64,000 nt of DNA from Rubritepida flocculans DSM 14296. GTDB taxonomy: Bacteria > Pseudomonadota > Alphaproteobacteria > Acetobacterales > Acetobacteraceae. Positions 1 through 64,000 of this stretch are shown here, piece after piece. The DNA is taken from positions 1 through 64,000 of the forward strand of contig NZ_AUDH01000011.1 in the NCBI RefSeq assembly GCF_000425365.1, written 5' to 3'. A program made the translations under genes and the position numbers. The notes under the pieces were generated by a model that made no database searches, was not told the DNA's origin, and saw only the letters and a program-made list of their open reading frames with translations. Position 1 is the stretch's first letter, and each line of letters begins with the position of its first letter.

Positions 1-321
1 CGGGCCTATGTCGAGCAGCACCTAGCGCCCGCGCTTGCGCCCGGCGACATAGTGATCTGCGACAATCTGCGATGCCACAAGTCACCGGGCGTGCGCGCCG
101 CCATCGAGGCGCGCGGTGCCGAACTGCGCCACCTGCCGCCCTATTCGCCCGACATGAACCCCATCGAGCAGGTCTTCGCCAAGCTCAAGAACCTCGTCCG
201 CGCCGCCGCGCCCAGGGACATCGAGGCCTTGTGGAACACCATCGGCCAGAGCCTCGAAGCCTTCACACCGAAAGAGTGCGCAAACTACTTCGCCCACTCA
301 GGTTATCCACGGATGATGTGA
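1..321 (+). CDS. IS630-family transposase, C-terminal part (5' truncated by window edge)
   Basis: Open from base 1 in frame 1, about 106 codons to a TGA at 319-321. It shows the second half of a DDE catalytic core. The second Asp is in [10 protein letters not shown] and the catalytic Glu is in [17 protein letters not shown], the signature of the DDE_3 domain of IS630 transposases. The first Asp and the N-terminal helix-turn-helix lie outside the window, so completeness cannot be judged. The end of the protein has the usual family spacing after the NPIE motif, so the 3' part looks intact. It converges on the Bug gene with only 7 bp between stop codons. Confidence 0.85.
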
Positions 322-331
322 AAATGGTCTA
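1..331 (+). mobile_element. IS630-type insertion sequence, right-hand end only
   Basis: The left edge of the window cuts through an IS630-family element. What remains is the 3' part of the transposase gene and about 10 bp after its stop codon. IS630/Tc1 elements insert at TA dinucleotides. A TA at 330-331 lies just past the transposase and is also part of the stop codon (TAG on the minus strand, 329-331) of the neighbouring Bug receptor gene, so the element boundary is probably there. The boundary is inferred because the other end of the element is outside the window. Confidence 0.65.
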
Positions 332-1303
332 GTCCACCGTGATGCCGCCGCGCTGCACCACCTCGCGCCAGCGGGCGATCTCGCGCTCCTGGAAGGCGGC
401 GAACTCGGCCGGGCGGCTCGCCACCACGTCGAAGCCGAGCTCGACGAGGCGCGTCTCGATGCCGGGGCTGCGCAGCGCCGCGGTCAGCGCGGCGTGGATG
501 CGCTCCACCAGCGGCTCGGCCATGCCTGGCGGGCCGCCATAGGCCTGCCAGGAATAGACGACGAAATCCCCGAGCCCCGCCTCGGCCGCCGTCGGCACGT
601 CGGGCAGCATGGGCACGCGCGCCTCGCTGGTGATCATGAGCGGCCGCAGCCGGCCCGCCTGGATGTGCGGCAGCACCGCGCCGAGATTCTGGAAGGTGAG
701 CTGCGTGGTGCCCGCCACCGCGCTGGTCATCGCCGGCCCGCCGCCGGAATAGGGGATGTGCGTGATGTCCGTCCCCGTGCGCAGCTTGAACATCTCCATG
801 GTGAGATGATCGGAGGAACCGGCGCCGGAGGTGCTGTAGCTCGCCTGCCGCCCCGGCGCCCTGAGCCAGGCGAGCAGACCCGCGAGGTCCGTCGCCGGCA
901 CCGAGGCCGGGTGCACCACCAGCACATTGGGCGTGCGCACCGTCTGCATGATGCGGGTGAGTTGGCGCACCGGGTCGTAGTCGAGGTTCGGCCGCAGCGC
1001 GACGTTGATGGCCCAGGTGCTGATGGGCGCATGCATCAGCGTGTAGCCGTCGGGCGCGGAGCGGATGACATGGCGCGCGCCGATGCCGCCCGTGGCGCCC
1101 GGGCGGTTCTCCACGACGAAGGGCCGGCCGAAGGCCTGCTGCATGTGCTGCGCGGTGAGCCGGCCGATGATGTCGGATGGCCCGCCCGTGGCGAAGGGAA
1201 CGATGATGGTGACGTTGCGGCTCGGCCAGTCGCTCTGGGCGCGGGCGGCGGCCACGAGGGCGGGGGCGGCGAGTGCCCCGCCCAGAAGGGCGCGACGATG
1301 CAT
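329..1303 (-). CDS. Bug-family (TctC-like) tripartite tricarboxylate transporter substrate-binding protein
   Basis: A 324-residue periplasmic solute receptor of the Bug/TctC type, which binds small carboxylates or related organic solutes. The N-terminus (MHRRALLGGALAAPALVAAARAQ) is a signal peptide with an Arg pair and an AxA-like cleavage site near residue 22. Mature-protein hallmarks follow: VTIIVPFATGGPSD near the start and ENRPGATGGIGA around residue 65. The ATG at 1303 has an excellent AAGGAGGAAA ribosome binding site. There are no TctA/TctB membrane genes nearby, as is common for this expanded family, so the ligand cannot be named. The stop codon contains the TA beside the IS630 end. 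Confidence 0.9.
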   Translation of the reverse strand: MHRRALLGGALAAPALVAAARAQSDWPSRNVTIIVPFATGGPSDIIGRLTAQHMQQAFGRPFVVENRPGATGGIGARHVIRSAPDGYTLMHAPISTWAINVALRPNLDYDPVRQLTRIMQTVRTPNVLVVHPASVPATDLAGLLAWLRAPGRQASYSTSGAGSSDHLTMEMFKLRTGTDITHIPYSGGGPAMTSAVAGTTQLTFQNLGAVLPHIQAGRLRPLMITSEARVPMLPDVPTAAEAGLGDFVVYSWQAYGGPPGMAEPLVERIHAALTAALRSPGIETRLVELGFDVVASRPAEFAAFQEREIARWREVVQRGGITVD

Positions 1304-1351
1304 GGGCGTTTCCTCCTTCCGGAAACTCTAGGCGGTTCCGCCCCGCCTGTC

Positions 1352-1371
1352 ATAGCAGCGGCCGCTGGTAT
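1352..1371 (-). repeat. SAR repeat copy A (minimal, right arm only)
   Basis: A 20-bp imperfect palindrome, ATAGCAGCGGCCGCTGGTAT, matching the right-hand hairpin arm of the longer SAR copies (ATACCAGCGGCCGC / GCGGCCGCTGGTAT) with its central part missing. It lies 15 bp downstream of the MFS gene stop codon on the minus strand and upstream of the Bug gene. Confidence 0.6.
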
Positions 1372-1386
1372 TAACCCGGTTCTCCC

Positions 1387-2556
1387 TCAGCGCGGATCGC
1401 GCAGCGCGGCGCGCGCCAGCGCCACCCCGCCCGCGAGTGCGAGCAGCGCCAGCGCCACCGGCAGCCCGAAGCCGGGCAGCCCGTCGAGCAGCAGCCCGGC
1501 GACCGGCGCCCCCGCCGCCCCGCCCAGCAGATAGGCGGTGTTCAGCCCCGCCATGCCCAGCGCCCGCGCCGGCCCGGCGAAGCGCTGCACGGCCCGGACC
1601 ATCCCGAGCGTGTAGATCGCCCCCGCCGCCCCGCCCCAGACCGCCAGCACCGGCCAGACGCCGATGCCGGGCGCGAGCAGCGGCCAGAGCAGCGAGGCCC
1701 CCGCCACCGCCAGCGCGCAGCCCAGCAGGGCGCGGTGCGCGCCCAGCCGGTCGGCCGCCCAGCCGGCCGGATACTGCGCCAGCACATTGCCGAAGCCCGA
1801 GGCGATGACGATGGCCGCGGCCGCCCCTGCCGTCATGCCCAGCGCCAGCCCCTGCACCGGAAACACGGCGCCCGCCGCCGCCTCCAGCGCCCCGCACAGC
1901 GCCGCCGCCCCCGCCGGTGCGGCCATCACCCGCAGCACCGGCCGCGCGCGCTCCAGCGTCAGCCGCATCCGGCGCGGCATGGCGCCCGCCGGGTCGCGCA
2001 GGGGCAGACCGAGCAGCACGCCGAGGGCGAGGATCATCGCCGAGACGAAGAAGGCCTCCTGCGTCACCCCGGTCAGCAGCAGGATGGCCGGCCCGCCGCC
2101 GATCGCGGCCGAGACGAAGGTCTGATAGAGGCCGAGCGCCCTGCCCTCCTGCCCCTCCGGCGCCATGGCCGCGGCGATGGCGTCGCTCGTCGTCCAGGTC
2201 AGGCAGGAGCCGACGCCCAGCATCGCCCCGCAGAGGAACCACAGCCACAGCGGCGGCCCGAAGCCGAGCCCGAGCAGCCCCAGCACGCCGATGCCGGCGG
2301 CCAGCCGGTGCAGCGCGAAGGCCCCCCCCGCCGCCTGGGCGAGCCAGGGGGTGAGCGGGGCCGAGGCCAGGGCCGCGCCCCACACCACGGCGGCATAGAG
2401 CCCGACCAGCGCGGGCGAGGCGCCCCGCTCGGTCAGCAGGATGGCGGCGAGCGGCGTGGTCATCCACACGCCCGCGAAGGCGCAGGTGGCCGCGCCCAGG
2501 AAAAGCGCGAAGGAGGTGCGGCGCGCGCGCGGCGCCGCGAGGGTGGTGGCGGACAT
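1387..2556 (-). CDS. MFS transporter
   Basis: A 389-residue integral membrane protein almost entirely made of hydrophobic segments, consistent with 12 transmembrane helices of the major facilitator superfamily. Small basic loops lie between helices, and a longer hydrophilic loop around residues 190-210 (LRDPAGAMPRRMRLTLERA) separates the two halves. The start at 2556 (ATG, MSATTLAAPRARRTSFALFLGA) puts the first helix immediately after a short basic N-terminus. Substrate and direction cannot be told from the sequence. It is divergent from the universal stress protein gene across 280 bp. Confidence 0.8.
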   Translation of the reverse strand: MSATTLAAPRARRTSFALFLGAATCAFAGVWMTTPLAAILLTERGASPALVGLYAAVVWGAALASAPLTPWLAQAAGGAFALHRLAAGIGVLGLLGLGFGPPLWLWFLCGAMLGVGSCLTWTTSDAIAAAMAPEGQEGRALGLYQTFVSAAIGGGPAILLLTGVTQEAFFVSAMILALGVLLGLPLRDPAGAMPRRMRLTLERARPVLRVMAAPAGAAALCGALEAAAGAVFPVQGLALGMTAGAAAAIVIASGFGNVLAQYPAGWAADRLGAHRALLGCALAVAGASLLWPLLAPGIGVWPVLAVWGGAAGAIYTLGMVRAVQRFAGPARALGMAGLNTAYLLGGAAGAPVAGLLLDGLPGFGLPVALALLALAGGVALARAALRDPR

Positions 2557-2836
2557 GGTCTCTCGGGCATGGCCGGCGGGCTCGCCGGGCGATGCCCCCT
2601 CGATCGGTGGCGGGTGGGGCGAAGGCGGCCTGCTCAGCCGCGTGTCGCCCCGCCTGGATCGGGCGCGATCCGGGCCGGGGGCAGGGCGCTGAACAGCAGG
2701 CGCGCATGCGGCGCCCCGCCTTTCCGCCCGTGTTTGCGAAGACCCGCGACCATGGCTCCAGGCTGGCGAGGCGCGCGGCGGAAGTCAAACCAGGGCTGGG
2801 TTGCGGGCCGCGCATGACGCGGGCATCGTCCGCGCC
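2557..2836. other. Divergent intergenic region, MFS gene / universal stress gene
   Basis: 280 bp separating two divergently transcribed genes, so it should hold both promoters. It is as GC-rich as the coding DNA. No convincing -35/-10 pair, operator palindrome or small gene stands out by eye. Confidence 0.5.
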
Positions 2837-3658
2837 ATGCTGCGCTCCATCCTCCTCGCGCTCGACGACACGCCCGGCGCGCTCGCGGCGCGCGACCTCG
2901 CCTTCGCCCTGGCGCGGGAGACCGGCGCGGCGCTGACCGCCGCCATCGTGCTCGACGCGCCCCACACGCGGGACCTGGCCGAGCCGGTGCCGCTCGGCGC
3001 CGGCGCCTTCGCCAGCCACCGCAACGCGAAGCTCGCGCAAGCCGTGGAGCAGGAGGCGGAGCAGGTGCTCGCCGCCGCCCGCGCGGCCGGGCAGGATCTG
3101 CGCTTCGAGGTGGTGCGCCGCGAGGAAGCCCCCGAGGAGGCGCTGCTCGCCGAAGGCGCGCGGCACGACCTGATCGTGATCGGGCGCGACAGCACGCTCG
3201 GCCGCGAGGCCTGCGAGGACGGGCTCTCCCCCTGCATCGAGGCGCTGATCGCCGATGGCGTGCGCCCGCTGCTGGTGGTGCCCCCCGGCTTCGCGCCGGA
3301 CGCCGCCGGCCCGGTGCTGCTCGGCTACCGCGCGACGGCGGCGGCGATGCGCACGGTGCAGCTTTTCGCCCTGCTCGGCCTCGGCCGGGCGGGCGAGGTG
3401 AAGCTGCTCGACTTCAGCCCGGAAGGCCGCGCGGGCCCCGGCATCGCCGGCTACCTCGCGCGGCACGGCTGCGCCGCCAGCGCCGCGGCCGCGGAGGGCG
3501 ACGAGCACGACATCCTGCTGGCCGAGGCGCGCAGCCTGCCCGCCCGCCTGCTGGTGCTGGGCGCGGAGGAGGAGGGGCGGCTCGCGCGCCTGATCCTGGG
3601 CAGCGCCACGGCGCGGCTGCTGCGCGCCGCCCCCTGCCCGGTCTTCATCCACGGCTGA
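2837..3658 (+). CDS. Universal stress protein with two Usp domains
   Basis: A cytoplasmic protein of 273 residues with tandem Usp (UspA-like) folds. The first covers roughly residues 1-140 (starts MLRSILLALDDTPGAL, first strand plus the conserved Asp). The second runs from about 150 to the end and closes with LILGSATARLLRAAPCPVFI, the ATP-binding Usp signature. A TTG 36 bp upstream is in frame, but the ATG at 2837 aligns with the normal Usp N-terminus and was chosen. Its TGA stop is also the first three bases of SAR copy B. Expected role is stress adaptation; no specific partner is visible. Confidence 0.85.
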   Translation: MLRSILLALDDTPGALAARDLAFALARETGAALTAAIVLDAPHTRDLAEPVPLGAGAFASHRNAKLAQAVEQEAEQVLAAARAAGQDLRFEVVRREEAPEEALLAEGARHDLIVIGRDSTLGREACEDGLSPCIEALIADGVRPLLVVPPGFAPDAAGPVLLGYRATAAAMRTVQLFALLGLGRAGEVKLLDFSPEGRAGPGIAGYLARHGCAASAAAAEGDEHDILLAEARSLPARLLVLGAEEEGRLARLILGSATARLLRAAPCPVFIHG

Positions 3659-3782
3659 TACGGGCGGCATGCCGTGCCGCCCGCATCGCGCGCCGGGTTG
3701 CGCCACCCGACGCGGCAAGCCGCGTCGGGGCCCGGCGTGGCGGCTGCGCGCCACGACACGGCCTTCCAGCGGCCGCTGGCAT
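3656..3782 (+). repeat. SAR repeat copy B
   Basis: Begins with the stop codon of the universal stress gene (TGATACGGGCGGCATG) and consists of three inverted repeats. The left arm is GATACGGGCGGCA...GCCGCCCGCATC at about 3657-3687. The middle arm is a perfect 11-bp stem, CCCGACGCGGC at 3706-3716 and GCCGCGTCGGG at 3719-3729, with a 2-nt spacer. The right arm is a compact palindrome, CCAGCGGCCGCTGG, at 3766-3779. Linkers between arms (GCGCGCCGGGTTG, CCGGCGTGGCGGCTGCGCGCC) match copies G and I. No ORF of its own. It may act as a terminator or mRNA 3'-end stabiliser. Confidence 0.8.
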
Positions 3783-3862
3783 GAGCCCCGCGACCTGATG
3801 GACGGGGCCGCCCCGCGGGGCTAGCCTTGCGTCGTTTCGCCGCCGCAGCGGCTTCATCCGCC

Positions 3863-5050
3863 ATGAGCGCCCCGCCGCCGCCCATCCGCCGCCGCCTCCT
3901 GCTCCACGCCCCGGGGTTCGAGCCGCTGCAACCCGCCCAGCACCGCGACCGCTTCGCGCGCGCGCTCGAGCGCACGGCGCGGCTGTGGTCGCTCGCGGCC
4001 GGCTGCGGGCCGCTGCGGGAGGGCGAAACGCCCGGCGCCGCGCCGCGCTTCGCCGCCTGGGCGGAGGGGCCGGACTGGCGCTGCGAGTCCGAGATCCGGC
4101 TGCTCGCCTGGGACCACCTCATCCGCGCCGAGCTGGATCGCGGCGGGGCGGCGCTGCTGGCGCGCGGCGGGGCGGCGCTGCTCGATCTGCTGGCCAGCGG
4201 CACCCTCGCCCGCTACGCGCGCGTGCATTGGCGCTATGCGCTGTTCGCCCTCTACCCCATGGCGCTGCTCGCCTCCGGCTTCGGCGCGGCGGTGGGGACT
4301 GCCGCGGCGCTCGGCGGCGCGGGCGGGCTGATCGCGGGGGGCGCGGTGCTGGCCGGCGGCCTCGCCTGGGCGCGGCGGCGGGCCATGCTCGACGTCATGC
4401 TCGCCGACTGGCGCTTCGCCTGGGATGCGGCGCGCGGCCGGCATCCGGGCTTCCAGGCGGCCGTGGAGGGCGCGGCCCGGGAGATCGCCGCCGCCATCGG
4501 CGAGCGGCGCTGCGAGGAGGTGGTGCTCCTCGGCCACAGCCTGGGCGCGGTGTTCGCCGCGCAGGGGCTGGCGCTGGCGCTGCGCCGCGATCCCGGACTG
4601 CTGGAGCGCCCCGGCGCGCCGCGCTTCGCGCTGATCGGCCTCGGCTCCTCGGTGCTGAAGATCGCCCTGCACCCGGCGGCGGAGGCGCTGCGGCGGGACG
4701 TGGCGCAGCTCGCCGCCACGCCCGGCCTCGTCTGGCGTGAGCACGCCTCGCGGCGCGACGCGCTCTCCTTCGAGCGGGCGGAGCCGGTGGCCACGCTCGG
4801 CCTGCCGGGCCGCGGGCCGCGGCTGCGGGGCGTGCATCCGCGCGACATGGTTGACACGCCCACCTGGCGACGCATCTGCTGGCAGCCGCTGCGGATCCAC
4901 AGGCAGTACGTGATGGGCAACGGGCGCCGCCATTTCCTCGACATCGGGATGATCGCCTGCGGGCCGCTGCCCGTCTCCTCCGGGCTCGACCCCGACCGCG
5001 CACTCGGCGCGGAGGGCGCGCTCGGCCGCGCGCCCGCGCCGGCGGGGTGA
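3863..5050 (+). CDS. Membrane-anchored alpha/beta-hydrolase-like protein
   Basis: A protein of 395 residues not assigned to a named family. Two hydrophobic segments (about residues 125-147 and 150-171, Gly/Ala-rich) split it. After them comes a serine-hydrolase nucleophile elbow, VVLLGHSLGAVFAA, with the Ser near residue 226. A His-containing stretch near the C-terminus (HPRDMVDTPTW) could supply other catalytic residues. The ATG at 3863 follows the in-frame ATG-like codons from 3827 and directly precedes a Pro-rich, basic N-terminus, so it was preferred. The next gene starts 15 bp after the stop, suggesting co-transcription. Lipase/esterase activity is an inference from the elbow alone. Confidence 0.6.
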   Translation: MSAPPPPIRRRLLLHAPGFEPLQPAQHRDRFARALERTARLWSLAAGCGPLREGETPGAAPRFAAWAEGPDWRCESEIRLLAWDHLIRAELDRGGAALLARGGAALLDLLASGTLARYARVHWRYALFALYPMALLASGFGAAVGTAAALGGAGGLIAGGAVLAGGLAWARRRAMLDVMLADWRFAWDAARGRHPGFQAAVEGAAREIAAAIGERRCEEVVLLGHSLGAVFAAQGLALALRRDPGLLERPGAPRFALIGLGSSVLKIALHPAAEALRRDVAQLAATPGLVWREHASRRDALSFERAEPVATLGLPGRGPRLRGVHPRDMVDTPTWRRICWQPLRIHRQYVMGNGRRHFLDIGMIACGPLPVSSGLDPDRALGAEGALGRAPAPAG

Positions 5051-5065
5051 GGGAGGCCGCCGCGC

Positions 5066-5650
5066 GTGACGCCGCTCGCCGCGAAGCTGCTGCATCTCGC
5101 CTGCATGGTGGCGTGGTGGGTCATCCGCCGCCCCTTCGAGCGGAAGGTGAAGCGCAACGTCATCGCGCGCGACGGGCTGGACCTGCGCGAGCGGCTGCTG
5201 CTCTGCGTCTCCTTCACCGGGCTCGGGGTGATCCCCTTCCTCTACGTCGCGACGGGGTTTCCCGCGGCGCTGGACCAGCCCTTCTCGCCGCTGCGGGCCT
5301 GGCTCGGGGCGGCGCTCTTCCTTGGCGCGCTGGCGCTGTTCCGCGCCACGCACAAGACGCTGGGGCGCAACTGGTCGGTCACGCTCAAGCTGCGCGAGGG
5401 GCATGAGCTGATCACCTCGGGCGTGTACCGGCGCATCCGCCACCCGATGTATGCGGCCTTCTGGCTCTGGGCCCTGGCGCAGGCGCTGCTGCTGCAGAAC
5501 TGGCTGGCCGGGCCGGCGGGGCTGATCGGCTTCGGCACGCTCTACGCCTTCCGCATCGGGCGGGAGGAGGCGCTGATGCGCGGCCGCTTCGGGGAGAGAT
5601 GGGATGCCTATGCCGCGCGCACCCGGCGCGTGGTGCCCTTCCTGCACTGA
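5066..5650 (+). CDS. Isoprenylcysteine carboxyl methyltransferase (ICMT)-family membrane protein
   Basis: A 194-residue membrane protein with about four transmembrane segments. It has the C-terminal signature of the ICMT/PEMT methyltransferase family: LGRNWSVTLKLREGHELITS, then GVYRRIRHPMYAAFW, and E-E...RFG..W..Y..RT...P near the end. Bacterial homologues are SAM-dependent methyltransferases of unknown substrate, not true protein isoprenylcysteine methyltransferases. Starts with GTG at 5066, 15 bp after the previous gene. Its TGA coincides with the left end of SAR copy C. Confidence 0.75.
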   Translation: MTPLAAKLLHLACMVAWWVIRRPFERKVKRNVIARDGLDLRERLLLCVSFTGLGVIPFLYVATGFPAALDQPFSPLRAWLGAALFLGALALFRATHKTLGRNWSVTLKLREGHELITSGVYRRIRHPMYAAFWLWALAQALLLQNWLAGPAGLIGFGTLYAFRIGREEALMRGRFGERWDAYAARTRRVVPFLH

Positions 5651-5690
5651 GACGGGCCGCATGTCTTGCCGCCCGTATCGCGGCCGCTGG
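5648..5690 (+). repeat. SAR repeat copy C (shortened)
   Basis: Starts at the stop codon of the ICMT-like gene (TGAGACGGGCCGCATG) and contains the left hairpin arm, closed by GCCGCCCGTATC. It then jumps directly to GCGGCCGCTGG, the right-arm sequence, without the middle linkers. The predicted start codon of the next gene (ATG at 5661) lies inside this repeat, in the loop of the left arm. Confidence 0.7.
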
Positions 5691-6299
5691 CCCGAGCGCC
5701 CCACGCGGCGCGCCCTGCTGCGCGCGGGCGGGCCGCTCGCCGCCGCCGCGCTGGGCGGCTGCGGCGCGCGCGTCGCCGCGCCCCCCGGCCCGCCGCGCGG
5801 CCATGCGCTGCTGCTGCGGGGCATCGCCAACCTCTCGACGGGCATGGACGATCTGGCCGAGCGCCTGGCCGCCGCGGGCTGCCTCGCCGAGGTCCACAAC
5901 CACCTCGCCGCCGATGAACTGGCCGACCGCAGCCTCGCCGAGCACCGCGCGGGCCGGCTGCTGCGCCCCTTCGCCGCGATCGGCCATTCCCTCGGGGCCG
6001 ATGCGGCCCTCGCGCTGGCCGGCGCGCTGGGGGCGGAGGGGGTGGAGACCGATCTCGTCGTCACCTTCGATCCGGTCTGGACGGGCACGGTCCCGCCCGG
6101 GCCGCGGCGGGTGCTGAACTTCTTCCAGGGCGCGGATGTCTGGGGCAGGCCGCTCTCGCCCGCGCCCGGCTTCGCCGGCCGGCTGGACAATGTGGATCTG
6201 CGCGCGCTGCGTGCGGTGCACCACTTCAACATCGACAAGGATCCCTCGCTGCATGCCGAGGTGCTGGCCGCGCTGCTGGCGCCCGGGCGGGGCGGCTGA
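5661..6299 (+). CDS. Putative exported lipoprotein with alpha/beta-hydrolase fold
   Basis: A 212-residue protein. A short basic region (RPTRRALLR) precedes a hydrophobic stretch ending in the lipobox-like LGGC (Cys near residue 34), so lipid attachment after export is likely. The mature part has a hydrolase nucleophile elbow, AAIGHSLGADAALALAG (Ser near residue 110), and a late His (VHHFNIDKDPSLH). A Ser hydrolase of unknown substrate is the best guess. The frame is open upstream to 5604, inside the ICMT-like gene, but the ATG at 5661 gives a sensible signal peptide. The first 10-12 codons are repeat-derived (SAR copy C). Confidence 0.6.
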   Translation: MSCRPYRGRWPERPTRRALLRAGGPLAAAALGGCGARVAAPPGPPRGHALLLRGIANLSTGMDDLAERLAAAGCLAEVHNHLAADELADRSLAEHRAGRLLRPFAAIGHSLGADAALALAGALGAEGVETDLVVTFDPVWTGTVPPGPRRVLNFFQGADVWGRPLSPAPGFAGRLDNVDLRALRAVHHFNIDKDPSLHAEVLAALLAPGRGG

Positions 6300-6302
6300 G
6301 GA

Positions 6303-6361
6303 GCGGCGGCGCGCCGAAGCAAGGGCATCCCGGCGTTTCCGCAGCCAGGGCGCGCGGCCGT
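6303..6361 (+). repeat. Degenerate SAR repeat copy D
   Basis: Only the central linker is recognisable: GCGCGCCGAAGCAAGGGCAT here against GCGCGCCGAAACAAAGGCAT in copy I, followed by CCCGGCG against ACCAGCG. It sits 4 bp downstream of the lipoprotein stop codon, in the orientation expected for the family. The hairpin arms are eroded. Confidence 0.45.
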
Positions 6362-6460
6362 CAGCGTGAGTTTTCCTCACGCCGCGTGAGCATTACTCGT
6401 TTGCGGCGGCCCGCTCGGCCGCCTACTCCCCTGCCTCGCCGTTGGGGGAGGAAAGCGTCC

Positions 6461-6496
6461 ATGCCACGCATCGCGCCGAGGCGCCGGGCCGCATGA
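6461..6496 (+). CDS. Possible 11-codon leader ORF upstream of the molybdenum hydroxylase operon
   Basis: ATG at 6461 encodes MPRIAPRRRAA and stops at 6494-6496. A strong ribosome binding site, GGGGGAGGAA at 6444-6453, stands 7 nt before it. The TGA overlaps the ATG of the FAD-subunit gene as ATGA, so ribosomes finishing this peptide would be placed on the next start. The FAD-subunit ATG itself lacks a good ribosome binding site. This arrangement suggests translational coupling. Whether the Arg-rich peptide matters or only its translation does is unknown. Confidence 0.4.
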   Translation: MPRIAPRRRAA

Positions 6497-7377
6497 AGGC
6501 GGCGCCCTTCGCCTATGTCCGGGCCGAGAGCCTGGATCACGCGCTCGATCTCCTCGCCGAGCATGGCGGCGAGGCGAAGCCCATCGCCGGCGGGCAGAGC
6601 CTCGTGCCGATGATGGCGATGCGCCTCGCCCGCCCCGCCCTGCTCGTGGACATCAACCGCCTGGGCGCGCTGAAGGGCGTCGCCATCGGCCCGCGGCGCG
6701 TCGTCATCGGCGCGGCCACCCGCCAGCGCGACGCGGAGCAGGATGCGGCGCTGCACCGCGCCGTGCCGCTGCTGCGCGCCGCGCTGGCCTGGGTGGGCCA
6801 TGTGCAGACGCGCAACCGCGGCACGCTGGGCGGCAGCCTCGCCCATGCCGACCCCTCGGCCGAGCTGCCGCTCGCCGCCGCGGTGCTGGACGCCACGCTC
6901 GTCCTGGCCAGCCGCGCCGGCGGGGAGCGCCGCCTGCCCGCCGCCGGGTTCTTCCTGGCCCCGATGACCACAGCGGTCGGGGAGGAGGAGTGCCTGACCG
7001 CCATCGAGTGGCCGGTCTGGGAAGGGCCCGGCGTGGCCTGCGCCTTCGAGGAGGTCGCCATCCGTCATGGCGATTTCGCCATGGCCTCGGCCGCCTGCCA
7101 GATCCAGCGCGACGCCGAGGGGCTGTGCCGCCGCGCCGCGCTCGGCCTCGGCGGGGTGGCGGGCACGCCGCTCGCCTTCCCCGATCTCGCCGCGCGCCTC
7201 GAAGGCCGGCGCATCACCGAGGCGCTGGCGCGCGAGGTGGCGGAGGAGGCGGCGGCGCGCGCCGAGCCAGGCTCCGACACCCACGCCGATGCCGAGTACC
7301 GCCGCCACCTGGCCGCCGTTCTGCTGCGCCGCGCCCTGCTGCGGGCCGGCGCCGCGCCGGCCCGCGCCGCGGCCTGA
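6493..7377 (+). CDS. Molybdenum hydroxylase FAD-binding subunit (CoxM-like)
   Basis: The 294-residue medium subunit of a xanthine-oxidase-family enzyme, carrying electrons between the 2Fe-2S centres and FAD. It has the two FAD-contact motifs of the family: PIAGGQSLVPMMAMR near residue 35 and RNRGTLGGSLAHADPSAELP near residue 110. A C-terminal CO-dehydrogenase flavoprotein domain follows. The ATG at 6493 begins MKAAPFAYVRAESLDHAL, the normal N-terminus; the frame is open upstream to 6442. It is first in an operon with the 2Fe-2S and Mo subunits (17-bp gap, then 8-bp overlap). The substrate cannot be told from this subunit. Confidence 0.92.
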   Translation: MKAAPFAYVRAESLDHALDLLAEHGGEAKPIAGGQSLVPMMAMRLARPALLVDINRLGALKGVAIGPRRVVIGAATRQRDAEQDAALHRAVPLLRAALAWVGHVQTRNRGTLGGSLAHADPSAELPLAAAVLDATLVLASRAGGERRLPAAGFFLAPMTTAVGEEECLTAIEWPVWEGPGVACAFEEVAIRHGDFAMASAACQIQRDAEGLCRRAALGLGGVAGTPLAFPDLAARLEGRRITEALAREVAEEAAARAEPGSDTHADAEYRRHLAAVLLRRALLRAGAAPARAAA

Positions 7378-7394
7378 GAAAAGGGAGCACCCGC

Positions 7395-7889
7395 ATGCCG
7401 GCCCCGCCGCCCCCCGTCCTCGTCGAGATCACCGTGAACGGCGCGCCGCGCCGCGCCATGGTCGAGCCGCGCACCACGCTGCTCGACATGCTGCGCGAGC
7501 ATCTCGGCCTCACCGGCACCCATGCGGGCTGCGAGCACGGCATCTGCGGCGCCTGCTCCGTGCTGCTGGAGGGCGAGCCGGTGCGCGCCTGCTGCATCTT
7601 CGCCGTGCAGGCGGAGGGGATGTCGGTCACCACCGTCGAGGGGCTGGCGCCCGCGCGCGGCGCGCTCTCGCGTCTGCAGGACGCCTTCTGCGAGGCGCAT
7701 GCGCTGCAGTGCGGCTACTGCACGCCCGGCATGCTCATCGCCTGCCATGACCTGCTGGCGCGCAACCCGCGCCCCAGCGAGGAGGAGATCCGCGAGGCCA
7801 TCGGCGGCAACCTCTGCCGCTGCACCGGCTACCAGCAGATCGTGGACGCGGTGAAGCTCGCCTCGGGGCAGGAGGCGGCGCATGGCTGA
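7395..7889 (+). CDS. Molybdenum hydroxylase 2Fe-2S subunit (CoxS-like)
   Basis: The 164-residue small subunit with two [2Fe-2S] clusters. The N-terminal ferredoxin-like cluster uses [15 protein letters not shown] (Cys 46, 51 and 54) with a fourth Cys near residue 66. The C-terminal helical cluster uses QCGYCTPGM and NLCRCTGY. All eight ligands are present and the length is normal. ATG at 7395 follows an AAGGGAG ribosome binding site. The frame is open much further upstream, antisense-like through the previous gene, but that part is not coding. Its stop overlaps the start of the large subunit (ATGGCTGA). Confidence 0.95.
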
Positions 7890-10308
7890 GGCGCCGCGCT
7901 TCCGCTACATCGGCCGCCGCCGGCGGGCGGTGGAGCACCGCCGCTTCGTCACCGGCCAGGGCCGCTTCGCCGCCGACATCGCGCTGCCCGGCCTGCTGCA
8001 CGTCGCCATCGTCGCCAGCCCGCACGCCAGCGCGCGCATCGCGCGCCTCGACGCCTCGGCCGCCCTGGCCCTGCCCGGCGTGCACGCGGTGCTGACCGGG
8101 GAGGAGCTGCAGCCCGAGATCGAGCCCATGCTGCCCGGTGTGGACGCGCCCGAGGTGCGCCGCTTCCCCCTGGCGCGCGGCGTCGTCCGCTACGCCGGCG
8201 AATGGGTGGCGGCGGTGGTGGCCGAGAGCCGGGCGCTGGCCGAGGACGCGGCGGAGCTCGTCGAGGTGGACTACGCGCCCACCCCGCATGTGGTGGACCC
8301 CGAGGCCGCCCTCGCGCCCGGGGCGCCTCTCGTGCATCCCGCGCACGGCTCCAACGCGATCTTCCGGCGCGAGTTCCTCTGGGGCCCGGTCGAAGAGGAT
8401 CTGGCGGCCTCGCCGCACCGCCTCTCCTACCGCGTGCGCTGGAGCCGCTCGGCCACCGTGCCCATCGAGACCTTCGTCTGCACCGCCTCGTGGAACGACG
8501 CGACGGGGCTGCTGGACGTCTGGGCCTCCATCCAGATGCCGAAGTTCCCCGACCTTCTGGCGCGCTGCCTGCGCCTGCCGGGCAATGCGGTGCGCGTGCA
8601 TTTCGACGTGGATGTGGGCGGCTCCTACGGCGTGAAGCGCGGGCTCAAGCACGCCATCCTCGTCGGCCATCTCGCGCGCAGGCTCGGCCGGCCCGTCCGC
8701 TTCCTCGAGGACCGGCTCGAGAACATGCGCGGCGGCGACATGCAGGGGCCGGACCGCATCTTCGACGTCACCCTCGGCTTCGACGGGCAGGGCGTGATCC
8801 GCGCCATGCGCATGCGCGCGCTGGACGATGTGGGGGCCTATGCCGGGCGCTCGCCCTTCCAGCTCGGCAAGCCGGTCGGCGCCATCGTGGGGCCCTACAC
8901 CATCGGCAGCGTCGCCTACGAGGCGATCTCGGTGCTGACCAACAAGACGCCGCAGGAGGCGGTGCGCGGCTTCGGCCAGGCGCCCACCAACTACGCCATC
9001 GAGACCGGGCTCGACCGCGTCGCGCGCGCGCTCGGCCTCGACCGCATCGAGGTGCGCCGGCGCAACCTGATCCCGCCCGAGCGCTTCCCCTATCTCATCC
9101 CCTCGGGAACGCTCTACGATTCGGGCGACTACGCGCGGGTGCTCGACAAGGCGCTCGCCGCCGCCCCCTTTGAGGCGCTGCTGCGCCAGCGCGAGGCGCT
9201 GCGGGCCGAGGGGAAGCTCGCCGGCATCGGCATCTCCACCTGCCTCGAACCCTCGGGCGGCAACTCCTCCTTCGAGCCGCTGTTCAACCCGAAGAACACC
9301 ACCACGACCTGGATGGATTCCTGCCTGCTCCGGGTGGACCTGAACGGGGCGGTGACGGCGGTCATGGCCACCTCCTCCTCCGGCCAGGCGCACGAGACGC
9401 TGGTCTCCACCGTGGTGGGCGAGGTGCTGCAGCGCGATCCCGATTCCATCCGCGTGATCCACGCCGATTCCCTCTCCGCCCTCCCCTCCAACAGCCCGGT
9501 GGGCAGCCGCATGGCGATCATGCTGGGCGGCGCGGCCGCGGGCGCCGCCAAGCGCATCCGCGACAGGCTGCTGCGCATCGCCGCCCACAACCTCGACCTG
9601 CCGGAAGAGGCGCTGGAGTGGCGCGACGGCGCGGCCGTGCCGCGCGCGGCGCCGGAGCGCGCCCTCTCCTGGGCGCGGCTGGTGGAGATCGCGCATCGCG
9701 AGTTCCACAACCTGCCCCCCGGCATGGAGCCCGGGCTGCAGGAGGCCTTCGTGTGGGAGGTGCCCGGCGGCGGCGGGCTGCCCACCCCCGATGGCCGCAT
9801 CCAGATGTATCCCTGCCACTCCTTCGAGGCGCATGTGGTGCTGGCCAGCGTCGATCCCGAGACGGGAAAGGTCGCGCTGCACCGCTACGTGGTGGGCCAC
9901 GACTGCGGCGTGATGATCAGCCCCGACGTGGTGCACGGCATGACCTATGGCGGCGTCGCGCACGGGCTCGGCGCGGCGCTGATGGAGAAGTTCGCCTATT
10001 CGCCCGATGGCCAGCTCCTCTCCGGCTCCTTCATGGACTACCTGCTGCCCTCGGCGCAGGAGGTTCCGCCCATCCTCATCGTGGACCACTGCACGCCCTC
10101 GCCGCTGACGGAGTTCGGGCAGAAGGGCTCTGGCGAGGCCGGCTATCTCGGCGGGCCGGCGGCCATCGCGAGCGCGGTGAACGATGCGCTGGCGCCGCTG
10201 GGCGCCGCCCTCGATGCGCTGCCCATGACGCCCGCCGCCATCTGGCGCGCGCTGCGCGCCGCCCGCGCGGCGCAGTCCGCGCCCGTCCCCGCGCGCGAAA
10301 CCGCCTGA
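7882..10308 (+). CDS. Molybdenum hydroxylase large (molybdopterin-binding) subunit
   Basis: The 808-residue catalytic subunit of the xanthine-oxidase family. The N-terminal aldehyde-oxidase hammerhead domain (about residues 15-125) is followed by the Mo-cofactor-binding region. Visible motifs are VGGSYGVKRGLKHA, AVRGFGQAPTNYAIE, and GQKGSGEAGYLGG near the C-terminus, whose Glu matches the active-site base. The selenyl-cysteine loop of true CO dehydrogenase is absent, so the enzyme should hydroxylate an organic substrate, perhaps an aromatic or N-heterocyclic acid. The linked crotonase-like gene and Bug receptor support a catabolic role. No MoCD-type maturation chaperone is encoded next to it. 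Confidence 0.9.
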   Translation: MAEAPRFRYIGRRRRAVEHRRFVTGQGRFAADIALPGLLHVAIVASPHASARIARLDASAALALPGVHAVLTGEELQPEIEPMLPGVDAPEVRRFPLARGVVRYAGEWVAAVVAESRALAEDAAELVEVDYAPTPHVVDPEAALAPGAPLVHPAHGSNAIFRREFLWGPVEEDLAASPHRLSYRVRWSRSATVPIETFVCTASWNDATGLLDVWASIQMPKFPDLLARCLRLPGNAVRVHFDVDVGGSYGVKRGLKHAILVGHLARRLGRPVRFLEDRLENMRGGDMQGPDRIFDVTLGFDGQGVIRAMRMRALDDVGAYAGRSPFQLGKPVGAIVGPYTIGSVAYEAISVLTNKTPQEAVRGFGQAPTNYAIETGLDRVARALGLDRIEVRRRNLIPPERFPYLIPSGTLYDSGDYARVLDKALAAAPFEALLRQREALRAEGKLAGIGISTCLEPSGGNSSFEPLFNPKNTTTTWMDSCLLRVDLNGAVTAVMATSSSGQAHETLVSTVVGEVLQRDPDSIRVIHADSLSALPSNSPVGSRMAIMLGGAAAGAAKRIRDRLLRIAAHNLDLPEEALEWRDGAAVPRAAPERALSWARLVEIAHREFHNLPPGMEPGLQEAFVWEVPGGGGLPTPDGRIQMYPCHSFEAHVVLASVDPETGKVALHRYVVGHDCGVMISPDVVHGMTYGGVAHGLGAALMEKFAYSPDGQLLSGSFMDYLLPSAQEVPPILIVDHCTPSPLTEFGQKGSGEAGYLGGPAAIASAVNDALAPLGAALDALPMTPAAIWRALRAARAAQSAPVPARETA

Positions 10309-10327
10309 GGAGAAGGAGAACCGAGGA

Positions 10328-11056
10328 ATGAGCGAAGCCCTCCGCATCGTGCAGGACGGCCGGCTGCTGCGCGTCACCTTCGCGCGCGAGGATGGCGGCG
10401 TCACCGACAGCATGGCCGCCGCGCTGGCCGAGGCGCTGCTGCGCGCGCACGACACCTCCGACGCCGTGCTGCTGACCGCCGCGGGCCCGGATTTCTGCAC
10501 CGGGCGCGTGCGCGACGTCCCCGGCCCGCCCGCGGCCGAGGCCTATGCGCGCCGGCCCGAATACGACGGCGTGTTCAACAGCTACCGCGCCATCCGCAAC
10601 GCGCAGGTGCCGGTGATCGGCGCCATCGCCGGCCGCGCCATGGGCTACGGCACCGCGGTGGCCGCGCTCTGCGACGTCTCCTTCGCCGCCGACACGGCGC
10701 GCTTCAACATCCCCGAGATCACGCACAACGTGATGCCGACCATGGTCATGTCGGCGCTGTACGACCGGGTGAACCGCAACGCCATCCTCTGGATGGCCTA
10801 TGGCGCGGAGTTCATCGGCGCGCAGCGCGCGCTGGAATACGGCATCGTCAGCCAGGTGGTCCCCGCCGCACGGCTCATGGAGGAGACGGAGCGCTTCTGC
10901 GCGACGCTTCTGGGCCGGCCGCGCCCGGCCATCCTCGGCCTCAAGGAGTATCTGCGCGTCGCCCCGCGCATGGATGACCAGGGCGCGACCGACTACGCGC
11001 GCAGCCTGCACTCCATTGTGAACACCGCGGCCGCGATGAAGCGGCCCGCGCATTGA
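10328..11056 (+). CDS. Crotonase-fold (enoyl-CoA hydratase/isomerase family) protein
   Basis: A 242-residue single-domain crotonase. The oxyanion-hole region reads PVIGAIAGRAMGYGTAVAAL, and the second conserved block reads FNIPEITHNVMP. The Glu in NIPE aligns with Glu164 of rat mitochondrial hydratase. The position of Glu144 is occupied by Ala (GYGTAVAAL instead of GGGCELA). One catalytic Glu is therefore missing, and a plain hydratase is less likely than an isomerase, hydrolase or C-C-bond-cleaving enzyme. It lies 19 bp after the Mo subunit with an AGGAGAAGGAG ribosome binding site, so it belongs to the same operon. Confidence 0.85.
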   Translation: MSEALRIVQDGRLLRVTFAREDGGVTDSMAAALAEALLRAHDTSDAVLLTAAGPDFCTGRVRDVPGPPAAEAYARRPEYDGVFNSYRAIRNAQVPVIGAIAGRAMGYGTAVAALCDVSFAADTARFNIPEITHNVMPTMVMSALYDRVNRNAILWMAYGAEFIGAQRALEYGIVSQVVPAARLMEETERFCATLLGRPRPAILGLKEYLRVAPRMDDQGATDYARSLHSIVNTAAAMKRPAH

Positions 11057-11091
11057 GCGGCCCCGCCGCGATGACGGAAAGGGAGAGGAAC

Positions 11092-12081
11092 ATGTCCGGA
11101 ACAAGGCTCGAGCGGCGCGGCCTTCTCGCCGCCTCCGCGGGCGCGCTGCTCGCGCCCCGCCTCGCGCGGGCGCAGGGCGCGGGCGGGCGCACCATCCGCA
11201 TCGTCGTCGGCTTTCCCGCCGGCCAGGCGACCGACATCGTGGCCCGTCTCTGGGCCGAGCGCATGGCGGAAGGCGCGCGCGACGTCTTCATCGTGGACAA
11301 CCGGCCCGGCCAGGGCGGCAGCATGGCGCTCGGCCAGGTGGCGCGCGCCGCGCCCGACGGCACGACCATGATGCTCGCGCACATGTCGGCGCTGGCGACC
11401 AACCCGCACCTCTACCGCAACGTGGCCTACGACACCTTGCGCGACTTCGACGCGGCGGGGCTGATGGCCGACCTTCCCTTCGTGCTGGTCTGCAACCCGC
11501 AGCTTCCGGTGCGCAACCTGGAGGAGCTGGTCCGCTACGCCCGCGCCAACCCGGACAGGCTGAGCAACGCCTCCTCCGGCAACGGCACCGTCTCCCACCT
11601 CGCGATGGAGGAGTTCAAGCGCCTGGCGGGCGGGCTCTCCATCACCCATGTGCCCTATCGCGGCAGCGCGCTGGGCGTGACCGACGTGATGACCGGCACG
11701 GTGCAGCTCGCGCTGGAGACGGCGGCCTCCACCATCCCGCACATCCAGTCCGGCCGGCTGCGCGCGCTGGCCGCGGGCACGAGCCGCCGCCTGGAGAGGC
11801 TGCCCGATCTGCCCACCTTCCAGGAACAGGGCTTCCCGGGCTTCACCGCCGTGACCTGGCTGATGGTGATCTATCCCGCCGGCGTCCCGCGCGAGCTGCT
11901 GACGCAGACCCATGCGGCCATCGAGCGCACCATGCGCGTGCCCGAGATCGAGCGGAGGCTCCTCGCCATCGGCGCCATCCCCCGCTACAGCGCGAGCCCG
12001 GACGAGGCCGCGGCCTATATGCGCGAGGAGTTCCGCCGCTGGGGCGAGGTGGTGCGCCGCAGCGGCGTGACGCTCGATTAG
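11092..12081 (+). CDS. Bug-family (TctC-like) substrate-binding protein
   Basis: A 329-residue periplasmic receptor. The Arg-containing signal sequence RLERRGLLAASAGALLAPRLARAQ is followed by TIRIVVGFPAGQATDIVARL and DNRPGQGGSMALGQVA, both typical of the family. Among in-frame starts at 11053, 11071 and 11092, the last has the best ribosome binding site (GGGAGAGGAAC) and was chosen. As the last gene of the hydroxylase operon it probably captures the substrate that the operon degrades; this is inference from position. No membrane transport subunits are adjacent. Confidence 0.88.
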   Translation: MSGTRLERRGLLAASAGALLAPRLARAQGAGGRTIRIVVGFPAGQATDIVARLWAERMAEGARDVFIVDNRPGQGGSMALGQVARAAPDGTTMMLAHMSALATNPHLYRNVAYDTLRDFDAAGLMADLPFVLVCNPQLPVRNLEELVRYARANPDRLSNASSGNGTVSHLAMEEFKRLAGGLSITHVPYRGSALGVTDVMTGTVQLALETAASTIPHIQSGRLRALAAGTSRRLERLPDLPTFQEQGFPGFTAVTWLMVIYPAGVPRELLTQTHAAIERTMRVPEIERRLLAIGAIPRYSASPDEAAAYMREEFRRWGEVVRRSGVTLD

Positions 12082-12158
12082 ACCGGCTCGCGCATGGCTG
12101 GAACCGGCCATCGCGCGACGACGCGGCCGGCGGGGTTTCCCGTCGTCGCGAGGCCGCG
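12082..12158. terminator. Bidirectional hairpins between convergent genes
   Basis: Between the hydroxylase operon and the LysR gene are two consecutive inverted repeats. The first is an imperfect stem, TCGCGCATGGC pairing with GCCATCGCGCGA, with one bulge. The second is a perfect 10-bp stem, CGCGACGACG at 12114-12123 with CGTCGTCGCG at 12141-12150. No T-tract follows, so function as a terminator is inferred from the convergent position. Confidence 0.5.
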
Positions 12159-13091
12159 CTATCGGGCCTCGGGCGCGGGTGCGCCCTCCGCCCAGGCCTC
12201 CATCGCGGCCTCGGTGGCGCGCCCCTCGCGCAGCAGCCAGCCGACCAGCGCCTCCACCGGCGGGGTGCGGCGCGCGGCGTGCGCCCAGTACCGCCGGCGC
12301 CGCGCGGCCAGCGCGCCGAAGGGGGCGCAGAGCCGACCGGCCAGAATGTCGTCTATCGCGAGGAAGACCGGCACCAGCACCACGCCCAGCCCCTCGGCCG
12401 CGGCCTGCAGGGCGAAGAACATCTGCTCGAAGCGCAGCGCCCCGGCGGGGCGCAGCCCCGGAACGCCGGCCGCGGCCAGCCAGTCGGCCCAGGGGTAGGG
12501 CTCGGTCGCGTAGCTGATCAGCGTCTGCCCCGCGAGGTCGGCGGGGCTGCGCAGCCGGCCGCGTTCCGCCAGCGCCGCATCGCAGACGGGCAGGATCAGC
12601 TCGGTCATGAAGGGCACGGAGACGCAGCCGGCCAGCGGCGCCTGCGCCCCGCGGATGGCCACGTCATAGCCCCCGGCCTCGAAGCGCACGGCGTCGAGGC
12701 CGGTGGTCATGCGCACCTCCACACCCGGCCGCTCGCGCTGGAAGCCCGACAGGCGCGGGATCATCCAGCGCATGGTGAAGGTGGGCGGCGCGTTCACCTG
12801 CAGGGTGCTGGGAGGGGCCGTCTCGCGCAGATGCAGCGAGGCGAGGGCGAGGCGATCGAGCGCCGCCGTCACCTCGGCCAGATAGCCCTGCCCGGCCGGG
12901 GTCAGGGAGAGCTGGGAGGGCCGGCGCAGGAAGAGCTCGGCGCCGAGCCAGGCCTCGAGCTGCGCCACCTGCCGGCTGACCGCCCCATGCGTGACGTTGA
13001 GCTCGGCCGCGGCCTTGGTGAAGCTCACATGCCGCCCGGCCGCCTCGAAGGCGCGCAGCGCGTTGAGCGGCGGCAGCTTGCGGCGCGGCAC
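12159..13091 (-). CDS. LysR-family transcriptional regulator (GcvA/AmpR-like branch)
   Basis: A 310-residue LysR-type regulator. The N-terminal winged helix-turn-helix reads LPPLNALRAFEAAGRHVSF, then TKAAAELNVTHGAVSRQVAQLE, typical of the GcvA/AmpR branch. Residues from about 95 on form the periplasmic-binding-like effector domain. It converges on the hydroxylase operon rather than diverging from it, so control of that operon is possible but not shown by layout. It is separated by 147 bp from the signalling block upstream and likely has its own promoter there. Confidence 0.9.
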   Translation of the reverse strand: MPRRKLPPLNALRAFEAAGRHVSFTKAAAELNVTHGAVSRQVAQLEAWLGAELFLRRPSQLSLTPAGQGYLAEVTAALDRLALASLHLRETAPPSTLQVNAPPTFTMRWMIPRLSGFQRERPGVEVRMTTGLDAVRFEAGGYDVAIRGAQAPLAGCVSVPFMTELILPVCDAALAERGRLRSPADLAGQTLISYATEPYPWADWLAAAGVPGLRPAGALRFEQMFFALQAAAEGLGVVLVPVFLAIDDILAGRLCAPFGALAARRRRYWAHAARRTPPVEALVGWLLREGRATEAAMEAWAEGAPAPEAR

Positions 13092-13238
13092 GGGCGGCGG
13101 GCCCTCCCTGCGGGGATCGGCCGGGCGCGACGGGGCGTTCGCGCCGGCCGGGCTGCGTCAAGCAAAGACCCGGACGCGCGCGCGACGCAAGCCGGCGGGG
13201 CCTTCCGGATCATGGGTGCGGCGACACCGCCGCCCGTT

Positions 13239-14009
13239 TCAGCCGCTCTCGCCGGGCAGCGCGAGGGACCGCATGCGCCGGGTCGCCGCGCAGGCGGCGA
13301 AGATGTCCTGCCGCCCCGCCGCGCGCTCGGCGACGCGCGCGAGGGCCGAGAGCCGGCTCGCCCCGAAGGAGGCCGCGCAGCCCGCCAGCGCATGGGCCGC
13401 CGCGCGCGCCGCGGCGTGATCCGCGGCGAGGCAGGCCGCCTCCAGCCGCTGCAGCAGCGCCGGAAGCTCCCGGGCGAAGGCGGCGCGGATCTCGGCGCGC
13501 AGTTCGTCCGGCAGGGCGTCCAGCTCGGCGCGGATGGCCTCGTCCCAGACGGGCAGTTCCTCCGCCCGGCCGATCGCCCGGCCGGCCTCGAGCACCTCGC
13601 GCACCGCCTCGCGCAGCCGCTCGGGGCGGAAGGGCGGGGCCAGCCAGCCCTCCACCCCCTCGCGCAGGAGGCAGGCCCGCTCGAGCGCCGTCCCCGATCC
13701 CGTGAGCGCCAGCACGGGCAGCCCCGCGCCCCCGGCCTGCGGCGCGCGCAGCCGGCGCAGCGCCTCCAGCCCCTCCCCGCCCTCTCTGCCGAGGCCGAGC
13801 AGCAGGGCGTCGAGCCCGCCCTCCTCCGCGGCCAGGATCGCGAGGCCGGATGCGGCGTCGCCCGCGGGCAGGGCCTCGCAGCCGGCCTGCTCCAGCAGGG
13901 AGAGCATCGCCCCGCGGCTGGCGGGGCAGGGATCCAGCAGCAGCAGGCGCGCCGTGCGCTCGGTGCGCCCGGCGCGTTCGATGGCCGCTTCGGGGTCAGC
14001 GAGGAACAT
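13239..14009 (-). CDS. Pseudo-receiver / Hpt two-domain signalling protein
   Basis: A 256-residue protein. Residues about 20-140 have the receiver fold pattern (RLLLLDPCPASRGAMLSLLE start, then LPVLALTGSG). The phospho-acceptor position is Gly (DALLLGLGREGG where receivers have LLLDLxLP), and the conserved Lys is Pro (GWLAPPFRPERL). Residues about 155-250 form a histidine phosphotransfer domain with an intact site, AAHALAGCAASFGA (His near residue 206). It could pass phosphate from one of the nearby hybrid kinases while its receiver serves only for binding. The start ATG at 14009 overlaps the preceding gene by 14 bp. Confidence 0.75.
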   Translation of the reverse strand: MFLADPEAAIERAGRTERTARLLLLDPCPASRGAMLSLLEQAGCEALPAGDAASGLAILAAEEGGLDALLLGLGREGGEGLEALRRLRAPQAGGAGLPVLALTGSGTALERACLLREGVEGWLAPPFRPERLREAVREVLEAGRAIGRAEELPVWDEAIRAELDALPDELRAEIRAAFARELPALLQRLEAACLAADHAAARAAAHALAGCAASFGASRLSALARVAERAAGRQDIFAACAATRRMRSLALPGESG

Positions 14010-14409
14010 CGGAGAGAACTCCCTGAGGGGGATGCCGGGCCGGGCGCGGGGGCGGAGGCGCCCAGGCCGGCGCCGCATCGGCGCGCGCCGGGGCGGCGCG
14101 CCCGGCCTCGAGCACATCGGCCAGAACCCGGCTGAACGCCTCCAGACGGCGCAGCGCCTCCGGCATCCGGGCGGGCCCCAGCGCATGCAGGGCGGCGCTG
14201 TGGCCCGGCACCGGCACGCGCAGCCCCTCCCCGACCCACCCCATGCCGCAGGCCGGCGAAGCCCCTCCGGGCCGCCACCAGCAGGCCCTGCCATCCTCCT
14301 CCCGCCACAACAGGCCGATGGCCAAGCCCGTCGCCGTCTCGGCGGCCTCCAGCAGGGTGCGGATTTGCGTGTTCAGGGCGGCCATGACGGCCTCGCGCGC
14401 CGGGCTCAT
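13996..14409 (-). CDS. Small cytoplasmic protein of unknown function in signalling operon
   Basis: 137 residues, not recognised with confidence. Residues 10-105 look like a compact alpha/beta sensor-type domain: an N-terminal helix (AALNTQIRTLLEAAETATGL), strands around AIGLLWREEDGRACWW, and a helical end (LRRLEAFSRVLADVLEAG). A Pro/Ala-rich tail follows. A GAF- or PAS-like sensor is possible but no diagnostic residue was seen. Its start overlaps the stop of the HD-GYP gene as ATGA, and its stop overlaps the receiver-Hpt gene, so the three are translationally coupled. The ATG at 14385 is an alternative start. Confidence 0.6.
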   Translation of the reverse strand: MSPAREAVMAALNTQIRTLLEAAETATGLAIGLLWREEDGRACWWRPGGASPACGMGWVGEGLRVPVPGHSAALHALGPARMPEALRRLEAFSRVLADVLEAGRAAPARADAAPAWAPPPPRPARHPPQGVLSDVPR

Positions 14410-15161
14410 GCCCAGATGGCCCGGGGTATGCCCGCGAGCACCGCGGCCAGCGCCTCGCCCTCGCCATCCTCCGGCCTCGGGGCGTCGCGCACGGCGCAGG
14501 GGTCGCCGAGGGCCGCCCGCAGCAGCCGCACGGCCTCCGGGTCGAATTGCCGGCCCGAGCAGCGGGCGATCTCCTCCAGCGCCTCCTTCGCCCGGCGCGG
14601 GGCCCGGTAGCGGCGGCCGGGCTCGATCATCGCCACGAAACTGTCCGCCACGGCGGTGAGCCGGCCGATCCAGGGGATCTCCGTCCCGGCGAGCCCGAGC
14701 GGGTAGCCCGCGCCGTCCCAGCGCTCGTGGTGGGTCAGCGCCGCATCGCAGACCGCGCCCGGAAAGCCCAGCGCGCGCAGCAGCGAGGCCCCGGCCTGCG
14801 GGTGGCGCGCCACCTCCTGGCGCTCGGCCGCCTCCAGGGGCCGCTGGCCGTCGAGGATGGCCAGCGGAAGGTTCAGCTTCCCCGCATCGTGCAGCAGCCC
14901 CGCGGCGGCCACCGTCTCGGCGTCGAGGCGGCGGTCGGGATCGAGCCGCCAGGCGGCGAGGAGGATGGTCGCCACGCGCAGCGAATGGTCTGCGGTGGGG
15001 GCGTGATGCCGGCGCAGCGCGTCCACGAGGCGCATCGCGCGGGCGGGAAGCCCCCCCGCCGGCCGCGGCCGCGGCGTGGCGAGCCTGCGCGTCCAGGCGA
15101 AGGGCGGCGGCTCCTCCGCCCCCCTCTCGCCGTCCAGACCGGAAGTGCCGAACCCGTCCAT
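14406..15161 (-). CDS. HD-GYP domain protein, probable c-di-GMP phosphodiesterase
   Basis: 251 residues with an HD-GYP domain over about residues 40-200. Metal-binding HD residues appear in AGLLHDAGKLNLP, then HPQAGASLL, and the GYP signature THHERWDGAGYPLGLAG is intact. A later Asp (TAVADSFVAM) completes the set. These enzymes usually hydrolyse cyclic di-GMP. There is no receiver or other sensor domain on the same chain, so input may come from the two small proteins coupled to it downstream. Start ATG at 15161; the 122 bp upstream contain a direct repeat that may be a regulator site. Confidence 0.85.
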   Translation of the reverse strand: MDGFGTSGLDGERGAEEPPPFAWTRRLATPRPRPAGGLPARAMRLVDALRRHHAPTADHSLRVATILLAAWRLDPDRRLDAETVAAAGLLHDAGKLNLPLAILDGQRPLEAAERQEVARHPQAGASLLRALGFPGAVCDAALTHHERWDGAGYPLGLAGTEIPWIGRLTAVADSFVAMIEPGRRYRAPRRAKEALEEIARCSGRQFDPEAVRLLRAALGDPCAVRDAPRPEDGEGEALAAVLAGIPRAIWA

Positions 15162-15196
15162 GGCCAGAGGATGGGGTGCCGCGCGCGGCAGGGCAC

Positions 15197-15222
15197 GTTC
15201 GGAAATGTGCGGTCTTGTTCGG
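15197..15222. promoter_or_regulatory. Direct repeat upstream of HD-GYP operon
   Basis: Two copies of GTTCGG (15197-15202 and 15217-15222) spaced exactly 20 bp apart, in a relatively AT-rich patch between the OmpR-type regulator gene and the HD-GYP gene. Two-turn direct repeats are typical of OmpR-family binding sites, so autoregulation by the adjacent regulator is possible. Purely inferential. Confidence 0.3.
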
Positions 15223-15283
15223 CGTGCGCGATGCCTGCGGCGCCCAGGCAGGCCGCGTCACTCGCCCCGCGGAGCGGCCCCCG

Positions 15284-15976
15284 TCATCCGATCACCAGCC
15301 GGTAGCCCCGGCCGCGGACGGAGGCGATCTCGATGCGGTCCGCGCTCAACTGCGCGAGCTTCTGGCGCAGCGAGGAGGCGAGCTGATCCACCCCGCGCTG
15401 CTGCGGCAGCAGCCGCCGGCCCAGCACGAGCTCATAGACCTCCTCGCGCTCCACCACCTGGCCGGGGCGGCGCAGCAGAAGCTCCAGCAGCCCCGCCTCG
15501 GCCGCCGTCAGCCGCAGCTCGGGGCCATCCTCCCGGGCGATGCGCAGCCGGGCCGGATCGAGCCGCACCCCGGCCACCACAAGCGGCTCGGGCGGGCCCT
15601 CCGCCGCCCGCTGGGGGCGCGGCTCCCCGCGCCGGAGCAGCGCGCGCACCCGGGCCACCAGCTCGCGCGCCGAGAAGGGCTTGCAGACGAAATCATCCGC
15701 GCCGAGCTCGAGCGCGAGCACGCGGTCCACCTCGTCGCCCTGGCCGCTGACCACCATGATGAAGGGCCCCTGCCCCGCCATCTCGCGCACGAGCTGGAGC
15801 CCCGAGCCGTCGGCGAGGCCGAGATCCACCAGAAGCACGGCCGGCTGCCGCTCGGCGATGGCGCGGCGGGCCTCGGCGAGGTTGGGCGCCTGCCGCGCGG
15901 CCAGCACCTCGCGCTGAAGCGCCCGGGCGATCAGCGTCGCGATGTCCGGCTCATCCTCGACGATCAGGATGTCCAT
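15284..15976 (-). CDS. OmpR-family response regulator
   Basis: 230 residues. The receiver domain (1-118) has an intact acidic pair (IVEDEPD), phospho-acceptor Asp (VLLVDLGLADG), Ser switch (VVSGQG) and Lys (DDFVCKPFSARE). A C-terminal winged-helix DNA-binding domain (about 135-230) has the usual end RIEIASVRGRGYRLVIG. The start overlaps the end of the large hybrid kinase gene by 13 bp, which makes that kinase the likely partner. Among the receivers of this cluster, this one and the two kinase-attached ones keep their phosphorylation sites. Confidence 0.93.
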   Translation of the reverse strand: MDILIVEDEPDIATLIARALQREVLAARQAPNLAEARRAIAERQPAVLLVDLGLADGSGLQLVREMAGQGPFIMVVSGQGDEVDRVLALELGADDFVCKPFSARELVARVRALLRRGEPRPQRAAEGPPEPLVVAGVRLDPARLRIAREDGPELRLTAAEAGLLELLLRRPGQVVEREEVYELVLGRRLLPQQRGVDQLASSLRQKLAQLSADRIEIASVRGRGYRLVIG

Positions 15977-18900
15977 GAGCTTCCCATTGCCGCAGCCTTC
16001 CCCGAAGGGATTACCCCTTCAGGCTCGGCATGGGCAGGGGGAAGATCGCCCGGCCGCGCGCGCCGCCCGGCGAGGAGCTGCAGCCGCCGGGCGAGATCCT
16101 GTCGCCGGAAGGGCTTCTCGAGCAGGCGCAGCCCCTCGGGCAGCGCGCCCGAGGCGTCGTAGAGCTGCGCCGCGAAGCCCGACATCAGGATGGCCGGCAG
16201 CCCCGGCAGCAGGGCCTGCGCCTCGCGCATCACCGCCGCCCCGTCCATGCCGCCGGGCAGCACCACGTCGCTGAGCAGGACATCGGGGCGCAAGCCCCCG
16301 CGCAGCAGGGCAAGCGCCGCCTCGCCCTCGGCGGCGAGGGTCGCGGAATGGCCGAGCTCGCGCAGCATGGCCGCGATCTGCTCGCGCAGCGCCGCCTGGT
16401 CCTCCACCACCAGCACATGCAGGGGCGACAGGGCCTCCGCGGCGGGCGCGTCCGGCTCGGCCGGCGCCGGCTCGGGCAGGGCGGGCGCGGCCTCGCCCGG
16501 CGCCGCGACCGCGGCCGGAAGATGCAGGATGACGCTGGTTCCACGCCCCGGGGCCGTGTCGAGCCCGATGCAGCCGCGCGACTGGCGGACGAAGCCATAG
16601 ACGGTGGCCAGCCCCAGCCCCGAGCCGGCGCCGGGCGGCTTCGTGGTGAAGAAGGGCTCGAAGGCCCGTCGCGCCACCTCCGGGGGCATGCCCTGCCCGT
16701 CATCGGTCACGCTCAGCCGCAGGAACTCGCCCGGGGCGGCCTCGCTGAACTCGGCGAGCGCGGCGGCGTCGAGCGTCTCCGCCTCCAGCTCGATCCGCAG
16801 CGTGCCGCCCGCGGGCATGGCGTCGCGCGCGTTGAGGGCGAGGTTGAGCAGCGCGTTCTCGAGCTGCACGGGGTCCACCAGCGCGGGCGGCAGGCCGGGC
16901 TGCAGCCGCAGCAGCAGCCGCACGCGCTCTCCCAGGCTCTGGCGCAGCAGGGGCAGCAGATCCTCCACCAGCGCGGCCACGTCGGTGGGGACGGGCGAGA
17001 GGGGCTGACGCCGGGCGAAGGCCATCATGCGCCGGATCAGCCCGGCCGCGCGTTCGGCCGCGCCCAGGATCAGCCCGGCGGAATGGGCGAGCGGCGGCTG
17101 GTCCTCCAGCGCCTCGGCCAGCGCCTCGGCGTTGCCGATCACCACGGTCAGCAGGTTGTTGAAGTCGTGCGCCACGCCGCCCGTCAGCGCGCCCAGCGCC
17201 TCCAGCCGCTCGGCGGTGCGGCGGAGCTGCTCGGCCTCGCGCGCGATGGTCACGTCGCGCAGGAACAGGGCGAAGCCGCCGCCGCTGGGCACCAGGCGGA
17301 GCTGCGCATAGCGCCCGATGGGCAGGGCGATCTCGCGCTCCTGCCTGGCGGGGCGGGCCAGGGCGGCGGCCAGGGCCGGCCCCGCCTCGGGCAGCAGCTC
17401 CGGCAGGGCCCGGCCGAGAAGCTGGCGCGCCTCGACGCCGAGCAGCCGGGCCGCGGCGGGGTTGGCGTAGGTGAAGCGCCCGGCCCGGTCCAGGGCGCAG
17501 AACCCGTCATGGATGGTGTCGCAGATGCGCTCCAGCTCCGAGCGCGCCGCCTCGGCCTCGGCGGCGGCCGCCGAGAGGTGGGTAAGCAGCCGCCCGCGCC
17601 GCAGCGCCGCCTCGCCCAGGGCCACCACCTGCTGCAGCGCCGAACGGTCCTCCGCGCCGATGGCCCGGGCGTCGGGGCCGAACACCTCGAGCACCCCGAG
17701 ATACTCCCCCGCATCGTCGCGCAGCGGCAGGCTGAGCCAGGCGGGGGGGTGCGGGCCGGCGTCCCGGCCCTCGGGCGCGCCCGTGGCGGGCTTCTCGCCA
17801 TGGACGATCACATCGCCCCCGTCGCCGGGGATGAGCAGCGCGCGCACCTCCGAGGCCGGCAGCAGCCGCCGCGCGCCGCGCACGATCCGCCGCAGCGCCT
17901 CCTGCGGCTCGATCACGTCCTGCAGCCCGGCGGAGACCTCGACCAGGGTGGAGAGCCGCCGCGCCGATTGGCCCTCCGCCGCCTCGCGCCCCCTCGCCTC
18001 GGCGCGCAGCAGCCGCGCCCCCGCCAGCAGCACGACGCAGAGCAGCGCGGCGAAGGCGACGACCGCGAGGCCATTGCGCGAGAGGCCGAGCCAGAGGGCG
18101 CGGCTCGGCATGGCCACGCGCACCAGCACGGGCAGCTCCGCCACCCTCTGCCAGGCGACCAGGATCCGCCGCCCCTCGGGGCCGCCCGCGACGCTGCTCC
18201 ACCCATGCGCCGGGGCGGCCGCCCAGGAGGAACCCGCCGCGGCCGGCGGCGGCACCCGCCCCGTCGGCACCACCGCGGGATCGCCGGCGTGGAGGGAGCT
18301 GGCGAGCAGGGTTCCATCGAGCCCGAGCAGCTCCGCGCTCCCTTGGCCGAGCGCGGCGATCACCCCCAGCGCATCGGCGATGTAGGCGACGGAGATGTTG
18401 GCGCCGATCACGCCCCGCGCCTCGCCGGCCGGATCGGCGAAGCGCTGCACCAGGGCGAAGATGGGCTTGCCGCGCGCGCCGCCGAGGCGGCCGAGCGCGG
18501 GCGGGGCGATCGCGAGTTCGCCCAGGGGGGCGGCCTGCGCGGCCTGGAAGAAGGGGCGCGCCGCCACGCTCGTGCCCGGCGGCACCTGCGCCGCGGAACT
18601 CGCGATCACCCGTCCCTCCGGGTCGAGAAGCCCGTAGCTGTTCACCACGTGATAATCGTCCGCGGCGCGGCGGAGCAGGGCGGCCATGTGCTTCTGCAGG
18701 GCCTCCCCCGTCGCCGCGGAGGCCAGGAACTCGTCGCGCGCTTCCGCCATGGCGGCGATGGCGGGCCGGAGGGCCCGCTCCATCTGGCGGGCGAGGGTCT
18801 GCGCCGTGCCGGCCGCGAATTCGGCCTGGCGTTCCGTCTGCCGCAGGTCGAGGGCGAGAACCAGCGCGGCCCCCGCCAGCACGGTGACGAGCAGGCACAG

Positions 18901-19011
18901 CGTCACCAGCAGGATGGGGCGACGCAGCCCGTTGCGGGCCGGGGGCGCGGGCGCGGGCGCCAAGCCCGGGGGCGGCGGCGCCCGGCGCGGCGGCGCCCCG
19001 TCAGGCGCCAT
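15964..19011 (-). CDS. Hybrid sensor histidine kinase (periplasmic Cache-like sensor, GAF, PAS, HisKA, ATPase, receiver)
   Basis: 1015 residues. A Pro-rich cytoplasmic N-terminus leads to TM1 (about 32-54), an extracytoplasmic double-Cache-like region (about 60-305) and TM2 (about 313-335). A GAF-like region (355-475) and a PAS domain (492-590) follow. The kinase core has its His near residue 615 (GGVAHDFNNLLTVV), an N-box (LNLALNARDAMP) and a G2 box (GSGLGLATVYG). The C-terminal receiver has its Asp in VLLSDVVLPGG and Lys in LEKPFR. The frame is open to 19329, but ATG 19011 follows the overlapping upstream gene by coupling (11-bp overlap). It probably signals to the OmpR-type regulator encoded next. 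Confidence 0.9.
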   Translation of the reverse strand: MAPDGAPPRRAPPPPGLAPAPAPPARNGLRRPILLVTLCLLVTVLAGAALVLALDLRQTERQAEFAAGTAQTLARQMERALRPAIAAMAEARDEFLASAATGEALQKHMAALLRRAADDYHVVNSYGLLDPEGRVIASSAAQVPPGTSVAARPFFQAAQAAPLGELAIAPPALGRLGGARGKPIFALVQRFADPAGEARGVIGANISVAYIADALGVIAALGQGSAELLGLDGTLLASSLHAGDPAVVPTGRVPPPAAAGSSWAAAPAHGWSSVAGGPEGRRILVAWQRVAELPVLVRVAMPSRALWLGLSRNGLAVVAFAALLCVVLLAGARLLRAEARGREAAEGQSARRLSTLVEVSAGLQDVIEPQEALRRIVRGARRLLPASEVRALLIPGDGGDVIVHGEKPATGAPEGRDAGPHPPAWLSLPLRDDAGEYLGVLEVFGPDARAIGAEDRSALQQVVALGEAALRRGRLLTHLSAAAAEAEAARSELERICDTIHDGFCALDRAGRFTYANPAAARLLGVEARQLLGRALPELLPEAGPALAAALARPARQEREIALPIGRYAQLRLVPSGGGFALFLRDVTIAREAEQLRRTAERLEALGALTGGVAHDFNNLLTVVIGNAEALAEALEDQPPLAHSAGLILGAAERAAGLIRRMMAFARRQPLSPVPTDVAALVEDLLPLLRQSLGERVRLLLRLQPGLPPALVDPVQLENALLNLALNARDAMPAGGTLRIELEAETLDAAALAEFSEAAPGEFLRLSVTDDGQGMPPEVARRAFEPFFTTKPPGAGSGLGLATVYGFVRQSRGCIGLDTAPGRGTSVILHLPAAVAAPGEAAPALPEPAPAEPDAPAAEALSPLHVLVVEDQAALREQIAAMLRELGHSATLAAEGEAALALLRGGLRPDVLLSDVVLPGGMDGAAVMREAQALLPGLPAILMSGFAAQLYDASGALPEGLRLLEKPFRRQDLARRLQLLAGRRARPGDLPPAHAEPEGVIPSGKAAAMGSSWTS

Positions 19012-19450
19012 GGCGCGGGCGCCCGCCGCCGCGCCGCCTTGCGGCCGCGCGGGAGAGGAAGCCGCGCAGCTCGCGCGCATGGAGCGGCAGCGCCAGCGCC
19101 TCGGCATGGTCCACGCCGAGCGGCGGGCCCAGGCGCCGCGCGAGCTCGAGCTCGCTCGCCGGCGCGCCGGAGACGAGCAGCACGCTGGCGCGCGCGCCGC
19201 TGCCGCCCACGAGCAGGAGCGCCTCCGCCGCGCCGCCGGTCCAGCGGCTGATCCCGGTGATGACGGCCATCGCCCCACCCTCCTCCAGAGCCGCGCCCAG
19301 CTCGCCCGGGCGAAGCTGGCGGACCCCATACCCCGCGCCGCGCACCATGACGCCGAGCGGCTGGCAGATCGTCTCGCGGTCGTCGGCGATCAGAACGAGG
19401 CCGCAGGGATCCTCCGGCGCGTCTTCCGCGAGGCGGTCACTCTGGCGCAC
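19001..19450 (-). CDS. Stand-alone pseudo-receiver domain protein
   Basis: 149 residues with the outline of a receiver: LVLIADDRETICQPLGVMVR (first strand with the acidic pair and helix 1), then AVITGIS, then SVLLVSGAPASELELARRLG. The residue aligned with the phospho-acceptor is Thr (about 65), and the conserved Lys position falls in LALPLHARELRG, where no Lys exists. It cannot be a normal phospho-receiver; a binding or inhibitory role is inferred. It starts with GTG at 19450, 48 bp after the GH8 gene, and is coupled to the hybrid kinase downstream. Confidence 0.6.
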   Translation of the reverse strand: MRQSDRLAEDAPEDPCGLVLIADDRETICQPLGVMVRGAGYGVRQLRPGELGAALEEGGAMAVITGISRWTGGAAEALLLVGGSGARASVLLVSGAPASELELARRLGPPLGVDHAEALALPLHARELRGFLSRAAARRRGGGRPRHGA

Positions 19451-19498
19451 GACAGCTCCATCCGAAGGATCGGATTTGTGAGGAAAGGTGAGGAAGGG

Positions 19499-20575
19499 TC
19501 AGGCGTCTTCAAGCGGGAGCCGGCGGGCCGCGGCCGCCTCGCGCGCCAGCAGGCCGAGCGCGGCGGCGTAGTAGTTCTCCGCCGCCTGCGGGCCGCGCAG
19601 CGCCACGGCCCGGCCGCTGCGCAGCCCATGGACGAGGCGGGCGATGCCCAGCGTGCCGCTCGGGGCCGGATAGGGCGCGACCTCGTCGGTGCGCAGGTCG
19701 GTCCAGGCGGGCAGCAGCCGCAGCGCGGGGTCGAGCCAGAAGCGATGCGCGGCGGCGAGCGCGGGGGCGCCGTCCTCCCCGGCCCAGGCGAGGTAGAGAG
19801 GCACGCGCACCGCGTCATAGGCGAAGCGGGGCGGAAAGCCGTGGGCGGGCGCCACCCGCCCGGCGCCGAGCGGCACCCGCACCCAGTCGGCCGGCAGGCC
19901 CCAGCGGCCGAAGCGGCACTGCTCCAGCAGATCGAGCCCGTCGCGCCGCAGCCGCGCCCAGCCCGGCTCGCCGGTCAGCCGCTCGAGCGCGGCGAAGGCG
20001 GGAAACACGTAGTAGGAGGGGTTGACCACCACGGCGTCGCGCTGGGCGAAGCCCTGCACGCCGGGCAGCAGCAGCAGGCGCCCGTTCGCCTCGCGCGTGG
20101 CGAGGCGCAGGATGTCGCGGGCGATGGCCTGGCCGGCCCGCGCGAAGTCGGGCCGGTTCCAGCGCTGCCCGGCCTCGGCGAGCGACCAGGCCAGGAACAG
20201 GTCGCCATCCGTCGCGTTGTTCGGGTCGTGCGGCGCCTCCCCGGGACGGGGCGTGAAGCGCCAGCTCATCAGCGCATCCGAGGGGCGGGCGAGGCGCTGG
20301 CGCGTCCAGGCCCACATGGCCTCGAAGGCCTCGACGTCCCCCGCGCGCTGCGCCAGCAGCATGGCGAAGCCCTGGCCCTCGCTGTGGGAGATGCCGCCGC
20401 GGCCGTCGTCCACCACACGGCCTTCGGCGCGCAGATAGCGGTGGCGGAAGGCGAGCCAGGCCGGGTCCAGCGGCTGCAGGTGGAGGTGGCGCGTGTGTCC
20501 CGGCAGCACCAGGGTGCTGAGCGGCGCCGCCGCCATCCCCGCCAGGGCCGCCCGACGCCCGATCTTCCCCGCCAT
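19499..20575 (-). CDS. Exported glycoside hydrolase family 8 enzyme (BcsZ-like endoglucanase)
   Basis: 358 residues, with a signal sequence at the N-terminus (KIGRRAALAGMAAAPLSTLVL). GH8 hallmarks are GISHSEGQGFAMLLAQRAGD (Glu as general acid), NNATDGDLFLAWSLAEAG, NPSYYVFPAFAALE and FAYDAVRVPLYLAWAG (Asp as base). Family members cut beta-1,4-glucans; BcsZ trims nascent cellulose. No cellulose synthase genes are in the window. Its position inside a kinase/HD-GYP block suggests that exopolysaccharide turnover is part of the regulated output. ATG 20575 has a GGAGGGAGG ribosome binding site and was preferred to GTG 20587. Confidence 0.88.
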   Translation of the reverse strand: MAGKIGRRAALAGMAAAPLSTLVLPGHTRHLHLQPLDPAWLAFRHRYLRAEGRVVDDGRGGISHSEGQGFAMLLAQRAGDVEAFEAMWAWTRQRLARPSDALMSWRFTPRPGEAPHDPNNATDGDLFLAWSLAEAGQRWNRPDFARAGQAIARDILRLATREANGRLLLLPGVQGFAQRDAVVVNPSYYVFPAFAALERLTGEPGWARLRRDGLDLLEQCRFGRWGLPADWVRVPLGAGRVAPAHGFPPRFAYDAVRVPLYLAWAGEDGAPALAAAHRFWLDPALRLLPAWTDLRTDEVAPYPAPSGTLGIARLVHGLRSGRAVALRGPQAAENYYAAALGLLAREAAAARRLPLEDA

Positions 20576-20681
20576 CCCTCCCTCCACACAGGTTGCGGTG
20601 GGAGGTGGTTAACAAATCCATGCCGCCGGACCGTGCCGTTAAGCGTATGGAATCGTTCGGCTCTGGGGCGGATGTGGCGGA

Positions 20682-20723
20682 GCGGCGCGGAAGTGTCGGG
20701 AAGGCTGCGTCCTTCCGCGCCGC
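20682..20723 (-). terminator. Hairpin downstream of the second hybrid kinase gene
   Basis: A perfect 12-bp inverted repeat, GCGGCGCGGAAG at 20682-20693 and CTTCCGCGCCGC at 20712-20723. It lies between the kinase stop (20758) and the GH8 start. The loop contains a second, competing 6-bp stem (GGAAGG / CCTTCC). There is no T-tract, so it may be an attenuator or partial terminator within the operon. Confidence 0.45.
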
Positions 20724-20757
20724 ATTCGGGCGGCGCGCTCCGCCCCGCCCCCCGATC

Positions 20758-22584
20758 CTATCGCCCGAGGGCGAGGGCGGCGTCGCGCCCCTCGACGAGG
20801 GCCAGCAGGCTCTGCCGGTCGATGGGCTTGAGCAGGTGCCCGTCCATGCCCGCGGCGCGGCAGCGCTCGAGCTGTTCCGGCGCCGTATCCGCCGTCACGG
20901 CGTAGATGCGCATGCGCTGTCCCCGCCCCTCCGCCTCGCGGATGCGGCGCGTGGCCTCCACCCCGTCCATGCCGGGCATGTGCACGTCCATCAGCACCAC
21001 ATCCACCCCGCCCCGCGCCGCGGCGGCCACCGCCTCCGCCCCGCCCGAGGCGAGCATCACCTCATGCCCGGCGCTTTCGAGCAGGATGCGCGCGACGAGG
21101 CGGTTGGGCGCGAGGTCGTCCACCACCAGCACGCGGCGGCGCGGGCTGGGCGGAGGGGCGTCCGCCTCCCTCTCCGCCTCCGCAGGGGGCGGGCACTCCG
21201 GCAGAGGGAGCTCGACCCAGAACAGGCTGCCCCGGCCGCCCTCGCCGGCCTCGCAGCCGATGCGCCCGCGCATGGCGGAGGCCAGCGCGGCCGAGATGGC
21301 CAGGCCAAGCCCCCCGCTGCCGAACTCGTTCTCCGGGGAGGGCTCGATGCGGCCGAACTCCCGGAACAGCTCGCCCCGCTTCTCGGGCGGGATGCCGGGG
21401 CCGTTGTCCAGCACCTCGAAGCGCAGCCAGCCTTCCGGCCGCGCGCGATGCAGGCGCAGCCGAACCTCTCCGCCCTCGGGCGTGTGCTTCACGGCATTGT
21501 TGAGGAGGTTGAGCAGGATCTGGCGCAGCCGCGTCGCATCGCCCCGCACCGCGACGGGCAGATCCTCCGCCGCCTCGCCGGAGAGGGCGATGCGCTTGCC
21601 GAGCGCCGCCGGCCGCGCGAGGGCGAGGCAGCTCTCCATGAAGCCGGCCAGCGCGATGGGCCCCTCGCGGAGCTGGAGCTTGCCCGCCTCCACGGTGGCG
21701 AGGTGCAGCACGTCGTTGGCCACATCCAGCAGGTGCTGGCCCGCGCGCTCCAGCGTCACCACCTGCTGGCGCTGCTCCTCGCTCAGCCGGTCGTCGCGCA
21801 CCAGGCTCTGCGCGATGCCGAGCACGCTGTTGAGCGGCGTGCGCAGCTCATGCGTCATGCGCGCCAGGAAGCGGGATTTGGCCTCGCTGGCGTCGGCGGC
21901 GGCGTCGCGGGCGGCGATCAGGCTGCGGCGCGTCCGCGCCTCGGCCCTTTCCCTCTCCATGGCGAGGAAGGCGAAGGCGAGCCCGACGAGGTGCAGCAGG
22001 GATTCGAGGGTGAGGATGGCGAACCAGGGGCCCGAGGGCAGGGCGGCACCCGCCCCGGGCAGGGGCGCCACCCAGGTCAGCGGCAGGCGCGCCGCGTAGA
22101 TCGCGCCATGCACCGCGAGCAGCGCCACCGCGATCCAGCGGCTGGAGAGGGAGCGGTCCTCGGCGCGCCCCAGGGCCAGGGCCCCGGCGAAGCAATAGGC
22201 CGCCAGAATGGTGGCGACGAGCGCCACCCGGGCGTTCAGCGAGGCGTAGAAGGCCGGAACCTGGCAGGCCGCCAGCCACAGCAGCGGGCCCGCCAGCAGC
22301 GCCCAGGGCGGCGTCTCGCGGCCGGCGCTGGCGCGCGCCGCCGACAGCACCAGGCCGTAGCTCAGCAGCACCACCCCATTCGCGACGTCGATGGAGAGCC
22401 GGTCGGGGATCGCGCCGCGCGCCGCGAGGAGCAGGACGCCCAGCGCCGCCAGAAGACAGCCGAGGCCGAAGCGCCGCAGCGCCGCCGCGGAGGGCCCCGC
22501 CCGGCCGACGACCAGGAACAGCAGTCCCAGAAGGGCCGAGGTCGCGCTGCTCGTCAGCAGCAGCGTGGGGACATGGATGGACAA
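20758..22584 (-). CDS. Hybrid histidine kinase with multi-helix membrane sensor
   Basis: 608 residues. The first 210 contain about seven hydrophobic segments (for example SALLGLLFLVVG and WIAVALLAVHGAIYAA), forming a membrane-embedded sensor. The kinase core follows: HisKA with His 245 (ARMTHELRTPLNSV), N-box (LNLLNNAVKHTPEGG), G1 (VLDNGPGIPP) and G2 (GSGGLGLAISAA). The C-terminal receiver (about 480-600) has VLVVDDLAPNR, Asp in VVLMDVHMPGMDG and Lys in HLLKPIDRQ. The apparent start is a TTG at 22584; no ATG lies near the N-terminus. Together with the downstream Hpt protein it could form a branched phosphorelay. Confidence 0.88.
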   Translation of the reverse strand: MSIHVPTLLLTSSATSALLGLLFLVVGRAGPSAAALRRFGLGCLLAALGVLLLAARGAIPDRLSIDVANGVVLLSYGLVLSAARASAGRETPPWALLAGPLLWLAACQVPAFYASLNARVALVATILAAYCFAGALALGRAEDRSLSSRWIAVALLAVHGAIYAARLPLTWVAPLPGAGAALPSGPWFAILTLESLLHLVGLAFAFLAMERERAEARTRRSLIAARDAAADASEAKSRFLARMTHELRTPLNSVLGIAQSLVRDDRLSEEQRQQVVTLERAGQHLLDVANDVLHLATVEAGKLQLREGPIALAGFMESCLALARPAALGKRIALSGEAAEDLPVAVRGDATRLRQILLNLLNNAVKHTPEGGEVRLRLHRARPEGWLRFEVLDNGPGIPPEKRGELFREFGRIEPSPENEFGSGGLGLAISAALASAMRGRIGCEAGEGGRGSLFWVELPLPECPPPAEAEREADAPPPSPRRRVLVVDDLAPNRLVARILLESAGHEVMLASGGAEAVAAAARGGVDVVLMDVHMPGMDGVEATRRIREAEGRGQRMRIYAVTADTAPEQLERCRAAGMDGHLLKPIDRQSLLALVEGRDAALALGR

Positions 22585-22896
22585 GCGCGGTCGAACCTCT
22601 CACAGCCCGGCATCGGCCCAGCCCCGGGGCGCGGAGCCGACGGATTGGTGCATCCGCATCATGAAGCACCAGCATGGGTTGTGTCGAGGGCGAGGTGAGG
22701 CGCCGGGATGGCCCTGCGGCGCGGCCCCTCGCGCCCTCGCCTCCCTCCGGGGCCGTTCGGCCTCGGCGGGCTTCGCGGGCGCCCGGGACGCATGCTGCGG
22801 GAAGAGGCGATCAGGCCCGCCCCTCATCTCCTTGACCGGCGCGGCGGCCGCCCGCGACGATGCGCCCCGCCGACCAACCCCGCCGGAGACGCCGCG
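22585..22896. other. Divergent intergenic region, hybrid kinase / amidohydrolase
   Basis: About 310 bp between divergent genes, expected to hold both promoters. It includes a less GC-rich stretch around 22640-22690. No clear operator, hairpin or small gene is visible. Confidence 0.5.
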
Positions 22897-24897
22897 ATGC
22901 CGACCACCCGCCGCCACCTCGCCGGCGCCACGCTGGGCCTCGCCGCGGCCCGCGGGGCCTCGGCCCGGGCGCTCGGCCCGCAGGATCTGCTCGACCGCAT
23001 CGCTCCCCAGCGCGAGGCCGTGATCCACCTCGCGCGCGAGGTCATCACCATGGACCCGCGCCAGCCGCGCGCCGAGGCGGTGGCCGTGGTGGGCGATCGC
23101 ATCGCCGCGGTGGGCAGCCTGGCCGAGCTGCAGGCCCTGGCGGGGGACCAGCCCTTCCGCGTGGACCGCAGCTTCGAGGGAAAGGTGGTGCTGCCGGGCT
23201 TCATCGAGCAGCACGTGCATCCGGTGCTCTCGAGCCTCACCATGGTTTCCGAGGTCATCGCCATCGAGGACTGGGACACGGCCGGCGGCTTCAGCCCCGC
23301 CGCGCGCGACGAGGCGGGCTACCGCCGCCGCTTCGCCGAGGCGCTGGCCGCGCACCGGGCCCGCACGCCCGGCGCGCCCTTCATCACCTGGGGCTATCAT
23401 CCGCAGTTCCACGGCCCCATCTCCCGCGCCTGGCTGGACGCGCAGGCGGGCGAGACGCCGGTGGTGGTGTGGCACCGCAGCACCCACGCCTTCCACCTCA
23501 ACACCGCGCTGATGCAGCGGCTGCGGATGGACGAGGCCTTCCTCGGCAGCTTCACGCCGAGCGAGGCCGCGCAGGCCGATCCCGCCGCGGGGCACTTCTA
23601 CGAGCAGGGCGCGCTGAAGCTGATGGAGCGCATCGCGCCGCTGATCGCGACACCCGAGCGGATGCGCCGGGGGCTCGAGTTCACCGTGGGCCTCTACCAC
23701 CGCAACGGCATCACGACCGCCGCCGAGCCGGGCGGCTTCTACGCCAAGCCGCTGCAGGACGCGATCAACGCCGTCTATGCGCCGGATACGACGCCCTTCA
23801 ACCACTACTTCATCCCCGACGGGAAATCCTTCGCCGCCATGTTCCCGGGCGATGGCGCCGCGCAGTTGCGGGAGGCGCAGAAGCCCCTGGCCTGGGGCGC
23901 GGGGCGCGTGCGCTGGCTGCCGAAGCAGATCAAGCTCCTGCTCGACGGCGCGATCTACAGCCAGCTCATGCAGATGCGCGACGGCTACACCGACGGCCAC
24001 CGCGGCGCCTGGATCATGGACCCGGAGGTGTTCTCCCTCGCCTTCCAGACCTACTGGGACGCCGACTACCAGATCCACATCCACAACAACGGCGATGGCG
24101 GCCTGGACGTGCTGCTCGCCAACCTCGAGCGCGCGATGCGCCGCCGGCCGCGCTTCGACCACCGCACCACCATCGTGCATTTCGGCTTCGCCGCGCCGGA
24201 GCAGATCCGCCTCGCCGCCAGGCTCGGCTGCATCGTCAGCGCGAATCCCTACTACGTGACGGCGCTGGCGGGGCGCTACGCCGAGGTGGGGCTCGGGCCG
24301 GCGCGGGCGCGCCGCATGGTGCCGCTGCGAGAGGCGGCGGAGGCCGGCCTGCCCATCTCCCTGCACTCGGACATGCCGATGGCGCCCGCGCACCCGCTCA
24401 CGCTCATCTGGGCCGCCGTCACCCGCCTGACGGCCGAGGGGACCGTGATGGGCGAGGAGCAGCGCATCCCGCTCGACCTCGCGCTGCGGGCCATGACGGT
24501 GGAGGCGGCCGCCTCCATCCGGCTGGAGAACGAGCTGGGCTCCATCACGCCCGGCAAGCTCGCCAACTTCACGCTGCTGGAGGAAAGCCCCTACGCCGTG
24601 CCGCCCGAGGCGCTGAAGGACATCCCGGTCTGGGGCACGGTGCTGGAGGGCAGGGTGCAGCCCGCCCCGCCCGGGCCGCGGCGCCGTGCCGGGCTGCCGC
24701 GGCGCCTGGCCGGCGGGGAGGCGCCATCGGGCCGCTTCGCCGGCGGGGCGGCGCTGGCCGCCGCCTGCGCGGGGCACCCTTTCTGCGTGCATCGCGGGGC
24801 GGAGGCGGCGCTGGGCTGCGGCTGCGGCGGGGATGCGTTCAGCGCGCTGATCGCCGCCGCGCTGGCGCGCGCGGGCGAGGAGGAGGGGGCGCGCTGA
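22897..24897 (+). CDS. YtcJ-like exported amidohydrolase with Cys-rich C-terminal extension
   Basis: 666 residues. An Arg-Arg signal-like N-terminus (MPTTRRHLAGATLGLAAARG) suggests Tat export. The metal-dependent amidohydrolase domain follows, with PGFIEQHVHPVLS (first metal His pair), IHIHNNGDGG, VHFGFA and LHSDMPMAP (late Asp). The family acts on amides or related compounds, and the exact substrate is unknown. After the usual end of the fold (near residue 595) comes an unusual 70-residue Ala/Gly/Arg-rich tail with AAACAGHPFC and LGCGCGGDAF. ATG 22897 was chosen for its signal sequence; the frame is open to 22708. Confidence 0.8.
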   Translation: MPTTRRHLAGATLGLAAARGASARALGPQDLLDRIAPQREAVIHLAREVITMDPRQPRAEAVAVVGDRIAAVGSLAELQALAGDQPFRVDRSFEGKVVLPGFIEQHVHPVLSSLTMVSEVIAIEDWDTAGGFSPAARDEAGYRRRFAEALAAHRARTPGAPFITWGYHPQFHGPISRAWLDAQAGETPVVVWHRSTHAFHLNTALMQRLRMDEAFLGSFTPSEAAQADPAAGHFYEQGALKLMERIAPLIATPERMRRGLEFTVGLYHRNGITTAAEPGGFYAKPLQDAINAVYAPDTTPFNHYFIPDGKSFAAMFPGDGAAQLREAQKPLAWGAGRVRWLPKQIKLLLDGAIYSQLMQMRDGYTDGHRGAWIMDPEVFSLAFQTYWDADYQIHIHNNGDGGLDVLLANLERAMRRRPRFDHRTTIVHFGFAAPEQIRLAARLGCIVSANPYYVTALAGRYAEVGLGPARARRMVPLREAAEAGLPISLHSDMPMAPAHPLTLIWAAVTRLTAEGTVMGEEQRIPLDLALRAMTVEAAASIRLENELGSITPGKLANFTLLEESPYAVPPEALKDIPVWGTVLEGRVQPAPPGPRRRAGLPRRLAGGEAPSGRFAGGAALAAACAGHPFCVHRGAEAALGCGCGGDAFSALIAAALARAGEEEGAR

Positions 24898-24918
24898 TAC
24901 GGCCGGCGGGCGCGCGGG
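24895..24918 (+). repeat. Possible SAR left-end fragment (copy E)
   Basis: TGATACGGCCGGC starting on the stop codon of the amidohydrolase matches the left end of the SAR family (copy F: TAATACGGCCGGC). The rest is not recognisable, so it may be a remnant or chance. Confidence 0.3.
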
Positions 24919-24943
24919 GGGGGCTTGTCAGGCGCGCCGGCCC

Positions 24944-25888
24944 TCAGCCCCGCCGCGCCTCGATCGCGTCCCAGATCGCGCGTTCGAGATGCACGCCCTC
25001 GAAGCGCGCCAGCTCCTGCAGCCCGGTGGGCGAGGTGACGTTGATCTCGGTGAGATAGCCGCCGATCACGTCGATCCCCACGAAGATCAGCCCGCGCTTC
25101 CTTAGCTCGGGGCCGATGCGCGCGCAGATTTCGCGCTCGCGCTCGGTCAGCGTCGTGGGCTCCGGCCTTCCGCCGACATGCATGTTGCTGCGCGCCTCGC
25201 CCTCGGCCGGGACGCGGTTGATGGCGCCCATCGCCTCGCCGTCCACCAGGATCACGCGCTTGTCGCCGAAGCGCACGGCGGGGAGGTATTGCTGCACCAC
25301 CAGCGGCTCGCGCGAGCGCTCGGTGAACATCTCGATCAGCGCGTTGAGGTTCGGATCATCGGGGCGGATGTGGAAGACGCCCGCCCCGCCGTTGCCGAAC
25401 AGGGGCTTGACGATGATGTCGCCATGCTTCGCGCGGAAGCGGCGGATTTGCTGCGTGTCCGCCGTCACCAGCGTCTCGGGCATCAGGTCCGGGAAATGGG
25501 TGACGAAGAGCTTCTCGGGCGCGTTGCGCACGCTCGCGGGGTCGTTCACCACGAGGGTGTGCGGGTGGATGTGCTCGAGGATGTGCGTGGCCGTGATGTA
25601 GGCCATGTCGAAGGGCGGATCCTGGCGCATCAGCACCACGTCGGCGTCGCGCGCGAGGTCGAGCTCGACGGGCGCGCCGAAGGTGAAGTGGTTGCCCTTC
25701 TCGCGCCGCACCGTGACGGGGTGGGCCTGCGCGATGACGCGGCCCGCGTGCAGCGAGAGGTGGCGCACATGGTAGTGCCACAGCGCATGGCCGCGCGCCT
25801 GCGCCTCCAGCATCAGCGCGAAGGTGCTGTCGGCCTCGATGTTGATGGATTCGATCGGGTCCATCTGGACCGCCACGCGCAGCGCCAT
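24944..25888 (-). CDS. gshB: Glutathione synthetase
   Basis: 314 residues, the normal length for bacterial GshB, which joins gamma-glutamylcysteine and glycine using ATP. The N-terminal domain starts [20 protein letters not shown], the family's typical opening. The ATP-grasp portion includes [16 protein letters not shown] (ATP-binding Lys and Gly-rich loop) and [20 protein letters not shown] near the end (metal ligands). The frame is open 15 bp upstream to 25903, but the ATG at 25888 matches the family N-terminus. Glutathione reductase is also encoded in this window, about 31 kb away. Confidence 0.95.
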
Positions 25889-25933
25889 GCTCGCCCCCCG
25901 CATTTGCCCGGCTGATGTGGCACGCGCCGCGCG

Positions 25934-27454
25934 CTACGCCAACAGGCTGCGCCCGGTCATGGCCGCGGGCTGGTCGAGCCCCATCAGCGCGAGCAGGGTG
26001 GGCGCGATGTCCGCAAGCCGGCCCTCGCGCAGCACCGCGCCCTCCGGCCCGCCCATCAGCAGCACCGGCACCACATGGGTGGTGTGGGCGGTGTGCGGGC
26101 CGCCGGTCGCGGGGTCGCGCATCAGCTCGGCGTTGCCGTGGTCGGCGGTGACGAGCAGCGCGCCCCCGGCCGCCGCGATGGCGTCGGCGATCAGGCCGAG
26201 CCCCGCGTCCACCGCCTCGCAGGCGCGGATGGCGGCCGGCAGGCTGCCCGTGTGGCCCACCATGTCGGCATTGGCGAAGTTCAGCACGATCAGATCCTGC
26301 GCGCCGGAGCGGATGGCCTCCACCGCGCGGCGCGCGAGTTCGGGCGCGCTCATCTCGGGCTGGAGGTCATAGGTCGCGACCTTGGGCGAGGGCACGAGGA
26401 TGCGCTCCTCGCCCGGGAAGGGGGTCTCCTCCCCGCCGTTCAGGAAATAGGTGACGTGTGGGTATTTCTCCGTCTCCGCCATGCGGAGCTGGCGAAGCCC
26501 CGCGGCGCTGACCACGGCGCCCAGGATGTCGGCCATGGATTGCGGCGGGAAGAGCGTCGCCATCCAGGCGTTCAGCTCGCGCGAATACTCCGTCATGCCG
26601 AGTGCCGCGGCGAAGCGCGGCGCGCGGGGCCGGGCGAAGCCGGCGAAGCCGGGGTCGAGCAGCGCAGCGAGGATTTCCCGCACCCGGTCGGCCCGGAAAT
26701 TGAAGCAGAGCACGCCGTCGCCGTCCTTCATCCCGGCATGGCCGGGCAGCACGGTGGCGGGCATGAACTCGTCCGTCACGTCGCGCGCATGGGCGGCGGC
26801 GAGCGCGGCCTGGGCGCTGGCCGCCGCCTCGCCCTCGGCGAGCACCATGGCGCGCCAGGCCTTCTCCACCCGCTCCCAGCGGTTGTCGCGATCCATCGCC
26901 CAGTGGCGGCCGATGAGGGTGGCAAGCCGCGTGCGCGAGAGGCCCGAGAGCCCCTGCTCCACGGCGGCGAGCGCGGCGGGGGCCGAGCGGGGCGGCGTGT
27001 CGCGCCCATCCGTCAGGGCGTGCAGCGCGACGGGGATGCCTGCATGGTCCAGCAACCGCGCCAGCGCCACGCCATGGTCCTGGTGGCTGTGCACGCCGCC
27101 GGGCGAGACGAGGCCGATGAGATGCGCCGTGCCGCCGCTCGCGCGCAGCGCCGCGATGAAGGCCTGCAGCGGCGCCATGCCGCCGAGCTCGCCCTGCGCG
27201 ATGGCCGCGTCGATGCGCGGCAGATCCTGCATCACCACGCGGCCGGCGCCGATGTTGAGGTGGCCCACCTCGCTGTTGCCCATCTGCCCCGGCGGCAGCC
27301 CGACATCGAGGCCCGAGGTGCGCAGGAAGTTGCGCGGGCAGGCGGCCCAGAGCGCGTCGAAGCGCGGGGTGCGGGCGAGCGCCACCGCATTGTCCTCCGC
27401 CTCGGTGCGATGGCCCCAGCCATCGAGGATCACGAGCATGACGGGCTTCTTCAT
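25934..27454 (-). CDS. gpmI: 2,3-bisphosphoglycerate-independent phosphoglycerate mutase
   Basis: 506 residues, full length for GpmI, the Mn-dependent enzyme interconverting 3- and 2-phosphoglycerate. Its N-terminus MKKPVMLVILDGWGHRTEAE holds the first metal Asp. The phosphorylated Ser lies in GQMGNSEVGHLNIGAG. The transferase insert includes VSPGGVHSHQDHGVALA and DGRDTPPRSA. Late metal ligands are in NFANADMVGHTG and TADHGNAELM. It starts 27 bp from the stop of the TetR gene upstream, so the two may share a transcript. Confidence 0.96.
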   Translation of the reverse strand: MKKPVMLVILDGWGHRTEAEDNAVALARTPRFDALWAACPRNFLRTSGLDVGLPPGQMGNSEVGHLNIGAGRVVMQDLPRIDAAIAQGELGGMAPLQAFIAALRASGGTAHLIGLVSPGGVHSHQDHGVALARLLDHAGIPVALHALTDGRDTPPRSAPAALAAVEQGLSGLSRTRLATLIGRHWAMDRDNRWERVEKAWRAMVLAEGEAAASAQAALAAAHARDVTDEFMPATVLPGHAGMKDGDGVLCFNFRADRVREILAALLDPGFAGFARPRAPRFAAALGMTEYSRELNAWMATLFPPQSMADILGAVVSAAGLRQLRMAETEKYPHVTYFLNGGEETPFPGEERILVPSPKVATYDLQPEMSAPELARRAVEAIRSGAQDLIVLNFANADMVGHTGSLPAAIRACEAVDAGLGLIADAIAAAGGALLVTADHGNAELMRDPATGGPHTAHTTHVVPVLLMGGPEGAVLREGRLADIAPTLLALMGLDQPAAMTGRSLLA

Positions 27455-27481
27455 GCAGCGCGGATTAGGCCGGAAACGCCC

Positions 27482-27991
27482 TCATGTCAGCAGCCGGGCC
27501 ACCACCGCCTCGGGATCCTCGGCGGGGATGGCGCCGTCCAGCAGCAGATGGGCGAGGCCGTGCACCAGCGCCCAGGCGCGCAGGGCCGCCTCGGGCGAGG
27601 GGGCGGCGGCGTTCAGCGCGGCGAAGGCCGCCCCGGCCGCCTCGGACAGCGGCGGTCGCCCGCCCGCCCGGCGCAGCAGCGGGCCGAACATCAGCCGGAA
27701 TCGGCCCGGGCGGGCCAGGGCGAAGCGCACATAGGCGGGGCCCATCTCGGGGAGAGGCTTGCCGGCCAGGGCAGCGCCGAACTCGGCGAAGTGCCGGGCG
27801 GCGAGCGCGGCCAGCAGCGCCTCCTTGTCCGCGAAGTGGCGATAGGCGGCGGTGGCGGAGACGCCGGCCATGCGCGCGGCCTCGCGCAGCGAGACGGCGC
27901 CATCTCCGCCCTGGTCGAGCAGCGCGTCGGCGGCGTCGAGCAGGGCCGAGCGCAGATCGCCGTGGTGGTAGGGCTTCTCGGATGTTGACAT
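27482..27991 (-). CDS. TetR-family transcriptional regulator
   Basis: 169 residues. The N-terminal helix-turn-helix (LLDAADALLDQGG, then SLREAARMAGVSATAAYRHF) is characteristic of TetR proteins. The C-terminal part (about 75-165) resembles the WHG-type ligand-binding domain. It is divergent from a DUF2306 membrane gene, with a 21-bp palindrome exactly midway between the two start codons. TetR proteins usually repress themselves and their divergent neighbour, which fits here. Confidence 0.9.
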   Translation of the reverse strand: MSTSEKPYHHGDLRSALLDAADALLDQGGDGAVSLREAARMAGVSATAAYRHFADKEALLAALAARHFAEFGAALAGKPLPEMGPAYVRFALARPGRFRLMFGPLLRRAGGRPPLSEAAGAAFAALNAAAPSPEAALRAWALVHGLAHLLLDGAIPAEDPEAVVARLLT

Positions 27992-28006
27992 TGCTCACAT
28001 CAGGGG

Positions 28007-28027
28007 TATGTTGATGGCGTCAACATA
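28007..28027. promoter_or_regulatory. Probable TetR operator
   Basis: A perfect 8-bp inverted repeat, TATGTTGA and TCAACATA, with a 5-bp spacer (TGGCG). It is strikingly AT-rich compared with its surroundings. It is centred between the divergent TetR and DUF2306 genes, 15 bp from each start codon, the classic place for a TetR-family repressor site. A half-site-like GTTGAC recurs at 27984-27989, over the TetR start codon. Confidence 0.7.
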
Positions 28028-28042
28028 GACGGGCCCGCCGCC

Positions 28043-28399
28043 ATGTCCATGATCCATCTCCATCTCGCCGCCTCGCTCCTGGCGCTGGGGGGCATCCTTG
28101 CGGTGCTGGCGCTGCCCAAGGGGCGCCTCGCGCATCGTCTCATCGGGCGGGGGGCGGCGGCGATGCTGCTCCTCTCGGCGATCTCCTCCTTCGAGATCGC
28201 CTCGCGCGGGCATCTCTCGGCCATCCACATCCTGTCGGTGGTGACGCTGGTGAATGTGCCCTTCGCCATCTGGGCGGCGCGCACGGGGCGCATCGCCACG
28301 CACCGCAGGGCGATGCTGGCCAATGCGGGCGGGCTGGCGGTGGCGGGGCTCTTCGCCACCTTCGCGCCGGGGCGTTATACCAGCGGCCGCTTGCTTTGA
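28043..28399 (+). CDS. Small DUF2306-type membrane protein
   Basis: 118 residues with about four transmembrane helices. Family features are LASLLALGG-type helix 1, conserved His and Arg residues (HRLIGR, ATHRRAML) and the terminal FAPGR motif. Function is unknown; DUF2306 proteins are small inner-membrane proteins. The ATG at 28043 is 15 bp from the predicted TetR operator, so repression by the divergent TetR protein is likely. The last residues (YTSGRLL) and the stop codon are encoded by SAR copy F, so the natural C-terminus has been replaced. Confidence 0.7.
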   Translation: MSMIHLHLAASLLALGGILAVLALPKGRLAHRLIGRGAAAMLLLSAISSFEIASRGHLSAIHILSVVTLVNVPFAIWAARTGRIATHRRAMLANAGGLAVAGLFATFAPGRYTSGRLL

Positions 28400-28503
28400 C
28401 CGCTGAAGCTGCGGCGCGGCCGCTGGTATGTCTTTGTTTTGGCACGCCGCCGCCCACCAACCCGGCGTGCGAGATACGTCCGGCGTAGCCGCCGGCCGTA
28501 TTA
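28377..28503 (-). repeat. SAR repeat copy F
   Basis: In minus orientation it begins TAATACGGCCGGCGG at 28503, about 50 bp after the MmgE/PrpD stop codon. The left arm is GGCCGGCGGCTACGCCGGAC, then the linker GCACGCCGGGTTGGTGGGCG. It ends in a perfect 14-bp inverted repeat, ATACCAGCGGCCGC at 28377-28390 and GCGGCCGCTGGTAT at 28416-28429. It lacks the middle hairpin found in copies B, G and I. Its right end overlaps the last codons of the convergent DUF2306 gene. Confidence 0.8.
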
Positions 28504-28520
28504 CCCTACGGTCTGCTGTT

Positions 28521-28546
28521 CGGGGCGGCGTGAACCCGCCGCCCCG
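28521..28546 (-). terminator. Hairpin after MmgE/PrpD gene
   Basis: A perfect 10-bp stem, CGGGGCGGCG at 28521-28530 and CGCCGCCCCG at 28537-28546, with a 6-nt loop. It starts 8 bp downstream of the stop codon and lies before SAR copy F. It lacks a T-tract but is a likely transcription end point. Confidence 0.5.
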
Positions 28547-28554
28547 TGCCGCGC

Positions 28555-30114
28555 TCAGAAGATGCCCGGCTTGCTCTCGGCCAGCGTGCCCTTCGGCAGC
28601 GCGACGTTGAGCGCGGAGAGCTCGCCCGCCTTGAGGCTCAGCACGTTCTCCGCCGCCTCGATGAAGCGGTTGGCCTCGCGCGTCGTGATGATCCCCTCGG
28701 TCAGGGTGCGGAACTTGCGGATGTAGTCCGCCCGGCCGAAGGGCTTCGCCCCGCGCGGGTGCGCGTTGGCCACGCCGAGCTCGTCCACCTTCGTCGTGCC
28801 GTCCTTGAACAGGATTTCCACCCGCCCGCCGAAGGCCAGCGTGTCGGGATCCTTGGAGTGGTAGCGCTCGGTCCAGGCCGGATCCTCGCGCGTCTCGATC
28901 TTGTTCCAGAGCCGCACCGTGTCGGGGCGCGAGGCGCGCTTGGGCGTGTAGCTCTCGACATGGTGCCAGAAGCCGTCCTGCAGCGCCACGGCGAAGATGT
29001 ACATGATCGAGTGGTCGAGCGTCTCGCGGCTCGCCTTCGGGTCCATCTTCTGCGGGTCGTTCGCCCCGGTGCCGATCACGTAATGGGTGTGATGGCTGGT
29101 GTGGATGGTGATCTTCTCGATGCTGTCCCAGTCCGTGATGCCCTCGCGCATGCGGAAGGCGAGGTCGATCAGCGCCTGGCTCTGGTACTCGGCCGAGTGC
29201 TCCTTGGTGTAGCTGTCGAGGATCGCGCGCTTGGGCTCGCCCGGCGCGGGCAGCGGCACGTTGTAGTACACGGGGTCATAGACGGTGTTGCGCCCGAATT
29301 TCTCCGCCTGGGTGCGGCCCGCGAGCACCCAGGCGATCACGCTGTCCTCGCCCTCGTAGATGGGCGAGGGCGCGCCCTCGCCGCGCATGCAGCGGTCCAC
29401 CGCCTCGACGGCGAGCTTGCCCGCATGCGCCGGCGCATAGGCCTTCCAGGAGCTGATCTCGCCCTTGCGCGACTGGCGGAAGCTGATCGAGGTGTGCAGC
29501 GCCTGCTGCACGGCCTGGAAGATCACCTCCTGCTTCAGCCCGAGCAGCGTGCCGATGCCCGCCGCCGCCGCGGGGCAGAGATGGGCGATGTGGTCCACCT
29601 TGTGCTCGTGCAGGCAGATCGCGCGCACCAGGTCGATATGGATCTCGTAGGCGGTGGCGAGGCCGCGGATCAGGTCGCGCCCCGAACGCCCCATCGCCTG
29701 CGCCACCGCCAGCACGGGCGGGATGTTGTCGCCCGGGTGCGAGTAGTCGGCGGCGAGGAAGGTGTCGTGCATGTCGAGCTCGCGCACCGCCGTGCCGTTC
29801 GCCCAGGCCGCCCATTCCGGGCTGACCGTGGTGCCGGAGGCGACGCCGAACACCGTCGCCCCGCCCTCCTTCTTGCGGTGGCCGAGGGCCATGCCGCGCG
29901 CGGAGACCACGGGCCGGCGGTTGATCGCCGCGATGGCCACCGCGGCGTTGTCGATGATGCGGTTGATGATCATCGCCGCCACTTCCTTCTCCACCGGAAC
30001 CTTGTCGGTGGCGACGCCCGCGATCTTCCAGGCGAGCTGATCCTCGCGCTTGAGCAGCGCCTTGGAGGGGTGGACCTTCACGGGGTGCATCTGCATGGCC
30101 AGCGCCTTCCTCAT
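28555..30114 (-). CDS. MmgE/PrpD family protein (2-methylcitrate dehydratase-like)
   Basis: 519 residues. The all-helical MmgE/PrpD core shows [20 protein letters not shown] and [17 protein letters not shown] in the first half and [17 protein letters not shown] and [14 protein letters not shown] in the second. Family enzymes dehydrate 2-methylcitrate or related tricarboxylates, or isomerise similar compounds. No prpB or prpC is adjacent, so a role in the methylcitrate cycle is not supported by context. ATG 30114 has GGAGG almost touching it, and ATG 30096 has AGGAAGG at better spacing, so the true start may be 30096. It is divergent from a cyclic amidohydrolase gene. Confidence 0.8.
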
Positions 30115-30224
30115 GCCTCCGGCGCTTGGCGAACCCGCCGCCCGCGCCTAGCCTCTGATTTCATACGACGGCGCGCATCCTATCGGGCGCGGCCGGCATG
30201 TCCACTCGGCGGGGGGCGGCGCGC

Positions 30225-31598
30225 ATGGCGTTCGATCTGGTGGTGCGCGGGGATCTGGTTCTGGGCGAGCGGATCCTCGAACGGGGCTATGTGGCGGTGA
30301 AGGGCGGGGCCATCGCGGCCATCGGCCAGGGCGCGCCCCCCGCGGCGGACGAGACGGCCGACCATTCGGGCATGCTCGTCTTCCCCGGGCTGGTGGACGG
30401 ACACATGCACACCTCGAGCAGCACCGGCTGGCCGGGCATCGAGGGCGCCTCCATGTCCGCCGCCGCCGGCGGCGTGACCACCTGCGTGGACATGCCCTAC
30501 GACGTGCCGCGCCCGGTGACGGACGCCGCGATCCTCGCGGAGAAGATCGAGCACGTGAACCGCCTCTCCCATGTAGACATGGCGCTCTACGGCACGCTGC
30601 GGAAGGACGGGAACGTGGAGGACGTGGCGGGGCTCGTCGCCGGCGGCGTCTGCTCCTTCAAGCTCTCCACCTACGAGTACGACCCCGTGCGCTTCCCGCG
30701 CATCGACCACCCGACCATGCTGCGCGCCTTCGCCGAGATCGCGAAGACGAACCTCATGGTCGCGATCCACAACGAGGACCAGGAGCTCGTCGAGAAGCTC
30801 ACCGCCCAGGCCCGCGCGGCAGGCCGCACCGACCCCATCATGCATTGCCGCACCCGCCCGCCCATCACCGAAAGCATGGCGGATCTCGAGATCTTCGAGA
30901 TGGCGCTGGAGACGGGCTGCCACGTCCACATCGCCCATTCCTCGCTGGCGCGCGGCTTCGCGCTGGCGGAGATGTTCCGCAACCAGGGCGCGCGCACCTC
31001 GGGCGAGGCCTGCATCCAGTATCTCTGCATGACGGAGGAGGACCTGATCCGCCTCGAGGGCTTCGGCAAATGCAACCCGCCCTTCCGCACCAGGGAGGAG
31101 GTGGAGCGCATGTGGGCGGCGCTCACGGCCGGCAAGATCGCCTATGTCTCCACCGACCACGCGCCCTGGCCGCGCGAGCGCAAGCTCTACGCCGGGGACA
31201 TCTTCGCCGTCGGCGCCGGGCTGACGGGGCTGCAGAGCTTCGCGCCGCTGATGTTCACCCTGCTCGAGGAGCGCGGCCTGCCGCTCACCCTCATGGCCTC
31301 GCTCTGCGCCGAGCGCCCGGCGCGCTTCCACGGCCTCTTCCCGAAGAAGGGCGCGATCCGCATCGGCTGCGACGCCGACCTCATGGTGATGGAGCGCGGC
31401 GCCTTCCGCTTCGACGCGACGAAGATCCAGGACCGCGAGAACGCCCGCTGGTCGCCCTATGACGGCATGGCGATGCGCGCGCGCGTGGCCGCCACCTATC
31501 TGCGCGGCGCGCGCATCTGGGACGGCGAGCGCGTGCTGGCCAGGCCCGGCACGGGCCGCTTCGTGCCGCGCCAGCATGGGGAGTGCTTCCTGGGCTGA
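30225..31598 (+). CDS. Dihydroorotase/allantoinase-type cyclic amidohydrolase
   Basis: 457 residues. The binuclear metal site of cyclic amidohydrolases is complete: VDGHMH (first two His), CSFKLSTY (Lys expected to be carboxylated), VAIHNEDQ, HIAHSSLA and STDHAPWPRE (Asp). The sequence resembles allantoinase/dihydropyrimidinase-like enzymes that open cyclic amides; the exact substrate is uncertain. ATG 30225 (MAFDLVVRGDLVLGERILER) fits the family better than ATG 30198. The last base of its stop codon is the first base of the next gene's ATG (TGATG), so the pair is translationally coupled. Confidence 0.85.
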   Translation: MAFDLVVRGDLVLGERILERGYVAVKGGAIAAIGQGAPPAADETADHSGMLVFPGLVDGHMHTSSSTGWPGIEGASMSAAAGGVTTCVDMPYDVPRPVTDAAILAEKIEHVNRLSHVDMALYGTLRKDGNVEDVAGLVAGGVCSFKLSTYEYDPVRFPRIDHPTMLRAFAEIAKTNLMVAIHNEDQELVEKLTAQARAAGRTDPIMHCRTRPPITESMADLEIFEMALETGCHVHIAHSSLARGFALAEMFRNQGARTSGEACIQYLCMTEEDLIRLEGFGKCNPPFRTREEVERMWAALTAGKIAYVSTDHAPWPRERKLYAGDIFAVGAGLTGLQSFAPLMFTLLEERGLPLTLMASLCAERPARFHGLFPKKGAIRIGCDADLMVMERGAFRFDATKIQDRENARWSPYDGMAMRARVAATYLRGARIWDGERVLARPGTGRFVPRQHGECFLG

Positions 31599-32221
31599 TG
31601 CCGCCGGACCCGCTCGCCCGCACCCCCATCCCCGGCGCGCCGCGCCTCGCCTTCCTGCGCGCGGTGGTGGACCACCCGCAGGTGGAGGTGGGCGATTTCA
31701 CCTATTACGACGACCCGGACGGGCCGGAGCATTTCCTGGCCCGCTGCGTCTCCTACCTGTTCGACTTCATCGGCGATCGGCTGGTCATCGGCCGTTTCTG
31801 CATGATCGCCACGGGCGTGCGCTTCCTGATGAACGGCGGCAACCACGACGCGCGCGGCGTCTCGGCCTACCCCTTCGGCGCCTTCCCCGGCTGGCGCGGC
31901 GCGCCGCCGCCCGAGGGCGAGCTGCGCGGCGACACGGTGCTGGGCCATGACGTGTGGGTGGGGGCGCACGCCACGATCCTGCCCGGCATCACCATCGGCA
32001 GCGGCGCGATCATCGGCGCGGGCAGCGTGGTGACGCGCGCGGTGCGGCCCTATGCCGTCGTCGCCGGCAACCCGGCGCGTGAAGTCCGTCGCCGCTTCGA
32101 CGACGCGACGGTGGCCGCGCTGCTCGACATCGCCTGGTGGGACTGGCCGGCCGAGAAGATCGAGCGGAACCTGGGCGCCATCCTCGGCGCCGATCCGGCG
32201 GCGCTGCGCGCGGCGGCCTGA
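31598..32221 (+). CDS. Vat/CatB-type hexapeptide acyltransferase
   Basis: 207 residues folding as a left-handed beta-helix. Characteristic stretches are FCMIATGVRFLMNGGNHDAR (His of the NH motif is the catalytic base in Vat and CatB), VLGHDVWVGAHATILPGITI and GAIIGAGSVVTRAVRPYAVV, then AGNPAREVRRRF. Such xenobiotic acetyltransferases move acetyl from acetyl-CoA to a hydroxyl group. Members occur in metabolism as well as in streptogramin or chloramphenicol resistance, so a resistance role should not be assumed. Coupling to the amidohydrolase upstream suggests it acts on a related compound. Confidence 0.82.
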   Translation: MPPDPLARTPIPGAPRLAFLRAVVDHPQVEVGDFTYYDDPDGPEHFLARCVSYLFDFIGDRLVIGRFCMIATGVRFLMNGGNHDARGVSAYPFGAFPGWRGAPPPEGELRGDTVLGHDVWVGAHATILPGITIGSGAIIGAGSVVTRAVRPYAVVAGNPAREVRRRFDDATVAALLDIAWWDWPAEKIERNLGAILGADPAALRAAA

Positions 32222-32311
32222 CGCCCCTGCCCATGCGAGGGGTTTTCGTTGCGCCCCTGGCGTCCGCCCATGGCATACCCATCTGCGCAAGGGTCCAGGG
32301 AGAGACGCCCC

Positions 32312-33280
32312 ATGAACACCGATCGCCGAGGCCTGTTCGCCGGTTCCGCCGCCGTCGCCGCCGCGCTGGCCCTGCCCGCCGCCGCGCAGCAGGCCGCCGC
32401 GCCGCCCGCCCCCGCGCAGGCGCCGGGCTTCTACCGCTTCAAGCTGGGCGGCTTCACCGTCACCACCGTGCATGACGGGTTCTTCCGCCGCCCCGTGGAG
32501 GGCTTCGTGCGCGGCGTGCCCACCGCCGAGGTGCAGGCGCTGCTCGCCGAGGCCTTTCTGCCGGGCGATCAGCTCACCATCCCCTTCACCATCACCTTCG
32601 TCGAGACGCCCCGCGGCCTCTATGTCTTCGACGCCGGCACCGGCGCGCAGATGGCGCCCACCGCCGGGCAGATGGCGGCCAATATGCGCGCCGCCGGGCT
32701 CGACCCCGCGCGGGTGACCGGGGTGATCGTCAGCCATTTCCATGGCGACCACATCACCGGCCTCACCACCGCGCAGAACGAGCGCGCCTTCCCCAACGCC
32801 GAGATCATCGTCCCCGCCGCCGAATGGGCCTGGTGGAGCGATGATGCGAACGCGGCGCGCAGCCCGGAGGGCCAGCGCCCCAACTTCGCCAACACCGCCC
32901 GCCGTTTCGGCCCCTACCAGGGCCGCATCCGCCAGGTGCGCGACGGCGAGGAGGTGGCGCCCGGCATCCGCGCCGTCTCCGCGCATGGGCACACGCCCGG
33001 GCACACCGTCTATCACGTCGCGGACGGGGCGGATCAGATGATGTTCCTCGCCGACCTCACGAACCGGCCGGAAATCGGCGCCCGCCGGCCGGACTGGCAG
33101 ATCGTCTTCGACTTCGACGGCGAGGCGGCCGCCGCCACCCGCCGCCGCGTCTTCGACCGGGTGGCGAGCGAGCGCATGCGCGTGACGGGCTACCATTACA
33201 TGTTCCCCTCCACCGGCTTCATCGCGCGGGAGGGGCAGGGCTTCCGCTTCGTCCCGGCCGACTGGTCGAGCCAGGTCTGA
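32312..33280 (+). CDS. Exported metallo-beta-lactamase-fold hydrolase
   Basis: 322 residues. A twin-Arg signal peptide (MNTDRRGLFAGSAAVAAALA...AAAQQ) suggests Tat export. The MBL-fold zinc ligands are VSHFHGDHITG, the His in SAHGHTPGHTVYH, the Asp in MFLADLTNRP, and a late His in TGYHYMFP. The sequence resembles the quorum-quenching lactonase or MBL hydrolase group rather than class B beta-lactamases. ATG 32312 follows GGGAGAGACG. The stop TGA is the left end of SAR copy G, and nothing else is co-transcribed upstream. Confidence 0.87.
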   Translation: MNTDRRGLFAGSAAVAAALALPAAAQQAAAPPAPAQAPGFYRFKLGGFTVTTVHDGFFRRPVEGFVRGVPTAEVQALLAEAFLPGDQLTIPFTITFVETPRGLYVFDAGTGAQMAPTAGQMAANMRAAGLDPARVTGVIVSHFHGDHITGLTTAQNERAFPNAEIIVPAAEWAWWSDDANAARSPEGQRPNFANTARRFGPYQGRIRQVRDGEEVAPGIRAVSAHGHTPGHTVYHVADGADQMMFLADLTNRPEIGARRPDWQIVFDFDGEAAAATRRRVFDRVASERMRVTGYHYMFPSTGFIAREGQGFRFVPADWSSQV

Positions 33281-33441
33281 TGCGGGCGGCATGCCATCAT
33301 GCCGTCCGTATCGCGCGCAGGGTTGACGGGCTCCCATCGAAGCCGTGCTTCGATGGGACCGGGCGTGGCGGCTCAGCGCCAGAACAATGGCATGCCAGCG
33401 GCCGCGCCGCCGTCTCATGAGGCAAGAGAGCGGCCGCCGGG
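33278..33441 (+). repeat. SAR repeat copy G
   Basis: Starts at the stop codon of the MBL gene (TGATGCGGGCGGCATG). Three arms: left GGCGGCATG...CATGCCGTCC; a middle perfect 11-bp stem, CCCATCGAAGC at 33333-33343 and GCTTCGATGGG at 33347-33357; and a right arm CCAGCGGCCGC ... GCGGCCGCCGG. Linkers (GCGCGCAGGGTTGACGGGC, GGGCGTGGCGGCT) are nearly identical to copy I, which lies 2 kb away in opposite orientation. It extends almost to the GTG of the ycgN-like gene. Confidence 0.85.
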
Positions 33442-33482
33442 GTGAGGCTGCCCAGCGGCGCGGATGGCGCTACAATGGCCGC

Positions 33483-33989
33483 GTGCCCGCCTCCCCGCCC
33501 TTCTGGCAGACCACGCCGCTCGAGAAGATGACGCGCGCGCAGTGGGAGAGCCTCTGCGACGGCTGCGGGCGCTGCTGCCTGCACAAGATCCGCGACGAGG
33601 AGACGGGCCGCGTCCACCACACCGAGGTGGCCTGCCGCCTGCTCGACCTCTCCACCGCCCGCTGCGGCGACTACGCGCACCGCAAGGCCCGCGTGCCGGA
33701 CTGCATCCGCCTCACCCCCGCGCGGCTGCGCAAGATGGACTGGCTGCCGCCCACCTGCGCCTACCGCCTGCTCGCCGAGGGGCGGGACCTGCCGGCCTGG
33801 CACCCGCTGCGCTCGGGCGAGGCGGGGAGCGTGGCGCGCGCGGGCGTCTCCGTCGCGGGCCGCGCGGTGAGCGAGCGCGAGGCCGGCGCGCTCGAGGATC
33901 ACGTCGTCGCATGGCCCGCGCGCTGGCCGCGGCGCGCCGGCGAGAAGCCCCCTTTTCTGCCCACTCCCTTGCAAGGAAACGCCCGATGA
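33483..33989 (+). CDS. YcgN-family Cys-cluster protein (UPF0260)
   Basis: 168 residues with the UPF0260 Cys arrangement: LCDGCGRCCLHKI near residue 25, TEVACRLLDLSTARCGDYA, RVPDCIRLTP and LPPTCAYRL. The eight or so Cys residues suggest metal or Fe-S binding, but the biochemical role of the family is unknown. GTG at 33483 starts VPASPPFWQTTPLEKMTRAQ, in register with homologues. The open frame runs 138 bp further upstream only because SAR copy G has no stop in that frame. The stop overlaps the dapA-family start as ATGA. Confidence 0.85.
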   Translation: MPASPPFWQTTPLEKMTRAQWESLCDGCGRCCLHKIRDEETGRVHHTEVACRLLDLSTARCGDYAHRKARVPDCIRLTPARLRKMDWLPPTCAYRLLAEGRDLPAWHPLRSGEAGSVARAGVSVAGRAVSEREAGALEDHVVAWPARWPRRAGEKPPFLPTPLQGNAR

Positions 33990-34921
33990 AGGACGCGCTC
34001 TACGGCGGGATCAACGCCGCGGTGCTCACCGCGATGAACCCCGACCTCTCGCCCAACCTCGACCGCATGGCCGCCCACGCGAAGTGGCTGCTGGCGAATG
34101 GCTGCAACGGCCTCGGCATCCTCGGCACCACGGGCGAGGCCAACAGCTTCGGCCTGCATGAGCGCATGGCGATCCTCGAGGGGCTGATCGCGCGCGGCGT
34201 GCCGGCCGCGGCGATGATGCCGGGCACCGGCTGCGCCAGCCTGACCGACACGGTGGAGCTGACGCGCCACGCCCGCGCGCAGGGCTGCCGCGGCGTGCTG
34301 CTGCTGCCGCCCTTCTACTACAAGAACCCCAGCGATGACGGGCTCTTCGCCTATTTCGCGCAGGTGGTCGAGCACGTGGGCCCCGGCATCGCGCTCTACC
34401 TCTACCACTTCCCGCAGCAATCGGCCGTGCCCTTCAGCCTCTCCCTCATCGGCCGGCTGCTCGACGCCTTCCCCGGCGTGTTCAAGGGCGTGAAGGACAG
34501 CTCGGGCGACTACGCGAACATGAAGGCGATGATCGACGCCTTCGCCGCGCGCGGCTTCGAGGTGTATTCGGGCAGCGACGAGTTCGTGCAGCGCATCCTC
34601 GCCGATGGCGGGGCGGGCTGCATCACCGCCGCCTCCAACGCCAACAGCCATTGGGGCGGCATCGTCTATGCGAAGCGCACGGGGCCGGAGGCCGACGCCG
34701 CCCAGGCCATGCTGACCGCCACCCGCAAGGCCGCGACCAGCGTGCCGCTCATCCCCGGCCTGCGCGAGATCATCGCGCGCAGCACCGGCGACGATGGCTG
34801 GCGCACCATCCGCCCGCCGCACCTGCCGCTCTCGCCCGCCGAGGGCGACAAGGTCTGGGCCGCCTGGCAGGCCGCGGGCGCGCTGCCGCTGCCGGGCATG
34901 ATGAAGCAGGCGGCGGAGTGA
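33986..34921 (+). CDS. DapA-family (dihydrodipicolinate synthase-like) aldolase
   Basis: 311 residues, a TIM-barrel lyase of the DHDPS/N-acetylneuraminate lyase family. The Schiff-base Lys lies in GVFKGVKDSSGDYANMK, with the partner Tyr in LYLYHFPQ and the GTTGEANSF loop near residue 45. The family cleaves or forms 2-oxo acids. Divergence from housekeeping DapA and the surrounding context suggest a catabolic aldolase or dehydratase rather than lysine synthesis, but the substrate is not determined. Ribosome binding site AAGGAAA; coupled to ycgN. Its TGA is the left end of SAR copy H. Confidence 0.85.
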   Translation: MKDALYGGINAAVLTAMNPDLSPNLDRMAAHAKWLLANGCNGLGILGTTGEANSFGLHERMAILEGLIARGVPAAAMMPGTGCASLTDTVELTRHARAQGCRGVLLLPPFYYKNPSDDGLFAYFAQVVEHVGPGIALYLYHFPQQSAVPFSLSLIGRLLDAFPGVFKGVKDSSGDYANMKAMIDAFAARGFEVYSGSDEFVQRILADGGAGCITAASNANSHWGGIVYAKRTGPEADAAQAMLTATRKAATSVPLIPGLREIIARSTGDDGWRTIRPPHLPLSPAEGDKVWAAWQAAGALPLPGMMKQAAE

Positions 34922-35018
34922 TGCGCCCGGCACCCGGGCCGGGCGCATCGGCGCGCGGGGTTGGTGGGGCGGCCGCGCGCGAGAACGACTCCGCCCGGGA
35001 GCCGCTGCGCTGCCGTGC
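34919..35018 (+). repeat. SAR repeat copy H
   Basis: Starts on the dapA-family stop (TGATGCGCCCGGC). A perfect 12-bp stem, GATGCGCCCGGC at 34920-34931 and GCCGGGCGCATC at 34938-34949, is followed by the family linker GGCGCGCGGGGTTGGTGGGGCGG. A diverged right part (GAGAACGACTCC, then GAGCCGCTGCGCTGCC) follows. It lacks the middle hairpin, like copies F and J. An open frame runs through it into the cupin gene, which misleads start-site choice. Confidence 0.7.
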
Positions 35019-35025
35019 GCCCGCG

Positions 35026-35307
35026 GTGGCGACGGTGCAGGTGGAGGACGACAAGGTCCGCGTCACGCGCTGGGACTTCGAACCCGGCGCGGAGACGGGC
35101 TTCCACCGCCATGGCTGGCTCTATGTGGTGGTGCCGGTGCATGACGGCACGCTGCACATCGAGTTCCCGGACGGCACGCACACGAAGGCGGAGCTGAAGG
35201 CGGGAGTCGCCTACGCGCGCCCCGCCGGCGTGGAGCACAATGTCGTCAACGGCGGGCCCGCGCCGCTCAGCTTCGTCGAGACGGAGGTCAAGGCCTGGCC
35301 CGGGTGA
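35026..35307 (+). CDS. Small cupin-domain protein
   Basis: 93 residues forming a single cupin barrel: KVRVTRWDFEPGAETGFHRH (first His pair of the metal site), then LYVVVPVHDGTLHIEFPDG and the second motif, GVAYARPAGVEHNVVNGG (third His). Such proteins bind metal and act as small isomerases, dioxygenases or sensors; no specific role is shown. The frame is open from ATG 34921, but the intervening 100 bp are SAR copy H and the cupin fold begins at VATVQVEDDKVRV. GTG 35026 was therefore preferred. If 34921 is used, the protein carries a repeat-derived 35-residue extension. Confidence 0.7.
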   Translation: MATVQVEDDKVRVTRWDFEPGAETGFHRHGWLYVVVPVHDGTLHIEFPDGTHTKAELKAGVAYARPAGVEHNVVNGGPAPLSFVETEVKAWPG

Positions 35308-35313
35308 CGGGCC

Positions 35314-35479
35314 TCATACCAGCGGCCGCTTGCTTTGACCCGTGCGGCAGCGGCGCAGCCGCTGGTATGCCTTTGTTTCGGCGCGCAGCCGCCACGCCGG
35401 GTCCCATCGAAGCAAAGCTTCGATGGGGGCCCGTCAACCCTGCGCGCGATACGGTCGGCATGACATGCCGCCCGTATCA
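35314..35479 (-). repeat. SAR repeat copy I
   Basis: The most complete copy. In minus orientation it begins with the pmbA-family stop (TGATACGGGCGGCATG at 35479) and closes its left arm with ATGCCGACCGTATC. The middle arm is a perfect 11-bp stem, CCCATCGAAGC at 35403-35413 and GCTTCGATGGG at 35417-35427. The right arm pairs ATACCAGCGGCCGC at 35316-35329 with GCAGCCGCTGGTAT at 35355-35368. It fills the whole space between the convergent cupin and pmbA-family genes. Confidence 0.88.
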
Positions 35480-36805
35480 CGCCCCCGCCAGCGTCATCGC
35501 GTCCACGCGCAGGGTGGGCGCATCCGTGCCGCGCCTGAACTCGAGATCGTTCGCCGCGTGCAGCATGCGGAACATCTCGGGCAGCTTGCCCGCGATGGTG
35601 ATCTCGCCCACCGGCTCGGCGAGGGCGCCGTCGCGGATCATGAAGCCCGCCGCCCCGCGCGAGTAGTCGCCGGTGACGCCGTTCACGCCCATGCCGATGA
35701 GCTCGGTCACGTAGAGCCCCTCGACGATGTCGCTCATCAGCTCCCGCGGGGTGACGTAGCCGGCCTCCAGCCAGAGGTTGCTGGGGGCGGGCGCGGGCGG
35801 GCCGCCCGTGCCGCGCGCGGCGTGGCCGGTGGTGGCGCGGCCGAGCTGCGCCGCGCTGCGGCTCTCCATCAGCCAGGTGGTCAGCACCCCGTCCTCGACC
35901 AGGGCGCGGCGGCGGCCCGGCTGGCCCTCGCCGTCGAAGGGGCGGGAGCGCGGGCCGCGCGGGCGCAGCGGGTCGTCCCAGACATACATCCCGCGCGGCA
36001 GCACGGGCGTGCCCAGCGCGTCCTTCATGAAGGAGGTGCCGCGGGCGATGGCCGCGCCGTTGATCGCGTTCGCCAGATGCCCGAGCAGCGAGGCCGCGAC
36101 GCGCGGGTGATAGACCACCGGCAGCCGCGCCGATTTCGGCCGGCGCGGATGGAGGCGCGCCACCGCCTGCTCGCCCGCGCGGCGGCCGATCAGCGCCGCG
36201 TCCTCGAGCTCGGAGAGATGCGTGCGGCTCGCATAGTCGTAGTCGCGCTGCATCGCCGTGCCCTCGCCCGCGAGCGCGGTGGCCGAGACGCTGTGGCTCG
36301 AGCGCGCGTATCCCCCGAAGAAGCCGCGCGAGGTGGCGAGCGCGCGGCGCGTGCGCGCCCAGCCGGCGCTGGCGCCCTCGCTGTTCGTGACGCCGGGCAC
36401 GGAGAGCGCCGCCTCCTCCGCCGCAGCGGCCCGGGCCAGCAGCGCCTCGGCGCAAGGCTCCTGGCCGTCGTCGAGCTCGAGCGGGCGCGGATCCATGGGC
36501 GGCGGCGCGTCGAGGATCATCGCGAAACGGTCCTCCGGCACCACGCGGGCCATGGCGACGGCGCGCTCGGCGAGTGCGGCGAAGCCCGCGGGGTCCGCGT
36601 CGGTGCCGCTGACGACCGCGACGCGGTGGCCAACGAAGACGCGCAGCCCGAGGTCCACGGCCTCGGAACGCTCGATCTGCTCGACGGCGCCGAGGCGGCG
36701 CTGCACGGAGAGCGAGGCGGAGTGCACCAGCAGCGCATCCGCCTGGTCCGCCCCCGCGCGCTTCGCCGCCGCGAGAAGGGCGGAGAGCCGGTCCGCGTCG
36801 GTCAT
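35477..36805 (-). CDS. pmbA: PmbA/TldE-family metalloprotease-like protein
   Basis: 442 residues of the TldD/PmbA superfamily. The N-terminal domain (residues 1-190) includes ERSEAVDLGLRVFVGHRVAV and VPEDRFAMI. The C-terminal domain includes RLPVVYHPRVAASLLGHLAN, GTSFMKDALGTPVLP and IGMGVNGVTGDYSRGAAGFM. PmbA (TldE) lacks the HExxxH zinc motif found in its partner TldD and works with it in peptide maturation and cleavage. No HExxxH is seen here, consistent with the TldE role. The start overlaps the M16 protease gene as ATGA, giving a thrC - M16 - pmbA run. Confidence 0.88.
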   Translation of the reverse strand: MTDADRLSALLAAAKRAGADQADALLVHSASLSVQRRLGAVEQIERSEAVDLGLRVFVGHRVAVVSGTDADPAGFAALAERAVAMARVVPEDRFAMILDAPPPMDPRPLELDDGQEPCAEALLARAAAAEEAALSVPGVTNSEGASAGWARTRRALATSRGFFGGYARSSHSVSATALAGEGTAMQRDYDYASRTHLSELEDAALIGRRAGEQAVARLHPRRPKSARLPVVYHPRVAASLLGHLANAINGAAIARGTSFMKDALGTPVLPRGMYVWDDPLRPRGPRSRPFDGEGQPGRRRALVEDGVLTTWLMESRSAAQLGRATTGHAARGTGGPPAPAPSNLWLEAGYVTPRELMSDIVEGLYVTELIGMGVNGVTGDYSRGAAGFMIRDGALAEPVGEITIAGKLPEMFRMLHAANDLEFRRGTDAPTLRVDAMTLAGA

Positions 36806-38067
36806 GCCGCGAGCTTCTCCGCGATGGCCTCAAGGCGCGGCACCCGGCCCACCGGGCCGAGCGCGGCCAGGGTGGGGCGCGCGCGGAACAGCCGGGCGGC
36901 GGCGCGCTGCACGTCCTCGACCGTGACGGCGGCGATGCGCGCCTTGGTCTCCTCGATGGGGATGACGCGGCCGTGGATCTGGATCTGCCGCGCGATCTGC
37001 TCGCAGCGCGAGCCGGTGGATTCGAGCGACATCAGCAGCGAGGCGCGGAGCTGCGCCTTGGCGCGGTCCAGCTCCTCCTGCGTCACGTCGCGCTGCACGC
37101 GGCGCAGCTCCTCCACCGCGACGGGAACGAGCTCGGCCGCCTGCTCCTCGCCCGTGCCGGCATAGAGGGCGAAGACGCCGCTGTCCTCATAGGGGTGGGC
37201 GAAGGAGTAGATGGAATAGACGAGGCCGCGCTTCTCGCGGATTTCCTGGAACAGCCGCGAGGACATGCCGCCGCCGAGCAGGGTGGAGAGCAGCAGCACC
37301 GCGTAGTGGTCGGGGTCGGCGTAGTGGGTGGAGGGGAAGCCCAGCACCATGTGCACCTGGTCCAGCTCGCGCTCCTCGCGGTGCTCGCCGCCCTGGTAGC
37401 GCGCGGGCTCCGGCGCGGGCGGGGCGACGCGGGGAAGGTCCGCGAAATGGCGCTCGACCAGGGCCAGGATCTCCTCGTGCTCCAGCGCGCCGGCGGCGGC
37501 CACCACGATCTGCGAGGGGCCGTAATGCCGCGCCATGTAGCCGGTCAGCGCCTCGCGGGGCATGGCGCGGATCACCTCCTCGGTGCCCAGTGTCGGGCGG
37601 CCCATGGGCTGGCCGGGGAAGCAGGCTTCCTGGAAATGGTCGAAGATGATGTCGTCGGGCGTGTCGTTCGCCTGGCCGATCTCCTGCAGGATCACGCCGC
37701 GCTCGCGCTCCAGCTCCTCGGGCACCAGGGTGGAATGGCAGAGGATGTCGCCGATGATGTCGGCGGCGAGGGCCACATCCTCCTTCAGCACCTTGCAGTA
37801 GTAGGCCGTCTGCTCGCGCGCGGTGTAGGCGTTGATGTGCCCGCCCACATTCTCGATCTCGCGCGCGATGGCCGCCGCGTCGCGCCGCGCGGTGCCCTTG
37901 AAGGCCATGTGCTCGAGGAAATGCGAGGCGCCGTTCTCGGCCGCGCTCTCGTGCCGCGTGCCGGCATGGACATAGGCGCCGATGGAGACGGTCTCCACGC
38001 GCTCCATGCGGTCGGTGACGACGATGAGGCCGGAGGGGAGCTTCGTGAGGCGGAGGGTGTCGGACAT
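36802..38067 (-). CDS. M16-family zinc protease (mitochondrial processing peptidase-like)
   Basis: 421 residues with two M16 repeats. The inverted zinc motif HFLEHMAFKGT (HxxEH) is intact in the N-terminal half, with the distal Glu in LERERGVILQEI. The C-terminal half includes GGGMSSRLFQEIREKRGLVY, the substrate-handling Arg-Tyr region. Alphaproteobacterial relatives resemble the mitochondrial processing peptidase beta subunit and sit next to thrC, as here. The frame is open to 38397, but ATG 38067 begins MSDTLRLTKLPSGLIVVTD, the usual start. There is no signal peptide. Confidence 0.93.
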   Translation of the reverse strand: MSDTLRLTKLPSGLIVVTDRMERVETVSIGAYVHAGTRHESAAENGASHFLEHMAFKGTARRDAAAIAREIENVGGHINAYTAREQTAYYCKVLKEDVALAADIIGDILCHSTLVPEELERERGVILQEIGQANDTPDDIIFDHFQEACFPGQPMGRPTLGTEEVIRAMPREALTGYMARHYGPSQIVVAAAGALEHEEILALVERHFADLPRVAPPAPEPARYQGGEHREERELDQVHMVLGFPSTHYADPDHYAVLLLSTLLGGGMSSRLFQEIREKRGLVYSIYSFAHPYEDSGVFALYAGTGEEQAAELVPVAVEELRRVQRDVTQEELDRAKAQLRASLLMSLESTGSRCEQIARQIQIHGRVIPIEETKARIAAVTVEDVQRAAARLFRARPTLAALGPVGRVPRLEAIAEKLAA

Positions 38068-38083
38068 GGCGCGGATATGGCCC

Positions 38084-39490
38084 TCAGGCGGCGTTGCGCA
38101 AAGCATGGGCGCGCACGAAGCCCTGCACGGCGGCGAGGTCGTTCGGCAGCACGGCGAGCCGCTCCTCGCGCGCGTAGAGGTCGGCCAGCGCGGGCGGCAG
38201 CGGCGGGCGCAGCCCCGTGGCGCGCTCCACCGCGTCCGGGAACTTGGCCGGATGCGCGGTGGCGGCGGTGACGACGGGGATGCCCGGATCGGCCGGCGCA
38301 TGGGCGCGGGCGGCGGCGAGGCCCACCGCCGTGTGCGGGTCCGCGAGGTAGCCGGCCTCGGCGTGCCAGCGGGCGATCTCGGCGAGGGTGGCGTCATCGT
38401 CCAGCGCGAAGCCGGCGAAGTCGGCGCTGGCCGCGCGCCAGGCGGCGTCGGGCACCGGCATGCGGCCGGTGGCGCGGAAGTCGCGCATGATGCGCGCGGT
38501 GGCGGCGGCGTCGCGGCCGAGCAGCTCGAAGAGCAGGCGCTCGAAGTTGGAGCTCACCTGGATGTCCATCGAGGGGGACAGCGAGGGCTCGACGGGGCGC
38601 ACGCTCATGTCGTTCGCCGCGAGGAAGCGCGCCAGGATGTCGTTGCGGTTCGACGCCACGATGAAGCGCGCGATGGGCAGCCCCATGCGCCGCGCCGCCC
38701 AGGCGGCCAGCACATTGCCGAAATTGCCGGTGGGCACAGAGACGGCCACCTCGCGCTCCGGCGCGCCGAGGGCGAGGGCGGCGGCGGCGTAATAGGGGAT
38801 CTGCGCCACGATGCGCGCCCAGTTGATGGAGTTCACGGCGGCCAGCCGCATCTCGGCGCGGAAGGGCGCGTCCACGAACATGGCCTTCACGAGATCCTGG
38901 CAGTCGTCGAAGCTGCCCTCGATGGCGAGGTTCGCGACATTGGGGGCCAGCACCGTCGTCATCTGCCGGCGCTGCACCTCGCTGGTGCGGCCCCTGGGGT
39001 GCAGGATCACGATGTCCACCGCGGCACGATCCCGGCAGGCCTCGATGGCCGCGCTTCCCGTGTCGCCCGAGGTGGCGCCGACGATGGTGATGCGCTCGCC
39101 CCGCTTCGCCAGCACATGGTCGAAGAGCCGGCCGAGAAGCTGCAGCGCCACGTCCTTGAAGGCGAGCGTCGGCCCGTGGAACAGTTCCAGCGCGAAGTCG
39201 CGCGGGCCGAGCTGCACCAGCGGCACGGTGGCGGGGTGCCGGAAGCCGGCATAGGCGGCGCGCGTCAGCCCCTGCAGATCCTCGAGGGAGAGGGCGCCGC
39301 CCGTGAAGGGGTGGATGAGGCGCGCGGCGAGCTCGGCGTAAGGCAGGCCGCGCAGCGCGCGCCACTCGGCGGCGCCGAGGCTCGGCCAGGATTCCGGCAG
39401 GAACAGCCCGCCATCCTCGGCCAGGCCGGCGAGCAGGACATCCTCGAAGCCGCGGGGCGCGGCCTCGCCACGGGTGGAGATGTAGCGCAT
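38084..39490 (-). CDS. thrC: Threonine synthase
   Basis: 468 residues, full length for the longer (type 2) threonine synthases, which convert O-phosphohomoserine to threonine with PLP. The N-terminus MRYISTRGEAAPRGFEDVLL is diagnostic. The PLP Lys lies in GPTLAFKDVALQLLGRLFD, and the phosphate-binding region includes IVGATSGDTGSAAIEA and VPTGNFGNVLAAW. First gene of the thrC - M16 protease - pmbA set, with a 16-bp gap to the next gene. Confidence 0.96.
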   Translation of the reverse strand: MRYISTRGEAAPRGFEDVLLAGLAEDGGLFLPESWPSLGAAEWRALRGLPYAELAARLIHPFTGGALSLEDLQGLTRAAYAGFRHPATVPLVQLGPRDFALELFHGPTLAFKDVALQLLGRLFDHVLAKRGERITIVGATSGDTGSAAIEACRDRAAVDIVILHPRGRTSEVQRRQMTTVLAPNVANLAIEGSFDDCQDLVKAMFVDAPFRAEMRLAAVNSINWARIVAQIPYYAAAALALGAPEREVAVSVPTGNFGNVLAAWAARRMGLPIARFIVASNRNDILARFLAANDMSVRPVEPSLSPSMDIQVSSNFERLLFELLGRDAAATARIMRDFRATGRMPVPDAAWRAASADFAGFALDDDATLAEIARWHAEAGYLADPHTAVGLAAARAHAPADPGIPVVTAATAHPAKFPDAVERATGLRPPLPPALADLYAREERLAVLPNDLAAVQGFVRAHALRNAA

Positions 39491-39524
39491 GGGGCGGGAA
39501 GCTAGCGCCTCCCGCCCGCCGCGC

Positions 39525-42409
<2,885 letters not shown>

Positions 42410-42413
<4 letters not shown>

Positions 42414-42784
42414 GCGAGCGTCTCCAGGAAGGCGGCGTAGGCGTCGGCGTCCATGAGGTCGTCCGGCAGGGGGCCGCTCGGGGCGATCTTGAAGAACCAG
42501 CCCTCGCCGGTGGGGTCGCTGTTGATCCGGCCCGGCTCCTCCGCCAGGGCGGCGTTCACCTCCACCACCTTCCCGGCGATGGGGGCATAGACGTCGGAGG
42601 CGGCCTTCACGCTCTCCACCACCGCCACGGCCTCGCCGGCCTCCACCTCGCGGCCCAGTTCCGGCAGATCCACGAACACCACGTCGCCCAGCGCGTTCTG
42701 CGCGTGGTCGGTGATGCCGACGACGGCCACATCGCCCTCCAGGCGCAGCCACTCATGGTCCTTGGTGAACTTCAACGCGCTCAT
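42410..42784 (-). CDS. gcvH: Glycine cleavage system H protein (lipoyl carrier)
   Basis: 124 residues. The lipoylation Lys lies in [20 protein letters not shown], about residue 60, at the hairpin position typical for GcvH. The opening [20 protein letters not shown] and closing [13 protein letters not shown] are conserved. It carries the aminomethyl intermediate between P, T and L proteins. It starts 12 bp after gcvT with GGAGAGCC as ribosome binding site and overlaps gcvP by 4 bp. Confidence 0.97.
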
Positions 42785-42796
42785 GGGGGCTCTCCT

Positions 42797-43882
42797 TCAG
42801 CGGGCGTAGCGGTGCGGGTGGAAGGGAAGGGGCGCGACGCGGGCGGGCAGCGCCTTGTCGCGCACGATGAGGTCGAGCGGCGCGCCGTCGGCGGCGTGGT
42901 CGCGCGCCACATAGCCCATGGCGACGGGGCCGTTCACCGAGGGGCCGAAGCCGCCGGAGGTGACCTCGCCGATCTTCGCGCCGCCGGCGCGGATCTCCGT
43001 GTGGGCGCGGGCAGGCTGGCGGCCCTCGGGGCGGATGCCGACGCGCAGCCGCGGGGGGCCCTTGTCCAGCGCCTCGCGCACCGCCTCGGCGCCGCGGAAG
43101 TCCCACGCCATGCGCCGGCGCTTGCCGATGGACCAGGTGAGCGCCGCCTCGACGGGGTTCGTCGTCTCGTCGAGGTCATTGCCGTAGAGGCAGAGCCCCG
43201 CCTCCAGCCGCAGCGAATCCCGCGCGCCGAGCCCCGCGGGCATCACCCCCGGCATGGCCAGCAGCGCGCGCGCCAGGGCCTCCGCCCGCTCGGCCGGCAC
43301 GGAGATCTCGTAGCCGTCCTCGCCTGTGTAGCCGGAGCGCGAGGCGATCACCTCGATGCCCGCGATGGTCATGGGCGCGATGCCCATGAAGGTGAGGTCG
43401 CTCGGGATCAGCGCCGCCACGCCAGGGCCCTGGAGGGCGAGCAGCGCGCGGTCGGGCAGCGGGCGCAGCCGCACGCCGGCGGGCAGCACGCTCTCGATCA
43501 GCGGGAAGTCGAGGTGCTTGCGCGAGGCGTTGACGACGAGGAAGAGCCGCTCGCCCAGATTGGCGAACATGAAGTCGTCCACGATGCCGCCATGCTCGTT
43601 CAGCAGCAGCCCGTAGCGCTGGCGGCCGGGCTTGAGGCCCTGGACATCGGCGGGCGTGAGCGCCTCCAGCGCCGCGGCCGCGCCCTCTCCCACCAGCTCG
43701 GCCTGGCCCATGTGCGAGACGTCGAACAGCGCGGCGGCGCTGCGGCAGTGCAGGTGCTCGGCCATGATGCCGGCCGGGTATTGCAGGGGCATGCTGTAGC
43801 CGGCGAAGGGCACCATGCGCGCGCCCAGCTCGCGGTGCAGGGCATCGAGCGGCGTGGTGTGGAGCGTCTCGGTCGCGGTCAC
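42797..43882 (-). CDS. gcvT: Glycine cleavage system T protein (aminomethyltransferase)
   Basis: 361 residues. It transfers the methylene group from the GcvH arm to tetrahydrofolate and releases ammonia. Conserved stretches are MVPFAGYSMPLQYPAGIMAE, AALFDVSHMGQAELVG, SRSGYTGEDGYEISV (folate region) and GEVTSGGFGPSVNGPVAMGY. Starts with GTG at 43882 after AGGGGGAA. It is first gene of the gcv operon, about 40 bp below the tandem glycine riboswitch. Confidence 0.96.
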   Translation of the reverse strand: MTATETLHTTPLDALHRELGARMVPFAGYSMPLQYPAGIMAEHLHCRSAAALFDVSHMGQAELVGEGAAAALEALTPADVQGLKPGRQRYGLLLNEHGGIVDDFMFANLGERLFLVVNASRKHLDFPLIESVLPAGVRLRPLPDRALLALQGPGVAALIPSDLTFMGIAPMTIAGIEVIASRSGYTGEDGYEISVPAERAEALARALLAMPGVMPAGLGARDSLRLEAGLCLYGNDLDETTNPVEAALTWSIGKRRRMAWDFRGAEAVREALDKGPPRLRVGIRPEGRQPARAHTEIRAGGAKIGEVTSGGFGPSVNGPVAMGYVARDHAADGAPLDLIVRDKALPARVAPLPFHPHRYAR

Positions 43883-43919
43883 GATTCCCCCTGCCGCGCG
43901 GGCGGCGGTTGCGTTCGTG

Positions 43920-44132
43920 ACCCCCCTCTGTCCCGTGACCTGAGAGATTCAGCGTTGCTCCCGGCGAGGGGAGCGCGCCTTACTCCTTCGGTGCCGCGCC
44001 CGCCTTGCGGGAGCGCGGGCTTTCCAGAGTGCCCTGTCGCGCGCGGCCCTTCTGCCTGAGCGGTTCCGGGGGCCGGTTGCGCCTTCGGCGACCGGGGCCC
44101 TGTGGCAGGGCCCCGATTCTCTCCCGCACGCG
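43920..44132 (-). ncRNA. Tandem glycine riboswitch controlling gcvT-gcvH-gcvP
   Basis: On the minus strand the first aptamer opens with GTGCGGGAGAG near 44130. It continues with GCCGAAGGCGCAA (44090-44078), GCTCAGGCAGAAGG (about 44062-44049), and ends CACTCTGGAAAG. The second follows after a short linker with CACCGAAGGAGTAAGG (43993-43979) and GAATCTCTCAGGTCACGGG (about 43950-43931), ending GACAGAGGGGG. Both have the consensus core of the gcvT motif. Binding of glycine normally turns the operon on. The distance to the GTG (about 40 nt) allows control of translation initiation. Confidence 0.93.
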
Positions 44133-44245
44133 ATGCGCAGGCGCGCCTCTTCTGCCCCCGGATCGTGACCATGGCAAGGCGCATCTGGCCTCGCCGCCCC
44201 GCCTCGCGGCGCGTTCCGCCCAGCCGCGCGGCAGGCTGCCCGGCT

Positions 44246-45301
44246 TCAGGGCAGGAAGGAGAACATCACGAAGGCCGAGAAGATGGCGAGGTGCACGATG
44301 CCCTCCAGCACCGTCGTCCGCCCGGTGTTGAGGGTGACGGCGAGCATCAGGAAGGTGGTGGCGAGCAGCACCACCATGGCCTGGTCCAGCCCGAGATGCA
44401 GCGGCTGCCCCGTCCAGAGCGCCACCACCGCCACCGCCGGGATGGTCAGCCCCACGCAGGCCAGCACCGAGCCGAGGGTGAGGTTCAGCGCGGTCTGCAG
44501 ATTGTTGCGGGCGGCGGCGCGGATCGCCGTCAGCCCCTCGGGCAGCAGCACCAGCAGCGCGATGGCGACACCCACCAGCGGCAGCGGCAGCCCCGCGCCG
44601 CGCACCGCGCCCTCCAGATAGGGCGCGAGCTGCTTGGCGAGCAGCACCACGCAGGCGAGCGCCACCAGCAGCAGCGCCGTGGCGCCCAGCGCCACCGGGC
44701 CCGAAGGCCGCGCGGCGCCGCCCGCCAGCTCGTGGTCCGCCACGAAATCCGCCCGGTGCCGCACGAGCTGCACGTAGAGGAAGGCGATGTAGAGCCCGAA
44801 GGAGACGAGCGCGACGTAGAGGAGCTGCGGCGCGGAATAGACCGGCCCCGCCGCGCTGGTGGTGAAGTTGGGCAGCACCAGCGTCAGCGCCGCGAGGGGA
44901 ATGAGCACGGCGAGGAAGGCGTTGGAGGCGGGGGTGCGGAAGCTCTGCTCGAAATGCCGCCGCCCGCCGAGCAGCAGGCACAGGCCGAGCACCCCGTTCA
45001 GCGCGATCATCAGCGCGGAGAAGATGGAATCCCGCGCCACCGTCGGCTCCGCGCCGCCGAGCATCATCGAGACGATCAGCCCGGCCTCGATCACGGTGAT
45101 GGAGACGGCGAGCAGCAGGCTGCCCAGCAGCGCGCCCAGGCGGCGCGCCACCGTCTCGGCGTGGTGCACCGCGGCGAAGACGCAGCCGATCAGCCCCGCC
45201 GCCACCAGCAGCAGAGGCACCGAGCCCTTGGCCGCCACCTCCACCGCGCCCAGCGCCGGGAAAGCCACCGCCCACCACGGAAACGCCCTGCCGCCCGCCA
45301 T
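44246..45301 (-). CDS. ChaA-like cation/proton antiporter (CaCA family, y4hA-type)
   Basis: 351 residues with ten or more predicted transmembrane helices. The two alpha repeats of the CaCA superfamily are visible: SITVIEAGLIVSMMLGG with acidic Glu in the N-terminal half, and LVLLPEGLTAIRAAARNNLQ with Glu in the C-terminal half. These motifs are typical of the ionic transporter y4hA/ChaA group, which exchanges calcium, sodium or potassium for protons. Ion preference cannot be predicted. Start ATG 45301 (MAGGRAFPWWAVAFPALGAV). It lies upstream of the gcv riboswitch in the same direction, so read-through is possible. Confidence 0.87.
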   Translation of the reverse strand: MAGGRAFPWWAVAFPALGAVEVAAKGSVPLLLVAAGLIGCVFAAVHHAETVARRLGALLGSLLLAVSITVIEAGLIVSMMLGGAEPTVARDSIFSALMIALNGVLGLCLLLGGRRHFEQSFRTPASNAFLAVLIPLAALTLVLPNFTTSAAGPVYSAPQLLYVALVSFGLYIAFLYVQLVRHRADFVADHELAGGAARPSGPVALGATALLLVALACVVLLAKQLAPYLEGAVRGAGLPLPLVGVAIALLVLLPEGLTAIRAAARNNLQTALNLTLGSVLACVGLTIPAVAVVALWTGQPLHLGLDQAMVVLLATTFLMLAVTLNTGRTTVLEGIVHLAIFSAFVMFSFLP

Positions 45302-45343
45302 GCCTCTTCCCCTCCCGCCGCCTGCCGGTGCGCGGCGCGCCTG

Positions 45344-46501
45344 TCAGCCCGTTTCCTGCCGCCGCCCCATCACGAGGCCGAGCAGCAGCAGCCCGCAGGC
45401 CGCCAGCAGCAGCCCCGCCTCCAGCCCGAAGCCCCAGCGGATCGCGCCCATCAGCGGCGGGCCCATCGCCTGTCCGAGGAAGAAGTGGAAGGCGTGCAGC
45501 GACACGGCCGAGGCGCGCGCCTGCGGGGCCACCTCCGTCACGCGCGTCTGCAGGGAGTTGTGCAGCATGAAGAAGCCGGTGCCGACGAAGAGCCCCGCGG
45601 CCACGAAGATCGGGGCGGAGGGCGCGAGCGCGAGCCCCGCGAGGCCGCCACCCGCCAGCGCGCCGCCCAGCCGCATCATCCGCCGGGGGCCCAGCCGCGC
45701 CACCAGCAGCGGGGCGCAGCCGGCATAGAGGAAGCCGCCGCAGCCGAAGGCGGCCAGGGTGAAGCCGGCCTCGCGCGTCCCGCCCATCCCGGTTTCGAGG
45801 AGATGGTTGGCGACATAGGGAAAGCCTCCGAACACCAGCATCCCCTCGATGCCCACCGCCCAGTAGAGGGCGAGGGCCGGCCGGTGCGTCAGCAGGAAGC
45901 GGTAGCGCGCCACCGCATCGCCGAAGCTCAGCCGGCCGCGGAGATCGGGCACGCGGTCGCGCAGCAGCGGCAGCACCGCGAGCGCGGAAAGCGCCCCGCA
46001 GAGCAGCATCAGCCCGCGCCAGCCGATCGCGGGCTCCAAAAGCCCCGCCATCACGCCGCCCGCCATCTGCCCCGCAATGGCGCAGGCGAGGAAGCGGCTG
46101 ATCGCCACCTGGCGCTCCGCGAGCGGCACGCGGTCGCCGAACAGGGCGAGGGTGACGGGGAAGATGCCGCCGCCCGCCGCGCCGGTGGCCATGCGCAGCA
46201 GCAGCAGCACGAGCAGCGTGGGCGCCAGCGCCGAGGCCGCGAGGAAAAGCGCCTGGAAGGCGAGGGCGAAGACGATGACGCGCCGCTTGCCCAGCGCATC
46301 CGCCACCGGCCCCAGCACCGGCTGCACCAGCGCGAAGGGCAGGGCGAAGGCGGTGGCCAGCAGCGCCACCCGCGCCGGCTCCTGCGCGAAATCGAGCGCG
46401 AGCACGGCCACCAGCGGGTCCGCCACGCGGGTGGCGATGGCTGAGGCGAAGCCCGCCAGCGCGAAGGTCAGGACGAGGCGGCTGTGCGGCGCGCGGGACA
46501 T
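45344..46501 (-). CDS. MFS transporter
   Basis: 385 residues, about 12 transmembrane helices. The family motif between helices 2 and 3 reads GPVADALGKRRVIVFALAFQ, the classic G-x-x-x-D-x-x-G-x-R-R pattern. A central cytoplasmic loop (LRDRVPDLRGRLSFGDAVAR) separates two six-helix halves. Resembles drug or arabinose-type proton antiporters (DHA1), but the substrate is unknown. It is separated by 42 bp from the antiporter gene downstream and 30 bp from the CinA-like gene upstream, so it may be part of a long transcript. Confidence 0.85.
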   Translation of the reverse strand: MSRAPHSRLVLTFALAGFASAIATRVADPLVAVLALDFAQEPARVALLATAFALPFALVQPVLGPVADALGKRRVIVFALAFQALFLAASALAPTLLVLLLLRMATGAAGGGIFPVTLALFGDRVPLAERQVAISRFLACAIAGQMAGGVMAGLLEPAIGWRGLMLLCGALSALAVLPLLRDRVPDLRGRLSFGDAVARYRFLLTHRPALALYWAVGIEGMLVFGGFPYVANHLLETGMGGTREAGFTLAAFGCGGFLYAGCAPLLVARLGPRRMMRLGGALAGGGLAGLALAPSAPIFVAAGLFVGTGFFMLHNSLQTRVTEVAPQARASAVSLHAFHFFLGQAMGPPLMGAIRWGFGLEAGLLLAACGLLLLGLVMGRRQETG

Positions 46502-46531
46502 CTCGCCTCGGCGGGGGGTGGGATTTCCGCC

Positions 46532-47323
46532 TCAGCCGGCCGGCGGCGGCTCGCCCTGCACGGGCTCGGCGCCCATGCCGCGCAGCATCTCGGTGATGGC
46601 GGCCGCCGCCGCCTCCGCCTGGCTCGCGGAGGTGCCCTTGGCCACCAGCGCCACGCCGCCGCCCGCGAAGCCCTGCGGCCCATGGGCGCGGTAGAAGGGA
46701 TAGCTGCCGATCTCAAGCGCCGGGAAGCGCGCCTGGATGGCCTCGAGCTGCGCCGCGATGTTCCCCTCGTAGACGCCCAGCGCATGCACGGTGCGCGAGA
46801 CGACCGGCACGCCGCCCTTCAGCGAGGGCGCCAGCGCCTCGAACATGGACTGCATGATGCGCGGCACCCCCGCCATCACATGCACATTGCCCATGGTGAA
46901 GCCGGGTGCGGAGGTCATCGTGCAGCGGATGGGCACAGCCCCCAGCGGCAGGGTGGCCATGCGCAGCCGGGCGGCGTTGAACTCCACGGGCGGGTCGCGG
47001 CGCGCGTAGTCCTCGGCCATCAGGGCGCGCGTCTCCTCGTGCACCACCCAGGGCACGCCGAAGGCCTCGGCCACGCATTCGCTGGTGATGTCGTCATGCG
47101 TCGGGCCGATGCCGCCGGTGGTGAACACGTGGTCGTAGCGCGCGCGCACCTCGTTCAGGGTGGCGACGATGGTCTCGCGCACATCCGGGATCACGCGCGC
47201 CTCGCGCAGCGGGATACCGAGCTCGCCGAGGCGTGTGGCGAGGTATTGCAGGTTCGCGTCGCGGGTGCGGCCCGAGAGCACCTCGTTGCCGATGATCAGC
47301 AGGCAGGCGGTGGGGTTGCTCAT
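46532..47323 (-). CDS. CinA N-terminal-type molybdopterin-binding (MoaB/Mog-fold) protein
   Basis: 263 residues with the MoaB/MogA fold in the first 170: SNPTACLLIIGNEVLSGRTR, then VFTTGGIGPTHDDITSECVA, the pterin-binding signature. It lacks the C-terminal nicotinamide-nucleotide deamidase domain of full-length CinA. The remaining part (about 180-263) matches the CinA middle region. The family is named competence/damage-inducible protein A; the true activity of such short versions is not well defined. ATG 47323 was chosen; the longer upstream frame is non-coding. It lies 11 bp from the GNAT-NUDIX gene. Confidence 0.85.
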   Translation of the reverse strand: MSNPTACLLIIGNEVLSGRTRDANLQYLATRLGELGIPLREARVIPDVRETIVATLNEVRARYDHVFTTGGIGPTHDDITSECVAEAFGVPWVVHEETRALMAEDYARRDPPVEFNAARLRMATLPLGAVPIRCTMTSAPGFTMGNVHVMAGVPRIMQSMFEALAPSLKGGVPVVSRTVHALGVYEGNIAAQLEAIQARFPALEIGSYPFYRAHGPQGFAGGGVALVAKGTSASQAEAAAAAITEMLRGMGAEPVQGEPPPAG

Positions 47324-47334
47324 GGCGTGCGAGC

Positions 47335-48282
47335 CTAGAGGAAGTCGCGCAGCAGCGCGACCAGCGGCAGATCGGCCGGCGGCATGGGGTAGTCGGCCAG
47401 CCGCGCGGGCGCCACCCAGGCGAGGGTCTGGCCCTCGCGCGCGGTGACGCGCCCCTGCCAGCGGCGGCAGATGTAGAGCGGCATCAGCAGATGGAACTCC
47501 GCATAGCCGTGCGAGGCGAAGAAGAGCGGCGAGAGGCAGGCGCTCTGCGTCTCGATGCCCAGCTCCTCGCGCAGCTCGCGGATCAGCGCGGCCTCGGGCG
47601 TCTCGCCCGCGCCGATCTTGCCGCCCGGGAACTCCCACAGCCCCGCCATGGCCTTCCCCGGCGGGCGCTGCGCCAGCAGCACGCGCCCATCGGAGTCCAC
47701 CAGCGCGCAGGCGACGACGAGCAGCAGGGGCTTCGGCGCCGCCGGGGCGGGCGCCGCCTCGCGCAGGAAGCGGATCACCGGCATGTTGCGGTTGCGCGAG
47801 AGGTAGGGCTGCACCGCGCGCCCCGCCTCGGCGAAGCCGAGATGCCGCAGCACGGCGTGGGAGGCGGCGTTGTCGGTCAGCGCGCTCGCCTCCACGCGCG
47901 TCACGCCGAGATGGCGCTGCGCCCAGTCGAGCAGCCCCGCGGCGGCCTCGCGGGCGATGCCCTGGCCCCAGTGTTTCCGCCCGATCCAGTAGCCCAGCTC
48001 CGCTCCCGCGCCGCGGGCCAGCGTGAGGCCGACGCAGCCGACCAGCGCGCCCCCCTGGGTGATGGCGAGGTGATAGGCCTCGCCGCGGGCGATCTGCGCG
48101 CGGGTGGCGGCGATCCATTCGAGCGCGAGGCCGTCGCGGTAGGGGAAGGGCACGCGCGCGAGGTTGCCGGCCACCGAATAGTCGTTCACCAGCCGCGTGA
48201 CCTCCGCGGCGTCCTCGGGCTCCAGCGGGCGCAGCAGCAGCCGCGCCGTGACGATGGGCAGCTCAGCTCCGGTAGCTGCCAT
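47335..48282 (-). CDS. Fusion of GNAT acetyltransferase and NUDIX (MutT-like) hydrolase
   Basis: 315 residues in two domains. Residues 1-175 are a RimJ/RimL-type GNAT fold: [20 protein letters not shown], the acetyl-CoA loop [13 protein letters not shown] near 101-113, and [13 protein letters not shown]. Residues 186-315 form a NUDIX domain, with the box ending [18 protein letters not shown] near 226-243. It starts [20 protein letters not shown], like MutT 8-oxo-dGTP diphosphatase. The linker APAPAAPKP is the probable hinge. The start overlaps the argJ 3' end by 20 bp. The catalytic residues of both domains look intact, so both may be active. Confidence 0.9.
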
Positions 48283-49495
48283 TGATGTCGATGTAGCCGT
48301 GCGTCAGGTCGCAGGTCCAGACGGTGGCCTTGCCCCGGCCGAGGCCGATGTCCACCGTGATCTCCACCTCGCGCCCCTTCATGTGCGCGACGACGGGCGC
48401 CTCGTCGTAGCCGGGGACGACGCCGCCCTCCCGAGCCATCCACACGCCGCCGACGGCCACCGAGAGGCGGTCGCGGTCCGCGGGTTCGCCGGCCTTGCCC
48501 ACGGCCATGACGATGCGGCCCCAGTTCGCGTCCTCGCCGGCGATGGCGGTCTTCACCAGCGGCGAGTTGGCGATGGACATGGCGATGCGGCGCGCGGAGG
48601 CCGCGCTGACCGCGCCGGTGACTTTGACGGTGACGAGCTTCTGCGCGCCCTCGCCGTCGCGCGCCACCATCAGCGCGAGATCGTGCAGCACCTCGCCCAG
48701 GGCGCGCGCGAAGTCCCGCAGCAGGGCGGGGGGCGAAGCGGCGGTGACGCGCGGGTGCTTCGCCTGGCCGGTGGCGAAGAGCAGCACCGTGTCGGAGGTG
48801 CTGGTGTCGCTGTCCACCGTCACGCAGTTGAAGCTGGCGTTCACCCCCTTCGCCAGCAGCCTCTGCAGCACGGGGGCGGGGATCTTCGCGTCGGTGGCGA
48901 GGAAACAGAGCATCGTCGCCATGTCCGGCGCGATCATGCCGCTGCCCTTGGCGATGCCGTTGATCGTCACCTCCGCATCGCCGATGCGCGCCGTGCGCGT
49001 CGCGGCCTTGGGGAAGGTGTCGGTGGTCATGATGGCGCGTGCGGCGGCGGCCCAGCGGTCCTCGGCGAGCGCGCCGAAGGCGCCGGGCAGCGCGGCCAGC
49101 AGCCGCTCCGTCGGCAGCTTCTCGCCGATCACGCCGGTGGAGGCGAGGAACACCTCGCCCGGCTTGCAGCCGACCAGTCCGGCCGCCGCCTCGGCGGTGC
49201 GCGCGCAGGCCTCCTGCCCGGCCTTGCCGGTGAAGACGTTGCTGTTCCCCGCATTGACCACGAGCGCGCGGGCGCGCCCGCCCTTCAGCACCGCGCGGCA
49301 CCAGTCCACAGGCGCCCCGGGGCATTTGTTGCGGGTGAACACGCCGGCCACCGTGGTGCCGGGGGCGAAGCGGAAGACGGTGACGTCCTCCCGGCCCTTG
49401 TAGCGGATGCCGGCGGCGGCGGAAGCGCATTCGGCGCCCGCCAGCGCGGGCATCTCGGGCAGCGGGAGGGCAAGGGGCGAGACGGGATGGGCCAT
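48263..49495 (-). CDS. argJ: Bifunctional glutamate N-acetyltransferase / amino-acid N-acetyltransferase
   Basis: 410 residues, normal ArgJ length. It recycles the acetyl group from N-acetylornithine to glutamate in arginine biosynthesis. The precursor self-cleaves before a Thr in [20 protein letters not shown], the nucleophile motif of the Ntn-like fold. Other conserved runs are [14 protein letters not shown] and [18 protein letters not shown], and the C-terminal half ends [12 protein letters not shown]. It lies between the parvulin gene (21-bp gap) and the GNAT-NUDIX gene in what looks like one operon. Confidence 0.97.
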
Positions 49496-49516
49496 GGCGT
49501 GTCGGTCTTGCGGAAC

Positions 49517-50464
49517 TCAGCGGCGCTGGGCGGGGGCGGGCGCGCGCGCGGGCGGCGGCGGCTCGGGCTGCGGCGCGGCGGGGGCCGCCTCGGCCGGGGG
49601 CTCGACGCGCTCGATGCGGGCGGCGGCGCGCACGCGCTGCACGGCGGCGGCCACCTCCTCCTCGATGGCCTGCTGGCGCAGCGCCTCGCGGCTGTCCTCG
49701 AAGCTCGGCCCGCGCGAGACGCGGCGCTCCTCCACCCGGATCACGTGCCAGCCGAACTGGGTGCGCACCGGGGCGGGGCTCACCTGGCCGGGCTGGAGCG
49801 CGAAGGCGGCGGCGGCGAATTCGGGCACCATGTCGCCGCGGCGGAAGAAGCCGAGATCGCCGCCGTTGCGCGCCGCGGGGTCGGTCGAGCGGCGGCGCGC
49901 CACCTCCTCGAAGCTCGCGCCGCGCTGGATTTCCTGGAGGATGGCGCGCGCCTCCTGCTCGCTGGCGACGAGGATGTGGCGCGCGCGCACCTCCTCCTCC
50001 GGCGCCCGGCCGGCCTGCTCGCGCTCGAAGCGCGCGCGCAGCGCCTCCTCGGTCAGGCGCGGCAGCACCTCGCGGCGCAGCAGCGCGTCGCGCAGCTCGT
50101 TCTCCTCGAGCTGGCGCATGCGGCGGCGCAGCTCCTCCTCGCGGTCCAGCCCCGCGGCGCGGGCGGCCTGGACCATGGCGCGGTCGGTGATGGCGCGGTC
50201 CACGAGCTGCTCGAACACCTGGGGCGGCAGCATGGCGCGCAGCATGGCGGGCGGCACGGCGCGCAGCTCGGGCGGCATGGCCTCGGCGGCGGCGGCGATC
50301 ACCTCGTCGAGGCGGATCTCCTCGCCGTTCACGCGGGCGATCACGGGGTTGGCCTCCGCCCCCGGGGCGGGCGCCGCGGGCGCCGGGCCCTGCGCGGCCG
50401 CCGGGGCCGGCCCGAGCAGCGTGGCGGAGGCGAGCAGGAGGGCGGCGAGCGGCAGGCGGGCCAT
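49517..50464 (-). CDS. Exported parvulin-type peptidyl-prolyl isomerase
   Basis: 315 residues from ATG 50464. A signal peptide ([25 protein letters not shown]) precedes an N-terminal helical chaperone region of about 100 residues. A rotamase domain follows: EEEVRARHILVASEQEARAI, GGDLGFFRRGDMVPEFAAAA and VRTQFGWHVIRVEERR are its core. A Pro/Ala-rich tail ends the protein. A periplasmic folding helper of the SurA/PpiC type is expected. The frame continues to 50518, with another ATG at 50479. It is divergent from the RidA-like gene beside secA. Confidence 0.88.
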   Translation of the reverse strand: MARLPLAALLLASATLLGPAPAAAQGPAPAAPAPGAEANPVIARVNGEEIRLDEVIAAAAEAMPPELRAVPPAMLRAMLPPQVFEQLVDRAITDRAMVQAARAAGLDREEELRRRMRQLEENELRDALLRREVLPRLTEEALRARFEREQAGRAPEEEVRARHILVASEQEARAILQEIQRGASFEEVARRRSTDPAARNGGDLGFFRRGDMVPEFAAAAFALQPGQVSPAPVRTQFGWHVIRVEERRVSRGPSFEDSREALRQQAIEEEVAAAVQRVRAAARIERVEPPAEAAPAAPQPEPPPPARAPAPAQRR

Positions 50465-50565
50465 CGGCGGGGAATCCATCAATCCGGCCGGACAATGGCC
50501 GATGCCCCGCGCCCCCACAACCCGCCGCGCTTGACGCGCGGCCCCCGCGGCGGAACCCTGGACGC

Positions 50566-51333
50566 ATGGGCACCCAGATCATGGCGGCCGGCGGCTACCG
50601 CTACATCCCGGCCGTGTTCCAGTATTCGGGCGGCGTGGCGGCCGAGCCCGGCTTCCGGCTGGAGCGCGCGCGCTTCGCCGAGCCGGTGCCGCTCGCCGAG
50701 GGGTTCGCGCGCATCAAGGCGCATCTCGCCGCGCTCGGCCGCCCGCCCGCCGCCTTCGCGCAATGCGAGCTGCGCAGCCCCGAACCCTTCACCGAGGCCG
50801 GCTTCGCCGCCTTCAACCGCCTCTATGTCGGCGTGCTGCAGGAATGGGGCATTGTGCAGGGTGGGGAGAACCCGGTGGCGCGCAGCAATGTCTGCCCCGA
50901 GATCGCGCCCCCCTCCGAGCCCTGCTTCCACGCCTTCAGCTACACGGTGGAGGATGCGAACGCCCCGCCCAGCTTCGTCGTGGCCGGCAGCGGCGAGGCG
51001 CGCGAGGGCGGCGCGAGCTACCGCGAGAGCGTGGTGGCCTGGGGCGACACCTCGCCCGCCGGCATGCGCCTGAAATGCGACTATGTGCTGGGCGAGATGG
51101 AACGCCGCATGGGCGCGCTCGGCTTCGGCTGGCGGGACACCACGGCGGTGCAGGCCTACACGGTGTTCGACTTCGCGCCGCTCTTCCTCGAGATGTTCGT
51201 CCGCCGCGGGGCGGCCCGCCATGGGCTGACCTGGCAGCCCTGCCGCCCGCCCGTCCAGGGCCTGGATTTCGAGATGGATTGCCGGGGCGTGAGCCGGGAA
51301 CTCGTGCTGCCCGCGTCACGCGGCCGCGGTTGA
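50566..51333 (+). CDS. Uncharacterised RidA-like protein
   Basis: 255 residues, not assigned with certainty. The second half has a pattern reminiscent of RidA/YjgF proteins: [20 protein letters not shown], then [20 protein letters not shown] and [15 protein letters not shown]. Key Arg for imine hydrolysis was not identified. The N-terminal half ([20 protein letters not shown]) is not recognised. No signal peptide or membrane segment. ATG 50566 faces away from the parvulin gene and lies 95 bp upstream of secA. Confidence 0.6.
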
Positions 51334-51428
51334 CCCCCCTCGGGGCGGGTCCTATCTCTGCCGGACTGACCCGCGCGGCCCCGCGCCCCGCCGCGATTCC
51401 GCCGCGCTCCGGAGAGATCCTCGCCCCC

Positions 51429-54152
<2,724 letters not shown>

Positions 54153-54159
54153 GCGGCGC

Positions 54160-54765
54160 TCACCCGCGCAGCGGGATGCACAGCCGCTCGTAATCCCCCG
54201 CCGTCGCCATCAGCAGCCGGCCGAGGGAGAACGGGCGCGCCGTCATCGGCCGCGCCCCCATGCGGCGGAACAGCGCGGCCGAGGCAGGCGCGCGCACCTC
54301 GGCCTCCAGCCGGTCGAGCCCGCGCGCCGCGGCCCAGGCGGATGCGGCGAGGAGCAGCGCGCCCCCCACCCCGTGCGGCGGGAAGCGCGCGCGGCCGCGG
54401 AAGGGTTCCAGCACGTCGATGCCGTACACATAGGCCCCGCCCGGCAGCGCGCGGGAGCGCGCCTCGATGGCCGAGAACACGAGGAAGGCGTGAAGCCCCC
54501 GCCGCCAGCCATAGCAGCGCCGGAAATCGGCGAAGCCCGGCGCGAAGGGCCCGCGCCCGCCGAGCTTGAGGCTGAGATAGCCCGCGAGCTCCCCCTCCAC
54601 CGTCGCGGCCAGGAAGCACTCGGGGCGGATGCGCGGCCGGAACAGCGCCTGGCGCTGCGCCGCATCGCCCAGCAGCGCGGAAAGCCCCGCCCGGCCCGTG
54701 GCCGCGAGGTCGAGCACGCGCTCGGCCAGCGGCCCGGGCGTGAGCGGCGCGACCTCCACGCGCAT
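54160..54765 (-). CDS. GNAT-family N-acetyltransferase
   Basis: 201 residues with a GNAT-like architecture: CFLAATVEGELAGYLSLKLG (strands 2-4), YVYGIDVLEPFRGRARFPP followed by GVGGALLLAASAWAAARGLD (acetyl-CoA pyrophosphate loop), and APASAALFRRMGARPM. The substrate is unknown. ATG 54765 (MRVEVAPLTPGPLAERVL) is preferred. It lies 15 bp after the cyclase gene, so the two are probably co-transcribed. It converges with secA over only 7 bp. Confidence 0.8.
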   Translation of the reverse strand: MRVEVAPLTPGPLAERVLDLAATGRAGLSALLGDAAQRQALFRPRIRPECFLAATVEGELAGYLSLKLGGRGPFAPGFADFRRCYGWRRGLHAFLVFSAIEARSRALPGGAYVYGIDVLEPFRGRARFPPHGVGGALLLAASAWAAARGLDRLEAEVRAPASAALFRRMGARPMTARPFSLGRLLMATAGDYERLCIPLRG

Positions 54766-54779
54766 GGCCGCCGCCGCGC

Positions 54780-55568
54780 TCACTCCTCGAGGATGGCCAC
54801 GGCCCGCGTCCAGCCCGCGCTGCCGCGATGCACCTTCACGGGGAAGCAGGCCACCAGGAAGCCGTCGGGCGGAAGCTGGTCGAGGTTGGCGAGCTTCTCC
54901 AGGTGGCAGTAGCCGATCTCGCGCCCCGCCCGGTGTCCTTCCCAGATCAGCCCGGCATCGCCGGTTTCGGCCACGCGGCGCTTCGTGTGGCTGAAGGGTG
55001 CGTCCCAGGACCAGCCATCGGTGCCGGTGACGCGCACGCCCTGCTCGAGCAGCCACAGCGTCGCGGCCTTGCCCATGCCGCAGCCGCTGTCGATGTAGTC
55101 GGCCTCGCCGTAGCGGCTGCCGGCGCGGGTGTTGACCAGCACGATCTCCAGCGGCTTCAGCACATGGCCGATGCGCTCCAGCTCGCGCTGCACGTCCTCG
55201 GGCGTGCAGACGTAGCCGTCCGGCTTGTCGCGGAAGTCGAGCTTCACGCCGGGCTGGAAGCACCAGTCGAGCGGGACTTCGTCGATGCGCCAGGAGGGCT
55301 CGCCGCCCGGCGTGAACCGCTCGTTCATGCGCGAGAAGAAATGATAGGGCGCGTCGAGGTGGGTGCCGTTGTGGGTGGAGATCCGCACGCGCTCGATGGC
55401 GGCGTATTCGCCCTCGGGCAGGGCCGAGACGGGCACGCCCATATAGCCGGCCATCTCGGGGGCGCTCATGTGGTGGTCCACATACTCGATCTCGGGCAGC
55501 ATATGGGGCGGGTCGCTGGCGATTCCCGCCTTGAGGGAGACCGAAATATCGATGATTCGTCGCGGCAT
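54780..55568 (-). CDS. Cyclase / kynurenine-formamidase-like hydrolase
   Basis: 262 residues of the Cyclase family (metal-dependent amidases related to bacterial KynB and isatin hydrolase). The metal motif STHNGTHLDAPYHFFS has the diagnostic HxGTHxDxPxH, and a second conserved site is IEYVDHHMSAPEMAGYM. Later ligands lie in TGTDGWSWDAPFSHTKRRVA. Family members open cyclic amides or hydrolyse formamides; substrate unknown. ATG 55568 begins PRRIIDISVSLKAGIASDPP, the typical family start; the open frame upstream is not coding. Confidence 0.9.
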   Translation of the reverse strand: MPRRIIDISVSLKAGIASDPPHMLPEIEYVDHHMSAPEMAGYMGVPVSALPEGEYAAIERVRISTHNGTHLDAPYHFFSRMNERFTPGGEPSWRIDEVPLDWCFQPGVKLDFRDKPDGYVCTPEDVQRELERIGHVLKPLEIVLVNTRAGSRYGEADYIDSGCGMGKAATLWLLEQGVRVTGTDGWSWDAPFSHTKRRVAETGDAGLIWEGHRAGREIGYCHLEKLANLDQLPPDGFLVACFPVKVHRGSAGWTRAVAILEE

Positions 55569-55709
55569 GGAGGCTTCCTTCCCCTTTCCGGCCGGGACGC
55601 TACAGCGCATCCGCCCGCCTTGTCCCGACCCCGGCCGCGCCCCGCGCCGGGCAGCCCCGCCGCGCTGGGGGGCTGACGCCCGCCGCCCCCGGCCCCAGAT
55701 GCGCGACGC

Positions 55710-56786
55710 ATGAGCGGCGTCAGCAGGATCGGAGGCGCGCTGAGCGACCTTCTGGGCGGGTGGCGGGGGCGCGGGCGTCGCGCTGCCCGCGCGTCGAGGC
55801 CCGAAAAGGCCGCGGCCGTGGCCGCACCCGCGCCCCCGGTGCCGGAGGATTCCGCGCCGCGGCCCCCCGCACGGCGGCGCATCGCCACCATCGCGGAAAT
55901 GCACGCGGCCATCCGCCGGCTTCGGGAGGATCTGGCCCATGATCCCGTGGCGCTGGGGGCCGCCATGGCGGAGCTGGAGCTCGAGCCGCCGCCCGTCTGC
56001 GCCGAGCTGCGCGCGCTCGATCCCCTCGGCCCCGACTACGCGGCGCGCGCCTTCGCCCTGATGGCCGAATTGCGCGGCGCGCATGGCTTCAGCGCGCGGC
56101 GGGACGAGCGCATCGGGCATTCGCTGGCGGACCGCGATCTCTGGACCGGCCTCTCCCCCTGGGATCATCGCTCGCCGGCCTTCCTGGCCGAGATGTTCGA
56201 GTGCTACGCGGCCATGCTGCGCGAGATCGGCGCGCCGCCGGGCGCGCGGGTTCTCGAGTATGGCCCGGGCACGGGGCAGTTCCTGCTCTTCCTCGCGCGC
56301 ATCGGCTACCAGTGCCACGCGGTGGACGTGGAGCCCGAGTATCTGCGGGTGATTCGCGCTCAGGCGCGCGCGATGCGCCTTCCGGTGCGGCTGGAGCGCG
56401 GCCTTTTCGGCGAGGGCTTCGCCGGCGAAAGCTTCGACGCCATCATCTTCTTCGAGGCCTTCCACCACGCGCGCGACTTCATGGGCCTGCTGCGCCACCT
56501 GCGCGGGCGGCTCAACCCCGGCGGCCGGCTGATCCTCTGCGGCGAGCCGATGGTGCCCGACGGCATGGTGGACGGCCCCGTGCCCTATCCTTGGGGCCCG
56601 CGGCTCGATGGCATGTCCATCGAGGCGATCCAGCGCGGCTGGACCGAGCTCGGCTACCAGGCGGGCTTCCTGCTCACCGCGCTGCAGCGCGCGGGCTGGG
56701 CGCCGCGGCTGGTGGCCCACCCCACCACTTTCCGGGCCCACATGATCGTCTCCACCGTCGCCGAGGACGCCGCCGATGCCGCATGA
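55710..56786 (+). CDS. SAM-dependent class I methyltransferase
   Basis: 358 residues. A basic, Pro/Ala-rich and probably disordered N-terminus (1-55) and a helical region (56-170) precede a Rossmann methyltransferase domain. SAM motif I is ARVLEYGPGTGQFLLFLARI near residue 180, acidic motif II is CHAVDVEPEYLRVI, and motif post-I is FDAIIFFEAFHHARDFMG, followed by LRGRLNPGGRLILCGEP. Substrate unknown; the HH and FEAFHH pattern resembles small-molecule methyltransferases. It overlaps the gor start by 11 bp, so both are in one operon. Confidence 0.87.
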   Translation: MSGVSRIGGALSDLLGGWRGRGRRAARASRPEKAAAVAAPAPPVPEDSAPRPPARRRIATIAEMHAAIRRLREDLAHDPVALGAAMAELELEPPPVCAELRALDPLGPDYAARAFALMAELRGAHGFSARRDERIGHSLADRDLWTGLSPWDHRSPAFLAEMFECYAAMLREIGAPPGARVLEYGPGTGQFLLFLARIGYQCHAVDVEPEYLRVIRAQARAMRLPVRLERGLFGEGFAGESFDAIIFFEAFHHARDFMGLLRHLRGRLNPGGRLILCGEPMVPDGMVDGPVPYPWGPRLDGMSIEAIQRGWTELGYQAGFLLTALQRAGWAPRLVAHPTTFRAHMIVSTVAEDAADAA

Positions 56787-58155
56787 CTTCGACCTTTTCG
56801 TGATCGGCGGCGGCTCGGGCGGCGTGCGGCTCGCGCGCATCGCCGCGGGGCATGGCGCGCGCGTCGCGATCGCCGAGGAGCGGTTCTGGGGCGGCACCTG
56901 CGTGAATGTCGGCTGCGTGCCGAAGAAGATCATGGTCAACGCCGCCGAATACGGCATGTGGGCCGAGGACGCGGCGGCCTTCGGCTGGCGCATCCACAAG
57001 GGCGGGCATGACTGGGCGAAGCTCGCCGCTGCGCGCGACGCCGAGGTGGCGCGGCTGTCGGGCATCTACGCCCGGCTGCTGGAGGGCGCGGGGGTGACGC
57101 GCTTCGACGCGCGGGCCCGTTTCCTCGACGCCAACACCCTCGATGTCGGCGGCCGGCGCGTCAGCGCCACGCGCATCGTCGTCGCCACGGGCGGACGGGC
57201 CACGCGCCTGCCCATCCCGGGCGCGGAGCTCGGCCTGATCAGCGACGACCTCTTCGCCCTGCAGGCGCTGCCGCGGCAGGTGGCGATCCTCGGCGCGGGC
57301 TACATCGCGCTGGAGTTCGCCTGCCTGCTGCACGGGCTGGGGGCGGAGGTGGAGGTGTTCCACCGCTCGCCCCAGGTGCTGCGCGGCTTCGACGAGGATC
57401 TGCGCCAGGCGGTGGCCGAGGGCATGGCGGCCCAGGGAATCCGGCTGGAGGGCGGGGTGAACGCCACGCGCCTCGCGCCGCTGCCCGGCGGGCGGGTGCT
57501 GCTCTCCCTCTCCAACGGCGCGGCGCGGGAGGTGGACGCGGTGTTCTTCTGCACCGGCCGCGCGCCCAACACCGAGGGGCTGGGGCTGGAGCAGGCGGGG
57601 GTGGCCGTCGCACCCTCCGGCGCGATTCCGGTGGACGAGGACCACGCCACCAACATCCCCCACATCTACGCCATCGGCGACGTGACGGACCGGCTGAACC
57701 TCACCCCCATGGCCACCGCCGTCGGCCATGCGCTGGCCGACACGCTGTTCGGCAACACCCCGCGCCGCGCCAGCTACGAGAACGTGCCCACCGCCATCTT
57801 CACCTCGCCGCCCGCCGCCACGGTCGGGCTCTCGGAGGAGGCGGCGGCGAAGCGCGGCCCGGTGGACATCTACGTCACCCGCTTCACGCCCATGCGCCAC
57901 ACCATCAGCAGGCGCGAGGGCCGGCGCACGCTGATGAAGCTCGTGGTGGACCAGCGCACGCAGCGCGTGCTGGGCGCGCATATGGTGGGCGAGGACGCGC
58001 CGGAGATCATGCAGGGCATCGCCATCGCCGTGGTGATGGGCGCGACCAAGCAGGATTTCGACCGCACCATCGGCATCCATCCGACCGCGGCGGAGGAGTT
58101 CGTCACGCTGCGCACGCGCACCCGGGTCGCGGGCGCGGCGGAGGCGGCCGAGTAG
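56776..58155 (+). CDS. gor: Glutathione reductase
   Basis: 459 residues of the class I pyridine nucleotide disulfide oxidoreductases. The FAD motif is LFVIGGGSGGVRLARIAAGH, and the redox pair lies in GGTCVNVGCVPKKIMVNAAE. The NAD(P) fold shows VAILGAGYIALEFACLLHGL followed by HRSPQVLRGFD, whose Arg favours NADPH. The C-terminal catalytic His is in GIHPTAAEEFVTLR. The VGCVPKK form and the absence of mercuric or lipoamide features point to glutathione reductase. It keeps glutathione reduced; glutathione synthetase is encoded at 25 kb. Confidence 0.93.
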   Translation: MPHDFDLFVIGGGSGGVRLARIAAGHGARVAIAEERFWGGTCVNVGCVPKKIMVNAAEYGMWAEDAAAFGWRIHKGGHDWAKLAAARDAEVARLSGIYARLLEGAGVTRFDARARFLDANTLDVGGRRVSATRIVVATGGRATRLPIPGAELGLISDDLFALQALPRQVAILGAGYIALEFACLLHGLGAEVEVFHRSPQVLRGFDEDLRQAVAEGMAAQGIRLEGGVNATRLAPLPGGRVLLSLSNGAAREVDAVFFCTGRAPNTEGLGLEQAGVAVAPSGAIPVDEDHATNIPHIYAIGDVTDRLNLTPMATAVGHALADTLFGNTPRRASYENVPTAIFTSPPAATVGLSEEAAAKRGPVDIYVTRFTPMRHTISRREGRRTLMKLVVDQRTQRVLGAHMVGEDAPEIMQGIAIAVVMGATKQDFDRTIGIHPTAAEEFVTLRTRTRVAGAAEAAE

Positions 58156-58211
58156 CCATCGGCCGCGCCCTGCCTTAATCTCGCCGCGTTCGTTTCACTG
58201 GAGCAGCGACC

Positions 58212-59597
58212 ATGGCGCGCGACTGGCGCCCCGATTCCTGGCGGCAGATGCCCATCCGGCAGGTGCCCGAATACCCCGATCCGGCCGCGCTGGCGGCGAT
58301 GGAAGCCAAGGTCGCGACCTTTCCGCCGCTGGTCTTCGCGGGCGAGTGCGAGCGGCTCAAGGCCGCGCTGGCCGAGGCCGGCCGCGGCCAGGCCTTCGTG
58401 CTGCAGGGCGGCGACTGCGCCGAGAGCTTCGCCGACTTCAACGCCAACACCATCCGCGACACCTTCAAGGTGCTGCTGCAGATGGCCGTGGTGCTGACCT
58501 TCGGCGCCGGCATGCCGGTGGTGAAGCTCGGCCGCATGGCGGGGCAGTTCGCGAAGCCCCGCTCCTCCGACGTCGAGACGCGGGAGGGGACGACGCTGCC
58601 CTCCTATCGCGGCGACATCATCAACGGCGCCGAGTTCACGCCCGAGGCCCGCGTGCCCGATCCGCGGCGGATGGAGTTCGCCTATCTGCAATCCGCCGCC
58701 ACGCTGAACCTGCTGCGCGCCTTCGCCACCGGCGGCTTCGCCGACCTGCACCAGGTGCACCGCTGGAACCTCGACTTCGTGGCGCGCAGCCCGCTCGCGG
58801 ACCGCTACGAGGGCCTCGCCTCGCGCATCGACGAGACGCTCTCCTTCATGGCCGCCTGCGGCATGAACAGCGACAACGCGCCGCAAATCCGCGAGACGGC
58901 CTTCTACACCAGCCATGAATCCCTGCTGCTGCCCTACGAGCAGGCGCTGACGCGCGAGAGCAGCACGCATCTGGGCCGCACCTATGCGTGCTCGGCGCAT
59001 TTCCTCTGGATCGGCGACCGCACGCGGCAGCCCGACGGCGCGCATGTGGAGTTCCTGCGCGGCGTGGCGAACCCCATCGGCATGAAGGTCGGCCCCTCCA
59101 TGGACCCGGCCGAGCTGGTGCGGCTGACGGAAATCCTCAACCCGCGCAACGAGCCGGGCCGCCTCACCCTCATCTCCCGCATGGGCGCGGAGAAGGTGGA
59201 GGCCAAGCTGCCGCCGCTGGTGCGCGCGGTGCGGGCGGCCGGGCGCGAGGTGGTGTGGCTGTGCGATCCGATGCACGGGAACACCACCACCCAGAACGGC
59301 TTCAAGACGCGCAGCTTCGAGGCGATCCTGGAGGAGGTGCGCCGCTTCTTCGACGCCATGGCGGCCGAGGGCGCGGTCGCCGGCGGCGTGCATGTGGAGA
59401 TGACGGGGCGCGACGTGACGGAATGCGTGGGCGGCGCGCAGAGGCTCACGGCGGCCGATCTCGCCTCCAACTACGCCACCTTCTGCGACCCGCGGCTGAA
59501 CGCCGAACAGTCGCTGGAGCTCGCCTTCCTCATCGCCGAGGAGCTGAAGGCCAATCGCGCCCGGCCCGAGCGCCTGCCCGCGCGGGCGGCGCAGTAG
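58212..59597 (+). CDS. aroG: Class II 3-deoxy-7-phosphoheptulonate (DAHP) synthase
   Basis: 461 residues, the plant-like/class II form that starts the shikimate pathway by joining phosphoenolpyruvate and erythrose 4-phosphate. Diagnostic runs are [19 protein letters not shown] at the N-terminus, [20 protein letters not shown] (metal-binding Cys), [19 protein letters not shown] and [19 protein letters not shown] (His). Start ATG 58212, with GGAGCAG as ribosome binding site. It is followed after 4 bp by the nicotinate phosphoribosyltransferase gene, suggesting a shared transcript. Confidence 0.96.
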
Positions 59598-59601
59598 CGC
59601 G

Positions 59602-60741
59602 ATGGGCGAGGCGGAGATCGCGGCGCGGACGGACAGCTACTTCAACCGCACGCGCCGGATCGTGGAGAAGTTCGGCGATGCGCGCGTCACCTACGCGGTG
59701 TTCCTGCGCCGCCCCGTGGTCTGCGCCCCGCGCCTCGCGCTCGAGTTCCTGCAGGGCGTCTCCCGCGCGCGCGGCACGCCCTTCGAGCTCGACCTGAAAT
59801 ACGCCGAGGGCGAATGGGTCGGCGCGGGCGATCCGCTGCTCTACATCACCGGCTCCTTCGCCGCGCTCGCGGATCTGGAGACGCTCTACCTGCAGAAGCT
59901 CGGGCCCGCCTGCGTGGCCGCGCACAACGCCTATCAGATGTGCCTCGAGCTGCCGCAGACCGCCTTCCTCGCCATGGAGGCGCGGCACTGCGCGGGCCAT
60001 GAGATGCAGGAGATGATGGCCTATGCCGCCTCGGTGGGCAGCGCGGCGGCGCGGCGCGAGGGGGCGCGCGGCTTCATCGGCAACGCAAACGACGCCACCG
60101 CCCACTGGTTCGGCGAGGCGCGCGGCCGCGGCACCATGCCGCACGCGCTGATCGGCTACGCCGGCGGCACGGTGCGCGCGGCCGAGATGTTCCACGAGAC
60201 CTTCCCGGACGAGGACATGACCGTTCTCGTGGACTATTTCGGCCAGGAGGTGACCGACAGCCTCGCCGTCTGCCGCCGCTTCCCCGAGATGGCGGCGGCG
60301 GGGCGGCTCGCCGTGCGGCTCGACACCCATGGCGGGCGCTTCCTCGAGGGGCTCGACCCGGCGGAGAGCTACGCGGTGCTCGAGCGCCACGCCCCCGGCG
60401 CCATCCGCCGCTACCGCAGCGAGACGGAGCTGCGCCATCTGGTGGGCACCGGCGTTTCGGCCGCCGCGGTGTGGCGCATGCGCGAGGCGCTGGACGAGGC
60501 CGGCTTCCCGAAGGTGCGCATCGTCGCCTCCTCCGGCTTCAACGTGCAGAAATGCCGCGTGATGGCCGAGGCGCGCGCGCCGCTGGACGTGGTGGGCACG
60601 GGCAGCTTCATCCCCGAGATCTGGAGCGAGACCTACGCCACCGCCGACATCGTGGAGTACGACGGCGTGCCGCGCGTGAAGGTCGGGCGCGAGTTCCTGC
60701 TGCGCAGGAACGGCCAGCGCCGCGGCGGGAATGGCGGGTGA
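59602..60741 (+). CDS. pncB: Nicotinate phosphoribosyltransferase
   Basis: 379 residues. The N-terminus AARTDSYFNRTRRIVEKFGD is characteristic of the bacterial nicotinate phosphoribosyltransferase branch. The barrel domain contains RRYRSETELRHLVGTGVSAA and VRIVASSGFNVQKCRVM, with phosphate-binding loop VVGTGSFIPEIWSE. It makes nicotinate mononucleotide from nicotinate and PRPP for NAD salvage. The NAD synthetase gene follows, so the two form an NAD module. Its TGA is the left end of SAR copy J. Confidence 0.88.
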   Translation: MGEAEIAARTDSYFNRTRRIVEKFGDARVTYAVFLRRPVVCAPRLALEFLQGVSRARGTPFELDLKYAEGEWVGAGDPLLYITGSFAALADLETLYLQKLGPACVAAHNAYQMCLELPQTAFLAMEARHCAGHEMQEMMAYAASVGSAAARREGARGFIGNANDATAHWFGEARGRGTMPHALIGYAGGTVRAAEMFHETFPDEDMTVLVDYFGQEVTDSLAVCRRFPEMAAAGRLAVRLDTHGGRFLEGLDPAESYAVLERHAPGAIRRYRSETELRHLVGTGVSAAAVWRMREALDEAGFPKVRIVASSGFNVQKCRVMAEARAPLDVVGTGSFIPEIWSETYATADIVEYDGVPRVKVGREFLLRRNGQRRGGNGG

Positions 60742-60866
60742 TGCGGCCGGGCCAATGGCCCGCCGCATCGCGCAAGCCGGCTTGGCGGGCGGCGGCGTGC
60801 CGGAACGATGCCATGCCGGCGGCCGCGCTGCAGCCTCGGCGGCCAACGCAAGCGGCTGCCGCTACG
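60739..60866 (+). repeat. SAR repeat copy J
   Basis: Starts at the nicotinate phosphoribosyltransferase stop (TGATGCGGCCGGGCC). The left arm pairs GATGCGGC-GGGCC with GGCCC-GCCGCATC around an AAT loop. The linker GCAAGCCGGCTTGGCGGGCG and the right part, GCCATGCCGGCGGCCGCGCT ... AGCGGCTGCCGCTAC, follow. The middle hairpin is absent, as in F and H. It separates two functionally linked NAD genes. Confidence 0.75.
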
Positions 60867-60915
60867 GGGCCGCGCCCGCGTTGACCGGCCGCCCCGCGCT
60901 GCCTAGGTGCTGCCC

Positions 60916-62580
60916 ATGACCGACCGCCTCCGCATCGCGCTCGCGCAGATGAACCCGCATGAGGGCGCGCTGCGCGCCAACGCCGCGAAGATCCGCGCGC
61001 TGCGCGCCGAGGCCGCCGCCCGGGGCGCGGATCTGCTGGTGACGCCCGAGTTCTCCATCGCCGGCTACCCGCCCGAGGATCTCGTGCTCAAGCCCGCCTT
61101 CCGCGCCATGTGCGAGGCCGAGATCGAGGCGCTCGCCGCCGAGACGGCCGATGGCGGCCCGGGCGTCATCGTCGGCGGCCCATGGAAGGAGGGCGAGAAG
61201 CTCTACAACGCCGCCTTCCTGCTCGATGGCGGGCGCATCGTCGCGCGCCGTGCGAAGCACGAGCTGCCGAACTACGGCGTCTTCGACGACAAGCGCGTCT
61301 TCGACGCGGGCCCCGCGCCGGGCCCCGTGGCGTTCCGCGGCGTGCGCCTCGGCCTGATGATCTGCGAGGACTGGTGGTTCCCCGCCGTCTGCGAGACGCT
61401 GGTGGAGAGCGGGGCGGAGCTGCTCATCGCCATCAACGGCTCGCCCTTCGAGCTGGACAAGGGCGAGCGCCGCATCGACCTCGCCGTGGCGCGGGTGGTG
61501 GAGACGGGGCTGCCCTTCGTCTTCCTGAACCAGATCGGCGGGCAGGACGAGCTGGTGTTCGACGGCGCCTCCTTCGTGCTCAACGCCGACCGCGCGCTGG
61601 CGCTGCGCCTGCCCTCCTTCGCCGAGACGCTCGCCGTGACGGACTGGACGCGGGAGGCCGGGGAGTGGCGCTGCGCGCCGCAGCCGCTGGCGCAGCCGCT
61701 CGGCCATGAGGCGCAGATCTACGCGGCGATGATGCTCGGCCTGCGCGACTATGTGGAGAAGAACGGCTTTCCGGGCATCGTGCTCGGCCTCTCGGGCGGG
61801 ATCGATTCCGCCCTCTCCGCCGCCGTCGCCGCCGATGCGCTGGGGCCGGAGCGCGTGCGCGCGGTGATGCTGCCCTCGCCCTACACCAGCGCCGAGAGCC
61901 TGGAGGACGCGGCCGCCTGCGCGCGGCTGCTCGGCATCCGCTACGACACGGTGCCCATCGGCCCGGCGATGGAGGCCTTCCACGGCATGCTCGCGCCGCT
62001 CTTCGGCAACCGCCCGCCCGACATCACGGAGGAGAACATCCAGTCGCGCATCCGCGGCGTGACGCTGATGGCGCTCAGCAACAAGTTCGGCGAGATGCTG
62101 CTGACCACCGGCAACAAGAGCGAGATGAGCACCGGCTACGCCACCATCTACGGCGACATGTGCGGCGGCTATTCCGTGCTGAAGGACGTGTACAAGACCG
62201 ATGTCTTCGCCGTCAGCCGCTGGCGCAACGCGCATGTGCCGCCGGACGCGCGCGGCCCCGCAGGCCCCGTGATGCCCGAGCGCGTGATCACCAAGCCGCC
62301 CAGCGCCGAGCTCAAGCCCGGCCAGAAGGACCAGGACACGCTGCCGCCCTATGATGTGCTGGACGCGATCCTGCAGGGCCTCGTCGAGGAGGAGCTCTCG
62401 GTCGAGGAGCTGGTGGCGCGCGGGCATGAGCGCGCGCTGGTGCTGCGCGTCTGGCGCATGCTCGACCGCGCGGAATACAAGCGCCGCCAGGCCCCGCCGG
62501 GCGTGAAGATCGGCCGCCGCGCCTTCGGGCGCGACCGGCGCTACCCCATCACCAACGGCTTCACGGGGCTGATCGCGTGA
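60916..62580 (+). CDS. nadE: Glutamine-dependent NAD+ synthetase
   Basis: 554 residues. The N-terminal carbon-nitrogen hydrolase domain supplies ammonia: Glu in VTPEFSIAGYPPEDLVLKP, Lys in KHELPNYGVFDDKRVFDAG and Cys in LGLMICEDWWFPAVCE. The C-terminal ATP-pyrophosphatase domain has LGLSGGIDSALSAAVAADAL (PPi loop) and TTGNKSEMSTGYATIYGDMC. The two-domain form converts deamido-NAD to NAD. ATG 60916 (MTDRLRIALAQMNPHEGAL) was chosen over the upstream in-frame codon at 60907. It overlaps the next gene as GTGA. Confidence 0.96.
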   Translation: MTDRLRIALAQMNPHEGALRANAAKIRALRAEAAARGADLLVTPEFSIAGYPPEDLVLKPAFRAMCEAEIEALAAETADGGPGVIVGGPWKEGEKLYNAAFLLDGGRIVARRAKHELPNYGVFDDKRVFDAGPAPGPVAFRGVRLGLMICEDWWFPAVCETLVESGAELLIAINGSPFELDKGERRIDLAVARVVETGLPFVFLNQIGGQDELVFDGASFVLNADRALALRLPSFAETLAVTDWTREAGEWRCAPQPLAQPLGHEAQIYAAMMLGLRDYVEKNGFPGIVLGLSGGIDSALSAAVAADALGPERVRAVMLPSPYTSAESLEDAAACARLLGIRYDTVPIGPAMEAFHGMLAPLFGNRPPDITEENIQSRIRGVTLMALSNKFGEMLLTTGNKSEMSTGYATIYGDMCGGYSVLKDVYKTDVFAVSRWRNAHVPPDARGPAGPVMPERVITKPPSAELKPGQKDQDTLPPYDVLDAILQGLVEEELSVEELVARGHERALVLRVWRMLDRAEYKRRQAPPGVKIGRRAFGRDRRYPITNGFTGLIA

Positions 62581-62972
62581 GCATCGAGGGGCGCGACATC
62601 CTGGGCGGGGCCGAGGGCGTCTCGGTCGCCATCCGCGACCTCTCCGGCGCGAACGGCGCGGAACCCATCGAGGTGGTGCGCGGCTTCACCTCGCTCGCCC
62701 ACGCCAACGCCTTCGCGCGCCGGCGCGTGCGCGACTCCATCGAGCTCTGCCGCGCCCCGGGCATGACGGCGGAGCAGCTCCGCGACGCCTGGTTCGCCTT
62801 CGGCGAGGACGCGGTGGTGCAGGGCGCGGCCGAAGGCGCCTGGACCAGCGCGAGCGAACTCGCCGCCTTCCTCGCCACGCGCTGCCGCGATGCGGAGGAG
62901 CGCAACTGGCGCGTGCTCGATCCGCGCAACGACGCGAACGAGGACGAGGACGAGGACGAGGAGGGGGCATGA
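62577..62972 (+). CDS. Small protein of unknown function with acidic tail
   Basis: 131 residues, family not recognised. The first 100 residues look like a compact alpha/beta domain (IRDLSGANGAEPIEVVRGFT, then ANAFARRRVRDSIELCRAPG). The last 12 residues are almost purely acidic (NEDEDEDEE), encoded by a tandem GAGGAC hexanucleotide repeat near 62940-62965. It begins with GTG overlapping the nadE stop and its TGA overlaps the gltX ATG. Double coupling means it is translated as part of a nadE - gltX transcript. No membrane or signal segment is present. Confidence 0.65.
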   Translation: MSIEGRDILGGAEGVSVAIRDLSGANGAEPIEVVRGFTSLAHANAFARRRVRDSIELCRAPGMTAEQLRDAWFAFGEDAVVQGAAEGAWTSASELAAFLATRCRDAEERNWRVLDPRNDANEDEDEDEEGA

Positions 62973-64000
62973 AGCTCCGCTTCGCGCCCTCGCCCACCGG
63001 GCATCTCCATGTCGGCAACGCGCGCATCGCGCTCGCCAACTGGCTGATGGCGCGCCGGCACGGCGGCGAGATGTGGCTGCGCCTGGACGACACGGACACC
63101 CAGCGCTCCCGCCCCGAATACGCCCAGGCCATCGAGGAGGATCTGCGCTGGCTCGGCCTCGACTGGGACGGGATGCTGCGCCAGAGCGACCGCCTCGCCC
63201 TCTACGCCGCCGCGGCCGAGAAGCTGAAGGCGGGCGGCCACCTCTACCCCTGCCTGGAGAGCGAGGAGGAGCTGGCCTTCAAGCGCGAGCAGGCGCGCCG
63301 CCAGGGCCGCCCGCCCATCTACGACCGCGCCGCGCTGCGCATGACGGCCGAGCAGCTCGAGCGCGCGCGCGCCAACGGCAAGACGCCCTACTGGCGCTTC
63401 AAGCTCTCCGGCCGGACGGTGGAGTGGGAGGACGGCGTGCTGGGCCGCCGCGCGGTGAAGCTGCCCGCCCTGTCGGACCCCGTGCTGATCCGCGCCGATG
63501 GCAGCTTCCTCTACACCTTCACCAGCGTGGTGGACGACCTCGAGATGGGCGTCACCCATGTGGTGCGCGGCGAGGACCACGTGACCAACACGGGCATCCA
63601 GCTCGACATCCTGGCCGCGCTGGGCGGGGCGGAGGGGGCCATCCGCTTCGCGCATCTGCCGCTGCTGACGGATGCGGATGGCGGGCCGCTGTCCAAGCGC
63701 ATCGGCTCGCTCTCGCTGCGGCAGCTGCGGCGCGACGGCATCGAGCCCGCGGCCATCACCGGCTATCTCGCGGGGCTCGGCACCTCGCGCGATCCCTACC
63801 CGGCCGCGCCGCGGGCGCTGGTGGAGGGGTTCGAGCTCTCGGCCGTCTCGCACGCCTCGCCGCGCTTCGATCCGCGACAGATGCTCGCGCTCAACCGCCG
63901 GCTGCTGCACGCCATGCCCTTCGAGGCCGCGCGCCCCCGCCTGCCCGAGGGCGCGGGGCCCGAGTTCTGGGAGGCGGTGCGCGGCAATCTCGACACGCTG
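62969..64000 (+). CDS. gltX: Glutamyl-tRNA synthetase (3' end beyond window)
   Basis: 344 codons visible, cut by the window edge. It charges tRNA with glutamate. The class I HIGH-type motif is FAPSPTGHLHVGNARIALAN at the N-terminus and the KMSKS-type motif is GGPLSKRIGSLSLRQLRRDG near residue 235. Catalytic-domain run WLRLDDTDTQRSRPEY is conserved. The LSKRIGSLS variant is the form I associate with alphaproteobacterial glutamyl-tRNA synthetases, some of which also charge tRNA-Gln; whether this one does is not shown. Start ATG overlaps the preceding stop as ATGA. Confidence 0.93.
   Translation, partial: MKLRFAPSPTGHLHVGNARIALANWLMARRHGGEMWLRLDDTDTQRSRPEYAQAIEEDLRWLGLDWDGMLRQSDRLALYAAAAEKLKAGGHLYPCLESEEELAFKREQARRQGRPPIYDRAALRMTAEQLERARANGKTPYWRFKLSGRTVEWEDGVLGRRAVKLPALSDPVLIRADGSFLYTFTSVVDDLEMGVTHVVRGEDHVTNTGIQLDILAALGGAEGAIRFAHLPLLTDADGGPLSKRIGSLSLRQLRRDGIEPAAITGYLAGLGTSRDPYPAAPRALVEGFELSAVSHASPRFDPRQMLALNRRLLHAMPFEAARPRLPEGAGPEFWEAVRGNLDTL

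Follow-up and report, generated by a model that had tools for sequence, protein, structure and literature searches.

Why does a signalling block with residue-intact kinases and a residue-intact regulator carry two receivers that have lost the residues of phosphate chemistry? Pseudo-receivers retain the receiver fold, the acceptor Asp is missing from 2.0% of the Pfam receivers sampled, and the switching of bacterial pseudo-receivers is termed a mystery in a 2025 review (PMC12632262). In this study, the question was addressed at positions 13239–22584 of the window, namely, the first 64,000 nucleotides of contig NZ_AUDH01000011.1 of Rubritepida flocculans DSM 14296, where a first-pass annotation had described a signalling block with two such receivers. 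The genes were found as described, their coordinates were confirmed, and all named genes of the block lie on the minus strand.

The hybrid kinase HK1 (20758–22584, 608 aa, TTG start uncertain) comprises an N-terminal hydrophobic stretch, HisKA (HELRTPL), HATPase and a receiver with Asp and Lys; it has no Hpt domain and stands outside the conserved core of related clusters. HK2 (15964–19011, 1015 aa) comprises PAS, HisKA (HDFNNLL), HATPase and a receiver with Asp and Lys, together with dCache-like and GAF-like regions that both score below the Pfam cut-off. What we take to be the His, N-box, receiver Asp and receiver Lys motifs were identified in both proteins, in agreement with the two hybrid kinases proposed previously. 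The OmpR/PhoB-type response regulator (15284–15976, 230 aa) overlaps the end of HK2 by 13 bases and contains Asp51 and Lys, as expected of the canonical regulator that had been claimed. A 122-base gap precedes the next gene, and the last three genes may therefore form a separate transcript. They encode the HD-GYP protein (14406–15161, 251 aa; HD_5 domain PF13487, 107.5 bits), a predicted phosphodiesterase in which both the HDAGK and HHERWDGAGYP motifs were found; a 137-aa protein that belongs to no known family (13996–14409), which overlaps both neighbouring genes and corresponds to the coupled protein noted previously; and the receiver-Hpt protein (13239–14009, 256 aa). No convincing relative of the 137-aa protein was detected in 199 other genomes of the family, and matches in 23 of these (E 2.9e-4 to 0.01) occurred at scattered places and were taken as chance.

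A BcsZ-like GH8 endoglucanase gene (19499–20587) is separated by 48 bases from the stand-alone receiver downstream of it and was absent from the first-pass annotation. Its product is predicted to degrade cellulose and contains Glu and Asp motifs that are presumably catalytic. Assignment as BcsZ of a cellulose synthase operon was rejected because the protein scored 147 bits against the NCBIfam BcsZ equivalog (cut-off 299) and the gene is not located in a bcs operon; the two BcsB genes lie only on contigs C15 and C3, and the window on C11.

The stand-alone receiver (19001–19450, 149 aa) had been assigned Thr at the acceptor site, and this assignment was wrong. Its best relative is a receiver in genome G011 that Pfam recognises (5.5e-11). 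The pairwise comparison (AVIT-D-VMMP against AVIT-G-ISRW), a 54-row alignment with an almost invariant D column at this position and an alignment of receivers from the same genome all placed Gly66 (codon GGG) at the acceptor site, with Thr65 one residue before, thereby ruling out Thr as the acceptor. The acid pair D23-D24 is retained. The predicted loss of the conserved Lys was borne out in both receivers, with Leu121 here and Pro125 in the receiver-Hpt protein. No Pfam match was obtained for the stand-alone receiver at E ≤ 1, and a PDB search gave 253 matches at E ≤ 0.001; most of the 50 that were listed are receivers of response regulators. AlphaFold, supplied with an alignment of receivers, modelled it as a receiver (pLDDT 82.5), and the alignments for both pseudo-receivers consisted of ordinary receivers and are biased toward this fold. 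The gene starts with GTG preceded by GGAG as a ribosome site and overlaps the start of HK2 by 11 bases. An alternative HK2 start at 19329, which would erase this gene, was rejected since the coding GC pattern lies in the frame of the receiver, and that of the HK2-frame extension is shifted and non-coding.

The receiver-Hpt protein matched Pfam Response_reg (6e-8; PF00072, 33.2 bits, cut-off 30.2) and Hpt (6e-10; PF01627, 39.7 bits, cut-off 24.6). Gly72 at the acceptor site and the intact His206 of the Hpt domain, both claimed previously, were confirmed, the former by alignments; one of the two pocket acids is also lost, the second being replaced by Pro. The structural prediction that had been suggested as a check gave a receiver for this protein as well as for the stand-alone one, and the Hpt half formed a four-helix bundle with His206 within helix 198–214 on an alignment without relatives for that half. 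Most aligned relatives are the tails of hybrid kinases resembling HK1, and HK1 lacks precisely this type of tail. The receiver Asp is kept in 26 of these 27 relatives, and the Hpt His in all 22 that bear an Hpt domain. By our reading of the alignment, 34 of the 36 Pfam receivers in the genome retain the acceptor Asp; the exceptions are the receiver-Hpt protein and the second receiver of a PleD-like protein (C4:175130).

Among relatives of the stand-alone receiver, the acceptor Asp is present in 13/13 recognised receivers and in the G011 counterpart. Together with the 26/27 relatives of the receiver-Hpt protein, this indicates that the lineage began from ordinary receivers; as judged from these alignments, the Gly substitutions in both receivers are derived and their ancestors were ordinary receivers. 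Both substitutions were seen in one genome only. In the genomes searched, neither pseudo-receiver had an orthologue close enough for a dN/dS comparison. Plasmid searches with the OmpR regulator and the stand-alone receiver yielded 0 matches. A generic pattern derived from the OmpR alignment gave, among the matches listed, only OmpR-type proteins (30–41% identity). The sensor part of HK2 had no match with more than 35% identity among 396 other genomes of the family, and HK2 gave kinase-core matches only (up to 50%) in 20 further genomes of its genus; a scan by exact 8-residue patterns, which excludes near-identical copies only, found no relative of the sensor part.

Variants of the cluster occur in several genera of the family, with GH8, a hybrid kinase, OmpR and HD-GYP as the shared core; relative to this core, the stand-alone receiver, the 137-aa protein and the receiver-Hpt protein are additions. 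In 29 related loci anchored on the OmpR orthologue, the order GH8 > HK > OmpR > HD-GYP on one strand was found in five (L172, L176, L179, L181 and L182), all in genus g17, and seven further loci carry GH8 within 5.3 kb of OmpR (L166, L169, L171, L174, L178, L180 and L184). HD-GYP adjoins OmpR also in L171, L173, L174 and L175, which gives 9/29. A same-locus counterpart of an addition was found only in G011 and only for the stand-alone receiver, with ordinary Asp and Lys; there, the small receiver gene shares 4 bases with the gene of a kinase that is 60% identical to the core of HK2, and the OmpR orthologue (53%) lies further downstream of this pair. Two further genomes, G076 and G227, have an ordinary small receiver whose gene stops shortly before that of an HK2-like kinase (43% and 42% identity, respectively), with no OmpR orthologue there. 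The pairing of receiver and kinase thus recurs. Other small receivers (7 loci) neighbour luciferase-like genes (L121 and L127), an AMP-ligase gene (L126; in L120 after a kinase) or other genes (L122, L124 and L128), and only G011 shares the OmpR locus among the small-receiver loci examined.

We propose, with a probability of about one half, that the stand-alone receiver works in trans as a pseudo-receiver partner of HK2 and that the receiver-Hpt protein is a phosphate shuttle with a docking-only receiver. On this sequence-based model, the stand-alone receiver would be made together with HK2, bind the kinase at its receiver-docking face, and set kinase activity or compete with true receivers. 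The dead receiver of the receiver-Hpt protein would only dock or dimerise, and His206 would relay phosphate to Asp51 of OmpR from the receiver of HK1, of HK2 or of both, with control of GH8, and of c-di-GMP via HD-GYP, as the output. A phosphorelay, as suggested previously, is plausible because HK1 has a receiver without Hpt, an Hpt domain is available in 13239–14009 and OmpR retains its Asp. A binding role, which could involve the kinases and may affect c-di-GMP turnover, would suit receivers that have the fold without the chemistry.

Both receivers may instead be remnants left when kinases were duplicated or split; selection would no longer maintain their chemistry, and they would do little and eventually be lost. 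Since the lineage began from ordinary receivers, recent decay in this genome is conceivable, and the first-pass annotation had held that orthologues with ordinary receivers would point to it. The relatives are indeed ordinary, the derived change is confined to one genome, the stand-alone receiver is too divergent for Pfam to recognise, and one damaged OmpR receiver comparison in related clusters gave dN/dS 0.56. However, both pseudo-receiver genes have intact frames and a coding GC pattern, with the ribosome site and tight neighbour overlaps described above; the models preserve the remainder of the fold, the Hpt His is retained, and two other damaged OmpR pairs gave dN/dS 0.31 and 0.11. We consider neutral decay rather unlikely. 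The use of another residue for phosphate, such as Thr65 or an acid of the D23-D24 pair, would leave the stand-alone receiver phospho-regulated, but the Lys is lost and the Thr also precedes the acceptor in the ordinary G011 receiver, so Thr65 looks inherited and this reading is very improbable.

Pseudo-receivers acting as ligand switches, for example for c-di-GMP, with HD-GYP turnover feeding back on the kinases, would accord with the HD-GYP gene in the block and with the GGDEF protein that, in L171 and L173, is encoded next to the OmpR orthologue. The precedent is Caulobacter ShkA, whose pseudo-receiver controls a hybrid kinase in a c-di-GMP context (PMC7010744). In ShkA, however, this domain lies inside the kinase and has known ligand residues, whereas here both receivers are encoded by separate genes, and on inspection neither the beta5-alpha5 Tyr nor the DDR linker had a visible counterpart in the corresponding stretches; such a switch is improbable.

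Both proteins resemble pseudo-receivers in general in fold and in the missing Asp and Lys (PMC12632262, PMC4395418), and differ in that two occur in one block beside residue-intact kinases and regulator, one as a detached protein co-translated with a kinase, the other fused to Hpt. In CmrRST of Clostridioides difficile, one operon likewise encodes a pseudo-receiver protein alongside a kinase-regulator pair that is otherwise normal (PMC12632262); CmrT is an atypical OmpR-family response regulator, whereas the pseudo-receiver proteins here have no DNA-binding domain. The receiver-Hpt protein aligns with the receiver-Hpt tails of BarA/TorS-type hybrid kinases (label from NCBIfam hits) but is detached and has a receiver without Asp and Lys.

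One family supplies a matched series of loci: one form in which all parts apparently work, one (the present block) that adds dead receivers to intact kinases, one whose kinase has a missing or damaged core, and one that lacks a kinase; the DNA-binding half of the regulator is kept. This natural series may serve for testing what dead switches do, and its orthologous proteins are usable for the step from phosphate to other control. That the GH8-kinase-OmpR-HD-GYP cluster is a recurrent exit from phosphate signalling, in which lineages would independently dismantle receivers and kinases while regulator and glucanase stay, ending in kinase-free regulators, with the present block as a separate branch whose detached pseudo-receivers control intact kinases by binding, is a doubtful generalisation. 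In the related genus g17, the cluster has twice lost parts of the phosphate chemistry with the regulator kept: five of eight genomes carry a damaged OmpR receiver, of two origins. Their kinases are absent (2), core-less (1), degenerate (1) or short only of the HisKA match (1). In G107, where a kinase was sought genome-wide and not found, Ser occupies the acceptor site of OmpR; the OmpR of G386 is intact. The two kinase-less genomes have no HD-GYP genome-wide and retain GH8 and OmpR, and this joint absence suggests that HD-GYP and the kinase act together. Campylobacter CosS/CosR parallels part of this pattern, since the kinase gene is absent in some species whose OmpR-type regulator lacks Asp (PMC3938529). 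In contrast to that system, g17 includes a core-less kinase and the absence of HD-GYP along with the kinase, and the kinases of the present block are intact. The acceptor Asp is lost in just one of the five damaged g17 regulators and the acid pair or Lys in the others, and the DNA-binding half is kept.

The signalling block lies on the minus strand and encodes, in transcription order, a hybrid kinase (HK1, 20758-22584), a GH8 endoglucanase (19499-20587), a stand-alone receiver (19001-19450), a second hybrid kinase (HK2, 15964-19011), an OmpR regulator (15284-15976), an HD-GYP protein (14406-15161), a 137-aa protein (13996-14409) and a receiver fused to a phosphotransfer (Hpt) domain (receiver-Hpt, 13239-14009); domains were assigned with Pfam. 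The successive intergenic gaps are 170, 48, -11, -13, 122, -4 and -14 bases, by which GH8 through OmpR look like a single unit and HD-GYP through receiver-Hpt like a second. Every gene named in the first-pass annotation was present on this strand, its list had omitted the GH8 gene, and the block is real with one residue misplaced. Catalytic motifs are present in the sequences of the kinases, OmpR, Hpt and HD-GYP. The GH8 protein resembles BcsZ, although its score of 147 falls below the BcsZ cut-off of 299; including this one, the genome has four GH8 matches, and both of its BcsB genes lie on other contigs. The 137-aa protein, coupled to both the HD-GYP and receiver-Hpt genes, was assigned to no family and had no convincing relative in 199 other Acetobacteraceae genomes.

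The stand-alone receiver had no Pfam match at E<=1. Its frame shows a gene-like GC pattern by codon position (0.85/0.59/0.91), and where it overlaps the open HK2 extension the receiver frame gives 0.86/0.62/0.93 and the HK2 frame the shifted 0.62/0.93/0.87; GGAG lies upstream of its GTG start. Relatives at E<=0.001 were found in 17 of 248 other family genomes (best 5.5e-11, genome G011). Two of the 17 loci had no tblastn match (L010, L012) and two gave a non-receiver stretch (L018, and L017, where tblastn matched a different place), leaving 13. These relatives retain the acceptor Asp in 13/13 and the Lys in 12/12 cases, read by eye with one match too short for Lys. AVIT-Asp of the G011 receiver faces AVIT-Gly here, so the acceptor is Gly66 and the residue before it Thr65, a Thr common to both proteins. 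A 54-row alignment likewise placed residue 66 in the nearly invariant D column, with residue 121 in the K column; the Thr earlier assigned to the acceptor site is therefore the preceding residue. AlphaFold (mean pLDDT 82.5) gave five strands alternating with five helices, residue 66 closing strand 3; a receiver fold was favoured by the input, an alignment of ordinary receivers. The 50 Foldseek matches listed were mainly response-regulator receivers and included two pilus-assembly proteins.

Relatives of the receiver-Hpt protein were matched in 133 of 248 other family genomes, and 29 loci were listed for comparison, two of which had no match. Among the matches listed, the acceptor Asp is kept in 26 of the 27 aligned relatives (Asn in one), the Lys in 27/27 and the Hpt His in all 22 that have Hpt. 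The protein of the window carries Gly72 and Pro125, lacks one of the acid pair and retains His206; the acceptor Gly (by the alignment of these 27 listed relatives) and the intact Hpt His had both been read correctly at first pass. The model (mean pLDDT 82.5, pTM 0.61) folds into a receiver and a bundle of helices, one of which contains His206, and the Foldseek matches listed fall mostly on the receiver part. Six Hpt matches were found in the own genome, five of them above cut-off. Because most relatives lie in long frames with a match to HK1 as well, and HK1 stops after its receiver, the receiver-Hpt gene may be the tail missing from HK1.

A third substituted receiver (C4:175130-175435, L303), in which Leu occupies the acceptor position and Arg that of the Lys, is the second receiver of a PleD-like protein elsewhere in the genome. 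The acceptor Asp is retained in 34 of the 36 Pfam receivers of this genome (alignment read by eye), the exceptions being receiver-Hpt and C4:175130; the stand-alone receiver is outside the 36. One review gives Asp loss in 2.0% of sampled Pfam receivers and pseudo-receivers as ~6% of bacterial receivers (PMC12632262).

Across 396 other family genomes, the best match of the HK2 sensor part had an E of 1.2e-16 and 32% identity, with none above 35%; by this sequence search it is without a close relative there. In 20 other genomes of the own genus, HK2 matches were confined to the kinase core at <=50% identity. The OmpR regulator was found at E<=1e-40 in 27/396 genomes (30 places), and 29 of these loci were scanned, G247 being left out; the most distant are L185-L188 (40-42% identity) and L183 (42%). 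In 5/29 loci, all of genus g17 (the L179 kinase homologue being without its core), the four genes share a strand in the order GH8, hybrid kinase, OmpR, HD-GYP, and L175 has the last three genes on a contig that stops within the kinase. GH8 lies <=5.3 kb from OmpR in 7 further loci, divergently in some of them, and HD-GYP also adjoins OmpR in L171, L173 and L174. Within the terms searched, no title or abstract on this cluster was found in the openly available literature. Neither the 137-aa nor the receiver-Hpt protein was the best match (E<=1e-4) within 8 kb of OmpR at any of the 29 loci, a scan that would hide a weaker match overlapped by a better one. GH8 is directly upstream of the kinase in six loci (the five with core order and L166), and the gap of <=135 bases leaves no room for a receiver. 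In G011, an ordinary small receiver overlaps by 4 bases a 265-aa kinase 60% identical to the HK2 core, followed by a second PAS-kinase and OmpR (53%); the 14 kb examined contain no GH8 or HD-GYP gene. In G076 (L120) and G227 (L125), both outside the E<=1e-40 OmpR list, an ordinary small receiver ends just upstream of an HK2-like kinase (43 and 42%). By these comparisons, pairing of a small receiver with an HK2-like kinase is recurrent, both pseudo-receivers joined the cluster as lineage-specific extras, and the substitutions in both are derived.

More can be learned from the wider pattern in the relatives than from the window by itself. Three g17 genomes (L172/G386, L175/G293, L176/G361) have both an intact kinase and an intact OmpR receiver. 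In G269, the kinase homologue (L179:3121-5361) combines Cache-like, GAF, PAS and receiver domains and gives no HisKA or HATPase match, the sensor being joined directly to the receiver; in the OmpR of this genome, the acid pair reads E-A and Pro replaces the Lys. The G239 (L181) kinase has no HisKA by Pfam and may still be functional, as its His and HATPase match remain; the G016 (L182) kinase has neither domain by Pfam, with His replaced by Arg and the N-box Asn by Gln. OmpR of both genomes lacks the acid pair and carries Leu at the Lys site. In G107 (L180) and G314 (L184), GH8 is followed by OmpR with no kinase between. As at the intact loci, a short-chain dehydrogenase gene comes next, after one additional predicted gene in G314. 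The G107 OmpR carries E-G at the acid-pair positions, with Ser replacing the Asp and Pro the Lys, and the G314 OmpR has no acid pair and Leu in place of the Lys; of the five damaged receivers, one has therefore lost the acceptor Asp. A whole-genome search (first 650 kinase residues, E<=1e-8; HD-GYP, E<=1e-15) found each gene in 6/8 g17 genomes and neither in G107 or G314, listed as 99 and 100% complete.

A damaged or missing kinase accompanies a damaged OmpR receiver in 5/5 versus 0/3 genomes (Fisher 0.018), or 4/4 versus 1/4 with the G239 kinase scored intact (Fisher 0.14), both tests assuming an independence that the genomes do not have. The OmpR tree requires two changes for the damaged receivers, as does an effector-half-only tree, in which holding the five together was rejected (AU p 0.031, run after the first tree was seen). 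However, L168 (G021) and L174 (G393) have intact receivers and no kinase within 8 kb. By the counting method (dS up to 0.81), dN/dS was 0.31 for the receiver and 0.03 for the effector in G269 versus G107, 0.11 and 0.10 in G239 versus G314, and 0.56 and 0.30 in G016 versus G239; four intact pairs gave 0.13-0.29 and 0.03-0.32. This comparison of damaged and intact pairs indicates that the damaged receivers are maintained, with constraint relaxed in some. Separately, OmpR of G384 (L183, genus g4), scored as intact in the trees, is a further partial case, with D-A in the acid pair, a lost Thr site, and Asp and Lys retained. No kinase lies within 8 kb of it. G359 (L170), the sister of G384 on the tree, has an intact OmpR and a nearby kinase.

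Gene order, substitutions, motifs and overlaps are direct observations; in the plausible mechanism proposed here, the stand-alone receiver would bind HK2, receiver-Hpt would shuttle phosphate to OmpR, its receiver only docking, and GH8 and c-di-GMP would be the output. A review (PMC12632262) counts binding competition and heterodimers among possible pseudo-receiver mechanisms, and CmrRST, also described there, is the nearest operon-level case. The precedent for an absent kinase with Asp loss is CosS/CosR (PMC3938529), and that for a pseudo-receiver that binds a ligand is ShkA (PMC7010744).

Several minor features accompany the related loci. The second PAS-kinase of G011 (L119:7126-8586) matches HisKA only weakly and gives no Pfam match for HATPase; by inspection, its receiver-like tail lacks the Lys. 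A PAS-GGDEF protein adjoins the OmpR orthologue in L171 (10637-11545) and L173 (8699-9655) with an HD-GYP gene next door, placing c-di-GMP synthesis and breakdown genes side by side. Small ordinary receivers (~130-140 aa) adjoin luciferase-like monooxygenase or AMP-ligase genes in L121, L126 and L127.
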